A stretch of 47,263 nucleotides of DNA, from positions 1 to 47,263 of the forward strand of contig SVKQ01000016.1 in the NCBI GenBank assembly GCA_015068325.1, in the 5' to 3' direction. The position numbers were made by a program, and so were the translations under genes. Numbering within the stretch: position 1 is the stretch's first letter; each line of letters opens with the position of its first letter. The notes under the pieces are model-generated. The model saw only the letters and a list, made by a program, of their open reading frames with translations, did not search any database and was not told the DNA's origin. Origin of the DNA: Oscillospiraceae bacterium. Its GTDB lineage: Bacteria; Bacillota; Clostridia; Oscillospirales; Oscillospiraceae. Positions 1-47,263 of the stretch are shown piece by piece.

Positions 1-165
1 ATCAAATGCGCCTGCGGTAATGTGATTGAGACAGGTTCTACGAAGAAGGATATTCGCGTGGAAGTCTGCTCTAAGTGTCACCCCTTCTTCACCGGCAAGC
101 AGAAGCTGGTGGATACCGGCGGCCGCGTGGCCAAGTTCAACAAGCGCTTCGGCCTGGACAAGTAA
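1..165 (+). CDS. rpmE: 50S ribosomal protein L31, 3' part
   Basis: Last 54 codons of ribosomal protein L31; the first dozen or so residues lie before the window. The frame is open from base 1 to a TAA at 163-165. Four cysteines are visible in the spacing of the zinc-binding form (C3 and C5 in CACG, C23 and C26 in CSKC of the visible part), followed by the family signature HPFFTGKQ and the basic tail [11 protein letters not shown]. The presence of all four cysteines says this is the zinc-containing L31 and not the zinc-free paralogue made under zinc starvation. It is followed at once by a strong intrinsic terminator, so it ends its transcript. Confidence 0.97.
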
Positions 166-184
166 AGAGAGCTGTGACACGAAA

Positions 185-213
185 AAGCCGCATCGCCCGA
201 TGCGGCTTTTTTT
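185..213 (+). terminator. Rho-independent terminator of rpmE
   Basis: An 11-bp stem (AAGCCGCATCG, 185-195, with its complement at 198-208) with a very tight loop is followed by a run of seven T. It separates rpmE from the hflX promoter. Confidence 0.9.
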
Positions 214-217
214 CTGT

Positions 218-246
218 TTTACATTTTGCCGCGGATATACTATAAT
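218..246 (+). promoter_or_regulatory. sigma-A promoter of hflX
   Basis: TTTACA at 218-223, a 17-base spacer and a perfect TATAAT at 241-246. It lies directly behind the rpmE terminator and about 30 bases before the hflX start codon, leaving a short leader. Confidence 0.8.
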
Positions 247-277
247 CATCTTAAATGACGAGCGTGAGAGGAACTCT

Positions 278-1573
278 ATGGAACAGAGCACGGAGAAGAA
301 ACGGGATTACGCGGTGCTGGTGGGCCTGCGCTCGCCGGTGCTGCACGATGACAGCGCCGACGAGGAGAGCCTGGCCGAGTTGGCCGCCCTGGTGGACACC
401 GCCGGCGGCCAGGTGGTGGGCACCATCCTCCAGGGCCGGGACAAGCCGGACCCACACAGCTTCATCGGCGAGGGCAAGGTGGAGGAGGTCAAGCGCATGG
501 TGGACGAGGAGAGCGCCACCATGGTGATCTTCGACAACGAGCTGTCTCCCTCACAGATCCGGGTGCTGACGGAGCTGACCGGCGTACAGGTCATCGACCG
601 CAGCGGCTTGATCCTGGATATCTTCGCCCAGCGGGCACGGACCAGAGAGGGCTGCCTGCAGGTGGAGCTGGCCCAATACCAGTACCTGCTGCCGCGGCTG
701 ATCGGCATGTGGACCCACTTGGAGCGCCAGGCCGGCACCAGCGGCAAGGGGCCCATCGGATCCAAAGGTCCCGGCGAGACCCAGCTGGAGACGGACCGCC
801 GCCACATCCACCGCAAGATCGACAAGCTGAAGGCGGAGCTGGAGGAGGTGCGCCGCGTCCGGAACACCCAGCGCCAGCGCCGTATGAAGAACGAGATCCC
901 GGTGGTGGCCATCGTGGGCTACACCAACGCCGGCAAATCCACGCTGCTCAACGCCCTGACAGGGGCGGCCATCCCCGCCAACGACCGGCTGTTCGACACG
1001 CTGGACACCACCACCCGTCTGCTGACCGTGTCCGACACGCTGGACGTGGTCATCTCCGACACGGTGGGTTTCATCCGCAAGCTGCCCCACCAGCTGGTGG
1101 AGGCCTTCAAGGCCACGCTGGAGGAACTGGAGTACGCCGACCTGCTGCTCCACGTCATCGACGCGTCCCACCCCCAGTGGCAGATCCAGCAGCGGATCGT
1201 GGACGAGCTGATCGCCGAGCTGGGCGCCGAGCACATCCCCTGCATCCGCGTCTACAACAAGTCGGACCTGGCCTTCACTGAAGAGGGGAAGAGGGGCGAA
1301 AACGCCGTGTCCATCTCCGCCAGGACCGGCGAGGGCGTGACTGCGCTGCTGGCCATGATCGACCGGAAGCTGGACAAGGGTACCCGCCGCGTCACCATCC
1401 ATCTGCCCTATGACAGGGTGGGCCTGCTGGACAGCCTCTACCGGGACGGCAAGGTGGAGCGTGTGACCTACAACGACACGGTGGACGTGGTGGCCGTGTG
1501 TCCGCCCCGTCTGTTGGGACAGGTGAAGGACTATGTGGAGGGTTGGCAGCGGCCGAAGGAGGACTGGGAATGA
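278..1573 (+). CDS. hflX: GTPase HflX
   Basis: 431-residue ribosome-associated GTPase, which in studied bacteria splits stalled or heat-damaged 70S ribosomes. The N-terminal HflX domain carries the glycine-rich segment GKGPIGSKGPGETQLETDRR (about 162-181), followed by a charged coiled-coil helix and the G domain: P-loop GYTNAGKS (214-221), switch/G3 DTVGFIRKLP, G4 NKSD and a G5-like SAR motif. A C-terminal domain follows the G domain. The ATG at 278 is chosen because GAGAGGA lies just upstream and because the open frame before it only reads through rpmE and its terminator. Its stop overlaps the next start (ATGA at 1570-1573), so the YigZ-like gene is translationally coupled. Confidence 0.96.
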   Translation: MEQSTEKKRDYAVLVGLRSPVLHDDSADEESLAELAALVDTAGGQVVGTILQGRDKPDPHSFIGEGKVEEVKRMVDEESATMVIFDNELSPSQIRVLTELTGVQVIDRSGLILDIFAQRARTREGCLQVELAQYQYLLPRLIGMWTHLERQAGTSGKGPIGSKGPGETQLETDRRHIHRKIDKLKAELEEVRRVRNTQRQRRMKNEIPVVAIVGYTNAGKSTLLNALTGAAIPANDRLFDTLDTTTRLLTVSDTLDVVISDTVGFIRKLPHQLVEAFKATLEELEYADLLLHVIDASHPQWQIQQRIVDELIAELGAEHIPCIRVYNKSDLAFTEEGKRGENAVSISARTGEGVTALLAMIDRKLDKGTRRVTIHLPYDRVGLLDSLYRDGKVERVTYNDTVDVVAVCPPRLLGQVKDYVEGWQRPKEDWE

Positions 1574-2205
1574 ACGAGATCGTCCGCGTCCCCTATGAGG
1601 CCGCCGAGAGCGAGTTCACTGAAAAACGCTCCCGCTTCATCAGCCACATCTGGCCGGTGGACAGCGAGGAGGAGGCCCAGACCCGCATCCGGGAGATGAA
1701 AACCAGGTATTACGACGCCCGCCACAACTGCTGGTGCTACATCGTGGGGCAGAGCACTGCCCGCTACAGTGATGACGGCGAGCCCCAGGGCACCGCCGGC
1801 CAGCCGATGCTGAAGGTGTTCGAGCGGGAGGGCGTCGCCAACGTCTGCTGCGTGGTGACCCGCTATTTCGGCGGCGTCCTGCTGGGCGCCGGCGGCCTGA
1901 CCCGGGCCTACAGCCGGGGGGCGCGGGACGCGCTTTCCGCTGCGGGCGCGGCGGTGCTGGGCCTGTGGGCCCGGTTGCGGATCCTCTGCGTCTACGCGCT
2001 CTTTGAGCAGGTGAAGCTGGAGGTGGCTGCAGCCGGCGGTACTGTGGACAGCGTCAGCTACGGCGCTGATGTGACACTGACCGTCTCTGTCCCAGCCGAC
2101 GGGGTGGATACACTGCGGCTGCGCCTGACGGAGCTGTCCGCCGGCGCGGTGACCCCGGAGGAGCTGGAGCGGGAATATCGCCCCGGCCCCCGGCAGGAGA
2201 TATAG
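1570..2205 (+). CDS. YigZ/IMPACT family protein
   Basis: 211-residue member of the UPF0029/IMPACT family (YigZ in E. coli, YvyE in Bacillus). The N-terminal domain has the family signatures DDGEPQGTAGQP (about 68-79) and VTRYFGGVLLGAGGL (about 97-111); the C-terminal third fits the DUF1949 domain. The bacterial role is unsettled. The eukaryotic homologue binds GCN1 and dampens the amino-acid starvation response, and coupling here to hflX, a ribosome-rescue factor, fits a translation-linked role (inference). The start is the ATG of the ATGA overlap with hflX. It is followed after about 50 bases by pepD. Confidence 0.9.
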   Translation: MNEIVRVPYEAAESEFTEKRSRFISHIWPVDSEEEAQTRIREMKTRYYDARHNCWCYIVGQSTARYSDDGEPQGTAGQPMLKVFEREGVANVCCVVTRYFGGVLLGAGGLTRAYSRGARDALSAAGAAVLGLWARLRILCVYALFEQVKLEVAAAGGTVDSVSYGADVTLTVSVPADGVDTLRLRLTELSAGAVTPEELEREYRPGPRQEI

Positions 2206-2254
2206 TGCATAACAGCCGATCCGGCTGCGGAATAAAGAAAGGAGAGAATGCATC

Positions 2255-3691
2255 ATGGCAGTACTGGACCATCTGGAACCCAGAAGCGTATTTCACTATT
2301 TCGAGGAGCTTTGCGCCATCCCGCACGGCTCCTACAATACCAAACAGGTCAGCGACTGGCTGGTGTCCTTTGCCCGGGCCCGGGGCCTGGAGCACTATCA
2401 GGACGCAGTCAACAACGTCATCATCATCCGGGAGGCCTCCGCCGGCTATGAGAGTGCCGAGCCGGTGATCCTGCAGGGCCACATGGATATGGTGTGCGAA
2501 AAGGCACCGGACTGCGCCAAGGACATGGAGACTGAGGGCCTGGATCTGGCCGTGGAGGGCGACACCATCCTGGCCCGGGGCACCACTTTGGGGGGCGACG
2601 ACGGCATCGCCGTGGCCATGATGCTGGCGGTGCTGGACGACGAGACCATGGCCCATCCCCGGGTGGAGTGCGTCTTCACCGTGGACGAGGAGGTGGGCAT
2701 GGAGGGTGCGGTGGCGCTGGATGTGTCGCCCCTGCGGGGCAGCCGCCTGCTGAATCTGGACTCCGAGGCGGAGGGCATCTTCACCGTCAGCTGCGCCGGC
2801 GGCAACCGCACCCACTGCGTGGTGCCGGTGGTACGTGCACCCTTTGCCGGCACCGTGCTGACGGTAACGGTGGACGGTTTGGCGGGCGGTCACTCCGGTG
2901 CGGAGATCCACAAGGGACGTGCCAACGCCAACACCACTCTGGGCCGTGTGCTGTGCGCCGCGGCGGCCCGCACGGAGCTGCGGGTGATCTCTGTCAGCGG
3001 CGGCCTGAAGGACAATGCCATCCCGGTGCTGTCCACCGCGGTGGTGTCCGTGGCCGACGCCCCTGCCGCCCTGGCGGCGTGCGCAGAACTGGATGCCGCG
3101 CTGCGGGACGAGTACCGTGTCACCGATCCCGCCATCCGGGTGACAGCGGCGGAGGGCGGCACGGGCACACCCATGGACGCGGCCTCCTCGCGGAAGGTCG
3201 TCGCCCTGCTGACCTGCTGCCCCAACGGCGTGCAGACCATGAGCGCCGATATCGAGGGACTGGTGCAGACCTCCCTGAACCTGGGCATCCTCACCACGGC
3301 GGACTCCTCTGTGGAGGCGTCCTTCAGCGTCCGCAGCAGCGTGGAGAGCCAGAAGCAGATGCTGGTGGACCGCCTGCGCTGCCTGACGGAGATCCTGGGC
3401 GGCACCGTGACCATCAGCGGCGATTATCCCGGCTGGCAGTACCGGCCCGAGTCTCCCCTGCGGGATCTGCTGGCGGAGGTGTTCACCGAGCAGTATGGCC
3501 GCGCGCCGGTGGTGGAGGCCATCCATGCCGGGCTGGAGTGTGGCCTGTTCAGCGGTAAGCTCCCGGGGCTGGACTGCGTGTCCGTGGGCCCGGATATGGA
3601 CGATATCCACACCTTCCGTGAGCGGCTGCATATCGCTTCCACCCAGCGCCTTTGGGCCATGGTGGTGGAGATGCTGCGCCGCATGAAGTGA
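2255..3691 (+). CDS. pepD: aminoacyl-histidine dipeptidase (M20C)
   Basis: 478-residue zinc dipeptidase of the PepD/carnosinase-like M20 family, which hydrolyses Xaa-His and other dipeptides in the cytoplasm. Metal and catalytic motifs are complete: GHMDM (H76, D78), GGDDG (D115/D116), the general base pair in VDEEVGMEG (E145/E146), the aspartate in LNLDSE, and a late histidine in HAGLECGLF. Length is normal for the family (about 480). AAAGGAG lies 9 bases before the ATG. It probably shares the hflX transcript and has a small membrane-protein gene directly behind it. Together with the M3 and M19 peptidases in this window it points to peptide use as a nutrient source. Confidence 0.94.
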   Translation: MAVLDHLEPRSVFHYFEELCAIPHGSYNTKQVSDWLVSFARARGLEHYQDAVNNVIIIREASAGYESAEPVILQGHMDMVCEKAPDCAKDMETEGLDLAVEGDTILARGTTLGGDDGIAVAMMLAVLDDETMAHPRVECVFTVDEEVGMEGAVALDVSPLRGSRLLNLDSEAEGIFTVSCAGGNRTHCVVPVVRAPFAGTVLTVTVDGLAGGHSGAEIHKGRANANTTLGRVLCAAAARTELRVISVSGGLKDNAIPVLSTAVVSVADAPAALAACAELDAALRDEYRVTDPAIRVTAAEGGTGTPMDAASSRKVVALLTCCPNGVQTMSADIEGLVQTSLNLGILTTADSSVEASFSVRSSVESQKQMLVDRLRCLTEILGGTVTISGDYPGWQYRPESPLRDLLAEVFTEQYGRAPVVEAIHAGLECGLFSGKLPGLDCVSVGPDMDDIHTFRERLHIASTQRLWAMVVEMLRRMK

Positions 3692-3700
3692 GGTGCCGCC

Positions 3701-3892
3701 ATGGATGAGAAGAGGCTTCGCCGGACCAAGGCGATCATGTATCTGGTATGTGCGGTGGCGGCCGTGGTGGTGGCCCTGGTCAAGGGCGGCAGCACCCGGG
3801 GCATCCTGCTGGCCGTGCTGGCGGCCTACTGCGTGGTGATGGCCTTTGTCCACTACCGCGCCGCCAACCGGGAGGATCCGCCGGAGAAGTGA
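3701..3892 (+). CDS. small two-helix membrane protein
   Basis: 63-residue protein of unknown function. It has a basic start (MDEKRLRRTKA) and two hydrophobic stretches (about residues 12-27 and 32-51) separated by the short polar turn KGGSTRG, then a charged tail ending DPPEK. This suggests a helical hairpin in the membrane with both ends on the cytoplasmic side. It starts 9 bases after pepD, with GAGGTG as ribosome binding site inside the pepD stop region, and precedes the operon terminator. No known family is recognised. Confidence 0.75.
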   Translation: MDEKRLRRTKAIMYLVCAVAAVVVALVKGGSTRGILLAVLAAYCVVMAFVHYRAANREDPPEK

Positions 3893-3918
3893 TCGCTCCG
3901 GACAACAGCAGACAGGGA

Positions 3919-3965
3919 AACAGGGCGCACTGCATGGGGTTTGCAGTGCGCCCTGTTCTGTTGTG
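3919..3965. terminator. hairpin terminator between convergent genes
   Basis: A perfect 16-bp stem (3919-3934 with 3942-3957) and 7-base loop lie between the stop of the small membrane gene and the stop of the MerR gene on the other strand. The U-tracts are poor on both sides, but position and symmetry suit a bidirectional terminator. Confidence 0.75.
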
Positions 3966-3980
3966 GCCGCGCGGAAAGCT

Positions 3981-4790
3981 TTACCGCCTGCGCAGCAGCC
4001 AAAAGTGGTTTTCCCCGTCCTTCGAGGATGTCACGCTGCAGGCGAGGTTCCGCTTCTTACCGGGGTTCCGCTCCAGCAGGATGCCCAGGATCGTGTTGGA
4101 GAAGGCCAGACTTTTGGCTTTGTCCTCTGTGACCTCAAAGACAAGGGCATAGGCTGCCCCGTCCTCCAGCTCCGCAAACTCTGCCAGAAACTCCTTCACA
4201 TGCGTCCAGCCGTGGCTTTCGTATACGGTCTCATAGGCCGGGTCATGCAGGAGATCCAGGAAGGCGTCCTCCTCCATGCCATCCCCGCCGCCGTCCGTGA
4301 ATTCCTGGTAGTCCACGTCGCCGCTCTCCGCCATCCAGCCGGCGAATGCGTCGTTGACGCTGGCCGTGATCCTGGCGTACTGGGCGTCGTCGATCCCGAA
4401 CTCCTCCGCGGCGTCATACGCGTGCATATCCCGGGTCACGCGCTCCTGCACCGCTCTGATCTTCTGCTCCATGTCGTTCATCTCGCTTTGATATGACGCC
4501 CGGATCCCTTTGATCTCCTTTACTTTTTCCTCCAGCTCCGCGACTTTCCGGTCCAGCGCTGTGCAGATCGCGCCGCTGTCGCGCCCGGGCAGCGCCTTGA
4601 TCTCGCTGATCGAGAAGCCGGCGCTCCGCAGGTGTTTGATACGGATGAAATCCAGCGCCTGCTCCTTCTCGTAGTGGCGATACCCCGTCCACCGGTCCAC
4701 CTCGGCCGGCTTCAGCAACCCCACCTGGTCATAGTACCGCAGCGTCTGGGGGTTGCAGCCGCAGAGGCGGGCAAAATCCCTGATCGTCAT
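3981..4790 (-). CDS. MerR family transcriptional regulator
   Basis: 269-residue regulator. The N-terminal winged helix is typical of MerR proteins: TIRDFARLCGCNPQTLRYYD, then VGLLKP and the wing GYRHYEKEQ, followed by HLRSAGFSISEIK. A dimerisation coiled coil rich in Glu/Lys covers about residues 75-125. The remaining 140 residues are a C-terminal sensor domain that I do not recognise; it lacks the metal-binding cysteines of MerR/CueR and looks acidic (GGGDGMEEDAF). The effector is therefore probably a small organic compound rather than a metal (inference). AAAGGAGG lies before the ATG. It is transcribed away from the lipoprotein gene, from a promoter with the long spacer typical of MerR control. 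Confidence 0.9.
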   Translation of the reverse strand: MTIRDFARLCGCNPQTLRYYDQVGLLKPAEVDRWTGYRHYEKEQALDFIRIKHLRSAGFSISEIKALPGRDSGAICTALDRKVAELEEKVKEIKGIRASYQSEMNDMEQKIRAVQERVTRDMHAYDAAEEFGIDDAQYARITASVNDAFAGWMAESGDVDYQEFTDGGGDGMEEDAFLDLLHDPAYETVYESHGWTHVKEFLAEFAELEDGAAYALVFEVTEDKAKSLAFSNTILGILLERNPGKKRNLACSVTSSKDGENHFWLLRRR

Positions 4791-4814
4791 ATCTTATGCC
4801 TCCTTTCCGAGACC

Positions 4815-4845
4815 ATTGAATCATGACAGTGCGCTGTAAGGTCAA
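4815..4845 (-). promoter_or_regulatory. MerR-type promoter with 19-base spacer, autoregulatory operator
   Basis: On the minus strand, TTGACC (4840-4845) and TTCAAT (4815-4820) are separated by 19 bases instead of 17. The spacer contains the dyad ACAG-N4-CTGT (4826-4837). A stretched spacer with an internal dyad is the hallmark of promoters twisted open by MerR proteins, so the regulator probably controls its own gene here. Confidence 0.5.
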
Positions 4846-5105
4846 TCCCCAAAACGGAATAATTCAACATTATTTTACCACGTGTCCCCGACAGAGGTCA
4901 AATGTCCGGCCGGGGCGTTGCCCGCCTCTCTGGCGGAAACTGTAAACAAATCGTGAACTCGGAAAAAAGCAAAAAAACTTTAAGGCTCTTTTCAGCTTTC
5001 CTCCATACAATACGGACACACCAGAAAAGAAAAGACCCAGCCGGGGACGGCCGCCCCGGCCCGAAGCGATACCGTGTATCAAAGAAGCGAAAGGAGCGAT
5101 TTGAT
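4846..5105. other. intergenic leader of the beta-helix lipoprotein gene
   Basis: Together with the MerR promoter this makes a 315-base gap between divergent genes. It holds an A-rich stretch (about 4955-4985), a possible -10 TACAAT at 5006-5011 without a convincing -35 box, and the ribosome binding site AAGGAG at 5091-5096. I see no other MerR dyad on this side and no small gene with support. Confidence 0.45.
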
Positions 5106-6644
5106 ATGAAAAAAAGATATACGACCCTGCTGGCTCTGGCTATGGCCGCCAGCCTTTTGCTGACCGCCTGCGGCGGCAGTACCTCCGCCCGGAATACGGA
5201 TGCATCAGAGACGCAGACCGCCGGAACGAGCGAGACCGGCACCACCGACGGCGCCAACGCGAATACCGACACCAATGCGAACACCGATACCGATACCGAT
5301 ACCAATACCGACAGCGGTACCGTGCAGGTCACCGGTGCCGACGCAGCTGCGGACGAGAGCGGTTACGAGTTCTCCGATCGGGACCTGGACCCCTCCTATG
5401 ACGAGGTGACAGCCACTGTCACTCTGACCGACGGAGCGACCGCCGTCAGCGGCACGGGCGTCACCGTCAGCGGCGACGACTTGACCATCACCGCCGCCGG
5501 CATCTACATCCTCACCGGTACCCTCACCGACGGCAGCATCACCGTGGCGGCAGGGGAGGAGGACAAGGTCCAGCTGGTGCTCTCCGGCGTGTCCGTCACC
5601 AACAGCGACGGTCCGGCCCTGTACGTGGCCTCCGGCGACAAGGTGTTCCTGACCCTGGCCGACGGCACCGACAACAGCCTCACCGACGGCAGCGGTTACA
5701 CCGCCACCGACGACGGCACCGAGCTGGACGGCGCGGTGTTCAGCTGCTCCGACCTGACCGTCAACGGCAGCGGCAGCCTGACCGTCCATGGCAACAACAA
5801 GCACGGCGTGGTATCCAAGGACGATCTGGTCATCACCGGCGGTACCATCACCGTCACGGCGCAGAATGTGGCGCTCAGCGGCAAGGACTGCGTGAAGCTT
5901 GCCAACGCGGCACTGACGCTGACCGCCGGCACCGACGGCATCCGCTCCGACAACAACGAGGATGCGGACCGCGGCTATGTCTATATCCACAGCGGCACCG
6001 TCACCATTGTCTCCGGCAGCGACGGCATCCAGGCCGTGACCGACCTCTATGTGGCCGGCGGCACCATCAACGTGGAAGCCTCGGATGACGGCCTCCACAG
6101 CGACGGCACCGTGACTGTCACTGGCGGCACACTGACCATTTCCTGCGGGGATGACGGCATCCACGCGGATGCACTGCTTACCATCGACGGGGGGACCCTT
6201 GCGATTACGGCAGCCGAGGGGCTGGAGGCCACCGTTGTCACCATTAATGACGGCGATATCACCATCAACGCCTCTGACGACGGCATCAACGCCGCACAGA
6301 AATCCTCCGCTTATACGCCTCTGGTCGAGATCAACGGCGGCAACATCACCATTGTGATGGGGGCGGGCGATACGGACGGGATCGATTCCAACGGGAACAT
6401 CGTCATCAACGGCGGCACCGTCACCGTGAGCGGCAGCTCTTCCTTCGACTACGTGGGGACCGGCGCCATCAATGGCGGCACCGTCATCGTGAACGGGCAG
6501 CAGGTCACCACGCTTTCCAACCAGATGATGGGCGGCATGATGGGCGGTCAGCCCGGCGGCAACATGGGCCAGGGCGGCATGGGCGGCCAGCCCGGCGGCA
6601 ATATAGGCGGCGGATCCCCCGGCGGCATGGGCGGACGCCCGTGA
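5106..6644 (+). CDS. beta-helix carbohydrate-binding-domain lipoprotein (DUF4353-like)
   Basis: 512-residue exported lipoprotein. A signal peptide ends in the lipobox LLTAC (C22). A low-complexity linker of Asn, Thr, Asp and Ala follows (about 35-75; the DNA shows repeated GATACC units). The body (about 90-470) consists of short beta-strand repeats such as GGTITVTAQN, NDGDITINASDDGIN and GGTVTVSGSSS, the pattern of the family called carbohydrate-binding domain-containing protein (DUF4353), expected to form a right-handed beta-helix. The end is a Gly/Met/Pro/Gln-rich tail (MMGG, GGQPGGNMGQGG). Substrate is unknown; Asp-Asp-Gly-Ile motifs recur once per coil and could bind calcium (inference). 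It stands alone, divergent from the MerR gene and closed by a terminator. Confidence 0.82.
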   Translation: MKKRYTTLLALAMAASLLLTACGGSTSARNTDASETQTAGTSETGTTDGANANTDTNANTDTDTDTNTDSGTVQVTGADAAADESGYEFSDRDLDPSYDEVTATVTLTDGATAVSGTGVTVSGDDLTITAAGIYILTGTLTDGSITVAAGEEDKVQLVLSGVSVTNSDGPALYVASGDKVFLTLADGTDNSLTDGSGYTATDDGTELDGAVFSCSDLTVNGSGSLTVHGNNKHGVVSKDDLVITGGTITVTAQNVALSGKDCVKLANAALTLTAGTDGIRSDNNEDADRGYVYIHSGTVTIVSGSDGIQAVTDLYVAGGTINVEASDDGLHSDGTVTVTGGTLTISCGDDGIHADALLTIDGGTLAITAAEGLEATVVTINDGDITINASDDGINAAQKSSAYTPLVEINGGNITIVMGAGDTDGIDSNGNIVINGGTVTVSGSSSFDYVGTGAINGGTVIVNGQQVTTLSNQMMGGMMGGQPGGNMGQGGMGGQPGGNIGGGSPGGMGGRP

Positions 6645-6670
6645 CCCGGCTGACGCCACCGCCACAGAAG

Positions 6671-6704
6671 AAAAAACTCCCCCGGAGCTCCGGGGGAGTT
6701 TTTG
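6671..6704 (+). terminator. Rho-independent terminator of lipoprotein gene
   Basis: A nearly perfect palindrome, AAAACTCCCCCGGAG with its complement, ending in a run of T. It lies 26 bases behind the lipoprotein stop. Confidence 0.9.
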
Positions 6705-6762
6705 CCGCACGGGACAGAAAAGTGGATGTCTGCCCGCTGTGCTGCCTGAGAAAACTGCGGTC

Positions 6763-6791
6763 TTGCCAACGGCGCGGGAACAGGGTATAAT
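6763..6791 (+). promoter_or_regulatory. promoter of msrA
   Basis: TTGCCA (6763-6768), 17 bases, TATAAT (6786-6791), about 40 bases before the msrA start. The same TTGCCA box recurs before the M3 peptidase and the MurE-like gene. Confidence 0.8.
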
Positions 6792-6829
6792 CGTCGGCAG
6801 ATGACGAACGCATACGGAGGCGATCTGAA

Positions 6830-7324
6830 ATGAAAACCATCTATCTCGCCGGCGGGTGCTTCTGGGGTACCCAGCGCTTTCTGGACCAGTTTCCCGGCGT
6901 CAAGCGCACCGAGGTGGGCTACGCCAACGGCCACACCGCCGCCCCCAGCTATGAGGATGTGCGCTACCGCGGCACCGGCCACGCCGAGACGGTGCTGGTG
7001 GAGTATGAGGAGACGCAGCTGCCCACCGAGCGGCTGCTGGCCTGCTACTTCCTGTCCATCGACCCGCTGTCGCTGAACCGGCAGGGGGAGGACGTGGGCA
7101 CCCAGTACCGCACCGGCATCTACTACACGGATGAGACGCTTCTGCCCGCCATTCGCGCCGCCGTGGCAGCGGAGGAGGCTGTGATGGGTGCGCCGCTGGC
7201 GGTGGAGGTGCTGCCGCTGGAGAATTTCTACCGGGCGGAGGAGTACCACCAGGACTATCTGGTGAAGAACCCCACCGGCTACTGCCACATCCCGGAAAAG
7301 CTGATGCATCTGGCGGATCGCTGA
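6830..7324 (+). CDS. msrA: peptide-methionine (S)-S-oxide reductase MsrA
   Basis: 164-residue MsrA, which reduces methionine-S-sulfoxide in proteins. The catalytic cysteine sits in GGCFWG (C10), and the conserved segments VGYANG, YEDVRYRGTGHAE, FLSIDPLSLNRQGEDVGTQY and the late FYRAEEYHQDYL match the family. Length is typical of the short, MsrA-only form with no MsrB domain. No resolving cysteines are obvious near the C-terminus beyond the Cys in TGYCHIP. ACGGAGG lies 10 bases upstream. It is the first gene of a two-gene unit with the AlkZ-related gene, suggesting an oxidative or alkylation damage response (inference). Confidence 0.96.
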   Translation: MKTIYLAGGCFWGTQRFLDQFPGVKRTEVGYANGHTAAPSYEDVRYRGTGHAETVLVEYEETQLPTERLLACYFLSIDPLSLNRQGEDVGTQYRTGIYYTDETLLPAIRAAVAAEEAVMGAPLAVEVLPLENFYRAEEYHQDYLVKNPTGYCHIPEKLMHLADR

Positions 7325-7337
7325 CGGGGGAATGGCC

Positions 7338-8060
7338 ATGGGAAACGAACACGGCGAGTGGATCATGCACGGAGTGGGGGAGGACGACTCCTGCCGCCTC
7401 CGCTCGGCGGAGGATCTAACGCGGTACGTGGACCAGGTGGGTTTTCTGCCCCTGTTCAAAAACGGGATCTCCGGATTCTCCGTGGAGGAGCGGACCCTCT
7501 CCCGGGACTGGTGGAGTGAAGATCCCGCCGCAGACCCCTGGCTCTGGCGGCAGATCATCGCCGCCGGCGGGCAGGTGGCCTACGGCAAGTTCTTCGACAG
7601 GAAGGCGGGCTTCATCTCGATGCGGTGGCTGCCGTACTTTGCCAACATGCGGCGTGACGGCTATGACTTTGACGCGCTGTGGGAGGATGGAAAGGCCCAC
7701 CACCGGGCCAAGAAGATCATGGATCTGTTTGCGGACGGGGAAGAGCTGTTCTCCTGGCAGGTCCGCCAGAGGGCCGGCTTCGGCGGAGACGGGGAGCGCA
7801 ACTTCGAGGGTACCGTCACCCAGCTGCAGATGCAGACCTATCTGGTGATCCGGGACTTTCACTGCCGGGTGAACCGGAGAGGGGAGTCCTACGGCTGGCC
7901 CATCGCCGTCTACGCCACACCGGAGTCCCGCTGGGGCTATGACGCCGTCACCGCCGCCTACGGGGAATCGCCGGAGGCGTCCCGAGACCGTATCCGCCGG
8001 CATATGCTGGAGCTGTGGCCCGGGACCGATGAGCGGCAACTTCGCCGGATGCTGGGATAG
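7338..8060 (+). CDS. AlkZ-related protein
   Basis: 240-residue protein resembling the group annotated as AlkZ-related, distant kin of the AlkZ/YcaQ DNA glycosylases. Visible signatures are VGFLPLFKNGISGFSVEE near the start, the acidic-aromatic DPWLWRQIIA, GKFFDRKAGFISMRWLP, RRDGYDF and QLQMQTYLV (Q162-Q166), which resembles the QxQ/QxD catalytic motif of AlkZ, and YGWPIAVYATPE. Glycosylase activity is not proven for this group. A second ATG in frame lies at 7332, but the GGGGG ribosome binding site at 7326-7330 suits 7338. It follows msrA by 13 bases and is closed by a terminator. Confidence 0.72.
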   Translation: MGNEHGEWIMHGVGEDDSCRLRSAEDLTRYVDQVGFLPLFKNGISGFSVEERTLSRDWWSEDPAADPWLWRQIIAAGGQVAYGKFFDRKAGFISMRWLPYFANMRRDGYDFDALWEDGKAHHRAKKIMDLFADGEELFSWQVRQRAGFGGDGERNFEGTVTQLQMQTYLVIRDFHCRVNRRGESYGWPIAVYATPESRWGYDAVTAAYGESPEASRDRIRRHMLELWPGTDERQLRRMLG

Positions 8061-8083
8061 GTCATATCGCACAGAGGAGAGCG

Positions 8084-8125
8084 GGCGAAATGGAGCAAAA
8101 TTTTCCATTTCGCCGTTCTTTTTTC
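8084..8125 (+). terminator. Rho-independent terminator of msrA unit
   Basis: An 11-bp stem (GGCGAAATGGA, 8084-8094, with 8104-8114), then a T-rich tail GTTCTTTTTTCT. It ends the msrA/AlkZ-related transcript. Confidence 0.85.
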
Positions 8126-8142
8126 TCTGCAGGAAAAATTGC

Positions 8143-8170
8143 TTGCCAAACGGCGGCTTTGCGATATAAT
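8143..8170 (+). promoter_or_regulatory. distal promoter of M3 peptidase gene
   Basis: TTGCCA (8143-8148), 16 bases, TATAAT (8165-8170). It leaves an unusually long leader of about 275 bases before the M3 peptidase start. Confidence 0.7.
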
Positions 8171-8448
8171 ACAGTAGTCAAAAAAAGCGCGGCTGTGCCG
8201 CGAAGCCATTGTGCCCCACGGGTTGGGCCTCTGTCCCGCCGGGCGGGGATATTGAAAAAACTGTAATTTGCATAAAAATTGCAAAAACCCATTGCGAAAG
8301 TTGCAGTTGTGTGATATATTTACTAAATAGTGAGGGTGTATTTTGGAAGATATGCCCAACGTCCTTGCAAGAGGGACATAGAAAGCTGCACTTGTAATCC
8401 AATCATGGACACATCCTGTTTTGCGGCGAAAAGGAGCCAATAACCGAT
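8171..8448 (+). other. long structured, AT-rich leader before M3 peptidase
   Basis: The gap 8061-8448 has no supportable gene. After the distal promoter come a GC hairpin (CGCGGC-TGT-GCCGCG, about 8189-8203), a second GC-rich inverted repeat near 8234-8248, then about 100 bases of AT-rich sequence with four TTGC(A/G) boxes at 8268, 8279, 8292 and 8301. A possible proximal promoter (TTGCGA 8292-8297, 17 bases, TATATT 8315-8320) lies in it, followed by a small GTCC/GGAC hairpin. The ribosome binding site AAGGAG is at 8431-8436. A regulatory leader or a tandem promoter is likely; no known riboswitch is recognised. Confidence 0.5.
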
Positions 8449-10152
8449 ATGAAGTTTTCTGATATGCCCTATGCGCGCCCGGACGCTGAGGCGGTCAAGG
8501 CACAGCTGGCGGCACTGACGGAGAGATTGAAGAACGCCGCTTCCTATGAGGAGGCTCGCGCCGTCTTTCTGGAGAAGGAGGAGGACCAGCGGCATGTCAA
8601 CACCATGGGCACGCTGGCCAGTATCCGACACTCCATCGACACCCGCGATGCGTTTTACGACGACGAGATCAAGTTCTGGAACGCTTTCGGCCCCGAGCTG
8701 CAGGAGTATACCCAGGCCTGGACGGCGGCCATGCTGTCCAGCCCCTACCGGGCCGACTTTGCCGCCGAATACGGCGACCTCATGTTTATCAATGCAGAGA
8801 TCGAGTTGAAGACCTTCTCGCCGGAGATCATTCCGGAGCTGCAGAAGGAGAACGACCTGACCCAGGAGTATGAAAAGCTCCTGGCCTCGGCCCAGATCCC
8901 TTTTGAGGGCAAGACCTATACGCTGTCCCAGTTGACACCGCTGAAGTCCTGTGACGACGATGTGCGCCGCCTGGCCGCCTGGAAGGCCGAGGGGCAGTGG
9001 TACAAGGATAACCAGCCCCGGCTGGATGCCATCTATGACGAGCTGGTCCATCTGCGCGACACCATGGGAAAAAAGCTGGGTTATGAGGGCTATACGACCC
9101 TTGGCTATTACCGCATGGGCCGCAACTGCTATACCAAGGAGGACGTGGAACGGTTCCGCGCCGCCGTGCAGAAATATCTGGTGCCCGTGGCGGAGGATAT
9201 CTGCCGCGAGCAGGCTCGCAGATTGGGCAAGGAATACCCCCTGAGCTTTGCCGACGCGGCACTGAAGTTCCGCAGCGGAAATCCCCGCCCGGTGGGCACG
9301 CCCGACGATATCCTGGCCCAGGGTCGGAAGTTCTATGACGAGCTGTCCCCTGAGACGAGCCGTTTCTTCCGCGCCATGCTGGAGGGGGAGATGCTGGATG
9401 TTCTGTCCACCGAGGGCAAGCAGTCCGGCGGCTACTGCACCGAGCTGCCCGATTACAGGATGCCCTTCATCTTCGCCAACTTCAACGGCACACAGGGTGA
9501 CGTGGAGGTGGTGACCCATGAGGCCGGTCACGCCTTTGCCTCCTGGATGAACATCGACCGCATCCCCGGCGAATATGTGTGGCCCAGCATGGAGGCCTGC
9601 GAGGTCCACTCCATGAGCATGGAGTTCTTCGCCTGGCCCTGGGCCGGCGGCTTCTTCGGTGCCGATGAGCGCAAATTCCTCTACAGCCACTTGGCCGACA
9701 ACGTCACCTTTATCCCCTACGGCACCATGGTGGATCATTTCCAGCACATCGTCTATGAGCAGCCGGATCTGACGCCCGCCCAGCGCCATGCCGAGTGGAA
9801 GCGTCTGCTGGGCATCTACATGCCTTGGATGAAGCTGGACGGCGACATCCCCTTCTACAGCGAGGGCGAGGGCTGGCAGCGCCAGCACCACATCTACTCC
9901 AGCCCCTTCTACTATATCGACTACTGCCTGGCACAGACCGTGGCACTGGAGTTCTGGGCCATGATCCAGACTGACCGGGCCGACGCCTGGGACCACTACA
10001 TGGCCTATACCCGCCAGGGCGGCAGCCGCACCTTTACTGAGCTGCTGCAGAACGCCGGGTTGGACAGCCCCTTTGAGGAGAGCTGCCTGCGGGGCGTGTG
10101 TGCCGCGGCCCGCCGTTGGCTGGCGGATTTTGACCTGACCGGCATCGAATAA
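8449..10152 (+). CDS. M3 family oligoendopeptidase
   Basis: 567-residue zinc metallopeptidase of the M3 (thimet oligopeptidase/PepF) family; it cuts short peptides in the cytoplasm. The zinc motif is HEAGH (357-361), with the third ligand in the segment EACEVHSMSMEFF (about 383-395). Family signatures FNGTQGDVEVVTHE and the late YIDYCLAQTVALEFWAM are clear. Length is normal (about 560). The ATG at 8449 follows AAGGAG by 12 bases. Four bases behind it starts a small membrane-protein gene, and then a peptide ABC importer, so imported peptides may be its substrates (inference from context). Confidence 0.93.
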   Translation: MKFSDMPYARPDAEAVKAQLAALTERLKNAASYEEARAVFLEKEEDQRHVNTMGTLASIRHSIDTRDAFYDDEIKFWNAFGPELQEYTQAWTAAMLSSPYRADFAAEYGDLMFINAEIELKTFSPEIIPELQKENDLTQEYEKLLASAQIPFEGKTYTLSQLTPLKSCDDDVRRLAAWKAEGQWYKDNQPRLDAIYDELVHLRDTMGKKLGYEGYTTLGYYRMGRNCYTKEDVERFRAAVQKYLVPVAEDICREQARRLGKEYPLSFADAALKFRSGNPRPVGTPDDILAQGRKFYDELSPETSRFFRAMLEGEMLDVLSTEGKQSGGYCTELPDYRMPFIFANFNGTQGDVEVVTHEAGHAFASWMNIDRIPGEYVWPSMEACEVHSMSMEFFAWPWAGGFFGADERKFLYSHLADNVTFIPYGTMVDHFQHIVYEQPDLTPAQRHAEWKRLLGIYMPWMKLDGDIPFYSEGEGWQRQHHIYSSPFYYIDYCLAQTVALEFWAMIQTDRADAWDHYMAYTRQGGSRTFTELLQNAGLDSPFEESCLRGVCAAARRWLADFDLTGIE

Positions 10153-10155
10153 GAC

Positions 10156-10734
10156 ATGGCTGACAGAAAACGCGGAGGCCGCCGCGACTATCTGAACGAT
10201 TTCCACATGGATCTCAGCGGCCAGTATGTCTATACCGGCGCGCTGTACCGCTATGCGGGCACCCTGCCGCGCCGGAAAGCCATGCTGCGCACAGGTCTCA
10301 TGGCCGCCGCCATGGCCGTCTTCACGGTGGTGGCCGGCTGTCTGGATGCTCCCGCCATGTTCGGCACCGCCTATGTGCTCCTGCCCTATCTGGGCCAGGT
10401 CATCGCGGCGGCACTCTCTGTCTGGGCTGCAGGGCAGCTCATCGTCAGCGGAAAGGAGCTGCGCGCCTACGTCTACCGCGCCACGGTGGAAAAGCTGCCC
10501 CGGCGGCTGCGGGTGACAGCCGTCTTTGCGGCAGTCGGCATCCTGGGCAACGTGGTCTACCTGTGCCTCTACGGCTTCGGCGGCAAGGTGCTCCCGTCGC
10601 TGGCCGTGCTGGTGCTCCACGCACTGACAGGCGTGGCGGCGGAGCTGCTCCGCCGCTTCTTCCTGACGCTCCGCTGGGACAGCGGCTCCGAGGAGCTGCC
10701 GTCGGCAGGGGAGGGGCGGGATCCCAATTCGTGA
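10156..10734 (+). CDS. four-helix integral membrane protein of unknown function
   Basis: 192-residue protein. A basic cytoplasmic start (MADRKRGGRRDYLNDFHMDL) is followed by about four hydrophobic segments near residues 49-66, 73-97, 118-136 and 143-162, then an acidic soluble tail (SEELPSAGEGRDP). The segment LSGQYVYTGALYRYAGTLPRR between start and first helix is polar and Tyr-rich. I recognise no family. It lies 3 bases behind the M3 peptidase stop, so the two are co-transcribed. Whether the transcript runs on into the ABC importer 67 bases further is open; no terminator is visible between them. Confidence 0.75.
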   Translation: MADRKRGGRRDYLNDFHMDLSGQYVYTGALYRYAGTLPRRKAMLRTGLMAAAMAVFTVVAGCLDAPAMFGTAYVLLPYLGQVIAAALSVWAAGQLIVSGKELRAYVYRATVEKLPRRLRVTAVFAAVGILGNVVYLCLYGFGGKVLPSLAVLVLHALTGVAAELLRRFFLTLRWDSGSEELPSAGEGRDPNS

Positions 10735-10801
10735 ATCTCGGATTTGCAAGGTCCGTTTTTCAATTTCATCCCTACAAAAATCTTATTAAGGAGGAACCAA
10801 G

Positions 10802-13123
10802 ATGAAAAAAGCAAAGAGAATCCTTGCACTTCTCCTCGCTCTCGTCATGGCTCTTGCTCTGGTCGCTTGCGGCGGGAACAGCAACAACGAGACTCCCGAC
10901 ACAAACACCGACAACCAGCAGGAAGAGAACACTGACAACAACGAGAATACCGAGCCCGAGGTGAAGACGTTGGTCGTGGGTTATTCCCCGTTCAACGAAA
11001 AGTTCTCCCCCTTCTTCTCTGAGACCGCTTACGATCAGGACGTTTGGGCCATGACGGCCGTCGGCCTGCTCCCCACGGATCGTCAGGGCGCTGTTCTGCT
11101 GAACTCCGCCAAGGGTGAGACTGTCAACTACAACGGCACTGACTACACCTACAATGGCATCGCTGACTGCGTGATCGAAGAGCAGGCTGACGGCACCGTC
11201 ACCTACGACTTCACCCTGCGCGATGACATCAAGTTCTCCGACGGTGAGTCCCTGACCGTGGACGACGTCATCTTCAGCATGTACGTCCTGTCCGATCCTA
11301 CTTACGACGGCAACAGCTCCTTCTTCGCTGTTCCCATCGTGGGCATGGACGAGTACCGTTCCGGTATGGACACCCTGAAGAACCTGCTGTTCAAGGCCGG
11401 CCGCGACAACGCCGACTTCTCCTTCTGGACCGAGGAAGATCAGAAGGGCTTCTGGGAGAAGTATGACGCCGCCACCACTGGTCTGGCGCAGGAGATCGTG
11501 GACTACTGCATGGCTAACTACGCCGAGGCTGGTGCTGTGGACGTCGCCTCCTCTGCCGCTCTGTGGGGCTTCGGCCTGGCTGAGGGCGCTGAGATCGCCG
11601 ACTTCGCCGCCGCTCTGGAGAAGGCCTATGGCGCCGACATCGCCGGCATGATCAACACCGAGGCTGCCGGCTCCACCGTGGACGATCTGTTCCCCGGCCT
11701 GAGCGACTACGGCACTGCCATCACCTATGGTGAGACCGCTGCCAACATCAGCGGCATCGAGAAGACCGGCGACAACACCCTGCGCGTCACCCTGAGCAAG
11801 GTGGATGCCACCGCCATCTATCAGCTGGCCATCACTGTCGCCCCCCTGCACTACTATGGCGATACCTCCAAGTTCGACTACGAGAACAACAAGTTCGGCT
11901 TTGACAAGGGCGATCTGAGCACCGTCCGTGCCAAGACCACCGTGCCTCTGGGCGCCGGCCCCTACAAGTTCAACAAGTACGAGAACGGCGTCGTGTACTT
12001 CGAGGCCAACGAGTACTACTACGATGGTGTGCCCAAGACCAAGTTCGTCAACTTCCAGCAGTGCATGAGCGATGACGACAAGCTGAACGGCGTTGTCACC
12101 GGCACCATCGACATCACCGATCCTTCCTACAGCTCCAAGAACGCTGAGGCCATTGCCCAGGCCAACGGCGGCTCCGGCGTGACCGGCTCCGTCATCACCA
12201 CCAACACCGTGGACAACCTGGGTTACGGTTACCTGGGCATCAGCGCCAAGGCCGTTAACGTGGGCGGCGATGCCGGCAGCGACGCTTCCAAGAACCTGCG
12301 TAAGGCGTTCGCCACCATGTTCTCCGTCTATCGTGAGCTGACCGTCGAGTCCTACTACGGCGATCGCGCCAGCGTCATCAACTACCCCATCTCCAACACC
12401 TCCTGGGCTGCCCCCCAGACCACCGATGACGGCTACAAGGTCGCCTTCTCCGTGGACGTCGAGGGCAACGACATCTACACCTCCGACATGAGCGCTGACG
12501 ACAAGTACGCCGCCGCTCTGGAGGCCGCTCTGGGCTTCTTTGAGGCTGCCGGCTACACCGTCACGGACGGCAAGCTGACCGCTGCTCCCGCGGGCGCTTC
12601 CCTGGAGTATGAGATCCTGATCCCCGCCGACGGTACTGGTGACCACCCCTCCTTCATGATGGCCACTGAGGCCTCTGCCGCTCTGGAGACCATCGGCATG
12701 AAGCTGATCGTCACCGACCTGTCCGACAGCTCCGTGCTGTGGGATAGCATCGAGGCCGACCAGGCCGACATGTGGTGCGCTGCCTGGGGCGCCACTCCCG
12801 ATCCTGATATGTATCAGATCTACTACAGCGGCGTTGCTGACGGCGCTCAGCCCGGCGGCTCCAACTACATGTACGACATCGCCGATGCCGAACTGGACAA
12901 GATGATCCTGGATGCTCGTGCTTCCTTCGACACGGCCTATCGTAAGACCATGTACAAGGCCTGCCTGGACACCATCGTTGACTGGGCCGTTGAGGTTCCC
13001 GTCTATCAGCGTCTGAACGCCATCATCTTCTCCACCGAGCGTGTGAACATGGACACCGTGACTCCCGACATCACCACCTACTATGGCTGGATGAGCGAGA
13101 TCCAGAACATCGAGCTCAACTGA
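10802..13123 (+). CDS. peptide ABC transporter substrate-binding lipoprotein with large insertion
   Basis: 773-residue extracytoplasmic solute-binding protein of family 5 (OppA/DppA). A signal peptide ends in the lipobox ALVAC (C23), followed by an Asn/Glu/Thr-rich tether. Family features: the start VVGYSPFNEKFSPFFSE, YDFTLRDDIKFSDGESLTVDDVIFS, the GAGPYKF segment, and late DMWCAAWGATPDPD. At 773 residues it is 200 longer than usual. Much of the excess is a helical, Ala/Glu-rich segment at about residues 165-315, between SDPTYDG and ISGIEKTGDNTLRV, where a normal member has about 35 residues. Codons are biased towards abundant-protein usage. AAGGAGG precedes the ATG. First gene of the importer operon. 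Confidence 0.92.
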   Translation: MKKAKRILALLLALVMALALVACGGNSNNETPDTNTDNQQEENTDNNENTEPEVKTLVVGYSPFNEKFSPFFSETAYDQDVWAMTAVGLLPTDRQGAVLLNSAKGETVNYNGTDYTYNGIADCVIEEQADGTVTYDFTLRDDIKFSDGESLTVDDVIFSMYVLSDPTYDGNSSFFAVPIVGMDEYRSGMDTLKNLLFKAGRDNADFSFWTEEDQKGFWEKYDAATTGLAQEIVDYCMANYAEAGAVDVASSAALWGFGLAEGAEIADFAAALEKAYGADIAGMINTEAAGSTVDDLFPGLSDYGTAITYGETAANISGIEKTGDNTLRVTLSKVDATAIYQLAITVAPLHYYGDTSKFDYENNKFGFDKGDLSTVRAKTTVPLGAGPYKFNKYENGVVYFEANEYYYDGVPKTKFVNFQQCMSDDDKLNGVVTGTIDITDPSYSSKNAEAIAQANGGSGVTGSVITTNTVDNLGYGYLGISAKAVNVGGDAGSDASKNLRKAFATMFSVYRELTVESYYGDRASVINYPISNTSWAAPQTTDDGYKVAFSVDVEGNDIYTSDMSADDKYAAALEAALGFFEAAGYTVTDGKLTAAPAGASLEYEILIPADGTGDHPSFMMATEASAALETIGMKLIVTDLSDSSVLWDSIEADQADMWCAAWGATPDPDMYQIYYSGVADGAQPGGSNYMYDIADAELDKMILDARASFDTAYRKTMYKACLDTIVDWAVEVPVYQRLNAIIFSTERVNMDTVTPDITTYYGWMSEIQNIELN

Positions 13124-13168
13124 TGATTTGAGAGTTCTCTGACCATCTCAACTCAACGAAATGCGGCA

Positions 13169-13194
13169 CCCCGACGGCCTTCGGGCCGTCGGGG
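13169..13194 (+). other. UUCG-tetraloop hairpin between binding protein and permease genes
   Basis: Perfect 11-bp G+C stem (CCCCGACGGCC with its complement) closed by the very stable TTCG tetraloop. No T-run follows. At this place in ABC operons such hairpins protect the upstream binding-protein mRNA from 3' exonucleases or reduce read-through, giving more binding protein than permease. Confidence 0.7.
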
Positions 13195-13202
13195 CGCCCA
13201 TG

Positions 13203-13259
13203 ACTGTACAACAAGGAGCACCCCCGGAGCCTCTCCGGGAGGGCTGCTTGTTGTGCAGT
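13203..13259 (+). other. second long hairpin between binding protein and permease genes
   Basis: ACTGTACAACAAG (13203-13215) pairs fully, with one G-U, with CTTGTTGTGCAGT (13247-13259); an inner stem CCCGGAG/CTCCGGG nests inside. No T-run follows, so it is more likely an mRNA processing or attenuation element than a simple terminator. Confidence 0.6.
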
Positions 13260-13311
13260 AAACGCATTTTACGGGGGAGCCCATGTATCACTTCAGATCG
13301 GAGGGAATATC

Positions 13312-14298
13312 TTGCGAAAATACATTTTGAAGCGCATCCTGATATCCATCGTCATTCTGTTTTTCGTGGCGTTTATCATCTATACGCTGATGCGCTGCCT
13401 GCCTACGTCCTACATAGAGCGTATGGCCCGGCAAAAATCCATGCAGCCCAACTCCAAGAGCTATGAGGAGTGGATGGAGCAACTGTCCGCCATGTATAAC
13501 ATGGATAAGGGCATCGTAGTCGGTTTCTTCACCTGGCTGGGCAACTTCTTCCGCGGCGAGTTCGGAGACAGCTGGTTCTTCACCGTGCCGGTGATCGACA
13601 AGTTCAACGAGGTGGTCTGGCTGTCCTTCGTCATGGGACTGATCTCCTTCGCACTGGAGATCGTCATCGCTGTGCCGCTGGGCATTGTCGCCGCCACCAA
13701 GCAGTACAGTAAAACGGACTACACCATATCCGTGATCGCGTTGGCAGGTATTTCGTTGCCGCCATTCTTCTTCGCATCGTTGCTGAAGCTGGTCTTCAGC
13801 GTGAAGTTGCGCTGGTTCGATCTGATCGGTCTGGTGGGACGCAACTATGCCCAACTCGATGCCTGGGGCCAGTTCTGGGATAAGGCTCACCATCTGGTCC
13901 TGCCCATCGTCACGCTGGTCGTCATCAGCGTCGGTTCCCTGATGCGTTATACTCGTACCAATATGCTGGAGGTCCTCAATGCGGATTATATCCGTACGGC
14001 GCGCGCCAAGGGCCTCAGTGAGCGCAAGGTCATCTATCACCACGCGTTCCGCAACACACTGATCCCCCTGGTCACCATCATCGGCGGTTCGCTGCCCGGT
14101 CTGTTCTCCGGCGCCTTGATCACCGAGACGCTGTATGCCATCCCCGGCATCGGCTATACGTCCTATCAGGCCATGGTCCAGGGCGACATCCCGTTCTCCA
14201 TGTTCTATCTGGTGTTCATGGCGATCCTGACACTGGCCGGCAACCTGATCGCCGACATTCTGTACGCCGTGGTCGATCCGCGGGTACGCATCGCGTAA
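13312..14298 (+). CDS. peptide ABC transporter permease (DppB/OppB type)
   Basis: 328-residue inner-membrane subunit of the peptide importer. It begins with the typical MRKYILKRILISIVILFF helix and has about six membrane segments. The cytoplasmic EAA loop that meets the ATPases is ADYIRTARAKGLSERKVIYHHAFRNTLIP (about 223-251). The end DILYAVVDPRVRI is characteristic of DppB-type permeases. The start is a TTG at 13312, supported by CGGAGGGA 7 bases upstream and by the conserved first helix; no ATG fits. Normal length. It is separated from the binding-protein gene by two hairpins and followed by the second permease after 18 bases. Confidence 0.94.
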   Translation: MRKYILKRILISIVILFFVAFIIYTLMRCLPTSYIERMARQKSMQPNSKSYEEWMEQLSAMYNMDKGIVVGFFTWLGNFFRGEFGDSWFFTVPVIDKFNEVVWLSFVMGLISFALEIVIAVPLGIVAATKQYSKTDYTISVIALAGISLPPFFFASLLKLVFSVKLRWFDLIGLVGRNYAQLDAWGQFWDKAHHLVLPIVTLVVISVGSLMRYTRTNMLEVLNADYIRTARAKGLSERKVIYHHAFRNTLIPLVTIIGGSLPGLFSGALITETLYAIPGIGYTSYQAMVQGDIPFSMFYLVFMAILTLAGNLIADILYAVVDPRVRIA

Positions 14299-14316
14299 GG
14301 GAAGGGGGTCAACACA

Positions 14317-16089
14317 GTGGACGAAAAGAAAACCAACACCGCGCCCCAGGGCGAGGAGCAGCAGTATTCCCTGAGCGATGACCGCCGTGTCAAGGTCCTT
14401 TCCCCCGGCATGCTGGTCATGAAGCGCTTCATCCGCAACCGCCTGGCGGTCACCGGACTGAGCATTCTGGTCTTCATGTTCGTGTTCTCCTTCATCGGAG
14501 GACTGGTGTCTCCCTACGGACAGGACGAGTTCTTCTACCGCGACGAGCCTATCAGCCGTGAGTTCGCCGCCGTCGTGGAAAACAGCGAGTTCCGTTATGC
14601 CGCCAACGACAGCAGCAAGTTCAGCTCCGCCGTGCAGGCGCAGGTGATGCTGGCGATCCAGAAGAACAGCACCGCATTCACCTATCACGATGTCGCCTAT
14701 GAGATGACCAGGGAGGGCGACGACTTCTACAGCGTCACCTCTGACGGCGCCTTGGTGGGCATCGCCTATAAGGATATCGTCACCTCCTCCGACGGCAAGA
14801 CCAAGCTGAGCTTCGACCTGATTTACGGCGCCCTCAAGACCTATCTGGGCGTAGAGGAGCATGCCGAGCCGACAGAGCCGACTGAACCCGCAGCGCCTAC
14901 CGAGCCGACTGAACCTGCAGAGCCGACAGAGCCTGCCGAGCCCGTTGAGCCGACTGAACCTGCAGAGCCGGCAGCGCGGTCCGGCGAGTTCGAAGCCGAC
15001 GGCGTCACCTATGAGGTGGACGAGAACGGCAACGTCCTGCAAAACGGCAGTGAAGTCGCCTATATCACCCGCTATGTGGTGCAGGCTGTCATGCCAGACG
15101 TGACCCTCTCCCGTGACTTCAAGGAGCGCCTGATCGAGGCCATCCAGAATGGCCAGACCGAGTTCTCTTACACCGACGCATCCCTGATCGTGGAGGAAGA
15201 TGAGGCTGCCGAGTCTGCGGAGGGCGAGGGCAGCGGCATCGAAACAGACGATGAGAGTACACCGGAGGGTACCACCCCCGTCAGCGCTACCGCTGAGTAC
15301 ACCATCACCCACGACCCGCTCCATCACAACTGGTCCGTCCGCCAGGAGCAGGTCTCCCGCCAGTATGACAGCTATTCCCAGCCCAACAGCAAGCATTGGC
15401 TGGGCACCGACAAGTACGGCATGGATATGCTGACCCGCCTGATGTATGGCGGCCGCGTGTCTCTGCTGATCGGCTTCATCGTCGTCATCATCGAGACGGT
15501 GATCGGCGTCATCTTCGGTGGTATCTCCGGTTATTTCGGCGGTTGGGTGGACAACCTGATCATGCGTATCGTGGATATCTTCTACTGCATCCCCTCCATG
15601 CCCATCATCATCATCCTGGGTGCGGCCATGGATGCCCAGCGCGTGGATCCCACCATCCGAATGGTATACCTGATGCTGATCCTGGGCTTCCTGGGCTGGG
15701 CCGGTATCGCTCGTCTGGTCCGCGGTCAGATCCTCTCTCTGCGTGAGCAGGAGTATATGACCGCCACAGAGGCCTGCGGCATCAGCGTCTCCCACCGCAT
15801 CTTCCGCCACCTGATCCCCAACGTGATCCCGCAGTTGATCGTCAACTGCACCATGGGTCTGGGCTCCGTCATCATCATGGAGGCCACGCTGTCCTTCCTG
15901 GGTCTGGGCGTCAAGTTTCCCTTCGCATCCTGGGGCAACATCATCAACGACGTCAACAACACCCACGTGCTGACAAACTACTGGTTCATCTGGATCCCCG
16001 CCGGCACCCTGCTGCTGCTCACCGTTCTGGCCTTTAACCTGGTGGGCGACGGACTGCGCGACGCGTTCGATCCCAAGATGAAGCGCTGA
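14317..16089 (+). CDS. peptide ABC transporter permease (DppC/OppC type) with about 270-residue insertion
   Basis: 590-residue permease; ordinary members have about 300. A cytoplasmic N-terminus and TM1 (about 47-67) are followed by a large soluble region (about 70-340) facing outwards, after which the usual core resumes at HWLGTDKYGMDML (about 361-373) with four to five further helices and the EAA loop TEACGISVSHRIFRHLIPN. The insertion has a first domain (about 80-180), a Pro-Thr-Glu repeat linker (184-221) and a second domain (about 222-340) with an acidic Ser/Glu stretch. Short segments of the two domains resemble each other. Start is GTG at 14317 after GGGAAGGGGG. The reading frame is unbroken, so this is not an assembly fusion of two genes. 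Confidence 0.92.
   Translation: MDEKKTNTAPQGEEQQYSLSDDRRVKVLSPGMLVMKRFIRNRLAVTGLSILVFMFVFSFIGGLVSPYGQDEFFYRDEPISREFAAVVENSEFRYAANDSSKFSSAVQAQVMLAIQKNSTAFTYHDVAYEMTREGDDFYSVTSDGALVGIAYKDIVTSSDGKTKLSFDLIYGALKTYLGVEEHAEPTEPTEPAAPTEPTEPAEPTEPAEPVEPTEPAEPAARSGEFEADGVTYEVDENGNVLQNGSEVAYITRYVVQAVMPDVTLSRDFKERLIEAIQNGQTEFSYTDASLIVEEDEAAESAEGEGSGIETDDESTPEGTTPVSATAEYTITHDPLHHNWSVRQEQVSRQYDSYSQPNSKHWLGTDKYGMDMLTRLMYGGRVSLLIGFIVVIIETVIGVIFGGISGYFGGWVDNLIMRIVDIFYCIPSMPIIIILGAAMDAQRVDPTIRMVYLMLILGFLGWAGIARLVRGQILSLREQEYMTATEACGISVSHRIFRHLIPNVIPQLIVNCTMGLGSVIIMEATLSFLGLGVKFPFASWGNIINDVNNTHVLTNYWFIWIPAGTLLLLTVLAFNLVGDGLRDAFDPKMKR
14866..14976 (+). repeat. in-frame Pro-Thr-Glu repeat in the permease insertion
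   Basis: About 110 bases of imperfect tandem repeats built from GAGCCGACT/GAACCTGCA units, translating to repeats of TEP and AEP. The longer unit GAGCCGACTGAACCTGCAGA occurs twice. Such repeats make stiff, extended linkers and can vary in number by slippage. Confidence 0.85.
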
Positions 16090-16103
16090 GGGAGGGGATT
16101 CAC

Positions 16104-17258
16104 ATGGCTAAGAAAAACAACGACGGATATCTGTCTGCGAAGGAGTCCCGCCGGATCTCCAGAGAAAACCGCAAGATTACCAACCAGCTGGAGAAGAAAT
16201 ACAAGCGCAAGAACGTGCCAGAGAGCGAGTACCTCACCCAGATGCATGACCCGGCCAATGCGCTGGAGATCGAGAATCTCCACACTTTCTTCTTCAGCGA
16301 TGTGGGTACTGTCCACGCAGTGGACGGCATCACCTTCGACGTGCCCACCGGCAAGACCGTGGGCGTGGTGGGTGAGTCCGGCTGCGGCAAGTCTGTGACC
16401 AGCCTGTCCATCATGCAGCTGCTGCAGCGGCCCCAAGGCCAGATCGTGGAGGGCGAGATCCGCCTGAACTTGGGCAACGGCAAGGCCTATGACATCGCCA
16501 GGACCCCCATCGAGCAGATGCAGCACCTGCGCGGCAACTTCATCTCCATGATCTTCCAAGAGCCCATGACCAGCTTGAATCCGGTGTTCCGTATCGGCGC
16601 CCAGGTGGACGAGGTCATCGCCCTGCACGACGGCTCCGGCATGTCCGCAGCGGAAATCAAGCAGCGCACCATCAAGCTGCTGGAGATGGCTGGCATCGCC
16701 AACAGCGAGGGCGTCTATATGATGTTTCCCCATGAGCTCTCCGGCGGTATGCGCCAGCGCGTCATGATCGCCATGGCGCTGTCCTGCAACCCCAAGCTGA
16801 TCATCGCCGATGAGCCCACCACGGCGCTGGACGTGACCATCCAGGCCCAGATTCTGGACCTGCTGCGCAACCTGAAGGACCAGATCAACTCCTCCATCAT
16901 GCTGATCACCCATGACCTGGGCGTGATCGCGGAGATGGCGGACTACGTGGTGGTCATGTATGCCGGCCGCATCGTGGAGAAGGGCACCGCGGAGGAGATC
17001 TTTGCCCACCCCGCCCACCCCTATACCATCGGCCTGATGGCCTCCAAACCCGTGGTCGGCAAGCGGGTGGACAAGCTCTATTCCATCCCCGGCAAGGTGC
17101 CCAATCCCATCAACATGCCGAACTACTGCTACTTCAAGGACCGCTGTGAGATGTGCGTGGAGGGCTGCGACGGCGCCTATCCCTATGAGGTACACCTGTC
17201 TCCCACCCACACGGTCACTTGCTATCGCTACTATAACGAAGGAAAGGTGGGTGAATAA
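16104..17258 (+). CDS. peptide ABC transporter ATPase (DppD/OppD type)
   Basis: 384-residue ATPase of the importer. Walker A is GESGCGKS (90-97), Q-loop in [12 protein letters not shown], signature LSGGMRQR, Walker [13 protein letters not shown] and the H-loop LITHDLGV. The C-terminal oligopeptide-transporter domain has a cysteine cluster ([14 protein letters not shown]) of the kind that binds an Fe-S cluster or zinc in OppD/DppD. The N-terminus carries about 50 extra residues, rich in Lys/Arg/Glu ([20 protein letters not shown]), before the usual start [17 protein letters not shown] precedes the ATG. It starts 14 bases after the second permease. Confidence 0.95.
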
Positions 17259-17260
17259 GT

Positions 17261-18289
17261 ATGGCTAAGGCTGCCAACCAGTTCGAGGATCCCAATTTCA
17301 CTCCCATCACTTATGATCCCCAGTATCTTCTGCAGGTCAACGGCCTGAAGAAGTATTTCCCCATCAAGAGCGGCATGATCTCCCGCACGGTGGGCTATGT
17401 CAAGGCCGTGGACGGCGTTACCTTCAACCTCAAGCGCGGCACCACCATGGGTCTGGTGGGCGAGTCCGGCTGCGGCAAGACCACCACCGGCCGCACTATC
17501 CTGCGCCTGTACGACACCAAGACCGCCGGTCAGGTGCTGTTCAACGGCCAAGAGGTCTATGACCTCAGCCCCAAAGAGATGCGCGCCATGCGCACCAAGA
17601 TGCAGATCATTTTCCAGGACCCGTTCTCTTCGCTGCAGCCCCGTATGCCCATCGGTGAGATCATCGGTGAGGCGGTGCGCGAGCACAACCTGGTGTCCAA
17701 GGAGGAGTTTGACGACTACATCGACCAGGTCATGGACAACTGCGGTCTGCAACCCTTCCACAAGGACCGCTATCCCCATGAGTTCTCCGGCGGTCAGCGC
17801 CAGCGCATCTGTATCGCCCGCGCCTTGGCCCTGAACCCGGACTTTGTGGTCTGCGACGAGCCGGTCTCCGCGCTGGACGTGTCCATTCAGGCGCAGATCA
17901 TCAACCTGCTCAATGACATCCAGGAGAAGTACAAGCTGACCTATCTGTTCATCTCCCACGACCTGTCAGTGGTGGAGCATATCTCCGACCAGGTGGGCGT
18001 CATGTATCTGGGCAACCTGGTGGAGTACGGCGCCACGGAGGACATCTTCCGCAACCCGCTGCACCCCTACACCAAGGCCCTGTTCTCCGCTATCCCAGTG
18101 CCGGATCCCACCGTCAAGATGAACCGCATCGTGCTGGAGGGCTCCATCCCGTCCCCGGCCAACCCGCCCAAGGGCTGCAAGTTCCACACACGCTGCGCCA
18201 ACTGCATGGAGTGCTGCAAGGAAGTGGAGCCGGAGCAGAAGGAGATCGAGCCGGGCCACTTTGTGGTCTGCCACCTGTATGACAACTGA
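17261..18289 (+). CDS. peptide ABC transporter ATPase (DppF/OppF type)
   Basis: 342-residue second ATPase of the importer. Walker A GESGCGKT (about 67-74), Q-loop [14 protein letters not shown], signature [15 protein letters not shown], Walker [16 protein letters not shown]-loop FISHDLSVV. The C-terminal domain has the family cysteine set in [13 protein letters not shown] and the late VCHLY. Normal length. It starts 2 bases after the stop of the partner ATPase, with its ribosome binding site (GAAAGGTGGGTG) inside that gene; the two ATPases are expected to form a heterodimer under the two permeases. Confidence 0.95.
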
Positions 18290-18294
18290 TCGAC

Positions 18295-18591
18295 ATGGCA
18301 CGGAACAAGCGCTACGATGACGATGACGGCCGCACCGTGGCCGACATGAGCGGCGTCTCCCGCCCCAATCTGCTGGGCTTCCGGCGGATGGACGAGGCGC
18401 CGGCGCAGCCCGCTGCGGCACCGCAGGAGGAGCCAGAGGAGGATCGCCCCTGGGACACCTCCGGCCGGTTTACACGGGAGGAGCGGCGCGCCTATATCTT
18501 CGGCGCGCTGGGCGCTTCGCTGCTGATCGGACTGGCCTTTGCCGTGGGCATCGCCGTCGTGATCCTGTTGATCGGTCACTACCTGTTCTGA
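18295..18591 (+). CDS. small C-terminally anchored membrane protein
   Basis: 98-residue protein of unknown function. The first 65 residues are polar and charged: an acidic patch (KRYDDDDGRTV), the segment SGVSRPNLLGFRRMDEAP, then a Pro/Ala/Glu-rich linker. A single membrane helix of about 26 residues (GALGASLLIGLAFAVGIAVV and on) ends at the C-terminus HYLF. This is the layout of a tail-anchored cytoplasmic domain. It starts 5 bases after the second ATPase gene and precedes the operon terminator, so it may be an accessory of the importer (inference). Confidence 0.72.
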   Translation: MARNKRYDDDDGRTVADMSGVSRPNLLGFRRMDEAPAQPAAAPQEEPEEDRPWDTSGRFTREERRAYIFGALGASLLIGLAFAVGIAVVILLIGHYLF

Positions 18592-18599
18592 GGGAATGA

Positions 18600-18640
18600 G
18601 ACAAAGAGAGAGCTGTGCATCGCACAGCTCTCTCTTTGTC
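18600..18640. terminator. terminator between importer operon and nitroreductase gene
   Basis: Perfect 19-bp stem (18600-18618 with 18622-18640) and 3-base loop between two convergent genes. The stem ends in CTCTTTGTC, with no long T-run; a bidirectional terminator is likely. Confidence 0.8.
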
Positions 18641-18660
18641 ATGTAAACGATCCGCCCGTC

Positions 18661-19176
18661 TTACAGCGTTTCGAACAGATCTTCCTCGCTGCGGTACTGA
18701 TCGTGCAGCGGGGCGGGAACCGCATCTTCGGCGGCGTAGCCGATGGGCAGCAGGGCGGAGACCCGCAGGTTGTCGGGCAGATTCAGCACCTGCCGCACCT
18801 GCTCGTCGCTGAACATGCCCACCCAGCAGGAACCCAGACCCAGCTCCCAGGCTTCCATCATCATATGAGTGCACACGATGGCGGCATCTGTCTCACCGGA
18901 CTGATAGCCGGGCATCAGCTTGTTGTGCCAGGCCACCTCCGGGTCATAGCAGACCACCAGGATCACCGGCGCGCCGAAAGTGCACTTGCACACGGAGGCC
19001 AGCTTGGCACGGGCCTCTTCACTCTCCACCACGTAGACTTTCTGGGGCTGGTTGTTGTGGGCGGTGGGGGCCAAACGGGCGACAGACCGGATAGCGGCCA
19101 GCTTTTCCTCCTCAATGGGCTTGTCCATGTAGCGGCGCACCGAATAGCGGGCCGCCGCCAGATCCATAAATGACAT
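18661..19176 (-). CDS. nitroreductase family protein
   Basis: 171-residue FMN-dependent oxidoreductase of the nitroreductase fold. The FMN-phosphate signature ARYSVRRY is at residues 9-16, followed by RLAPTAHNNQPQKVYVV, the helix TDAAIVCTHMMMEAWELGLGSCWVGMF and the late LLPIGYAAED. Length is typical of the short clostridial group. The physiological substrate cannot be told; quinones, flavins or nitro compounds are possible. The ATG at 19176 follows AAAGGAG by 9 bases; earlier in-frame starts have no such site. Single-gene unit with its own promoter, divergent from the MurE-like gene. Confidence 0.92.
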   Translation of the reverse strand: MSFMDLAAARYSVRRYMDKPIEEEKLAAIRSVARLAPTAHNNQPQKVYVVESEEARAKLASVCKCTFGAPVILVVCYDPEVAWHNKLMPGYQSGETDAAIVCTHMMMEAWELGLGSCWVGMFSDEQVRQVLNLPDNLRVSALLPIGYAAEDAVPAPLHDQYRSEEDLFETL

Positions 19177-19254
19177 AAAGTACTTCTCCTTTACAGTTAT
19201 TGTATGATCTGTGGAGCGGGGCGATTTGCGGAAGCAGATCGTCCCACTCTTGTC

Positions 19255-19283
19255 AGTATAGCACAAAAAAATTCATTCGTCGA
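19255..19283 (-). promoter_or_regulatory. extended -10 promoter of nitroreductase gene
   Basis: On the minus strand TCGACG (19278-19283), 17 bases, TATACT (19255-19260) preceded by TGC, an extended -10. It leaves a leader of about 70 bases. Confidence 0.5.
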
Positions 19284-19340
19284 GAGAAATTTCCAAACGC
19301 AGAGACATAGTCTGTTTTCTGCCGAGGCGGCAGATGCCCC

Positions 19341-19369
19341 TTGCCAGCGGCGGCAAAAGCGGGTATAAT
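19341..19369 (+). promoter_or_regulatory. promoter of MurE-like ligase gene
   Basis: TTGCCA (19341-19346), 17 bases, TATAAT (19364-19369), about 55 bases before the GTG start. Confidence 0.75.
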
Positions 19370-19428
19370 AGGCAGCGGTATCGGATCGATCCCGCGCTCT
19401 GCGGGGGTATTGTGGAAGGTGTTTTCTT

Positions 19429-21027
19429 GTGAAAATCAGAGATTTGCTGGAGAGGATCCCCTATACGCTGGTGCAGGGAGGCCTGGATGCGGAGGTCACC
19501 GGTCTGTGCCACGACAACCGCAAGCTGCTGCCGGGCGACGTATTCATCTGCTTTCGAGGGTTTCGCTTCGACTCCCATGCGATCGTGGGCGATGTAGCGG
19601 CAGCCGGTGCCGTCCTCATTGTGACAGAGCAGGAAGTGGATCTGTCCTCCGTACCGGAGTCGGTAACGGTCATCCGGGTGGAGGATACCCGCCGCGCCAA
19701 CCCGCTGCTGGCCGCGGCCTTTTACGGCCACCCGGCCGAGCGTCTCACCACCGTGGCCGTCACCGGCACCAAGGGCAAGACCACGTCCACCCATATGATG
19801 GCGGATATCCTGCGGGCCGCCGGCTGTAAAACCGGCACCATCGGCTCCAGCGGCGCTGTGCTGCCGGATGCGCCGGAGACCGCAGCCATCCACGGGGCGG
19901 AGCGTTTTCACGCCATTCCCTGCGCAGAGACGTCCGGCTACGTCACCTACAAGCTGTCCAACACCACGCCGGACGCCATGGAGCTACAGATGTATCTGGC
20001 CATGATGGTGGCCGCCGGCTGCACCCACGCGGTGATCGAGGTGTCCTCACAGGCCATGAAGCAGCACCGGGCGGGCGGCATCACCTTTGACTACGGCATC
20101 TGGACCAACATCGAAACCGGCGACCATATCGGCCCTAATGAGCACAAGGACTTTGACGAGTACATGCGCTGCAAGGCGGCCATGCTGAACCAGAGCCGCA
20201 TCGGCTTTGTAAATCTGGATGACCCGTATGTGGAGTCTTTTTTGCGCTATGTGAAGCTGGCCAACAGCAGTGAGGTGAAACAGCTTTACACATACGGGCA
20301 GAACCCGGATGCGGACTATCGCAGTTCCGATTTACAGAGCGTCTATGACGAGGCCTCGCGCCGGCCCGGTATCCGCTTCCGTGTGGATGGCCTGTGCCGC
20401 AGGGAGGTGGCGGTGAACATCCCAGGCCACTTTACCATGTACAACGCCCTGGCCGTCACCTGTGTGGCCCATCAGATGGGTATCGACAGCGAGACGGCCA
20501 ACCGGGCGCTGACCCACATGAAGATCCCGGGCCGGATGGACATCGTCTTTGACAACGGTCATTTTCGCGTCTGCGTGGACTCGGCCCACAGCGGCTACAG
20601 CACCCGCAACCACTTGCAGGGACTGCGAGAGTATCATCCCCGGCGGCTGGTGTGCGTGTTCGGCGCCGGCGGCAACCGGGCAGTGGCCCGGCGCTTCGAG
20701 ATGGGGGAGGCCAGTGCCGAACTGGCGGATATCAGCATCGTCACCTCTGAGCATAATCGCTTTGAGCCTTTCGAACGGATCTCCGCCGACATCGTCACCG
20801 GCATCCATCGGGCTGAGGAGGCTCTGGGCCGCAGCGTCGACTATCTGGTGATCCCCGACCGCAAGGAGGCCATCCGCTACGCCCTGACCCACGCCGAGGA
20901 GGGAGACGTCATCACCATCCTGGGACTCGGCAGCGACACATACCAGGAGGAGAACGGCGTCAAGCACTACCACAGCGACGCCAAATTCGTCCGCCAGACG
21001 GCCCACGAGTTGGGCATGGATCGGTAA
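19429..21027 (+). CDS. MurE-like Mur ligase (orphan UDP-MurNAc-tripeptide synthetase homologue)
   Basis: 532-residue ATP-dependent Mur ligase, closest in layout to MurE, which adds the third stem residue to UDP-MurNAc-L-Ala-D-Glu. N-terminal UDP-binding domain LCHDNRKLLPGDVFICFRG, P-loop GTKGKTTS (113-120), TTPDAMELQ, EVSSQAMKQHR, the site of the carbamylated lysine YMRCKAAML (K249) and the C-terminal HSGYSTRNHL and GAGGNR segments. The motif that selects meso-diaminopimelate in MurE (DNPR) reads EHNR (441-444), so the amino acid used is uncertain. It stands alone, away from any division/cell-wall cluster. GTG start after GGAAGG. Confidence 0.85.
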   Translation: MKIRDLLERIPYTLVQGGLDAEVTGLCHDNRKLLPGDVFICFRGFRFDSHAIVGDVAAAGAVLIVTEQEVDLSSVPESVTVIRVEDTRRANPLLAAAFYGHPAERLTTVAVTGTKGKTTSTHMMADILRAAGCKTGTIGSSGAVLPDAPETAAIHGAERFHAIPCAETSGYVTYKLSNTTPDAMELQMYLAMMVAAGCTHAVIEVSSQAMKQHRAGGITFDYGIWTNIETGDHIGPNEHKDFDEYMRCKAAMLNQSRIGFVNLDDPYVESFLRYVKLANSSEVKQLYTYGQNPDADYRSSDLQSVYDEASRRPGIRFRVDGLCRREVAVNIPGHFTMYNALAVTCVAHQMGIDSETANRALTHMKIPGRMDIVFDNGHFRVCVDSAHSGYSTRNHLQGLREYHPRRLVCVFGAGGNRAVARRFEMGEASAELADISIVTSEHNRFEPFERISADIVTGIHRAEEALGRSVDYLVIPDRKEAIRYALTHAEEGDVITILGLGSDTYQEENGVKHYHSDAKFVRQTAHELGMDR

Positions 21028-21037
21028 AACGCTATAT

Positions 21038-21073
21038 AACCCGCCCCGGCGCCAGGCGCCGGGGCGGGTTTTT
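21038..21073 (+). terminator. Rho-independent terminator of MurE-like gene
   Basis: Perfect 16-bp stem (AACCCGCCCCGGCGCC with its complement) around a single A, followed by TTT; about 10 bases behind the stop. Confidence 0.9.
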
Positions 21074-21156
21074 GATGCCCGGCGCGGGAACGACACCGCG
21101 GGTGCCGCCGGGGCATAGAATGGCTGGCAGGGCCATTGCCCTGCGATAATACAAAC

Positions 21157-21177
21157 GGCGCAGCTGCGGGCTGCGCC
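21157..21177 (+). other. leader hairpin directly before the DUF11 gene's ribosome binding site
   Basis: GGCGCAGC (21157-21164) pairs with GCTGCGCC (21170-21177). It ends 7 bases before AGGAGG (21185-21190). It could protect the mRNA 5' end or tune initiation; there is no clear sigma-A promoter in the 125 bases before it. Confidence 0.5.
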
Positions 21178-21198
21178 TGACAACAGGAGGTATTTCTC

Positions 21199-22044
21199 TT
21201 GGCAATCTTCACCAATCAAGCGATGCTCTCCTACAACGGGAGGTCCATTCACTCCAATGTTACCACCGGGGAGATACTGGAGGTGGTCGCCGTCTACAAG
21301 ACAGCCGTATCCGCCGGTTATGAGCCCGGCGGCCGGGTGACCTACGCCGTCAGCCTGGTCAACTCCGGCGACATCGCCGTCTCCGGCTTCACCGTCAGCG
21401 ACGACCTGGGCGGTTACACCTTTGACGGCGATACGCTCTATCCGCTGTCCTATGTGGAGGGCAGCCTGGTCTGCCTGGTCAACGGCGTGAGGGAGACGGT
21501 ACCCGCCGTGACGGCCGGCCCGCCGATGACCGTTAGCGGCATCGACCTGCCCGCCGGCGGCAGCGCTGTGCTGATCTACGAGGCGCAGGCCACAGCCTAT
21601 GCGCCGTTGGGCATTGATGCGGAGATCAGCAACACCGTAACGGCTGCGGGCACCGGCATTGCCGCGCCGCTGACGGCCACGGCCGCAGTGAGTGCGGATA
21701 TGGCGCCGCGGCTCTCTATCACCAAATCCGTCAGCCCCGATACGGTGGTGGGCAATTCGGAGCTCACCTATACCTTTTTGATCCAGAACACCGGCGACGA
21801 GGCCGGCGCAGACGCCGGTGTGGCAATCACCGACACATTTGACCCGGTGCTGGAGAACCTGATGGTGCTGCTCAACGGCACACCGATGAGCAGCACAGGT
21901 TACACCTATGACGGGAGCACCGGCGTCTTTGCCACCGACAGCGGCGCGATAATCGTGCCGGCGGCCGTCTTTGCCCAGAACTCCGACGGCACCTGGATGA
22001 CTACGCCTGGCGTCGCAGAGTTGACGGTCAGCGGCACCATCTGA
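21199..22044 (+). CDS. DUF11 domain-containing protein without signal peptide
   Basis: 281-residue beta-rich protein. It begins MAIFTNQAMLSYNGRSIHSN with no signal peptide, then two DUF11-like repeats of the surface-protein type: VTYAVSLVNSGDIAVSGFTV (about 46-65) and LTYTFLIQNTGDEAGADAGV (about 189-208), each followed by a VSDDLGGYTFDGDT or ITDTFDPVLENL segment. Similar stand-alone proteins are common in Clostridia; their role is not known to me. Lack of an export signal suggests release on lysis, an unknown route, or a place on the spore surface after mother-cell lysis (inference). The start is TTG at 21199, 8 bases after a perfect AGGAGG. Single-gene unit. Confidence 0.8.
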   Translation: MAIFTNQAMLSYNGRSIHSNVTTGEILEVVAVYKTAVSAGYEPGGRVTYAVSLVNSGDIAVSGFTVSDDLGGYTFDGDTLYPLSYVEGSLVCLVNGVRETVPAVTAGPPMTVSGIDLPAGGSAVLIYEAQATAYAPLGIDAEISNTVTAAGTGIAAPLTATAAVSADMAPRLSITKSVSPDTVVGNSELTYTFLIQNTGDEAGADAGVAITDTFDPVLENLMVLLNGTPMSSTGYTYDGSTGVFATDSGAIIVPAAVFAQNSDGTWMTTPGVAELTVSGTI

Positions 22045-22081
22045 CTGCGCTGCCTCCTGCAAATGTGAAGCACATCAGAGA

Positions 22082-22108
22082 GGGGGCGCCGGCGTCGCCG
22101 GCGCCCCC
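22082..22108. terminator. hairpin between convergent genes
   Basis: Very G+C-rich palindrome, GGGGGCGCCGGCG and its complement around one base. No T-run on either side. It lies between the DUF11 stop and the stop of the opposite gene, so termination is likely but relies on the stem alone. Confidence 0.6.
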
Positions 22109-22150
22109 GTGCATGGAGCGGCAGGGGAGTGCAGGCGGTGCGCCGGGATC

Positions 22151-22585
22151 TCATAAAAACGCCCGCAGATCCACCGCCAGTTGCTCCTCCAGCCGGATCA
22201 GCCGTTTGGCGAAATCCTTGGAGCGCTCGTCCGCCGCCGCGTACTGGTTGAGGTAACGGCTGAGGGACTTGACACCCATGTTGCACCCGTCGGTCATCAG
22301 GTCGGCGATGGTGTGGTCTGAGTCGTGCATCACCAGCTTGACATGGGTCATGACCCAGGACATTTTCTGGGCAACGGGGCTGGGGGACTTGCCTTCATCC
22401 CGGTACCGGTCCAGCAGTTCCTGCATTTCCCGGCGCAGCCTCTCGTGCTCTTGTCTGCTCGTTTCCAGGAGTTTTTTCAGTGGATCTGCGTGCGCATAGG
22501 ACAGCACATCGTCGATGGAGGAGACACCCATCTTCACCCCGGCGTCACACTCCCGCAGGAGTTTGATGGTATCTGGCTCGATCAT
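22151..22585 (-). CDS. predicted four-helix-bundle protein of unknown function
   Basis: 144-residue, almost fully helical, soluble protein. Four amphipathic stretches are seen: about 3-28 (PDTIKLLRECDAGVKMGVSS), 34-65, 70-92 and 96-142, with conserved-looking segments DAGVKMGVSSIDDVL, VAQKMSWVMTHVKL and ITDGCNMGVKSLSRYLNQY in related clostridial proteins as I recall them. The layout resembles DUF2383/ferritin-like bundles, yet the paired Glu-x-x-His metal ligands of ferritins are not clear. AAAGGA lies about 12 bases before the ATG. The upstream region has a sporulation-sigma-like promoter, so a forespore role is possible. Confidence 0.75.
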   Translation of the reverse strand: MIEPDTIKLLRECDAGVKMGVSSIDDVLSYAHADPLKKLLETSRQEHERLRREMQELLDRYRDEGKSPSPVAQKMSWVMTHVKLVMHDSDHTIADLMTDGCNMGVKSLSRYLNQYAAADERSKDFAKRLIRLEEQLAVDLRAFL

Positions 22586-22626
22586 AACAGCACCGCATCC
22601 TTTCCCTTAATATGGCTCTATAACAG

Positions 22627-22655
22627 AGTATGGCCCGCTGCACCGGCGTCTATCC
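22627..22655 (-). promoter_or_regulatory. possible sigma-G/sigma-F type promoter
   Basis: On the minus strand GGATA (22651-22655), 18 bases, CATACT (22627-22632). This resembles the forespore consensus (G-ATA, 18 bases, CATACTA) better than sigma-A, for which no good pair is seen here. Confidence 0.35.
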
Positions 22656-22761
22656 AAAAAGCAGCAAGGTGCCCGAAAGCGTCTCGCTGTCTTGAAGCGG
22701 ATCATGGGCCGGAAACCGGGAAAGCGAAGTATCATCGGGCAGAATGATCGTTGGTGCGTCC

Positions 22762-22803
22762 GGAAAAGAAAGGAAGCCCGGCGCTTAAGCGCCGGGCTTC
22801 CTT
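22762..22803 (-). terminator. Rho-independent terminator of symporter gene
   Basis: AAGGAAGCCCGGCGC (22770-22784) and its complement (22789-22803) with loop TTAA. On the minus strand the stem is followed by TTTCTTTTCC. About 38 bases behind the symporter stop. Confidence 0.9.
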
Positions 22804-22840
22804 CGGATCTTTCCTTTTGTACCGGCCGATGGCCTGCCTG

Positions 22841-24295
22841 TCAGTCTTCTTCCGGTGCGAGTTCAAGGGAGGGATTCTTCGGGGGCATGAGCTTGGAGAA
22901 TATCAGGAAAAAGATGAGACCAACCACAAGTCCCGGAATAATGGGCTGGCTGAACGCCTTGTAGAAGGGCATGCCCTCCTTGGCAATTTTTTCGAGGTAA
23001 ACGACCACGATAGAGCCGCTGACCACGGAGGCGATGGTGCCCGCCAGCGAGCCGCCCTTCCAGTAGTGGCCCAGCACATAGGGGAAGAACGTGCCGGCCG
23101 CGCGAAGGGTGAACGCAAAGGTGAGGATCGCGATGAGGCTTGCGGGGTTGAAGAGCGCCGCGGCCATGGCGATGAGGCTCACAGCGACCATGGTGATCCG
23201 TGTGACGCGCATGACCTCTTTGTTGTCCGCTTCAGGCTTCAGAACGGCGCGGTAGATATCGTTCGCAAAGATGGAACCGGCGCCCAGCAGGTCGGAGTCG
23301 GAGGAGGACATGGTGGCCGAAATGATACCGGCAAACAGCAGACCACAGATCAGCGCGGGCATGGTGCGCACGGCAAGAACGGGAAGGGCATAGCGCGCGC
23401 CGACATCGGCGAATTCCTCGGCGCTGAAGATGCCCATGTTCATCAGAGCGAGGGTGATGATACCGAGGATCGCGGGCACGAAGGCATAGATGAAATTGAT
23501 GACGGCTGCCAGGATGGAGCCCTGCCGCGCGGCCTTGCCGTCACGGGCGGCATAGTACCGGGAGACAGCCTCCTGCCCGACAGTGAATGTCGCCACATAC
23601 ATGATGACAAGTGAGACGACAGCCATGGGGCTGTAGCCCTTGAACATGTCGAATGTCTCAGGCGGCACATTGGCGACGACGCTGTCCCAGCCGCCGGCGG
23701 TTTGCAGCGCAAAGGGAATTGCGATAATCATGCCGATCACGATCATAAAGACCTGCACAAAGTCCGTCATGGTGACGCTCCACAGACCACCCATCACGGA
23801 ATATGCGGTAACGATGACGGCGACAATGACGATGGCCGGCTTATACCCGATCCCGAGCATGGTGGAGAGGATGGTGGCTGAGGCCACGAACTGGCCCTCA
23901 GTCAGGCCGATCAGGGGAATGAGCATGATGATGGCGGTGATGACGCCGGCGCTCTTGCCGTAACGTCTGCGGAAGTACTCCGGCACGGTCTTTACGCTTG
24001 CCGCCCGGAATTTCGGCGCCAGGAACGTCAGGATGACAAAAGCGAGGCCCATCGTGATGATGTACCATGCGGAAGAGAGGCCATGGTTCTGCATGCCCTG
24101 CTGCACGACGCCCAGTGAACTGCCGCCTCCGATCTCCGTTGCGGCGAGGGTGCCCGCCATCAGGAAGGGCCCCAGCCGCCGTCCGGCGACCATGAAGTCG
24201 GTGTTCGAGTTGATGCGCCTGGAGGAATACCAGCCGATCCACAGCATGAACAGCATGTAAGCGACCACGACGGCAATGATGATTCCGTTGGCCAT
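22841..24295 (-). CDS. sodium:solute symporter family protein (SSS)
   Basis: 484-residue integral membrane transporter of the SSS family (kin of PutP and PanF), with about 13 hydrophobic helices. Family marks: the opening GIIIAVVVAYMLFMLWIGWY, SSRRINSNTDFMVAGRRLG, ATEIGGGSSLGVVQQGMQ, VPEYFRRRYGK, and the sodium-site region ISATMSSSDSDLLGAGSIFANDIYR. The acidic tail is SLELAPEED. The substrate (amino acid, carboxylate, vitamin) cannot be read. Leucine is mostly CTC or CTT here, while neighbours use CTG almost only, and Ala GCA/GCG is common: a sign of transfer. GGAGAAAGGAG precedes the ATG. It has its own TTGACA promoter and terminator. Confidence 0.93.
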   Translation of the reverse strand: MANGIIIAVVVAYMLFMLWIGWYSSRRINSNTDFMVAGRRLGPFLMAGTLAATEIGGGSSLGVVQQGMQNHGLSSAWYIITMGLAFVILTFLAPKFRAASVKTVPEYFRRRYGKSAGVITAIIMLIPLIGLTEGQFVASATILSTMLGIGYKPAIVIVAVIVTAYSVMGGLWSVTMTDFVQVFMIVIGMIIAIPFALQTAGGWDSVVANVPPETFDMFKGYSPMAVVSLVIMYVATFTVGQEAVSRYYAARDGKAARQGSILAAVINFIYAFVPAILGIITLALMNMGIFSAEEFADVGARYALPVLAVRTMPALICGLLFAGIISATMSSSDSDLLGAGSIFANDIYRAVLKPEADNKEVMRVTRITMVAVSLIAMAAALFNPASLIAILTFAFTLRAAGTFFPYVLGHYWKGGSLAGTIASVVSGSIVVVYLEKIAKEGMPFYKAFSQPIIPGLVVGLIFFLIFSKLMPPKNPSLELAPEED

Positions 24296-24341
24296 GGGGA
24301 TTCTCCTTTCTCCTACGAATTATTGGCAAGGGATGGAAAAA

Positions 24342-24370
24342 AGATAACAGATTCCAGGCCGGATTGTCAA
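24342..24370 (-). promoter_or_regulatory. sigma-A promoter of symporter gene
   Basis: On the minus strand a perfect TTGACA (24365-24370), 17 bases, TTATCT (24342-24347). About 45 bases before the start codon. Confidence 0.75.
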
Positions 24371-24401
24371 GTAGCAAGCGGGAAACGGCACAGGGTGAAT
24401 A

Positions 24402-24443
24402 GAAAAATCCGGACAGATATTCTGTGAGAATGTCTATCCGGAT
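24402..24443 (-). terminator. long hairpin with T-run, minus strand
   Basis: ATCCGGACAGATATTCT (24407-24423) and a near-complement at 24427-24443 form a 17-bp stem with one mismatch, one G-U and a 3-base loop. Read on the minus strand the stem is followed by TTTTTCTATTC. It would stop read-through from the tRNA side towards the symporter promoter. No gene is seen between it and the tRNA. Confidence 0.65.
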
Positions 24444-24504
24444 CTGGCCAGAGTAAATATATGGGAATTGACGCATTCAAAGCAGAAAGAGGCAGCGCCT
24501 GCCT

Positions 24505-24548
24505 AAAAAGAAAGCGTCGTCGCGAACGATACAAAGTCCGCGACGACG
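24505..24548 (-). terminator. Rho-independent terminator of tRNA-Pro
   Basis: CGTCGTCGCG (24515-24524) and its complement (24539-24548) around a 14-base loop; on the minus strand followed by CTTTCTTTTT. It begins right after the tRNA 3' end. Confidence 0.85.
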
Positions 24549-24549
24549 A

Positions 24550-24625
24550 TGGTCGGAGTGGGGGGACTTGAACCCCCGGCCTCTTGGTCCCGAACCAAGC
24601 GCGCTACCGGCTGCGCTACACCCCG
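24550..24625 (-). tRNA. tRNA-Pro (anticodon CGG)
   Basis: 76 bases including an encoded CCA end. Acceptor stem CGGGGTG/CACTCCG with one G-U pair and discriminator A; D arm GCGC...GCGC; anticodon stem CTTGG/CCAAG with loop TTCGGGA, giving anticodon CGG for the proline codon CCG, frequent in this G+C-rich sequence; T arm GGGGG-TTCAAGT-CCCCC. The cloverleaf is complete. Confidence 0.97.
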
Positions 24626-24679
24626 AAAGCCTTTCTATTATATGCGCTATCCATCGCCGTGTCAAGTGAAATTTCCTCG

Positions 24680-24708
24680 TTCTACACCCCGCCGCAGACC
24701 CGTATACT
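24680..24708 (+). promoter_or_regulatory. possible promoter of the M23/M50 pair
   Basis: TTCTAC (24680-24685), 17 bases, TATACT (24703-24708), 34 bases before the M23 gene start. The -35 box is weak. A mother-cell sigma factor would be expected if the genes are spoIVF; I see no clean sigma-E pair. Confidence 0.4.
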
Positions 24709-24741
24709 GCAATGAAATGCGGCAGCGGGGGAGGGTGAAGC

Positions 24742-25626
24742 ATGGCCGGAGAGCGATGGAACGAGTGGCGGCAGCCGGCGCGCGGGGAGCGGCGGACAAT
24801 ACGCCGGACAGGAGATGCCGGCACACGGCGTGCCGGAGGATCGATGCCGGAAGAGCGCAGCAGTGGGCGGCGGATGCGGCAGATGGCTGTCAGCGCCGTG
24901 CTGTTGCTGCTGGTAGTCACGGTGAAGCTGGCCCTGCCGGACGTGATGGAGCAGTATCGGCAGCAGCTTCTGAGTCTGCTGGGGGAGGACACCGATTTTG
25001 CGGCGGCCTTCTCCTCGGTGGGGCGGATCGTGGCGCCGGAAGGAACGGTGGGCGAGGCCCTCAATGACGCCTACGTGGCAGTCTTCGGCAGTCAGAACAG
25101 TGTGGAGGATGCCGCTACCCCGGAAGGGCGGCGGCCGGAAGCAGGTGCGCCAGAGGAAACAGCAAGCGCCGATGACACAGCCGTCTACACGGCGGAGACG
25201 ACCCCGGCCAATGTGTGCCTTACCCAGCAGGTGTTAGGCTTCGCCTATGCCGCGCCGGTCAGCGGGGAGATCACAGACGGCTTCGGCTTCCGGGAGCACC
25301 CGATCCTGCAGAAGCAGAAGTTTCACTACGGTGTGGACATCGCCGCCGAGAGCGGTGCGGTGATCCGTGCCTTTGCCGCCGGTACGGTGACGGTGGTGGC
25401 GGAGAGCAGCGATTTGGGTAAGTATGTGGAGGTGCTGCACGAGGGCGGCGTTACCAGCCTGTACGCCCACTGCAGCGCAATCACCGCTTCCTCCGGCCAG
25501 CAGGTGGCCCTGGGCGATCCCATCGCCGAGGTGGGGGAGACGGGCCAGACCACCGGGTCCCATCTGCACTTTGAACTGCAGAGGGGCAGCGTCTATCTGA
25601 ATCCCGTCTACTATGCGGCGCCGTAG
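24742..25626 (+). CDS. M23 (LytM) family membrane-anchored protein, SpoIVFA-like
   Basis: 294-residue protein with a basic cytoplasmic N-terminus of about 45 residues, one membrane helix (MAVSAVLLLLVVTVKLALP, about 48-66), a variable linker and a C-terminal M23/LytM domain: ITDGFGFREHP, FHYGVDIAA (H195, D199), LYAHC and GSHLHFEL (H274, H276). All zinc and catalytic positions look present, so it may be an active endopeptidase. Being overlapped by an M50 protease gene is the arrangement of spoIVFA-spoIVFB, where SpoIVFA holds the M50 protease in the forespore membrane and restrains it. That role is inferred from context. ATG after GGGGGAGGGTG. Confidence 0.82.
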   Translation: MAGERWNEWRQPARGERRTIRRTGDAGTRRAGGSMPEERSSGRRMRQMAVSAVLLLLVVTVKLALPDVMEQYRQQLLSLLGEDTDFAAAFSSVGRIVAPEGTVGEALNDAYVAVFGSQNSVEDAATPEGRRPEAGAPEETASADDTAVYTAETTPANVCLTQQVLGFAYAAPVSGEITDGFGFREHPILQKQKFHYGVDIAAESGAVIRAFAAGTVTVVAESSDLGKYVEVLHEGGVTSLYAHCSAITASSGQQVALGDPIAEVGETGQTTGSHLHFELQRGSVYLNPVYYAAP

Positions 25627-26227
25627 AGAGCTGTCGCTGTCTGTATCGCCGTTGACGGCGCCGGTATGGGCGTTGTTTGCGCTGCTGTCCTCTCCGGTGG
25701 TGCTGGTGGCGCTGTTGGCGGCCGCCGCGCCCCATGAGCTGGGTCATTGGGCGGTGCTGCGGTGCTTCGGTGGCCGGGTGTCCCGGCTGCGGATCACCCC
25801 CTTCGGTGCGGAGATGGTCATCGCCGACACGGCCCGGATCTCCTACGGCGCGGAGCTGCTGACGGCGCTGGCAGGACCGGCGGCAAACCTGCTGTTGGCT
25901 CTGGTACTGGGCGCAGCGGGCGGCGGGTGGCCGTTGCTCTATGTGTTCGCCGGTGCCCAGCTGGTGCTGGGCGTGTTCAATCTGCTCCCGGTGCCGCCGC
26001 TGGATGGCGGGCGTCTGCTGTGGCTGGCGGCGGCGTGGCTCACCGAGCCGTTTACGGCGGACCGGATCGTCGCGGCGGTGGGCGTGCTGACGGCGGCGGC
26101 GCTGACGGCAGGCGGAGTCCTGCTGCTGCGTGAGGGCAGCAGCCCCTTCTTACTGCTGGGTGCGGCGGGACTGTTGCTGTCGGCCCTGCGGGAAAAGGGA
26201 CTTGTCAAACGCGGCGCGGCACGGTAA
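25613..26227 (+). CDS. M50 site-2 protease family protein, SpoIVFB-like
   Basis: 204-residue intramembrane zinc protease. The zinc motif HELGH (41-45) lies in the first core helix, and the third ligand is in NLLPVPPLDGGR (D131). About five hydrophobic segments follow each other over the length. In Bacillus SpoIVFB, a protein of the same class, frees sigma-K by cutting pro-sigma-K inside the membrane; other clostridial M50 proteins may have other substrates. The start overlaps the M23 gene by 14 bases, with no separate strong ribosome binding site, so it is translationally coupled. C-terminal CBS or PDZ domains are not visible; the tail is short and basic. Confidence 0.85.
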   Translation: MRRRRELSLSVSPLTAPVWALFALLSSPVVLVALLAAAAPHELGHWAVLRCFGGRVSRLRITPFGAEMVIADTARISYGAELLTALAGPAANLLLALVLGAAGGGWPLLYVFAGAQLVLGVFNLLPVPPLDGGRLLWLAAAWLTEPFTADRIVAAVGVLTAAALTAGGVLLLREGSSPFLLLGAAGLLLSALREKGLVKRGAAR

Positions 26228-26230
26228 AAT
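26202..26230 (+). promoter_or_regulatory. promoter of the radical SAM pair
   Basis: TTGTCA (26202-26207), 17 bases, TAAAAT (26225-26230). It lies inside the last codons of the M50 gene and ends 40 bases before the radical SAM start. Confidence 0.6.
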
Positions 26231-26254
26231 AAGCTGTCAAGGCGTATTTTACCG
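26222..26254. promoter_or_regulatory. inverted repeat over the -10 box and leader, possible operator
   Basis: CGGTAAAATA (26222-26231) and its exact complement TATTTTACCG (26245-26254) with 13 bases between. The left arm covers the -10 box; the right arm ends just before the ribosome binding site. The half-site spacing of about two helical turns suits a dimeric repressor; an mRNA hairpin is the alternative. Confidence 0.5.
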
Positions 26255-26269
26255 ACAGGAGAATCCAAC

Positions 26270-28102
26270 GTGGACAAGAGATTGGAACGCATTCTGCCCC
26301 GTGTGCAGAAACCGGCGCGCTACGTAGGCGGAGAATATAACGCGGTGGTCAAGGAGCTGGCGGATGTGGATACCCGCATCGCCTTCTGCTTCCCCGACAC
26401 CTATGAGATCGGCATGTCCAACCTGGGCATGCGAATCCTCTACGGCGTTATGAACGAAATGCCCGGGGTCTGGTGCGAGCGGGTCTTCGCCCCCTGGGGC
26501 GACATGGAGGAGGAGATGCGCCGCGCCGGCATGCCGCTGTTTGCCCTGGAGTCCGGCGATCCCATCACGCATTTCGATATTGTGGCCTTCTCCGTGGGCT
26601 ACGAGATGGCCTTCACAACCATTTTGAACATGCTGGATCTGGCGGGTATCCCTCTCCGCAGCGCCGACCGTACCGGCCTGACGCCGTTGGTGGTCGCCGG
26701 CGGCACCGCCATGTACAACGCCGAGCCCGTGGCCGAGTTCATCGACGTCGTGTCCATCGGCGAGGGAGAGGACGTTATCGTGGAGCTGGTGGAGCTGCAC
26801 CGCCAGGCCCGGCGGGAGGGCTGGAGCAGAGAGGAGCTGCTGCGCCGTGCTGCCCGGCTGCCGGGGCTCTATGTGCCCTGTCTCTACGACGTAACCTATC
26901 ATGACAACGGTACCGTGCGGGCGATCACCCCCCGGGACGGCGCGCCGAAGGTAGTCACCAAGCGGATTGTGCAGGATATGGACAAGTCCTATTTCCCGGT
27001 AAAGACCATCGTGCCATCCACGGAGATCGTGCAGGACCGGGTCACGCTGGAGCTCTTTCGCGGCTGCATCCGCGGCTGCCGGTTCTGCCAGGCAGGGTAT
27101 GTCTACCGCCCGGTGCGCAGCCGCAGCCGGGAACTCTGTGCCCGCTACGGTATGGAGTCCTGCAACGACTCCGGCTATCAGGAGGTGACGCTGTCCTCCC
27201 TGAGCACCAGCGACTATCCGCCCCTGACGGAGCTGTGCGATGAGCTGGAGGACTTCTGCGCCCAACGCCATGTGAACCTGTCACTGCCGTCCCTGCGGGC
27301 GGACAACTTCTCCATGAATCTGATGCAGCGGCTGGCCAGGGGCCGTAAATCCGGCTTGACCTTCGCTCCGGAGGCGGGCACCCAGAGGCTGCGGGACGTG
27401 ATCAACAAGAACGTGACGCAGGAGGAGCTGCTGCGCTCCTGCCGCACCGCCTTTGCCGGCGGCTACAACGCAGTAAAGCTCTACTTCATGCTGGGCCTGC
27501 CCACCGAGACGGACGAGGACGTGCTGGGCATCGCCGACATCGCCGGGCGCGTCATGCATGAATGGCGGGAGGCCGCCCCCAACAAAAGCCGCGGCGTCCG
27601 CATCACCGTGTCTACATCCTGGTTCGTACCCAAGCCACATACTGCCTTCCAGTGGGAGCCCCAGATAACCCGCGAGGAGTACGAGCGGCGTGTGAAGCTG
27701 CTGAGGGAGGCCATCCACACCAAAACCGTCACCTATAACTGGCACGACAGCGCTACCAGCGTCATCGAGGCGGTGTTGGCCCGGGGCGACCGGAAACTGT
27801 GTAAGGTATTGGAAACAGTGTGGCGTAAAGGCGGAAAGCTTGATGCTTGGGAGGAGTATTTCTCCTTCGAGCGCTGGCAGGAGGCCTTCGCCGAATGCGG
27901 TGTGGACCCGGCCTTTTACGCCAACCGCCGCCGGGAAAAGGACGAGGTGATGCCCTGGAGCATGATCTCCAGCGGCGTCACGGAGGAGTATCTCTGGCGG
28001 GAGAGCGAGCGGGCCCGGCAGGGCGTCACCACGCCGGACTGCCGCACCCGGTGCGGCGGCTGCGGCGCCAACCGGCTGGTAGGAGGGACGTGCCATGTCT
28101 AA
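26270..28102 (+). CDS. TIGR03960-type B12-binding-domain/radical SAM protein
   Basis: 610-residue radical SAM enzyme. The N-terminal half has the layout of the B12-binding domain seen in this family (FPDTYEIGMSNLGMRILYGV; LVVAGGTAMYNAEPVAEFID) but without a DxHxxG cobalamin motif. The radical SAM core has CIRGCRFC (C266, C270, C273) for the 4Fe-4S cluster, then YQEVTLSSLSTSDY and LKLYFMLGLPTE-type strands. A C-terminal cysteine group (DCRTRCGGCGANR, then TC) is present and could hold a second cluster. Its substrate is unknown; in actinobacteria it is fused to the partner encoded by the next gene. Start is GTG at 26270 after CAGGAG. The next gene overlaps by 8 bases. Confidence 0.9.
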   Translation: MDKRLERILPRVQKPARYVGGEYNAVVKELADVDTRIAFCFPDTYEIGMSNLGMRILYGVMNEMPGVWCERVFAPWGDMEEEMRRAGMPLFALESGDPITHFDIVAFSVGYEMAFTTILNMLDLAGIPLRSADRTGLTPLVVAGGTAMYNAEPVAEFIDVVSIGEGEDVIVELVELHRQARREGWSREELLRRAARLPGLYVPCLYDVTYHDNGTVRAITPRDGAPKVVTKRIVQDMDKSYFPVKTIVPSTEIVQDRVTLELFRGCIRGCRFCQAGYVYRPVRSRSRELCARYGMESCNDSGYQEVTLSSLSTSDYPPLTELCDELEDFCAQRHVNLSLPSLRADNFSMNLMQRLARGRKSGLTFAPEAGTQRLRDVINKNVTQEELLRSCRTAFAGGYNAVKLYFMLGLPTETDEDVLGIADIAGRVMHEWREAAPNKSRGVRITVSTSWFVPKPHTAFQWEPQITREEYERRVKLLREAIHTKTVTYNWHDSATSVIEAVLARGDRKLCKVLETVWRKGGKLDAWEEYFSFERWQEAFAECGVDPAFYANRRREKDEVMPWSMISSGVTEEYLWRESERARQGVTTPDCRTRCGGCGANRLVGGTCHV

Positions 28103-28757
28103 GCTGCGCCTGTTGTTCGTCAAGGAGGCCCAGGCCGCCTACATCTCCCATCTGGATCTGCTGCGCACCTTCCAGCGGGCCTTCCCGCGGACGGGGCTGG
28201 AGATCAGACACTCCCAAGGCTACCACCCCCATCCCATCCTCTCCATCGTGCTGCCGCTGCCGGTGGGACAGAGCAGCGTCTGCGAACTGCTGGATTTTGA
28301 GGTGACCCAGGACACCGACGGTGCCGGCATTGCGGAGAAGCTGAACACCGGCATGCCCAGCGGGCTGCGTGTGCTGGCGTGCTACGAGGCCAGGCGGCCC
28401 GTGCGGGAGCTGGCGTATCTGCGGTGCGATGTGGAGCTGGAATATGACGCCGGCGTGCCGGAGGGGGCCGCAGAGGCGCTGCGGACGCTGTTTGCCCGGC
28501 AATCGCTGGTGATCCAGAAGCGCACCAAGCGCAGGGAATTGGCGGACGTGGACATCGCCCCGCTGATCCGCCGCATCGCGCTGGCGGAGGAAGAGAGCCT
28601 CCTTCGGGCCGACGTGACCGTGCAGGCCCAGAACCCCGGGCTGAACCCCCAGCTGCTGGGTGCGGCCATCGAGCGGTATCGGCCGGAGCTGGCGCCGGAC
28701 TTCATCCGGGTGCGCCGCAGGGCGATCCTGGACGCGGAGGAACGGGATTTCCGCTGA
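28095..28757 (+). CDS. TIGR03936 radical-SAM-associated protein (DUF2344)
   Basis: 220-residue partner of the upstream radical SAM protein. The opening LRLLFVKEAQAAYISHLDLL, the segment RAFPRTGLEIRHSQGYHPHP and PLPVGQSSVCELLDFEV are typical of DUF2344. The end has the nucleic-acid-binding-like basic run RVRRRAILDAEERDFR. The pair is often found before ribonuclease E/G and rplU in other Clostridia; here those genes are missing and rplS follows. It overlaps the radical SAM gene by 8 bases, with AGGAGGGACG 5 bases before its ATG, so expression is coupled. No enzymatic residues are evident. Confidence 0.9.
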   Translation: MSKLRLLFVKEAQAAYISHLDLLRTFQRAFPRTGLEIRHSQGYHPHPILSIVLPLPVGQSSVCELLDFEVTQDTDGAGIAEKLNTGMPSGLRVLACYEARRPVRELAYLRCDVELEYDAGVPEGAAEALRTLFARQSLVIQKRTKRRELADVDIAPLIRRIALAEEESLLRADVTVQAQNPGLNPQLLGAAIERYRPELAPDFIRVRRRAILDAEERDFR

Positions 28758-28793
28758 AATATCCAAAAAGCGGAGAAAAATGCAAAATAACAC

Positions 28794-28822
28794 TTGCATT
28801 TACTCCGGGATTGTGGTATTCT
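28794..28822 (+). promoter_or_regulatory. promoter of rplS
   Basis: TTGCAT (28794-28799), 17 bases, TATTCT (28817-28822). It gives a structured leader of about 90 bases. Confidence 0.6.
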
Positions 28823-28840
28823 TTTACGGCATGAAAAAAG

Positions 28841-28898
28841 GGCGGTCCTCTGCCGTCGGCGCAAAGCTGTGCGCCGCAGAGATGGCGGCATGAACGCC
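28841..28898 (+). promoter_or_regulatory. structured leader of rplS, possible L19 autoregulatory element
   Basis: Nested pairings GGCG/CGCC (28841-28844 with 28895-28898), CTCTGC/GCAGAG (about 28848-28853 with 28876-28881) and GGCGCA/TGCGCC (28858-28863 with 28870-28875). An alternative pairing, GCCGTC with GATGGC (28881-28886), would compete with the middle stem. It ends 9 bases before AGGAGG. An L19 leader is a known element in low-GC Gram-positives; identity with it is not proven. Confidence 0.5.
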
Positions 28899-28920
28899 TA
28901 TGATACAGGAGGAAAAGAAC

Positions 28921-29262
28921 ATGGATCTCGTCAAGGCATTGAATGAAAAACAGCTGCGCACCGACGTGCCGCAGGTGGAAGTGGGCGACACCGTGCGCGT
29001 CCACGTGAAGGTCAAGGAGGGCTCCCGCGAGCGTATCCAGGTCTTCGAGGGCATCGTGATCGCCAAAAAGCACGGCGGCATCGAGGAGACCATCACCGTC
29101 CGCCGCATCTCTTACGGCGTCGGTGTGGAGAAGGTGTTCCCCATCCACTCCCCGTCCATCGCCACCATCGAGACGGTGCGCCACGGCTACGTCCGCCGCG
29201 CCAAGCTGTATTATCTGCGTGACCGCGTCGGCAAGGCCGCCAAGGTCCGCGAGAAGCTGTAA
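28921..29262 (+). CDS. rplS: 50S ribosomal protein L19
   Basis: 113-residue ribosomal protein L19, at the 30S-50S interface. Sequence marks: [48 protein letters not shown] and [19 protein letters not shown]. The ATG at 28921 is chosen because AGGAGG (28907-28912) precedes it by 8 bases and it begins at the conserved MDLVKALN. It is transcribed alone from its own promoter with a structured leader and is closed by a terminator. The usual upstream partners rimM and trmD are not here. Confidence 0.97.
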
Positions 29263-29280
29263 GCGTTCGAAGGCTATGAA

Positions 29281-29310
29281 GACCGCCCACATCTGTGGGC
29301 GGTTTTTCTT
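29281..29310 (+). terminator. Rho-independent terminator of rplS
   Basis: ACCGCCCACA and complement around TC, followed by TTTTTCTTT; 18 bases behind the stop. Confidence 0.92.
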
Positions 29311-29328
29311 TCCTTTTGGCGAGATCTG

Positions 29329-29337
29329 TGGTATAAT
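29329..29337 (+). promoter_or_regulatory. extended -10 promoter of rbgA
   Basis: TGG followed by TATAAT (29332-29337). No good -35 box lies at the right distance. Directly behind the rplS terminator and 33 bases before the start. Confidence 0.5.
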
Positions 29338-29370
29338 CGACTGACTGATTATGGAAAGGTGGTGACGTCC

Positions 29371-30240
29371 GTGCAGATCGAGGGTTTGAGTTGGTTTCCC
29401 GGCCACATGACAAAGACGAAACGCATGATCGCCGCGGAGATTGGCCGCATGGACGCCGTCTGTGAGATTTTGGACGCCCGTATCCCCATCTCCTCCCGCA
29501 ACCCGGATGTGGACGAGATGACGGCGGGCAAGCCGCGGCTGGTGGTGCTGAACCGGGTGGATCAGGCCGATCCGAAGGAGACGCGCCGCTGGGCGGCCCA
29601 TTTCCGGGAAATAGGTTATGCCGTGTTGGAGGTCAACGCCAGGGACGGCGGTGGCACGGCCCGGTTCGCCGGCGCCGTGCGGGAGCTGCTGCGGGATAAG
29701 ATCGCTGCCTGGGAGGCCAAAGGCCAGGTGGGCCGCACCATCCGGGTGATGGTGCTGGGTATCCCCAATGTGGGCAAATCCACCTTCATCAACAAGGTGG
29801 CCCGCCGCAAGAGCGCCAGGGCCGAGGACCGTCCCGGCGTGACCCGCAGCAAGCAGTGGGTACCGGTGGATCAGACGCTGGAGCTCCTGGATACCCCCGG
29901 CATCCTGTGGCCCAAGTTTGACGATGTGCAGGTGGGTATCCACCTGGCCTTTACCGGCGCCATCAAAGACGACGTGATGGACATCGAGGAGCTGGCCTGT
30001 TACCTGATGGAGTGTCTGGGCGCTCACTATGCCGCCGTACTGGCGGAGCGGTACAAGATCAACGCGGAAGAGGGCGACAGCGGCTACGACCTGCTGACCA
30101 GGGCGGGCCGCAAGCGCGGCTTCCTCATGCGCGGCGCTGAGGTGGATACTGAGCGCATGGCCCGCATCCTGCTGGATGAATTCCGGGGCGGCAAGCTGGG
30201 ACGTTTTACACTGGAGACGGTGGAGGACATACAGGCATGA
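29371..30240 (+). CDS. rbgA: ribosome biogenesis GTPase RbgA (YlqF)
   Basis: 289-residue circularly permuted GTPase needed for late 50S assembly. It opens with the family signature WFPGHMTKTKRMI; G motifs appear in permuted order: G4 as NRVD, then G1 GIPNVGKST, then G3 DTPGILWPK. A C-terminal ANTAR-like RNA-binding domain follows. I start at GTG 29371, since AAAGGTGGTGA lies 6 bases before it and homologues begin close to WFPGHM; in-frame GTG codons at 29359 and 29362 would overlap that ribosome binding site. Its stop overlaps the rnhB start (ATGA). Confidence 0.94.
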   Translation: MQIEGLSWFPGHMTKTKRMIAAEIGRMDAVCEILDARIPISSRNPDVDEMTAGKPRLVVLNRVDQADPKETRRWAAHFREIGYAVLEVNARDGGGTARFAGAVRELLRDKIAAWEAKGQVGRTIRVMVLGIPNVGKSTFINKVARRKSARAEDRPGVTRSKQWVPVDQTLELLDTPGILWPKFDDVQVGIHLAFTGAIKDDVMDIEELACYLMECLGAHYAAVLAERYKINAEEGDSGYDLLTRAGRKRGFLMRGAEVDTERMARILLDEFRGGKLGRFTLETVEDIQA

Positions 30241-30869
30241 GACAGCTGGAACACCCCTGGTCGCTGGAGGATGCCTGTTTCGCCGGCGGCGCGTCCTGTG
30301 TCTGCGGTGTGGACGAGGCCGGCGCCGGCCCGCTGATGGGGCCGGTCTACGCCGCGGCGGTGATCCTGCCGCCGTACCTGGTCATCGAGGGACTCAACGA
30401 CTCCAAGAAGCTGACGGAAAAGCAGCGTGAGACGCTGTACGGGACCGTTACGGAGCGGGCAGACGCTTGGTCTGTAGCCCGGGTGGAGGCGTGGGAGATC
30501 GACGCTACCGATATCCTCAGCGCCCGCATAAAGGCCATGCAGCTGGCCATTGACGGCCTCGACCGGAGGCCTGACATGGCCCTGATCGACGGCAACCGCG
30601 ATCGGGGAAAAACGGCGGCTGTCACCGTACCCCACATCTGCGTGGTGGGGGGCGACGGCAAGAGCGAGAGCATCGCCGCGGCGTCCATTTTGGCCAAGGT
30701 CAGCCGGGACCGCTACGTGACGGAGGTGCTGGACCGGCTGTATCCCCAGTACCAGTTCGCCAGACATAAGGGCTATGGCACGAAGCTCCACTACGATATG
30801 CTGGACCGGTACGGGCCCTGTCCTGAGCACCGCATGACGTTTCTGAAGAAGTGGGAGGCCCGGCGATGA
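30237..30869 (+). CDS. rnhB: ribonuclease HII with unusual GAG motif
   Basis: 210-residue RNase HII, which nicks DNA at single ribonucleotides. Catalytic carboxylates appear present: D26 and E27 in GVDEAG, the aspartate in ALIDGNR, and one further in the YGTKLHYDML/segment region; GDGKSESIAAASILAKVSRD and HRMTFLKKW are typical. The nucleotide-sensing GRG motif that follows DEA reads GAG (G29-A30-G31), codon GCC at 30324-30326. The gene overlaps rbgA (ATGA) and yraN (ATGA) and so sits in a tightly coupled trio. Length is normal. Assignment is sure; efficiency towards single ribonucleotides is not. Confidence 0.93.
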   Translation: MRQLEHPWSLEDACFAGGASCVCGVDEAGAGPLMGPVYAAAVILPPYLVIEGLNDSKKLTEKQRETLYGTVTERADAWSVARVEAWEIDATDILSARIKAMQLAIDGLDRRPDMALIDGNRDRGKTAAVTVPHICVVGGDGKSESIAAASILAKVSRDRYVTEVLDRLYPQYQFARHKGYGTKLHYDMLDRYGPCPEHRMTFLKKWEARR

Positions 30870-31216
30870 GCCGGCAGAGCGGCACCTGGGGCGAGGCCCA
30901 GGCGGCATCCTATCTGCGCCGCTGCGGCTATGAGCTGTTGGCCCACAGCTACCGCTGCCGCTTCGGGGAGATCGACCTAGTCGCCCGGAAAGGGCGCACG
31001 GTGTGTTTCGTGGAGGTGAAGCTGCGCAGCAACGTGCAGTACGGCCTCCCCCGGGAGGCAGTGACGCCCCGGAAACAGGAGCGGCTGCGCAAGACGGCGC
31101 TGTGCTATCTCAGCGAGCACGAACTGGACTGTCCCACCCGCTTTGACGTGGCGGAGATATACACGGACGGCGCCGGCGGTCCGGCCCGCATAGAATATCT
31201 GGAAAATGCTTTTTGA
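30866..31216 (+). CDS. YraN family protein (UPF0102)
   Basis: 116-residue member of the YraN family, which has the fold of restriction-type/Holliday-junction nucleases. Motifs: GEAQAASYLRRCGYELL, the acidic pair in FGEIDLVARKG and the FVEVKLRS motif (E-x-K) of the nuclease fold. Function in cells is not settled. The ATG at 30866 overlaps the rnhB stop, with GGGAGG 8 bases upstream. The order rbgA-rnhB-yraN is common in Firmicutes. The M19 dipeptidase gene starts 8 bases after it. Confidence 0.92.
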   Translation: MSRQSGTWGEAQAASYLRRCGYELLAHSYRCRFGEIDLVARKGRTVCFVEVKLRSNVQYGLPREAVTPRKQERLRKTALCYLSEHELDCPTRFDVAEIYTDGAGGPARIEYLENAF

Positions 31217-31224
31217 GGTGACAT

Positions 31225-32148
31225 ATGATCTCCTATTTTGACGCCCATTGCGATACCATCAGCTACTGCCTGGGGGCAGGGGATTCTCTGCGCCGGAGCC
31301 GGGGCCATGTGGACCTGGAGCGGGGCCGGACGTTCCGGCGGCGGGGCCAGTTTTTCGCCCTGTACCACGACGCGGCCAAAGCCCCGGCGGACGGCATGTG
31401 GGCCCAGTGCTTGCGCCTCCACGACTGCTTTGTGCGTGAGACGGAGAAAAACAGCGACCTGGTGCGCCATTGCCGTACCGGCGGCCAGGTGGACGCGGCC
31501 GTGGCGGAGGGCAAGGTGGCGGCGCTGCTCTCCATCGAGGGCGCGGACCTGATCGAATGTGACCCGGAGCGTGTGGAGACTGCGGCAACATGGGGTGTAA
31601 AGCTGATAAACCTCACGTGGAACCGCCACAATACCCTCTCCGGTACTAACCGGGAGCAGCCGGAGCGGGGCCTCAGCGAACGGGGACGCGACTTTGTGCA
31701 TGCGCTGGAACGCTGCGGCATCTATGCCGACGTGTCCCATCTGTCCGACGCGGGCTTTTGGGACCTGGCGGAGATGGCGCAGCGGCCCATCGTGGCCTCA
31801 CACTCCAACGCCCGTGCCGTCTGTGGTCACAGCCGCAACCTGACCGACGACATGTTCCGGGTCATCCGGGATATGGGCGGCATCGTGGGGCTGAACTTCT
31901 GCCCGGATTTTGTGGATGAGGAGCAGCCGTCGCTGGAGATGCTGGTGCGGCATGTGGAGCATTTTCTGGAGCTGGGCGGCGAGAGGACCGTCTGTATCGG
32001 CGGTGACCTGGACGGCTGCCTGCCGGAGGCCTCCGGTATCCGCGGCGAGCAGGACGTGCCGTTGCTGTATCAGGCGCTTCAGGCGCGGGGCTATGACGAG
32101 TCGCTGCTGGAGGATATCTTCTGGAACAACCTGCGAAAGATCCTGTGA
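31225..32148 (+). CDS. membrane dipeptidase family protein (M19)
   Basis: 307-residue zinc dipeptidase of the renal-dipeptidase (M19) family, with a TIM-barrel fold and no signal peptide, so cytoplasmic despite the family name. Metal-ligand motifs: FDAHCDT (H8, D10), SIEGADLIE, VSHLSDAGFWDL, VASHSNARAVCGHSRNL and GGDLDG near the end. Such enzymes take a wide range of dipeptides, including those with a D-residue. GAGGTG lies 4 to 9 bases before the ATG. It sits in the rbgA-rnhB-yraN transcript, 8 bases after yraN, with a metallophosphoesterase 12 bases on. Confidence 0.93.
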   Translation: MISYFDAHCDTISYCLGAGDSLRRSRGHVDLERGRTFRRRGQFFALYHDAAKAPADGMWAQCLRLHDCFVRETEKNSDLVRHCRTGGQVDAAVAEGKVAALLSIEGADLIECDPERVETAATWGVKLINLTWNRHNTLSGTNREQPERGLSERGRDFVHALERCGIYADVSHLSDAGFWDLAEMAQRPIVASHSNARAVCGHSRNLTDDMFRVIRDMGGIVGLNFCPDFVDEEQPSLEMLVRHVEHFLELGGERTVCIGGDLDGCLPEASGIRGEQDVPLLYQALQARGYDESLLEDIFWNNLRKIL

Positions 32149-32160
32149 GGGAGGTGCTGT

Positions 32161-32853
32161 ATGGCTCTGTATGCGATGGGTGATCTGCACCTGTCCCTGG
32201 GCGGCGACAAGAGCATGGAGGTCTTCGGAGAGGCCTGGCGGGACTATGTGGAGCGGATCCGCGCCGGCTTTTCCCCTCTGCAGGAAGACGATGTGACGGT
32301 GCTGTGCGGCGACCTCAGCTGGGGCATGAGCCTGGAGGAGGCGCTGCCGGACCTTCGGTTCATCGACGCGCTGCCGGGGCGGAAGATCCTGATGAAGGGC
32401 AACCACGACTTCTGGTGGAACACAGCCGCCAAAATGCGGCGCTTCTTTGCGGACAATGATCTGCACACGCTGGAGATCCTCCACAACAACTGTCTGTGGT
32501 ACGGCGATATGGCCCTGTGCGGCACCCGGGGCTGGTTCTATGAACTGGAGGGGCCGGAGCGCAGCCACAACGAGAAGATGCTGGCCCGGGAGGCGGGGCG
32601 TCTGGAGACGTCGCTGCAGGCGGCGGGCGCGGCGGGAAAGCTGTGCTTCCTCCACTATCCGCCCATCTATCAAGGTTATCAGTGCCCGGAGATCCTGCAG
32701 ATTCTGATCCGATACGGCGTCGCGGCCTGCTATTATGGACATCTCCACGGGGCCACACAGCGCCGCGCCATGGAGGGGGAGCGGTTTGGCGTGGATTTTT
32801 CACTGGTAGCGGCGGATTATTTACAATTTGTTCCCAAAAAAATTTGTGATTGA
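32161..32853 (+). CDS. calcineurin-like metallophosphoesterase
   Basis: 230-residue phosphoesterase with the complete two-metal set: GDLHLS (D8, H10), CGDLSWG, GNHDFWW, the histidine of FLHYPP and GHLHG. The segment KGNHDFWWNTAAKMR is typical of a clostridial group whose substrate is unknown. No membrane helix or signal. GGGAGGTGCTGT precedes the ATG. It ends the run that starts at rbgA; no strong terminator is visible before the tig promoter. Confidence 0.9.
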   Translation: MALYAMGDLHLSLGGDKSMEVFGEAWRDYVERIRAGFSPLQEDDVTVLCGDLSWGMSLEEALPDLRFIDALPGRKILMKGNHDFWWNTAAKMRRFFADNDLHTLEILHNNCLWYGDMALCGTRGWFYELEGPERSHNEKMLAREAGRLETSLQAAGAAGKLCFLHYPPIYQGYQCPEILQILIRYGVAACYYGHLHGATQRRAMEGERFGVDFSLVAADYLQFVPKKICD

Positions 32854-32871
32854 GGGAAAAAGGTGTGGAAA

Positions 32872-32899
32872 TTGCGCGCCGTTTCTGATATCATATTAT
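32872..32899 (+). promoter_or_regulatory. probable promoter of tig
   Basis: TTGCGC (32872-32877), 16 bases, TATTAT (32894-32899); an overlapping TATACT follows at 32897-32902. About 60 bases before the start. Confidence 0.5.
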
Positions 32900-32961
32900 A
32901 CTGCACTGATCAAAAAGAAATCTGCACTGATGGAGATCGGTGCTGAACGGAGGAAAAAGCA

Positions 32962-34281
32962 ATGAGTGTAAAATCCTGTGAGAAGATCGAGAACAGCCAT
33001 GTGGTCCTGACCGTAGAGGTGGGCGCCGAGGAGTTCGACGCCGCCGTCAATAAGGCGTATCATCAGCAGCGCAGCAAGATCAATGTGCCCGGCTTCCGCC
33101 CCGGCAAGGCCCCCCGCAAGATCATCGAGGGCATGTACGGCGCCGAGGTATTCTATGAGGAGGCTGTCAATATCGTTTTGCCCGACGCCTATGATGCCGC
33201 TGTGAAGGAGCAGGATCTGCGCGTTGTCGGTTATCCCCAGGTGGAGCTGGAGAAAGTGGGCAAGGAGGGTGCCACATTCAAGTGCACCGTAGCCGTGTAT
33301 CCCGAGGTGAAGCTGGGCCAGTACAAGGGCCTGGAGGCGCCCCGCGCCGAGGTCAAGGTGATGGCCGCCGACGTCAATGCCCGTCTGAAGGAGATGGCCG
33401 ACCGCAACGCCCGCCTGGTGAGCGTGGAACGCGCCGTGAAGAAGGGCGACACCGCGGACATCGACTTCGAGGGATTTGACAATGGCGTTCCCTTCGAGGG
33501 CGGCAAAGGCGAGAATTTCGACCTGGAGATCGGTTCCGGCAGCTTTGTCCCCGGTTTCGAGGACCAGCTGATCGGCATGAAGGCCGGCGAGGAGAAGGAC
33601 ATCGACATCACCTTCCCGGAGAACTACACCCCCGAGCTGGCCGGCAAGCCCGTGGTCTTCCACGTGAAGGTCAACGAGGTCAAGGTCAAGGAGGTCCCCG
33701 CTCTGGACGACGAGTTTGCCAAGGACGTGTCTGAGTTCGATACGCTGAAGGAGCTGAAGGCCGATTTGAAAAAGAAGATCACTGAGGAGCGCAAGGCCGC
33801 AGCCCAGAGCGCTTTTGAGGACGCGCTGATGGATAAGGTGGCCGAGGGCATCGAGGCCGAGATCCCCCAGGAGATGCTGGACGAGCAGGCCCGCGCCATG
33901 GTGGAGAACCTGAAGTATCAGTTGAGCTCCCAGGGCCTGGGTTATGACCAGTACGTGCAGATGATGGGCGGCGAGGACAAGGTGCTGGCCCAGGCGGCCG
34001 AGCCCGCCAGACGCCAGGTGCGCATGGATCTGGCCGTCCGCGCCATCATGGACGCCGAGGGTCTTGAGGCCACTGATGAGGATGTAGAGGCTGAATATGC
34101 CAAGATGGCAGATCAGTACGGCATCGACCTGGAGAATGTGAAGAAGTATCTGCGGGCTGAGGACGTGAAGGAGCAGGTGCTGCGTGCCAAGGTCATCCGG
34201 CTGGTGGCCGACAGCGCCGTGGCCGTGGCCCCTGAGGAGAAAAAGGCCGAGGAGAAGACTGAGGAGAAGGCTGCAGAATAA
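32962..34281 (+). CDS. tig: trigger factor
   Basis: 439-residue ribosome-bound chaperone and prolyl isomerase. The ribosome-binding domain holds NVPGFRPGKAPRKIIEGMYG (signature GFRxGKxP); the FKBP-type isomerase domain begins at VKKGDTADIDFEGF and includes GSGSFVPGFEDQLIGMKAGE; the C-terminal helical arms form the cradle. The end is a Glu/Lys/Ala-rich tail (EEKKAEEKTEEK), low in complexity. Start after GGAGGAAAAAGC. It is followed by clpP and clpX, the classic order, though a separate -10 box is seen before clpP. Confidence 0.97.
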   Translation: MSVKSCEKIENSHVVLTVEVGAEEFDAAVNKAYHQQRSKINVPGFRPGKAPRKIIEGMYGAEVFYEEAVNIVLPDAYDAAVKEQDLRVVGYPQVELEKVGKEGATFKCTVAVYPEVKLGQYKGLEAPRAEVKVMAADVNARLKEMADRNARLVSVERAVKKGDTADIDFEGFDNGVPFEGGKGENFDLEIGSGSFVPGFEDQLIGMKAGEEKDIDITFPENYTPELAGKPVVFHVKVNEVKVKEVPALDDEFAKDVSEFDTLKELKADLKKKITEERKAAAQSAFEDALMDKVAEGIEAEIPQEMLDEQARAMVENLKYQLSSQGLGYDQYVQMMGGEDKVLAQAAEPARRQVRMDLAVRAIMDAEGLEATDEDVEAEYAKMADQYGIDLENVKKYLRAEDVKEQVLRAKVIRLVADSAVAVAPEEKKAEEKTEEKAAE

Positions 34282-34318
34282 AATGCGGCTTTTCGCATGA
34301 GAGATCACATAGGGCGGG

Positions 34319-34324
34319 TATAAT
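34319..34324 (+). promoter_or_regulatory. -10 box of a possible clpP promoter
   Basis: Perfect TATAAT at 34319-34324, 38 bases before the clpP ATG. No good -35 box and no CtsR (GGTCAAA) or CIRCE operator is seen in this interval. Confidence 0.4.
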
Positions 34325-34362
34325 CATTTGGTAGCATCAATTTGTACAGGAGGTATTTCCCC

Positions 34363-34944
34363 ATGAGTCTAGTCCCTTATGTAGTAGAGCAGACCAACCG
34401 CGGCGAGCGTTCCTATGACATTTTCTCCCGTCTGCTCAACGACCGCATCATCTTCCTGGGCGAAGAGGTCAATGATACCACCGCCAGCCTGGTGGTCGCC
34501 CAGCTGCTGTACCTGGAGGCCCAGGACCCCGACAAGGACATCCAGATGTACATCAACAGTCCCGGCGGCTCCGTCACCGCAGGCATGGCCATCTACGACA
34601 CCATGCAGTATATCAAGTGCGACGTGTCCACCATCTGCATCGGTATGGCCGCCAGTATGGGCGCGTTCCTGCTGAGCTCCGGCGCCAGGGGCAAGCGCAT
34701 CGCGCTGCCCAACGCGGAGATCATGATCCACCAGCCCTCGGCCGGTACCCAGGGCAAGGTGACGGATATGGAGATCGATGTGGAGCATTTCCTCAAGATC
34801 AAGCAGCGCCTGAATAAGATCCTGGCCGAGAACACCGGCAGGACGCCGGAGCAGGTCAAGTCCGACTCCGAGCGCGACCACTGGATGGCCGCCGAGGAGG
34901 CAAAGGAATACGGGCTGGTGGACAAGGTCATCTATAAGAGGTAA
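34363..34944 (+). CDS. clpP: ATP-dependent Clp protease proteolytic subunit
   Basis: 193-residue serine protease subunit that forms the double-heptamer chamber. Start segment [20 protein letters not shown]; the catalytic serine is in GMAASMGAF (S98), histidine in MIHQPSAG (H123), aspartate in the conserved [17 protein letters not shown] stretch. The ATG at 34363 follows AGGAGG by 9 bases; an ATG further upstream in frame would swallow that site. clpX starts 5 bases after it, so the chamber and its unfoldase are made together. Confidence 0.98.
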
Positions 34945-34949
34945 CAGTC

Positions 34950-36245
34950 ATGGCTGATGAGAAAAAGTCCCTGCGGTGCTCTTTCTGCGGCAAGCATGAG
35001 TCACAGGTACACCGCATGATCCAGGGACCGGGCGTGCGCATTTGCGACGAGTGTGTGCAGCTGTGCATGTCTATTCTGGACGACGGGTATATGTCGGGCC
35101 CCGAGTCGGGCTTTGAGAGCGTTGATCAGCTGCCCACGCCGAAGGAGATCAAGGACGTGCTGGATCAGTACGTCATCGGCCAGGAGGCCGCCAAGATCGC
35201 CCTGTCCGTGTCCGTGTACAACCACTATAAGCGCATATACTTCGGCGGCGACGAGGACGTGGAGCTGCAAAAGAGCAATATCCTCATGGTGGGTCCTACC
35301 GGCAGCGGCAAGACACTCTTTGCCCAGACGCTGGCCCGGGTGTTGAAGGTCCCCTTCGCCATCGCCGACGCCACCACGCTGACCGAGGCCGGCTATGTGG
35401 GCGACGACGTGGAGAACATCCTGCTGCGTCTGCTGCAGGCGGCGGATTTCGACGTAGAGCTGGCCGAGCACGGCATCATCTATGTGGACGAGATCGACAA
35501 GATCGCCCGCAAGAGCGAGAACACCTCCATCACCCGTGACGTGTCCGGTGAGGGCGTGCAGCAGGCGTTGCTGAAGCTGTTGGAGGGCACCGTGGCCAAC
35601 GTACCGCCCCAGGGCGGCCGCAAGCACCCCCACCAGGAGTTCATCCAGGTGAACACCAAAGACATCCTGTTCATCTGCGGCGGCGCCTTCGACGGGCTGG
35701 AGAAGATCATCGAGCAGCGCACCGACCGCAAGGGTATCGGCTTCGACGCGGTGGTGGAGAGCAAGGCGGAGCGCCGCACCGGCCAGCTGCTGCAGGAGGT
35801 ACAGCCCCACGACCTGCTGAAGTTCGGCATCATCCCGGAACTGGTGGGTCGCCTGCCGGTGATCACCGCCCTCAGCGGCCTGAGCCGCGAGGACCTGGTG
35901 CGGATCCTCACCGAGCCCAAGAACGCATTGGTCAAGCAGTACAAGAAGCTGCTGGACTATGACGACGTGGAACTGGAGTTCCAGCCGGAGGCGCTGGAGG
36001 CGGTGGCCGATAAGGCCATCGAGCGCAACATCGGTGCCCGCGGCCTGCGTGCCGTCATGGAGGGGATCCTGACCCGGATCATGTATGACATCCCGTCGGA
36101 CCCCACCATCGAGGCGGTGACCATCACAGCCGACTGCGTGAGGAACGGAGCGGCGCCGCTGGTGCGGCACAATCCCGACAAGGCCACACGCCGGGCCAGG
36201 ATCAAAACCGGCAAGGGCGAGAAAGACGCCGTATCGGCCTCGTAA
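34950..36245 (+). CDS. clpX: ATP-dependent Clp protease ATP-binding subunit ClpX
   Basis: 431-residue AAA+ unfoldase. N-terminal C4 zinc-binding domain ([11 protein letters not shown]...ICDECVQLC), Walker A GPTGSGKT (115-122), Walker [10 protein letters not shown]-type segment ([13 protein letters not shown]), pore loop GYVGDDVE and the IGF-like ClpP-docking loop [15 protein letters not shown]. Sensor and arginine-finger segments ([21 protein letters not shown]) are intact. Normal length. GAGGTAACAGTC precedes the ATG. A hairpin terminator separates it from lon. Confidence 0.98.
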
Positions 36246-36256
36246 CGGAGCGGAAA

Positions 36257-36293
36257 CAGGGGAGGGGCACTGATGCCGCTCCCCTGGCTTTTA
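36257..36293 (+). terminator. Rho-independent terminator after clpX
   Basis: CAGGGGAG (36257-36264) pairs with CTCCCCTG (36279-36286); an inner GGCA/TGCC closes the loop; the tail is GCTTTTA. Confidence 0.7.
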
Positions 36294-36315
36294 TCCGAAA
36301 TGTAAGGAGAGACCC

Positions 36316-38715
36316 ATGGAATTGACGACGTTGAACATACCGGTCGTCGCCCTGCGGGGCATGACCGTTTTTCCGGAGATGACCACCAGCTTCGATGTGG
36401 AGCGGGAGATCTCCATTTATGCGCTGGAGCGTGCCATGGACAGCGACCACCGCATCTTCCTGGTGACCCAGCGTGAGATCGGCACCCAGCTGCCGGAGGA
36501 GAGCGACCTCTTCACCGTGGGCACCGTGTGCCGCATTCTGCACCTCATCAAGACCTCGGACAGCTCCGTCCGCCTGGTGGTGGAGGGGGAGCATCGGGCC
36601 CGGCTCCACCGGCTGTGGCAGGTGCGCCCGTTCCTGCAGGCCAATGTGGAGCTGCTGGAGGAGGATTTCCCCGGCAAGCACACCGACCGGGTGGAGGCGC
36701 TGCTGCGGCAGACCTATTCCATCTTCAGCGCCTATCGGGAGCTGGTACCTAACCTGAGCGACGAGTTGGTGTCCGCCATTCTGGATGGCCGGGAGCCCGG
36801 TCGCCTGGCCGACTACATCGCCCAGAACATCACCCTGCGCCACACGGACCGCCAGCGTGTGCTGGAGGAGCTGCATCCGGTCCGCCGCCTGGCTTTGGTC
36901 AATGAGATCCTGGCCCGCGAGGTGGATGTGATCTCCATGGAACTGCGGCTGGAGCAGCGGGTGCGGGAGCGGGTCTCCCGCGTGCAGAAGGACGCCATTT
37001 TACGGGAGCAGGTGAAGGTTCTGCGCCAGGAACTGGGCGAGGACGACGACGAGGAACTGAACGAGTACGCCGAGAAGATCGAGCGGGCAAAGCTGACGGA
37101 GGAGGTCCGCAAGAAGCTGCTGAAGGAGTTGGACCGCCTGGGCAAGCAGCCCTACGGCAGCGCGGAGGGCGCCGTCATCCGCAACTACCTGGATGTGTGC
37201 CTGGATATTCCCTGGAACCGGCGCACCCGCGACCGGGCCGATGTGGAGCGGGCCAGAAAGATCCTGGACCGGGATCACTACGGCTTGGACAAGGTGAAGG
37301 AGCGCATCCTGGAGTTTATCGCCGTGCGGCAGATCAATCCGGACGCCAAGGGGCGGATCCTCTGCCTGGTGGGTCCTCCCGGCGTGGGCAAGACCTCTGT
37401 GGCTATCTCCGTGGCCAAGGCCATGAACCGCAAGCTGGCCCGGTTGAGCCTGGGCGGCGTGCGGGATGAGGCAGATATCCGCGGTCACCGCAAGACGTAT
37501 ATCGGCGCTATGCCCGGCCGCATCATCGAGGCGCTGACCCGGGCTGGCAGCATGAACCCGCTGCTAGTGCTGGATGAGATCGACAAGCTGGGCAGCGACA
37601 TGCGGGGCGATCCCGCCGCCGCACTGCTGGAGGTGCTGGACAGCGAGCAGAACAACAGCTTCCGCGACCACTTTGTGGAGCTGCCGGTGGATCTGAGTCA
37701 GGTGATGTTCATCACTACCGCCAACACCCTGTCCACTATTCCCCGGCCGCTGCTGGACCGCATGGAGGTCATCGAGCTGAGCAGCTACACCGACGAGGAA
37801 AAGGTGGAGATCGCCAGGCGGCATCTGCTGCCCAAGCAGCTAAAGGAGCACGGACTGAAGAGGTCTCAGCTGCGTCTCACCGACGGCGCGCTGCGCCGCA
37901 CTATTGCCGCCTATACCCGAGAGTCCGGCGTGCGTGTGCTGGAGCGGCAGCTGGGCAACCTGTGCCGCAAGACGGCAATGAAATTGGTGTCAACAGATGT
38001 AAAGCATGTTGACATTACAGAAAAGGACCTGAAGGATTATCTGGGCACACCTCCGTATCAGGAGTCGCTCCACATGGAAAAGGACGAGGTGGGTGTGGTC
38101 AACGGTCTGGCCTGGACGGCTGTGGGCGGCGAGATCCTGGAGGTAGAGGCCAACGTGGTGCCCGGCAGCGGCAAGCTGGAGCTGACCGGCAACCTGGGTC
38201 TGGTGATGCAGGAGTCCGCCAAGGCCGCCCTGAGCTGTCTGCGCAGCCGCGCGGCGGCACTGGGGCTGGAGCCGGACTTTTATCAGACGAAGGATATCCA
38301 CATCCACTTCCCGGAGGGCGCTGTGCCCAAGGACGGACCCTCTGCCGGTGTCACCATCACTACGGCGGTGCTGTCGGCGCTGACGGGACGGCGGGTGCGC
38401 CGCAGCGTGGCCATGACCGGCGAGGTGACGCTGCGGGGCCGGGTGCTGCCCATCGGCGGATTGAAGGAAAAGACCATGGCGGCCATGCGCAACGGCATTA
38501 CCACCGTGATATTGCCCCGGGAGAACGAGAAGGATCTGGAGGAGATCGACCAGACGGTGCGCAAGGCGCTGCACTTCGTTCCGGTGGATACGGTGGATGC
38601 GGTATTCACTGCGGCGCTGGTGCCGGAGGACTGCCAGGCCGCTGTGGAGCGTCTGGCGGTGCTGTCCGCGGCGGAGCTGCCGCGGCAGGAGGTACAGCAT
38701 GTCGATCAACTTTAA
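36316..38715 (+). CDS. lon: ATP-dependent protease Lon (LonA)
   Basis: 799-residue hexameric AAA+ protease. N-terminal substrate domain (LNIPVVALRGMTVFPEMTTS), long coiled coil, Walker A GPPGVGKT (353-360), Walker B LLVLDEIDKLG, and the protease domain with the Ser-Lys dyad: S676 in KDGPSAGV and K719 in GGLKEK. Length and domain order are those of the soluble LonA type; no membrane segment as in LonB. AAGGAGAG lies 8 bases before the ATG. The last 17 bases overlap engB. No HAIR or CtsR site is seen upstream. Confidence 0.98.
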   Translation: MELTTLNIPVVALRGMTVFPEMTTSFDVEREISIYALERAMDSDHRIFLVTQREIGTQLPEESDLFTVGTVCRILHLIKTSDSSVRLVVEGEHRARLHRLWQVRPFLQANVELLEEDFPGKHTDRVEALLRQTYSIFSAYRELVPNLSDELVSAILDGREPGRLADYIAQNITLRHTDRQRVLEELHPVRRLALVNEILAREVDVISMELRLEQRVRERVSRVQKDAILREQVKVLRQELGEDDDEELNEYAEKIERAKLTEEVRKKLLKELDRLGKQPYGSAEGAVIRNYLDVCLDIPWNRRTRDRADVERARKILDRDHYGLDKVKERILEFIAVRQINPDAKGRILCLVGPPGVGKTSVAISVAKAMNRKLARLSLGGVRDEADIRGHRKTYIGAMPGRIIEALTRAGSMNPLLVLDEIDKLGSDMRGDPAAALLEVLDSEQNNSFRDHFVELPVDLSQVMFITTANTLSTIPRPLLDRMEVIELSSYTDEEKVEIARRHLLPKQLKEHGLKRSQLRLTDGALRRTIAAYTRESGVRVLERQLGNLCRKTAMKLVSTDVKHVDITEKDLKDYLGTPPYQESLHMEKDEVGVVNGLAWTAVGGEILEVEANVVPGSGKLELTGNLGLVMQESAKAALSCLRSRAAALGLEPDFYQTKDIHIHFPEGAVPKDGPSAGVTITTAVLSALTGRRVRRSVAMTGEVTLRGRVLPIGGLKEKTMAAMRNGITTVILPRENEKDLEEIDQTVRKALHFVPVDTVDAVFTAALVPEDCQAAVERLAVLSAAELPRQEVQHVDQL

Positions 38716-39289
38716 CCGGGCGGAGTTCATTCTCTCCGCCGTGTCGCGGGAGAAATTCCTGCGGGACGGGCGGCCGCAGGTGGCCTTTGCCGGTCGCTCC
38801 AATGTGGGCAAGTCCTCGGTGATCAACCGCCTGCTGGGACGGAAAAACTTTGCCCGCGTGGGAGCCACCCCCGGCAAGACCACCCAGATCAACTATTTCC
38901 GCATCGATGACAGACTCTATTTTACCGACCTGCCCGGTTACGGCTACGCCAAGGTGTCCAAGTCGGAGCGGGACCGCTGGGGCCGGCTGATGGAGTCGTA
39001 TTTTGCCGAGCCGGGTCTCATCACGCTGGGCGTGCTGATCGTGGATGCTCGCCACGCTCCCACGGCGGATGACGTGACCATGTGCGGCTGGTTCAAGAGC
39101 ACCGGCTGTCCGCTGATTGTGGCGGCCAACAAGCTGGACAAGCTGAAAAAGAGCGAGATCGAGCCCAACCTGTCCCGGATCCGCACCGTGCTGGAGCTGG
39201 GGGAGGATGTTCTCCTGATCCCCTTCTCGGCGGAGAAGGGGATCGGCAAGGCGGAGCTGCTGGCGGCCATTGCGCGATACTGCGAATAG
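38699..39289 (+). CDS. engB: ribosome biogenesis GTP-binding protein YsxC/EngB
   Basis: 196-residue small GTPase required for 50S assembly. G1 GRSNVGKSS, G2 GKTTQINYF with the switch threonines, G3 DLPGYGYAK, G4 NKLDKL, G5 FSAEKGIG. The ATG at 38699 lies inside the end of lon, 6 bases after AGGAGG; an earlier start would be wholly within lon and without homology. The lon-engB overlap is conserved in Firmicutes. Closed by a terminator. Confidence 0.97.
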   Translation: MSINFNRAEFILSAVSREKFLRDGRPQVAFAGRSNVGKSSVINRLLGRKNFARVGATPGKTTQINYFRIDDRLYFTDLPGYGYAKVSKSERDRWGRLMESYFAEPGLITLGVLIVDARHAPTADDVTMCGWFKSTGCPLIVAANKLDKLKKSEIEPNLSRIRTVLELGEDVLLIPFSAEKGIGKAELLAAIARYCE

Positions 39290-39293
39290 GGGA

Positions 39294-39331
39294 GAGGCCG
39301 GAGCCGGAGCGGCGGTACCGGCCTCTTTTTT
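39294..39331 (+). terminator. Rho-independent terminator of engB
   Basis: GAGGCCGG (39294-39301) pairs with CCGGCCTC (39318-39325), followed by TTTTTT. Confidence 0.88.
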
Positions 39332-39376
39332 GTTTCCAAACGGGACAAAATAGGGCTATCTTTTCTACAAAGAGTG

Positions 39377-39385
39377 TGATATAAT
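39377..39385 (+). promoter_or_regulatory. extended -10 promoter of pckA
   Basis: TGA followed by perfect TATAAT (39380-39385); -35 box poor (TATCTT region). 46 bases before the start. Dependence on an activator or on growth state is possible. Confidence 0.5.
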
Positions 39386-39431
39386 TCGATAAAGTATACG
39401 CCAACCAAAGAATACGCAAGGAGGAATTACC

Positions 39432-40997
<1,566 letters not shown>

Positions 40998-41013
40998 GCA
41001 CAAGAGCGATCGG

Positions 41014-41048
41014 AAAACGCCGGGAGGGGATCTTCCGGCGTTTTCTTC
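41014..41048 (+). terminator. Rho-independent terminator of pckA
   Basis: AAAACGCCGG (41014-41023) pairs with CCGGCGTTTT (41035-41044) around an 11-base loop, then CTTCC. Confidence 0.85.
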
Positions 41049-41065
41049 CACCGAGGGGGGATTGT

Positions 41066-41377
41066 ATGATCGAGGTAAAGATCCTGCTGGACAACATCAA
41101 CTATGACTCGCTGGCAGATGTGCTGGTACCGCTTGTAGCTGGACACCTGGGCGGCGAGAAGGGCGGCGTACTGGGAGAGGTGCTGGCCAAAAACCCAGAC
41201 ACCGCCGCTGCTATGGCCCGCACACTGCTGCGCACCATGTCCCAGGAGAAGAAGGACGAGATGGTGGTGCAGCTGATGGGCAAGCACCGGGACAAACTGC
41301 TGCAGGCGGGGCGGAGCGCGCTGTCGAAGCACGGTATCGGCGCGGAGCTGTGCGATCTCTCCGCCCGCAAGGTGTGA
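41066..41377 (+). CDS. small helical protein of unknown function
   Basis: 103-residue soluble protein, mostly helical, beginning MIEVKILLDNINYDSLADVL. Features: a Gly-rich turn (GHLGGEKGGVLG), then the helix TAAAMARTLLRTMSQEKKDE and a positively charged C-terminal half. No membrane segment, signal or recognised domain. GAGGGGGGATTGT precedes the ATG. It lies 68 bases behind pckA, past the pckA terminator, so read-through or a weak own promoter would be needed. Codon use is like its neighbours, supporting a real gene. Confidence 0.75.
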   Translation: MIEVKILLDNINYDSLADVLVPLVAGHLGGEKGGVLGEVLAKNPDTAAAMARTLLRTMSQEKKDEMVVQLMGKHRDKLLQAGRSALSKHGIGAELCDLSARKV

Positions 41378-41405
41378 GGACCGGCTGCAGGGAGCATATG
41401 TTTTT

Positions 41406-41441
41406 GCAGGGGACGCGTCGGCGTCTCCTGCCGTTTATTCT
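41406..41441 (+). terminator. hairpin terminator after the small gene
   Basis: GCAGGGGACGC (41406-41416) pairs fully, with one G-U, with GCGTCTCCTGC (41421-41431), followed by CGTTTATTCT, a weak T-tract. Confidence 0.65.
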
Positions 41442-41495
41442 GTCCGTTGCAGCGAAAAAAGGAGAATAATACCGTCGGAGCGATCAAAAAAAGCC

Positions 41496-41524
41496 TTGTG
41501 CGGAGAGGGAATTTTTGGTATAAT
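41496..41524 (+). promoter_or_regulatory. promoter of giant LRR/Ig protein gene
   Basis: TTGTGC (41496-41501), 17 bases, TATAAT (41519-41524), the -10 preceded by TGG. It leaves a leader of about 100 bases containing a CACCGG/CCGGTG hairpin before GTGAGGAGG. Confidence 0.65.
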
Positions 41525-41630
41525 CAAGCTCGGCCCGACAGGGCCATTTTCCCGGCTGCCATGGCGCCGGATCTGTCTTTTTTCTCACCGGTGCGCCGGT
41601 GGGTCTATTATGTGAGGAGGAAAAGACTGT

Positions 41631-44600
41631 ATGAGAAAACGCGCGCTGAGTTTGTTCCTGGCTTTGGTCATGTGCCTTTCTCTGGTGACCCCCGCTTATG
41701 CGGTGGAGCTGGAGGAGGCTGCGGCATCAGAAGAGACCGACACGGAGCCCGCAGCAGAAGAGCTTTCCGCAGAGGAAGCTGCCCCGGAGGCGACACGGCC
41801 GGAGCCCGCTGCGGAGCCGGCCTCGTCTGAGCAGGGTACCCCCGCCACCACCGTGGTGGCCAGCGGTACCTGTGGCGCCGAGGACGACAACCTGACCTGG
41901 ACGCTGGACGACGCCGGCACCCTGACCGTCTCCGGCACCGGCGAGATGGCGGGCTACCACTACGGGATCAACGAACCTGCCCCCTGGGGCGATTACCGCG
42001 ACAGCATCACGGCCGTGGTCATTGAAAACGGCGTCACCACCATCGGCAGTTTTGCCTTTGGCTACTGCGCCAATTTGCAGAGCGCCTCCATTCCGGACAG
42101 CGTGACATTTATCAGCGAATGGGCCTTTTATCAGGACAGCGCGCTGGAGAGCGTGACAATCCCCGGCAGCGTGAAGGAACTGGACAGAGAGGTGTTCTAT
42201 CAGTGCACCGGTCTGCGCAGCGTGACGCTGGAAGAGGGCGTGGAGACCGTGGGCCGGTGGACGTTCAGCGACTGCGAGGGTCTGGAGACACTGGTCCTTC
42301 CCACCACGCTGCAGACGGTGGATGAGGGGGGCTTTGCCTTCTACAGCGACAACACCAACGTTTACATCACCGACCTGGCGGCCTGGTGTGATATCGACTT
42401 TGCCGATGGGAGCGCCAATCCTTTGTCTCCCGACAAGCAGTTCAGCGTCAACACCCTCTATCTGAACGGCGAGCCGGTCTACGATCTGGAACTCCCGGAG
42501 GGCGTGAGCACGATCAAACCCTACGCGTTTTATTCGTATATGCCCCTCAACAGCGTCACCTTCTCCGACACCGTGACGGAGATCGGCGCAAGCGCTTTTG
42601 AGCGCTGCGACAACCTGCGCAGCGTGGAGATCACGGACGGTGTGGTCACCGTCGGCGCCAATGCCTTCTGCTATTGCACCGCGCTGGAGACCCTGACCGT
42701 GGGCGACACGGTGACCACCATCGGCGAGTGCGCCTTTGAGGGCGACATCGCGCTGAAGAAAGTGACTCTGGGCACCGGCCTGCAGACCCTGGGCAGCATG
42801 GCCTTCGGTGCGGGTGGAAACATCCTGTCCGGCAACGTGTACCTGCCGGTGACCTTCCTGGGCGACGCACCCCAGTTCAGCGAGGACTGCTTCTACAACA
42901 ATTATATTCTGGCCCGCTATCCCGCCGACAACGAGACATGGACCGAGGACGTGCGTCAGCAGTATGCGGGCACTGTCAACTGGCGGCCCGTCGGTGCCGG
43001 CGACCTGGATCTGCTGGGTGACGGCACCTTTGGCGACGGCCTGAGTTGGGCACTGACGGCCGGCGGCACCCTGACCATCTCCGGCACCGGCCCCATGCCC
43101 AACTTTGAGCTGAACGACGGCGGCACCGCCGTGAACGCCCCCTGGGGTACGCTGAGCGAACAGGTGCTCCGGATCGAGATCGAACCGGGCGTGACCGCCA
43201 TAGGTGAGTGGGCCTTCTTCGATTGCGAAAATGCGGAGAGCGCCATCCTGGCTGACAGCGTGACGGAAATCGGTTATGCAGGTTTCATGTCCTGCAGCCA
43301 GCTCAAGATCTTGGACCTTGGTACGGGTCTGCAGTACCTCGGTGATTCGGCCTTTGCCTGGTGCAGCAGCCTGGAGAGCGTGACGTTGCCGGAGTCGATG
43401 ATTTCCATCGGCAACTGCGCGTTCCGTGAGTGCACGGCGCTGGCGGAGATCACCATGCCGACGAGCCTGACGCTTACCTGGACCCAGGGCGGCACCTTCA
43501 GTGGCTGCACCAGCCTGCGCAGCATCGTGCTCCCGGAGGGGATCGAGGAACTGGGCAGCTATGAGTTCGAGAATTGCACCGCGCTGGAGAGCGTGACCCT
43601 GCCGTCGACCTTGACCCAGATCAGCCCCAACGATTTTGAAAACTGCACGTCCCTGCAGTATATCACCCTGCCGGACGGCCTGAAGAGGATCCAGGAGCAG
43701 GCCTTCAAGGGCTGCACCAGCCTGCAGAATGTGACTATTCCGGAGTCGGTCAGCGGCATAGGCAGCAGCGTCTTCCAGGACTGCACCAGCCTGACCGAAG
43801 TCACCGTTCCCCGCAACGCGAATCTGAACGGCTCCACCTTCAAGGGCTGCACCGGCCTGCGCACCGCGGTGTTGGATTGCTGGACCACCTATCTGCCGCA
43901 GAGCACCTTTGACGGCTGCACCGCACTGGAGAGCGTCACCCTGCAGAGTGGCGCCACCTCAATCTATCCCTATGCCTTCCGCGGCTGCACCAGCCTGCGG
44001 AGCCTTACCCTGCCGGATGGCGTCAAAAAGGTCCTCAACAACGCCTTCGAGGGCAGTGGCCTGACGGCCATTGAGCTGCCGGCTGTACTGACCGAGGTGC
44101 AGACGGATACCTTCAAGAACTGCGCCGACCTGCAGGAGATCACTTTCCGGGGCAACGCGCCTACCATTGAGGAGAACGCTTTCAACGGCGTCACCGCCAC
44201 GGCCCGCTATCCCTACGGTGACGAGACCTGGACTGACGGGATGTTCCAGGATTACGGAGGCAGCCTGACTTGGAAGAGTTACAATGCCTCCGGCGAGAGC
44301 TATCTGAATGTGACGCCTGAGCAGAGCGTCTATGACGTGGTGCCCGGTGAGAGCATCACCATGCGTGTGCTGGTGGAGTCCACCAGCGCGGTGTCCGGCT
44401 ATGAGTGGAGCCGGGTGCCCTGGGACCGCGTGAACAGTTACGACTACAGTCGTGAGGAGACCATCGCCGGTGCCGATACCGACACCTTGACCGTGGACTC
44501 CGTAAACGGCAAGTACCTCTACCGCTGCAGGGTCAGCAACGACGAGGGATACAGCAGCACAGTCGATTTCTATGTCAACGTGGACAACCAGCTGACAGTG

Positions 44601-47263
44601 ACAGACAGCTGGCTGACCGTGCCTGCTGCTGCCGGCGGCAGCGTTACGCTGACCGCGGAGGTGACGGCGCTGGATACCAGCGACATCCACTATGTATGGT
44701 CCGTCGAGACCAGATTCGATGCCTATGACGACAGCTGGACCACCTACGGCCACGGCTACGACGACATGGGCCGGGAGTTCTGGACCCACGATGAGCCTGT
44801 GGCGAACGCCGCCGACAGCAATACGCTGGTGATCGACCCGGTGACGAAGAATGCCAGATACCGCTGTGAGATCTTCGATAAGTACGGCAACGGCGCCAGT
44901 ATTCTGTTCGATGTGGTGGTGGAAAACGAACTCAGCATCGGCGCCGCCGGCTCCCGCTACGTGAGCGCAGCGCCCCACGGAGACGCTGTCCTGCAGGTGA
45001 TCCCCTATGGTATTGATCTGGCGGGTTCGGCGTACCAGTGGTTCGAGAAGAACACCTATGACACCCATGATGATACCTGGCGCAGCTGGGGCAACAACTC
45101 CGACGGCAGCTACTGGCACTGGGATCCCATTGACGGCGCTACCGCCGACACCTATACGGTGCAGGATGTGACCGCCCGGAAAGAGTATCAGTGCACGCTG
45201 ACCGACCGCTTCGGCAATGAGGCCACCTTGGAATTCGTGGTCCGGATCGAGAACTATATCAACTTCAAGAACTACTCCGAGCGCTTCTATGCCGAGCCCG
45301 GCGGAAGCGTGACGCTGCGGGCAGAGGTCACAGCGGTGGACATGACCGGTATGACCTATCAGTGGATGACCTCCAGCGGAGTGATTGAGGGCGCTACCTC
45401 ACCCACGCTTACCCTGCAAAACGTCACCCGGACCGAGGACTACAGGTGCGTGGCGACGGATGCCTATGGCAACTCCGGCACCGGCTACTACATGGTCTAT
45501 GTGTCCAACCGGCTGATCGTCACACCGGTGGAGCCGGTGGTGATGGTCCTCTACGGCCAGGATGCCATGCTGGAGATCAACGCCTCCTGCCTGCAGGGCG
45601 ACATCACCTATATCTGGCACGACGAGAACGGCAGGACCGTCGCCGAGGGCGTGGATCTTCCCAGCTTTACGGTGGAAAATGTCACCGCATTCAGCACCCG
45701 ATCCTGCCACGTACAGGATGAATATGGCAACGGCATGACGGTCACCTTCCGTGTAGGGGTGGAGAACGGCTTCTATGCCCGCGCCAAACAGGCCTTCTTC
45801 ACCGTGCCTGCCGGCAGCGATGTGACGCTGGAGGTGGAGGCGGGCGCCAACGAGGGTGCGATCCAGTACATTTGGAACGGCAACGAAGAGAATACCGCCA
45901 GCAGCGCCTATACGGTGACCAACGTGCAATATGCCAGTTATCCGTGGTGCCAGGTGAAGGATCAGTACGGCAACATGGAATTCATCCGGTTCCATATCGA
46001 GGTGGAGGGCGAAACGGCGTCCGGCTACTATTACAATGACACCGTTTCCGCCGCCTATGGCGCCCGCGTGGAGTTGACGGCTCTGCCCGGCATCACCCTT
46101 AGTGAGGATGCCGTGATCACCTGGGCCCGCGCCGACAACAGCGTGGAGATGCCCAACTATCAGGTGATCGACGACGCCGACACCACCACTCTGGTGATCG
46201 ACCGTCTGGAGAAGGCGGGCAGTTACCGCTGTATGGTCAATGGCGGCCAGTACGTACACACCTTCACCGTGGAAGTGGAAAATGGTTTCCGCGTGGAGGC
46301 TGAGGAGGACGTGTTCGCGCTGGCGGGAGAGAGCGCCACGCTGACGGTGAATGCCACTGTCACCAGCGGTCCGCTGCGCTACTACTGGTATGACTTCGAC
46401 ACCCGGCAGGAGGTGGAGGGCACCGCGTCCTTCATAACGCCGGCGTTGACCGGCTATACCCGCAGCTTCCGCTGCCGTGTGGTGGATCAGTACGACAACA
46501 TGATCCAGGCGAACTTTACCGTGTATCGTGAGAATCACTTCGGGGTCACCGTGCTCGGCGGTTATGAGACCCGGGAGGCACCCATCGCCGGCAGTGTATT
46601 TGCTGATACCAGCACCACCGAATATGTGGTACCGGCGGTCAGGGACGGAGAAGTGACGATCGCGGTCCAGACCACAGCAGACGATCTGTCCGCCATTACC
46701 CGCAGCTGGTACATCCTGGATGCGTACGGCGAGCAGCAGGTGGCATGGAATAATGACTCCCTGACCATCCCCCATGTGACGCACGACTGCTATGTGCTGC
46801 TGACGGTCAGCGACTGCGGTGGCGCACTTCAGAAGCAGTTCCAGTTTGCCATCGAGGTAGGCGCGGCAGCGCCGGAGATCACGGCGGAGCCTGTGAGCGT
46901 GACGGTGAACGAGGGGAAGACGGCCACGTTCACGGTATCGGCGACGGGCGCGGGCCTGAGCTACCAGTGGTGGTATCTGAAGCCGGGCAGCGACACGTGG
47001 ACGAAGGTGAGCAGCAACGGGACGTCAGCGACGTACAGCCTGACGACGGCGGCGCGGCACAACGGATACCAATATAAGTGCGAGGTGAGCAACGCGGCGG
47101 GGTATGTGTACACCGACATCCGGACGCTGACGGTGGTGGCGAAGCCGACGGTCACGACCCAGCCCAAGAACGTCAGCGTGGCGGAAGGAAAGACGGCTAA
47201 GTTTACTGTCGTGGCCTCCGGCACGAGCCTGAGCTACCAGTGGTACTACCGCACCAGCAGCAG
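41631..47263 (+). CDS. giant secreted leucine-rich-repeat (BspA-type)/Ig-like protein, 3' end beyond window
   Basis: At least 1877 residues, open to the window edge. Signal peptide MRKRALSLFLALVMCLSLV, cleaved after AYA (about 24). An acidic Ala/Glu/Pro linker leads to two leucine-rich modules of LRR_5/BspA type: each opens with a header (LTWTLDDAGTLTVSGTG near 87; LSWALTAGGTLTISGTG near 471) plus APWG, then repeats like AFxxCTSLxSVTLPxxVxxIG. From about 891 come some ten Ig-like domains, each ending in a YRC-type strand (YRCEIFDKYGNG, YRCVATDAYGNSG). Probably a surface or secreted adhesin; no anchor is seen within the window. GAGGAGG lies before the ATG; the frame is unbroken. Confidence 0.9.
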   Translation, partial: MRKRALSLFLALVMCLSLVTPAYAVELEEAAASEETDTEPAAEELSAEEAAPEATRPEPAAEPASSEQGTPATTVVASGTCGAEDDNLTWTLDDAGTLTVSGTGEMAGYHYGINEPAPWGDYRDSITAVVIENGVTTIGSFAFGYCANLQSASIPDSVTFISEWAFYQDSALESVTIPGSVKELDREVFYQCTGLRSVTLEEGVETVGRWTFSDCEGLETLVLPTTLQTVDEGGFAFYSDNTNVYITDLAAWCDIDFADGSANPLSPDKQFSVNTLYLNGEPVYDLELPEGVSTIKPYAFYSYMPLNSVTFSDTVTEIGASAFERCDNLRSVEITDGVVTVGANAFCYCTALETLTVGDTVTTIGECAFEGDIALKKVTLGTGLQTLGSMAFGAGGNILSGNVYLPVTFLGDAPQFSEDCFYNNYILARYPADNETWTEDVRQQYAGTVNWRPVGAGDLDLLGDGTFGDGLSWALTAGGTLTISGTGPMPNFELNDGGTAVNAPWGTLSEQVLRIEIEPGVTAIGEWAFFDCENAESAILADSVTEIGYAGFMSCSQLKILDLGTGLQYLGDSAFAWCSSLESVTLPESMISIGNCAFRECTALAEITMPTSLTLTWTQGGTFSGCTSLRSIVLPEGIEELGSYEFENCTALESVTLPSTLTQISPNDFENCTSLQYITLPDGLKRIQEQAFKGCTSLQNVTIPESVSGIGSSVFQDCTSLTEVTVPRNANLNGSTFKGCTGLRTAVLDCWTTYLPQSTFDGCTALESVTLQSGATSIYPYAFRGCTSLRSLTLPDGVKKVLNNAFEGSGLTAIELPAVLTEVQTDTFKNCADLQEITFRGNAPTIEENAFNGVTATARYPYGDETWTDGMFQDYGGSLTWKSYNASGESYLNVTPEQSVYDVVPGESITMRVLVESTSAVSGYEWSRVPWDRVNSYDYSREETIAGADTDTLTVDSVNGKYLYRCRVSNDEGYSSTVDFYVNVDNQLTVTDSWLTVPAAAGGSVTLTAEVTALDTSDIHYVWSVETRFDAYDDSWTTYGHGYDDMGREFWTHDEPVANAADSNTLVIDPVTKNARYRCEIFDKYGNGASILFDVVVENELSIGAAGSRYVSAAPHGDAVLQVIPYGIDLAGSAYQWFEKNTYDTHDDTWRSWGNNSDGSYWHWDPIDGATADTYTVQDVTARKEYQCTLTDRFGNEATLEFVVRIENYINFKNYSERFYAEPGGSVTLRAEVTAVDMTGMTYQWMTSSGVIEGATSPTLTLQNVTRTEDYRCVATDAYGNSGTGYYMVYVSNRLIVTPVEPVVMVLYGQDAMLEINASCLQGDITYIWHDENGRTVAEGVDLPSFTVENVTAFSTRSCHVQDEYGNGMTVTFRVGVENGFYARAKQAFFTVPAGSDVTLEVEAGANEGAIQYIWNGNEENTASSAYTVTNVQYASYPWCQVKDQYGNMEFIRFHIEVEGETASGYYYNDTVSAAYGARVELTALPGITLSEDAVITWARADNSVEMPNYQVIDDADTTTLVIDRLEKAGSYRCMVNGGQYVHTFTVEVENGFRVEAEEDVFALAGESATLTVNATVTSGPLRYYWYDFDTRQEVEGTASFITPALTGYTRSFRCRVVDQYDNMIQANFTVYRENHFGVTVLGGYETREAPIAGSVFADTSTTEYVVPAVRDGEVTIAVQTTADDLSAITRSWYILDAYGEQQVAWNNDSLTIPHVTHDCYVLLTVSDCGGALQKQFQFAIEVGAAAPEITAEPVSVTVNEGKTATFTVSATGAGLSYQWWYLKPGSDTWTKVSSNGTSATYSLTTAARHNGYQYKCEVSNAAGYVYTDIRTLTVVAKPTVTTQPKNVSVAEGKTAKFTVVASGTSLSYQWYYRTSS
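46879..47263 (+). repeat. Ig-like cassette repeats with distinct codon use
   Basis: Inside the giant gene, two tandem Ig-like units share nucleotide stretches such as CTGAGCTACCAGTGGT (46961 and 47230 regions) and the pattern PxxxxQP/EPVSVTVNEGKTATFTV. Wobble bases switch to G (ACG, GCG, GTG), unlike the ACC/GCC habit before. The second unit is cut by the window end. Confidence 0.7.

Follow-up and report, generated by a model that had tools for sequence, protein, structure and literature searches.

Peptide importers constitute a main nitrogen intake of many Firmicutes. The closest described counterpart of the permease reported here is AmiC of the pneumococcal Ami permease, which we take to be an OppB-type subunit. 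According to the passages of the source dealing with this protein, AmiC contains 498 residues versus 308 in AmiD, and its residues 31-278 are predicted by AF-Multimer to form two extracellular domains, of which one sits as a wedge between the binding protein's lobes and the other serves as a platform for lobe 1 (PMC11192437). A looser parallel can be found in MalF of the E. coli maltose importer, whose large periplasmic P2 loop is described, in the part of the source concerned with it, as moving around MalE (PMC8134467). Within the available sections of a genome-wide prediction of B. subtilis ABC transporters, extracellular domains are discussed for exporters, and Opp, App, and Dpp are merely tabulated. 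Among the papers listed by our literature searches, none dealt with an OppC insert or an RCC1 permease. The solved OppC/DppC subunits of E. coli and M. tuberculosis (8z21, 8z1w, 8j5s, 8wd9) are 287-302 aa in length and possess a short TM1-TM2 loop with no insert.

The DNA examined in the current study (the window) is a stretch of 47,263 nucleotides from an Oscillospiraceae bacterium. It encodes an OppC permease of 590 residues, as opposed to the usual ~300, and the DppC-type assignment proposed in an earlier sequence-only reading was confirmed by the open reading frame together with OppC_N (residues 29-74; 41.2 bits vs. a curated cut-off of 23.9) and BPD_transp_1 (residues 397-590; 104.9 bits vs. 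26.4). The NCBIfam model Opp4C (NF045476) scored 341.6 bits, which is below its equivalog cut-off of 350. The two best solved OppC chains cover permease residues 31-71/73 and 355/356-587/588, and the protein has the six-helix fold of solved OppC/DppC. An SBP_bac_5 lipoprotein, OppB, OppD, and OppF are encoded in the same operon. We identify the permease as OppC of a type I ABC importer for oligopeptides. The source genome encodes three other permeases of OppC type, whose open frames measure 310, 316, and 272 aa, so the large form coexists with ordinary ones. The genes of the locus are as follows:

8449..10152, + strand: M3-family peptidase, 567 aa, an upstream neighbour recurring among relatives
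10802..13123, + strand: substrate-binding lipoprotein, SBP_bac_5, 773 aa
11363..11749, + strand: helical insert within the binding protein, ~129 aa (residues 188-316, boundaries drawn by hand)
13312..14298, + strand: OppB-type permease, 328 aa, ordinary length (Pfam/NCBIfam)
14317..16089, + strand: OppC/DppC-type permease, 590 aa (ORF, Pfam/NCBIfam, AF2 model)
16104..17258, + strand: OppD-type ATPase, 384 aa
17261..18289, + strand: OppF-type ATPase, 342 aa

Upstream of the importer, positions 8449-10734 hold the M3 peptidase gene and a gene for a small membrane protein that has no Pfam match. Elsewhere in the window, an ORF at 21199-22044 contains DUF11-type repeats and possibly encodes a surface protein.

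The sequence-only reading had also located a surplus of about 270 residues between TM1 and the HWLGTD segment, on the outer face of an otherwise complete permease. Alignment, hydropathy, and the AF2 model all support the presence of TM1, the HWLGTD segment, and the EAA loop, while the surplus amounts to 289 residues (68-356), placed outside by both topology and AF2. In the hydropathy profile, TM1 and the TM2-6 region are visible and residues 72-340 contain no membrane segment. AF2 block pLDDT values are 91-97 across residues 61-180 and 86-96 across residues 221-290; the model thus predicts with high confidence that the insert is outside of the membrane and mostly folded. A cytoplasmic location is ruled out by the AF2 model and the hydropathy topology. 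The permease can be divided into the following parts:

14440..14508, + strand: TM1, residues 42-64 (AF2 helix 42-64; hydropathy peak 43-61)
14518..15384, + strand: extracytoplasmic insert, residues 68-356, 289 aa, from TM1 to the HWLGTD segment (topology, hydropathy, AF2)
14608..14802, + strand: module 1, residues 98-162, in which five strands come after helix 104-115 (AF2; module HMM 102-158, E 2.4e-22)
14803..15102, + strand: module 2, residues 163-262, split by the PTEP linker (AF2; module HMM 216-258, E 1.6e-13)
14857..14979, + strand: PTEP/PAEP-repeat linker, residues 181-221 (AF2 block pLDDT 55-66, low confidence)
15103..15372, + strand: module 3, residues 263-352, a weaker repeat that returns to the membrane (AF2; module HMM 264-308, E 3.1e-8)
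15193..15285, + strand: acidic loop, residues 293-323, lineage-specific, low confidence
15388..16086, + strand: conserved core (HWLGTD segment, TM2-6, EAA-type loop), residues 358-590

Like AmiC, as far as that protein is characterized in the passages cited above, the window permease has a large folded outer portion following its first transmembrane helix. The likeness between the insert and ECD1/ECD2 of AmiC is one of description only, and the enlarged subunit differs as well, being OppB-type in Ami, whereas here OppB has its 328 aa and the insert resides in OppC. P2 of MalF lies in a different loop from the window insert, and the two permeases belong to different importer families. From what the MalF source relates, MalF resembles the window protein in being a permease subunit with a large extracytoplasmic loop.

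The insert is a tandem repeat of alpha+beta modules. Alignment recognizes three or four of them, and the longest examples read by eye as having five. Profiles of modules 1 and 2 aligned over 59 columns (E 2.2e-8, probability 94%), and that of module 3 fell weakly into the same register, at E values of 0.0017 and 0.0095 with probabilities of 6% and 2%. When 159 permeases were searched with an iterated HMM built from modules 1 and 2, 101 of them showed 2-4 copies and the other 58 showed none; these 58 comprise ordinary, intermediate, and RCC1-type permeases. Inserts of 272-286 residues contain an additional module between modules 1 and 2 (13 of 39 rows), while relatives of 677-718 aa appear by eye to contain five modules, for which the HMM scores only 2-4. 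We aligned 74 permeases, namely the window and 73 of 80 loci from a scan of named records; these loci were the best matches to the window and hence are a chosen set. The insert is present in 74/74, ranging from 201 to 289 residues with a median of 215, and that of the window is the longest, its length being raised by the PTEP-repeat linker and the acidic loop. The linker columns are occupied in 8% of the 74. The linker is encoded by nine-base-based DNA tandem repeats (14866-14974), and a 1215-aa open frame at another place in the genome matches this same stretch. The net charge of the insert is -40 in the window and has a median of -20 across the 74. Sequence drift is fast, with a mean pairwise p-distance of 0.64 in the insert vs. 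0.25 in the core and a mean top-residue frequency of 0.48-0.49 in the shared insert vs. 0.84 in the core. The 19 insert positions conserved in at least 85% of the sequences are of fold-core types (F, Y, A, G, S/T), except for N89 and R93. Accordingly, they do not form an enzyme-like cluster.

In domain searches of the kind recommended in the sequence-only reading, the insert matched no known domain family above cut-off. The window insert had no match above cut-off in Pfam (best Bflower, E 0.004) or NCBIfam (best E 0.11), nor did the insert profile have one in the PDB (best E 0.055). Among 39 aligned inserts, a subset of the 74, five Pfam families were encountered, each limited to one member (lowest E 0.00037, for Lsr2), which rules out another Pfam family as the identity of the insert, and RCC1 matched neither the window protein nor any of the 39. 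When the whole model was used, the listed matches of the fold search were filled by the transmembrane core, and in a viral structure library no match reached E 0.001. Profile searching of the source genome found the insert at one place only, at E values up to 1. An occurrence of the insert outside of permeases was likewise rejected, as all insert-containing frames in a sample of the class (538-659 aa) hold the OppC core.

When examining the distribution of the insert, complete OppC frames of 509-625 aa were found in 77 of the 80 named-record loci, these being the best 80 of 586 relatives. As the same layout recurs in 77 frames of this chosen set, a gene fusion, frameshift, or start-site artefact can be rejected. 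Record titles of the carriers, mostly metagenome bins, include Oscillospiraceae, Lachnospiraceae, Mogibacterium, Christensenellaceae, Erysipelotrichaceae, and Atopobiaceae, and among the strains with a large OppC are Pseudoflavonifractor capillosus An386a and Catenibacillus scindens DSM 106146. Of 150 genomes from the same family as the window, 41 gave a match at 1e-60. A survey for DppC homologs above 500 residues had been advised, and among the 42 distinct open frames listed for these genomes, 36 contain at least 500 aa, 7 of which are RCC1-type. The earlier assertion that no peptide importer carries a folded domain at this position consequently fails, both on these numbers and on the AmiC precedent, which is a predicted equivalent according to the passages cited and also supplies the best functional model. 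In the phylum (398 genomes), the best 150 matches listed consist of 15 frames of at least 500 aa, 13 of 350-499 aa, and 122 shorter ones, while in the class (245 genomes) the insert is found in 14 genomes, its own included, always in one frame with the OppC core. Overall, a homologous insert characterizes one group of Opp-type operons from Clostridia and their kin. Three loci in records titled actinobacterium or Atopobiaceae (L113, L121, and L124) carry the same module-type permease, suggesting either a transfer to Actinomycetota or mis-binned contigs.

The most surprising by-product of these comparisons was an unexpected group of 17 OppC permeases of 602-646 aa (L059-L065, L181-L185, and L187-L191; for example, L059:3995-5806, - strand) in which RCC1 repeats occupy the TM1-TM2 loop, i.e. 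the same loop of the same subunit as in the window. RCC1-type repeats are a common interaction scaffold. RCC1_2 scored above cut-off in 17/17 (E 2e-16 to 5e-44), the best stretches being situated between OppC_N and BPD_transp_1, and WD40_RLD, a model of the full RCC1-like domain, matched all 17 (E 4e-28 to 9e-52), three of them above cut-off. Binding protein, OppB, and OppC are encoded in the same order in 16 of the 17 operons, with no binding protein called in L183, but the RCC1-type insert shows no similarity to the modules and the binding proteins are without a helical insert (16/16). A relationship between the two insert types was rejected, as neither the insert profile nor the module profile finds anything in the RCC1-type permeases. 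In a first tree of the permease core, which included 41 of the 101 module-type rows, support for the module-type group was 36% because L066, which has no modules, falls beside it. This 360-residue OppC (L066:4001-5080, - strand) has a modest loop and may be a pre-insert form, a reduced form, or a long-branch effect. After the removal of 20 module rows and of eight rows on long branches, including L066, a second tree recovered the module-type and RCC1-type permeases as one group each (100/100). The best trees place ordinary permeases between these groups, and an AU test did not reject a single joint clade of the two (p-AU 0.297). Since the two kinds of insert have unrelated sequences, their presence requires at least a replacement or a pair of insertions; it is these unrelated sequences, not the tree, that indicate a separate origin for the two insert types.

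Another distinctive characteristic of the module-type operons is found in the binding lipoprotein, which contains a helical insert of ~129 aa with no Pfam match above cut-off. Excluding the window, this helical insert is present in 78 of 79 operons with a module-type permease, and it is absent from all 49 others (0/26 ordinary, 0/16 RCC1-type, and 0/7 intermediate). The count required a binding-protein frame of at least 600 aa for module-type operons, with comparison operons taken at any length; L090, L097, and L113 are outside of the 79 due to broken or short binding-protein frames, L128 was entered by hand after an overlong OppC start defeated automatic pairing, and the 78 positive rows include near-duplicates, 73 being distinct. 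The absence of the helical insert from ordinary operons is supported by the total lengths of their binding proteins (526-679 aa, median 562). The lone exception, L128, retains the permease insert, and its binding protein is cleanly without the helical insert. Binding-protein inserts measure 135-179 residues in four-module operons (median 143, n=9) vs. 125-136 in three-module operons (median 129, n=45). They are not clearly longer in five-module operons (125-153 in 5) by our column method, which can undercount, since it may drop residues fitting no reference column; L050 was settled by pairwise alignment. Given that module-type permeases form one group, both the co-occurrence and the four-module length difference may reflect shared ancestry.

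We also compared rates of divergence by partial Mantel tests, which are too lenient on related sequences and were applied here in 38 comparisons. Across the 65 of 74 operons with both OppD and OppF called, the distance of the permease insert tracks that of the binding-protein lobes (r 0.28, p 0.002) with OppC core, OppB, OppD, and OppF controlled, and an identical result (r 0.28, p 0.002) was obtained for a 32-operon subset with the M3 peptidase as an added control. OppB tracks the lobes as well (r 0.34 in the 65 operons and 0.40 in the subset), whereas the OppC core, OppD, OppF, and M3 do not (r -0.14 to -0.04; M3 -0.12). The insert additionally tracks OppB (r 0.22, p 0.001) and, weakly, OppD (r 0.11, p 0.046; subset r 0.21, p 0.006). 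These correlations are suggestive of a lipoprotein-facing surface that would be formed by the insert and OppB. Between the permease insert and the binding-protein insert, there was no tracking when OppB, OppD, and OppF were controlled (r -0.06, p 0.82, and 0.04), and a weak correlation over 74 operons when the controls were OppC core and OppB alone (r 0.13, p 0.019) or these plus the lobes (r 0.11, p 0.043). The two inserts may bind each other, with the four-module lengths and the r values of 0.11-0.13 in favor and L128 and the r values near 0 against.

Based upon these features, the best reading of the permease insert is a docking platform for its own binding lipoprotein, a role that we consider somewhat probable, though it is not proven. 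That the insert may receive the lipoprotein was one proposal of the sequence-only reading, and it has gained support from the co-occurrence and lobe tracking. The analysis establishes the insert along with its outward position, predicted fold, repeats, family, and co-occurrence with a binding-protein insert; contact with the lipoprotein and every functional step are inferred. The TM1-TM2 outer loop of OppC would have expanded into a folded domain of tandem alpha+beta modules, which would contact the lobes of the enlarged lipoprotein. Together with OppB, it would keep the binding protein and its load positioned above the channel, as the extracellular domains of AmiC are proposed to do. Peptides would then enter, and the cytosolic M3 peptidase, whose gene lies upstream, could cleave them. 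Docking is favored by the outward fold, the co-occurrence, the four-module lengths, the lobe tracking, the lack of an enzyme-like cluster, and the AmiC precedent. It is weakened by L128, the lack of tracking of the binding-protein insert, the possible role of ancestry, the tracking of OppD and OppB, and the RCC1-type operons, which combine a big permease insert with binding proteins devoid of a helical insert.

Several of the same observations could be explained otherwise. An acidic repeat insert might keep wall polymers away from the channel mouth or set the reach of the binding protein, with the number of modules tuning its length. The varying number of modules (three and four in alignments, five by visual count in the longest), the negative charge, the low-confidence PTEP linker, and the fast drift would all suit such a spacer, as would the longer binding-protein inserts of four-module operons, which a reach-setting pair might show. 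However, a passive spacer does not predict that the insert should track the lobes when none of OppC core, OppD, OppF, and M3 does so, and five-module operons lack clearly longer binding-protein inserts, within the limits of a method prone to undercounting. We regard a spacer as unlikely; as for the earlier suggestion that the cell wall is held at a distance, variation in module number and acidity speak for it and nothing else came to its side. Alternatively, the insert might organize a peptide-uptake patch by binding a third partner, for example some other envelope protein, a wall polymer, or a protease at the surface, and the existence of a second OppC group with RCC1-type repeats in the same loop is in keeping with this. 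Yet neither of the two neighbors surveyed is constant, the M3 peptidase and the small membrane protein each occurring in 28 of the 50 relative loci with enough upstream sequence, and such a partner seems quite improbable.

The outer position, the repeat surface, and the M3 peptidase beside the operon in many relatives could similarly be taken to indicate that the insert itself binds or pre-sorts peptides ahead of the binding protein or channel. This we judge very improbable, as there is no conserved binding-site cluster beyond fold-core positions, N89 and R93 apart, and no above-cut-off match to a known binding domain; the pre-sorting idea of the sequence-only reading gained nothing from the analysis. 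Lastly, the contrast in p-distance between insert and core might be expected of an expanded loop that is simply tolerated and has no role, but a neutral insertion is scarcely credible for a domain that is kept in every one of the 74 aligned permeases, with conserved fold-core positions and high model confidence.

What differs from known importers is that the insert is located in the OppC rather than the OppB half, is built of repeats, and is widespread in Clostridia. It is conceivable, although doubtful, that the TM1-TM2 loop of OppC serves as a reusable port, which Clostridia have fitted with different domains (an alpha+beta repeat of 3-5 modules or an RCC1 beta-propeller), each paired with a binding lipoprotein of corresponding form, thereby giving private docking surfaces that prevent the sharing of binding proteins. 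The findings raise the question of how one channel selects its own binding lipoprotein among several. As the outer loop can be short, contain three or more modules, or carry an RCC1 propeller, with ordinary paralogs in the same genome, deletion and swapping tests are possible. If the docking reading is true, either half of the permease can grow a platform, OppB in streptococci and OppC here.
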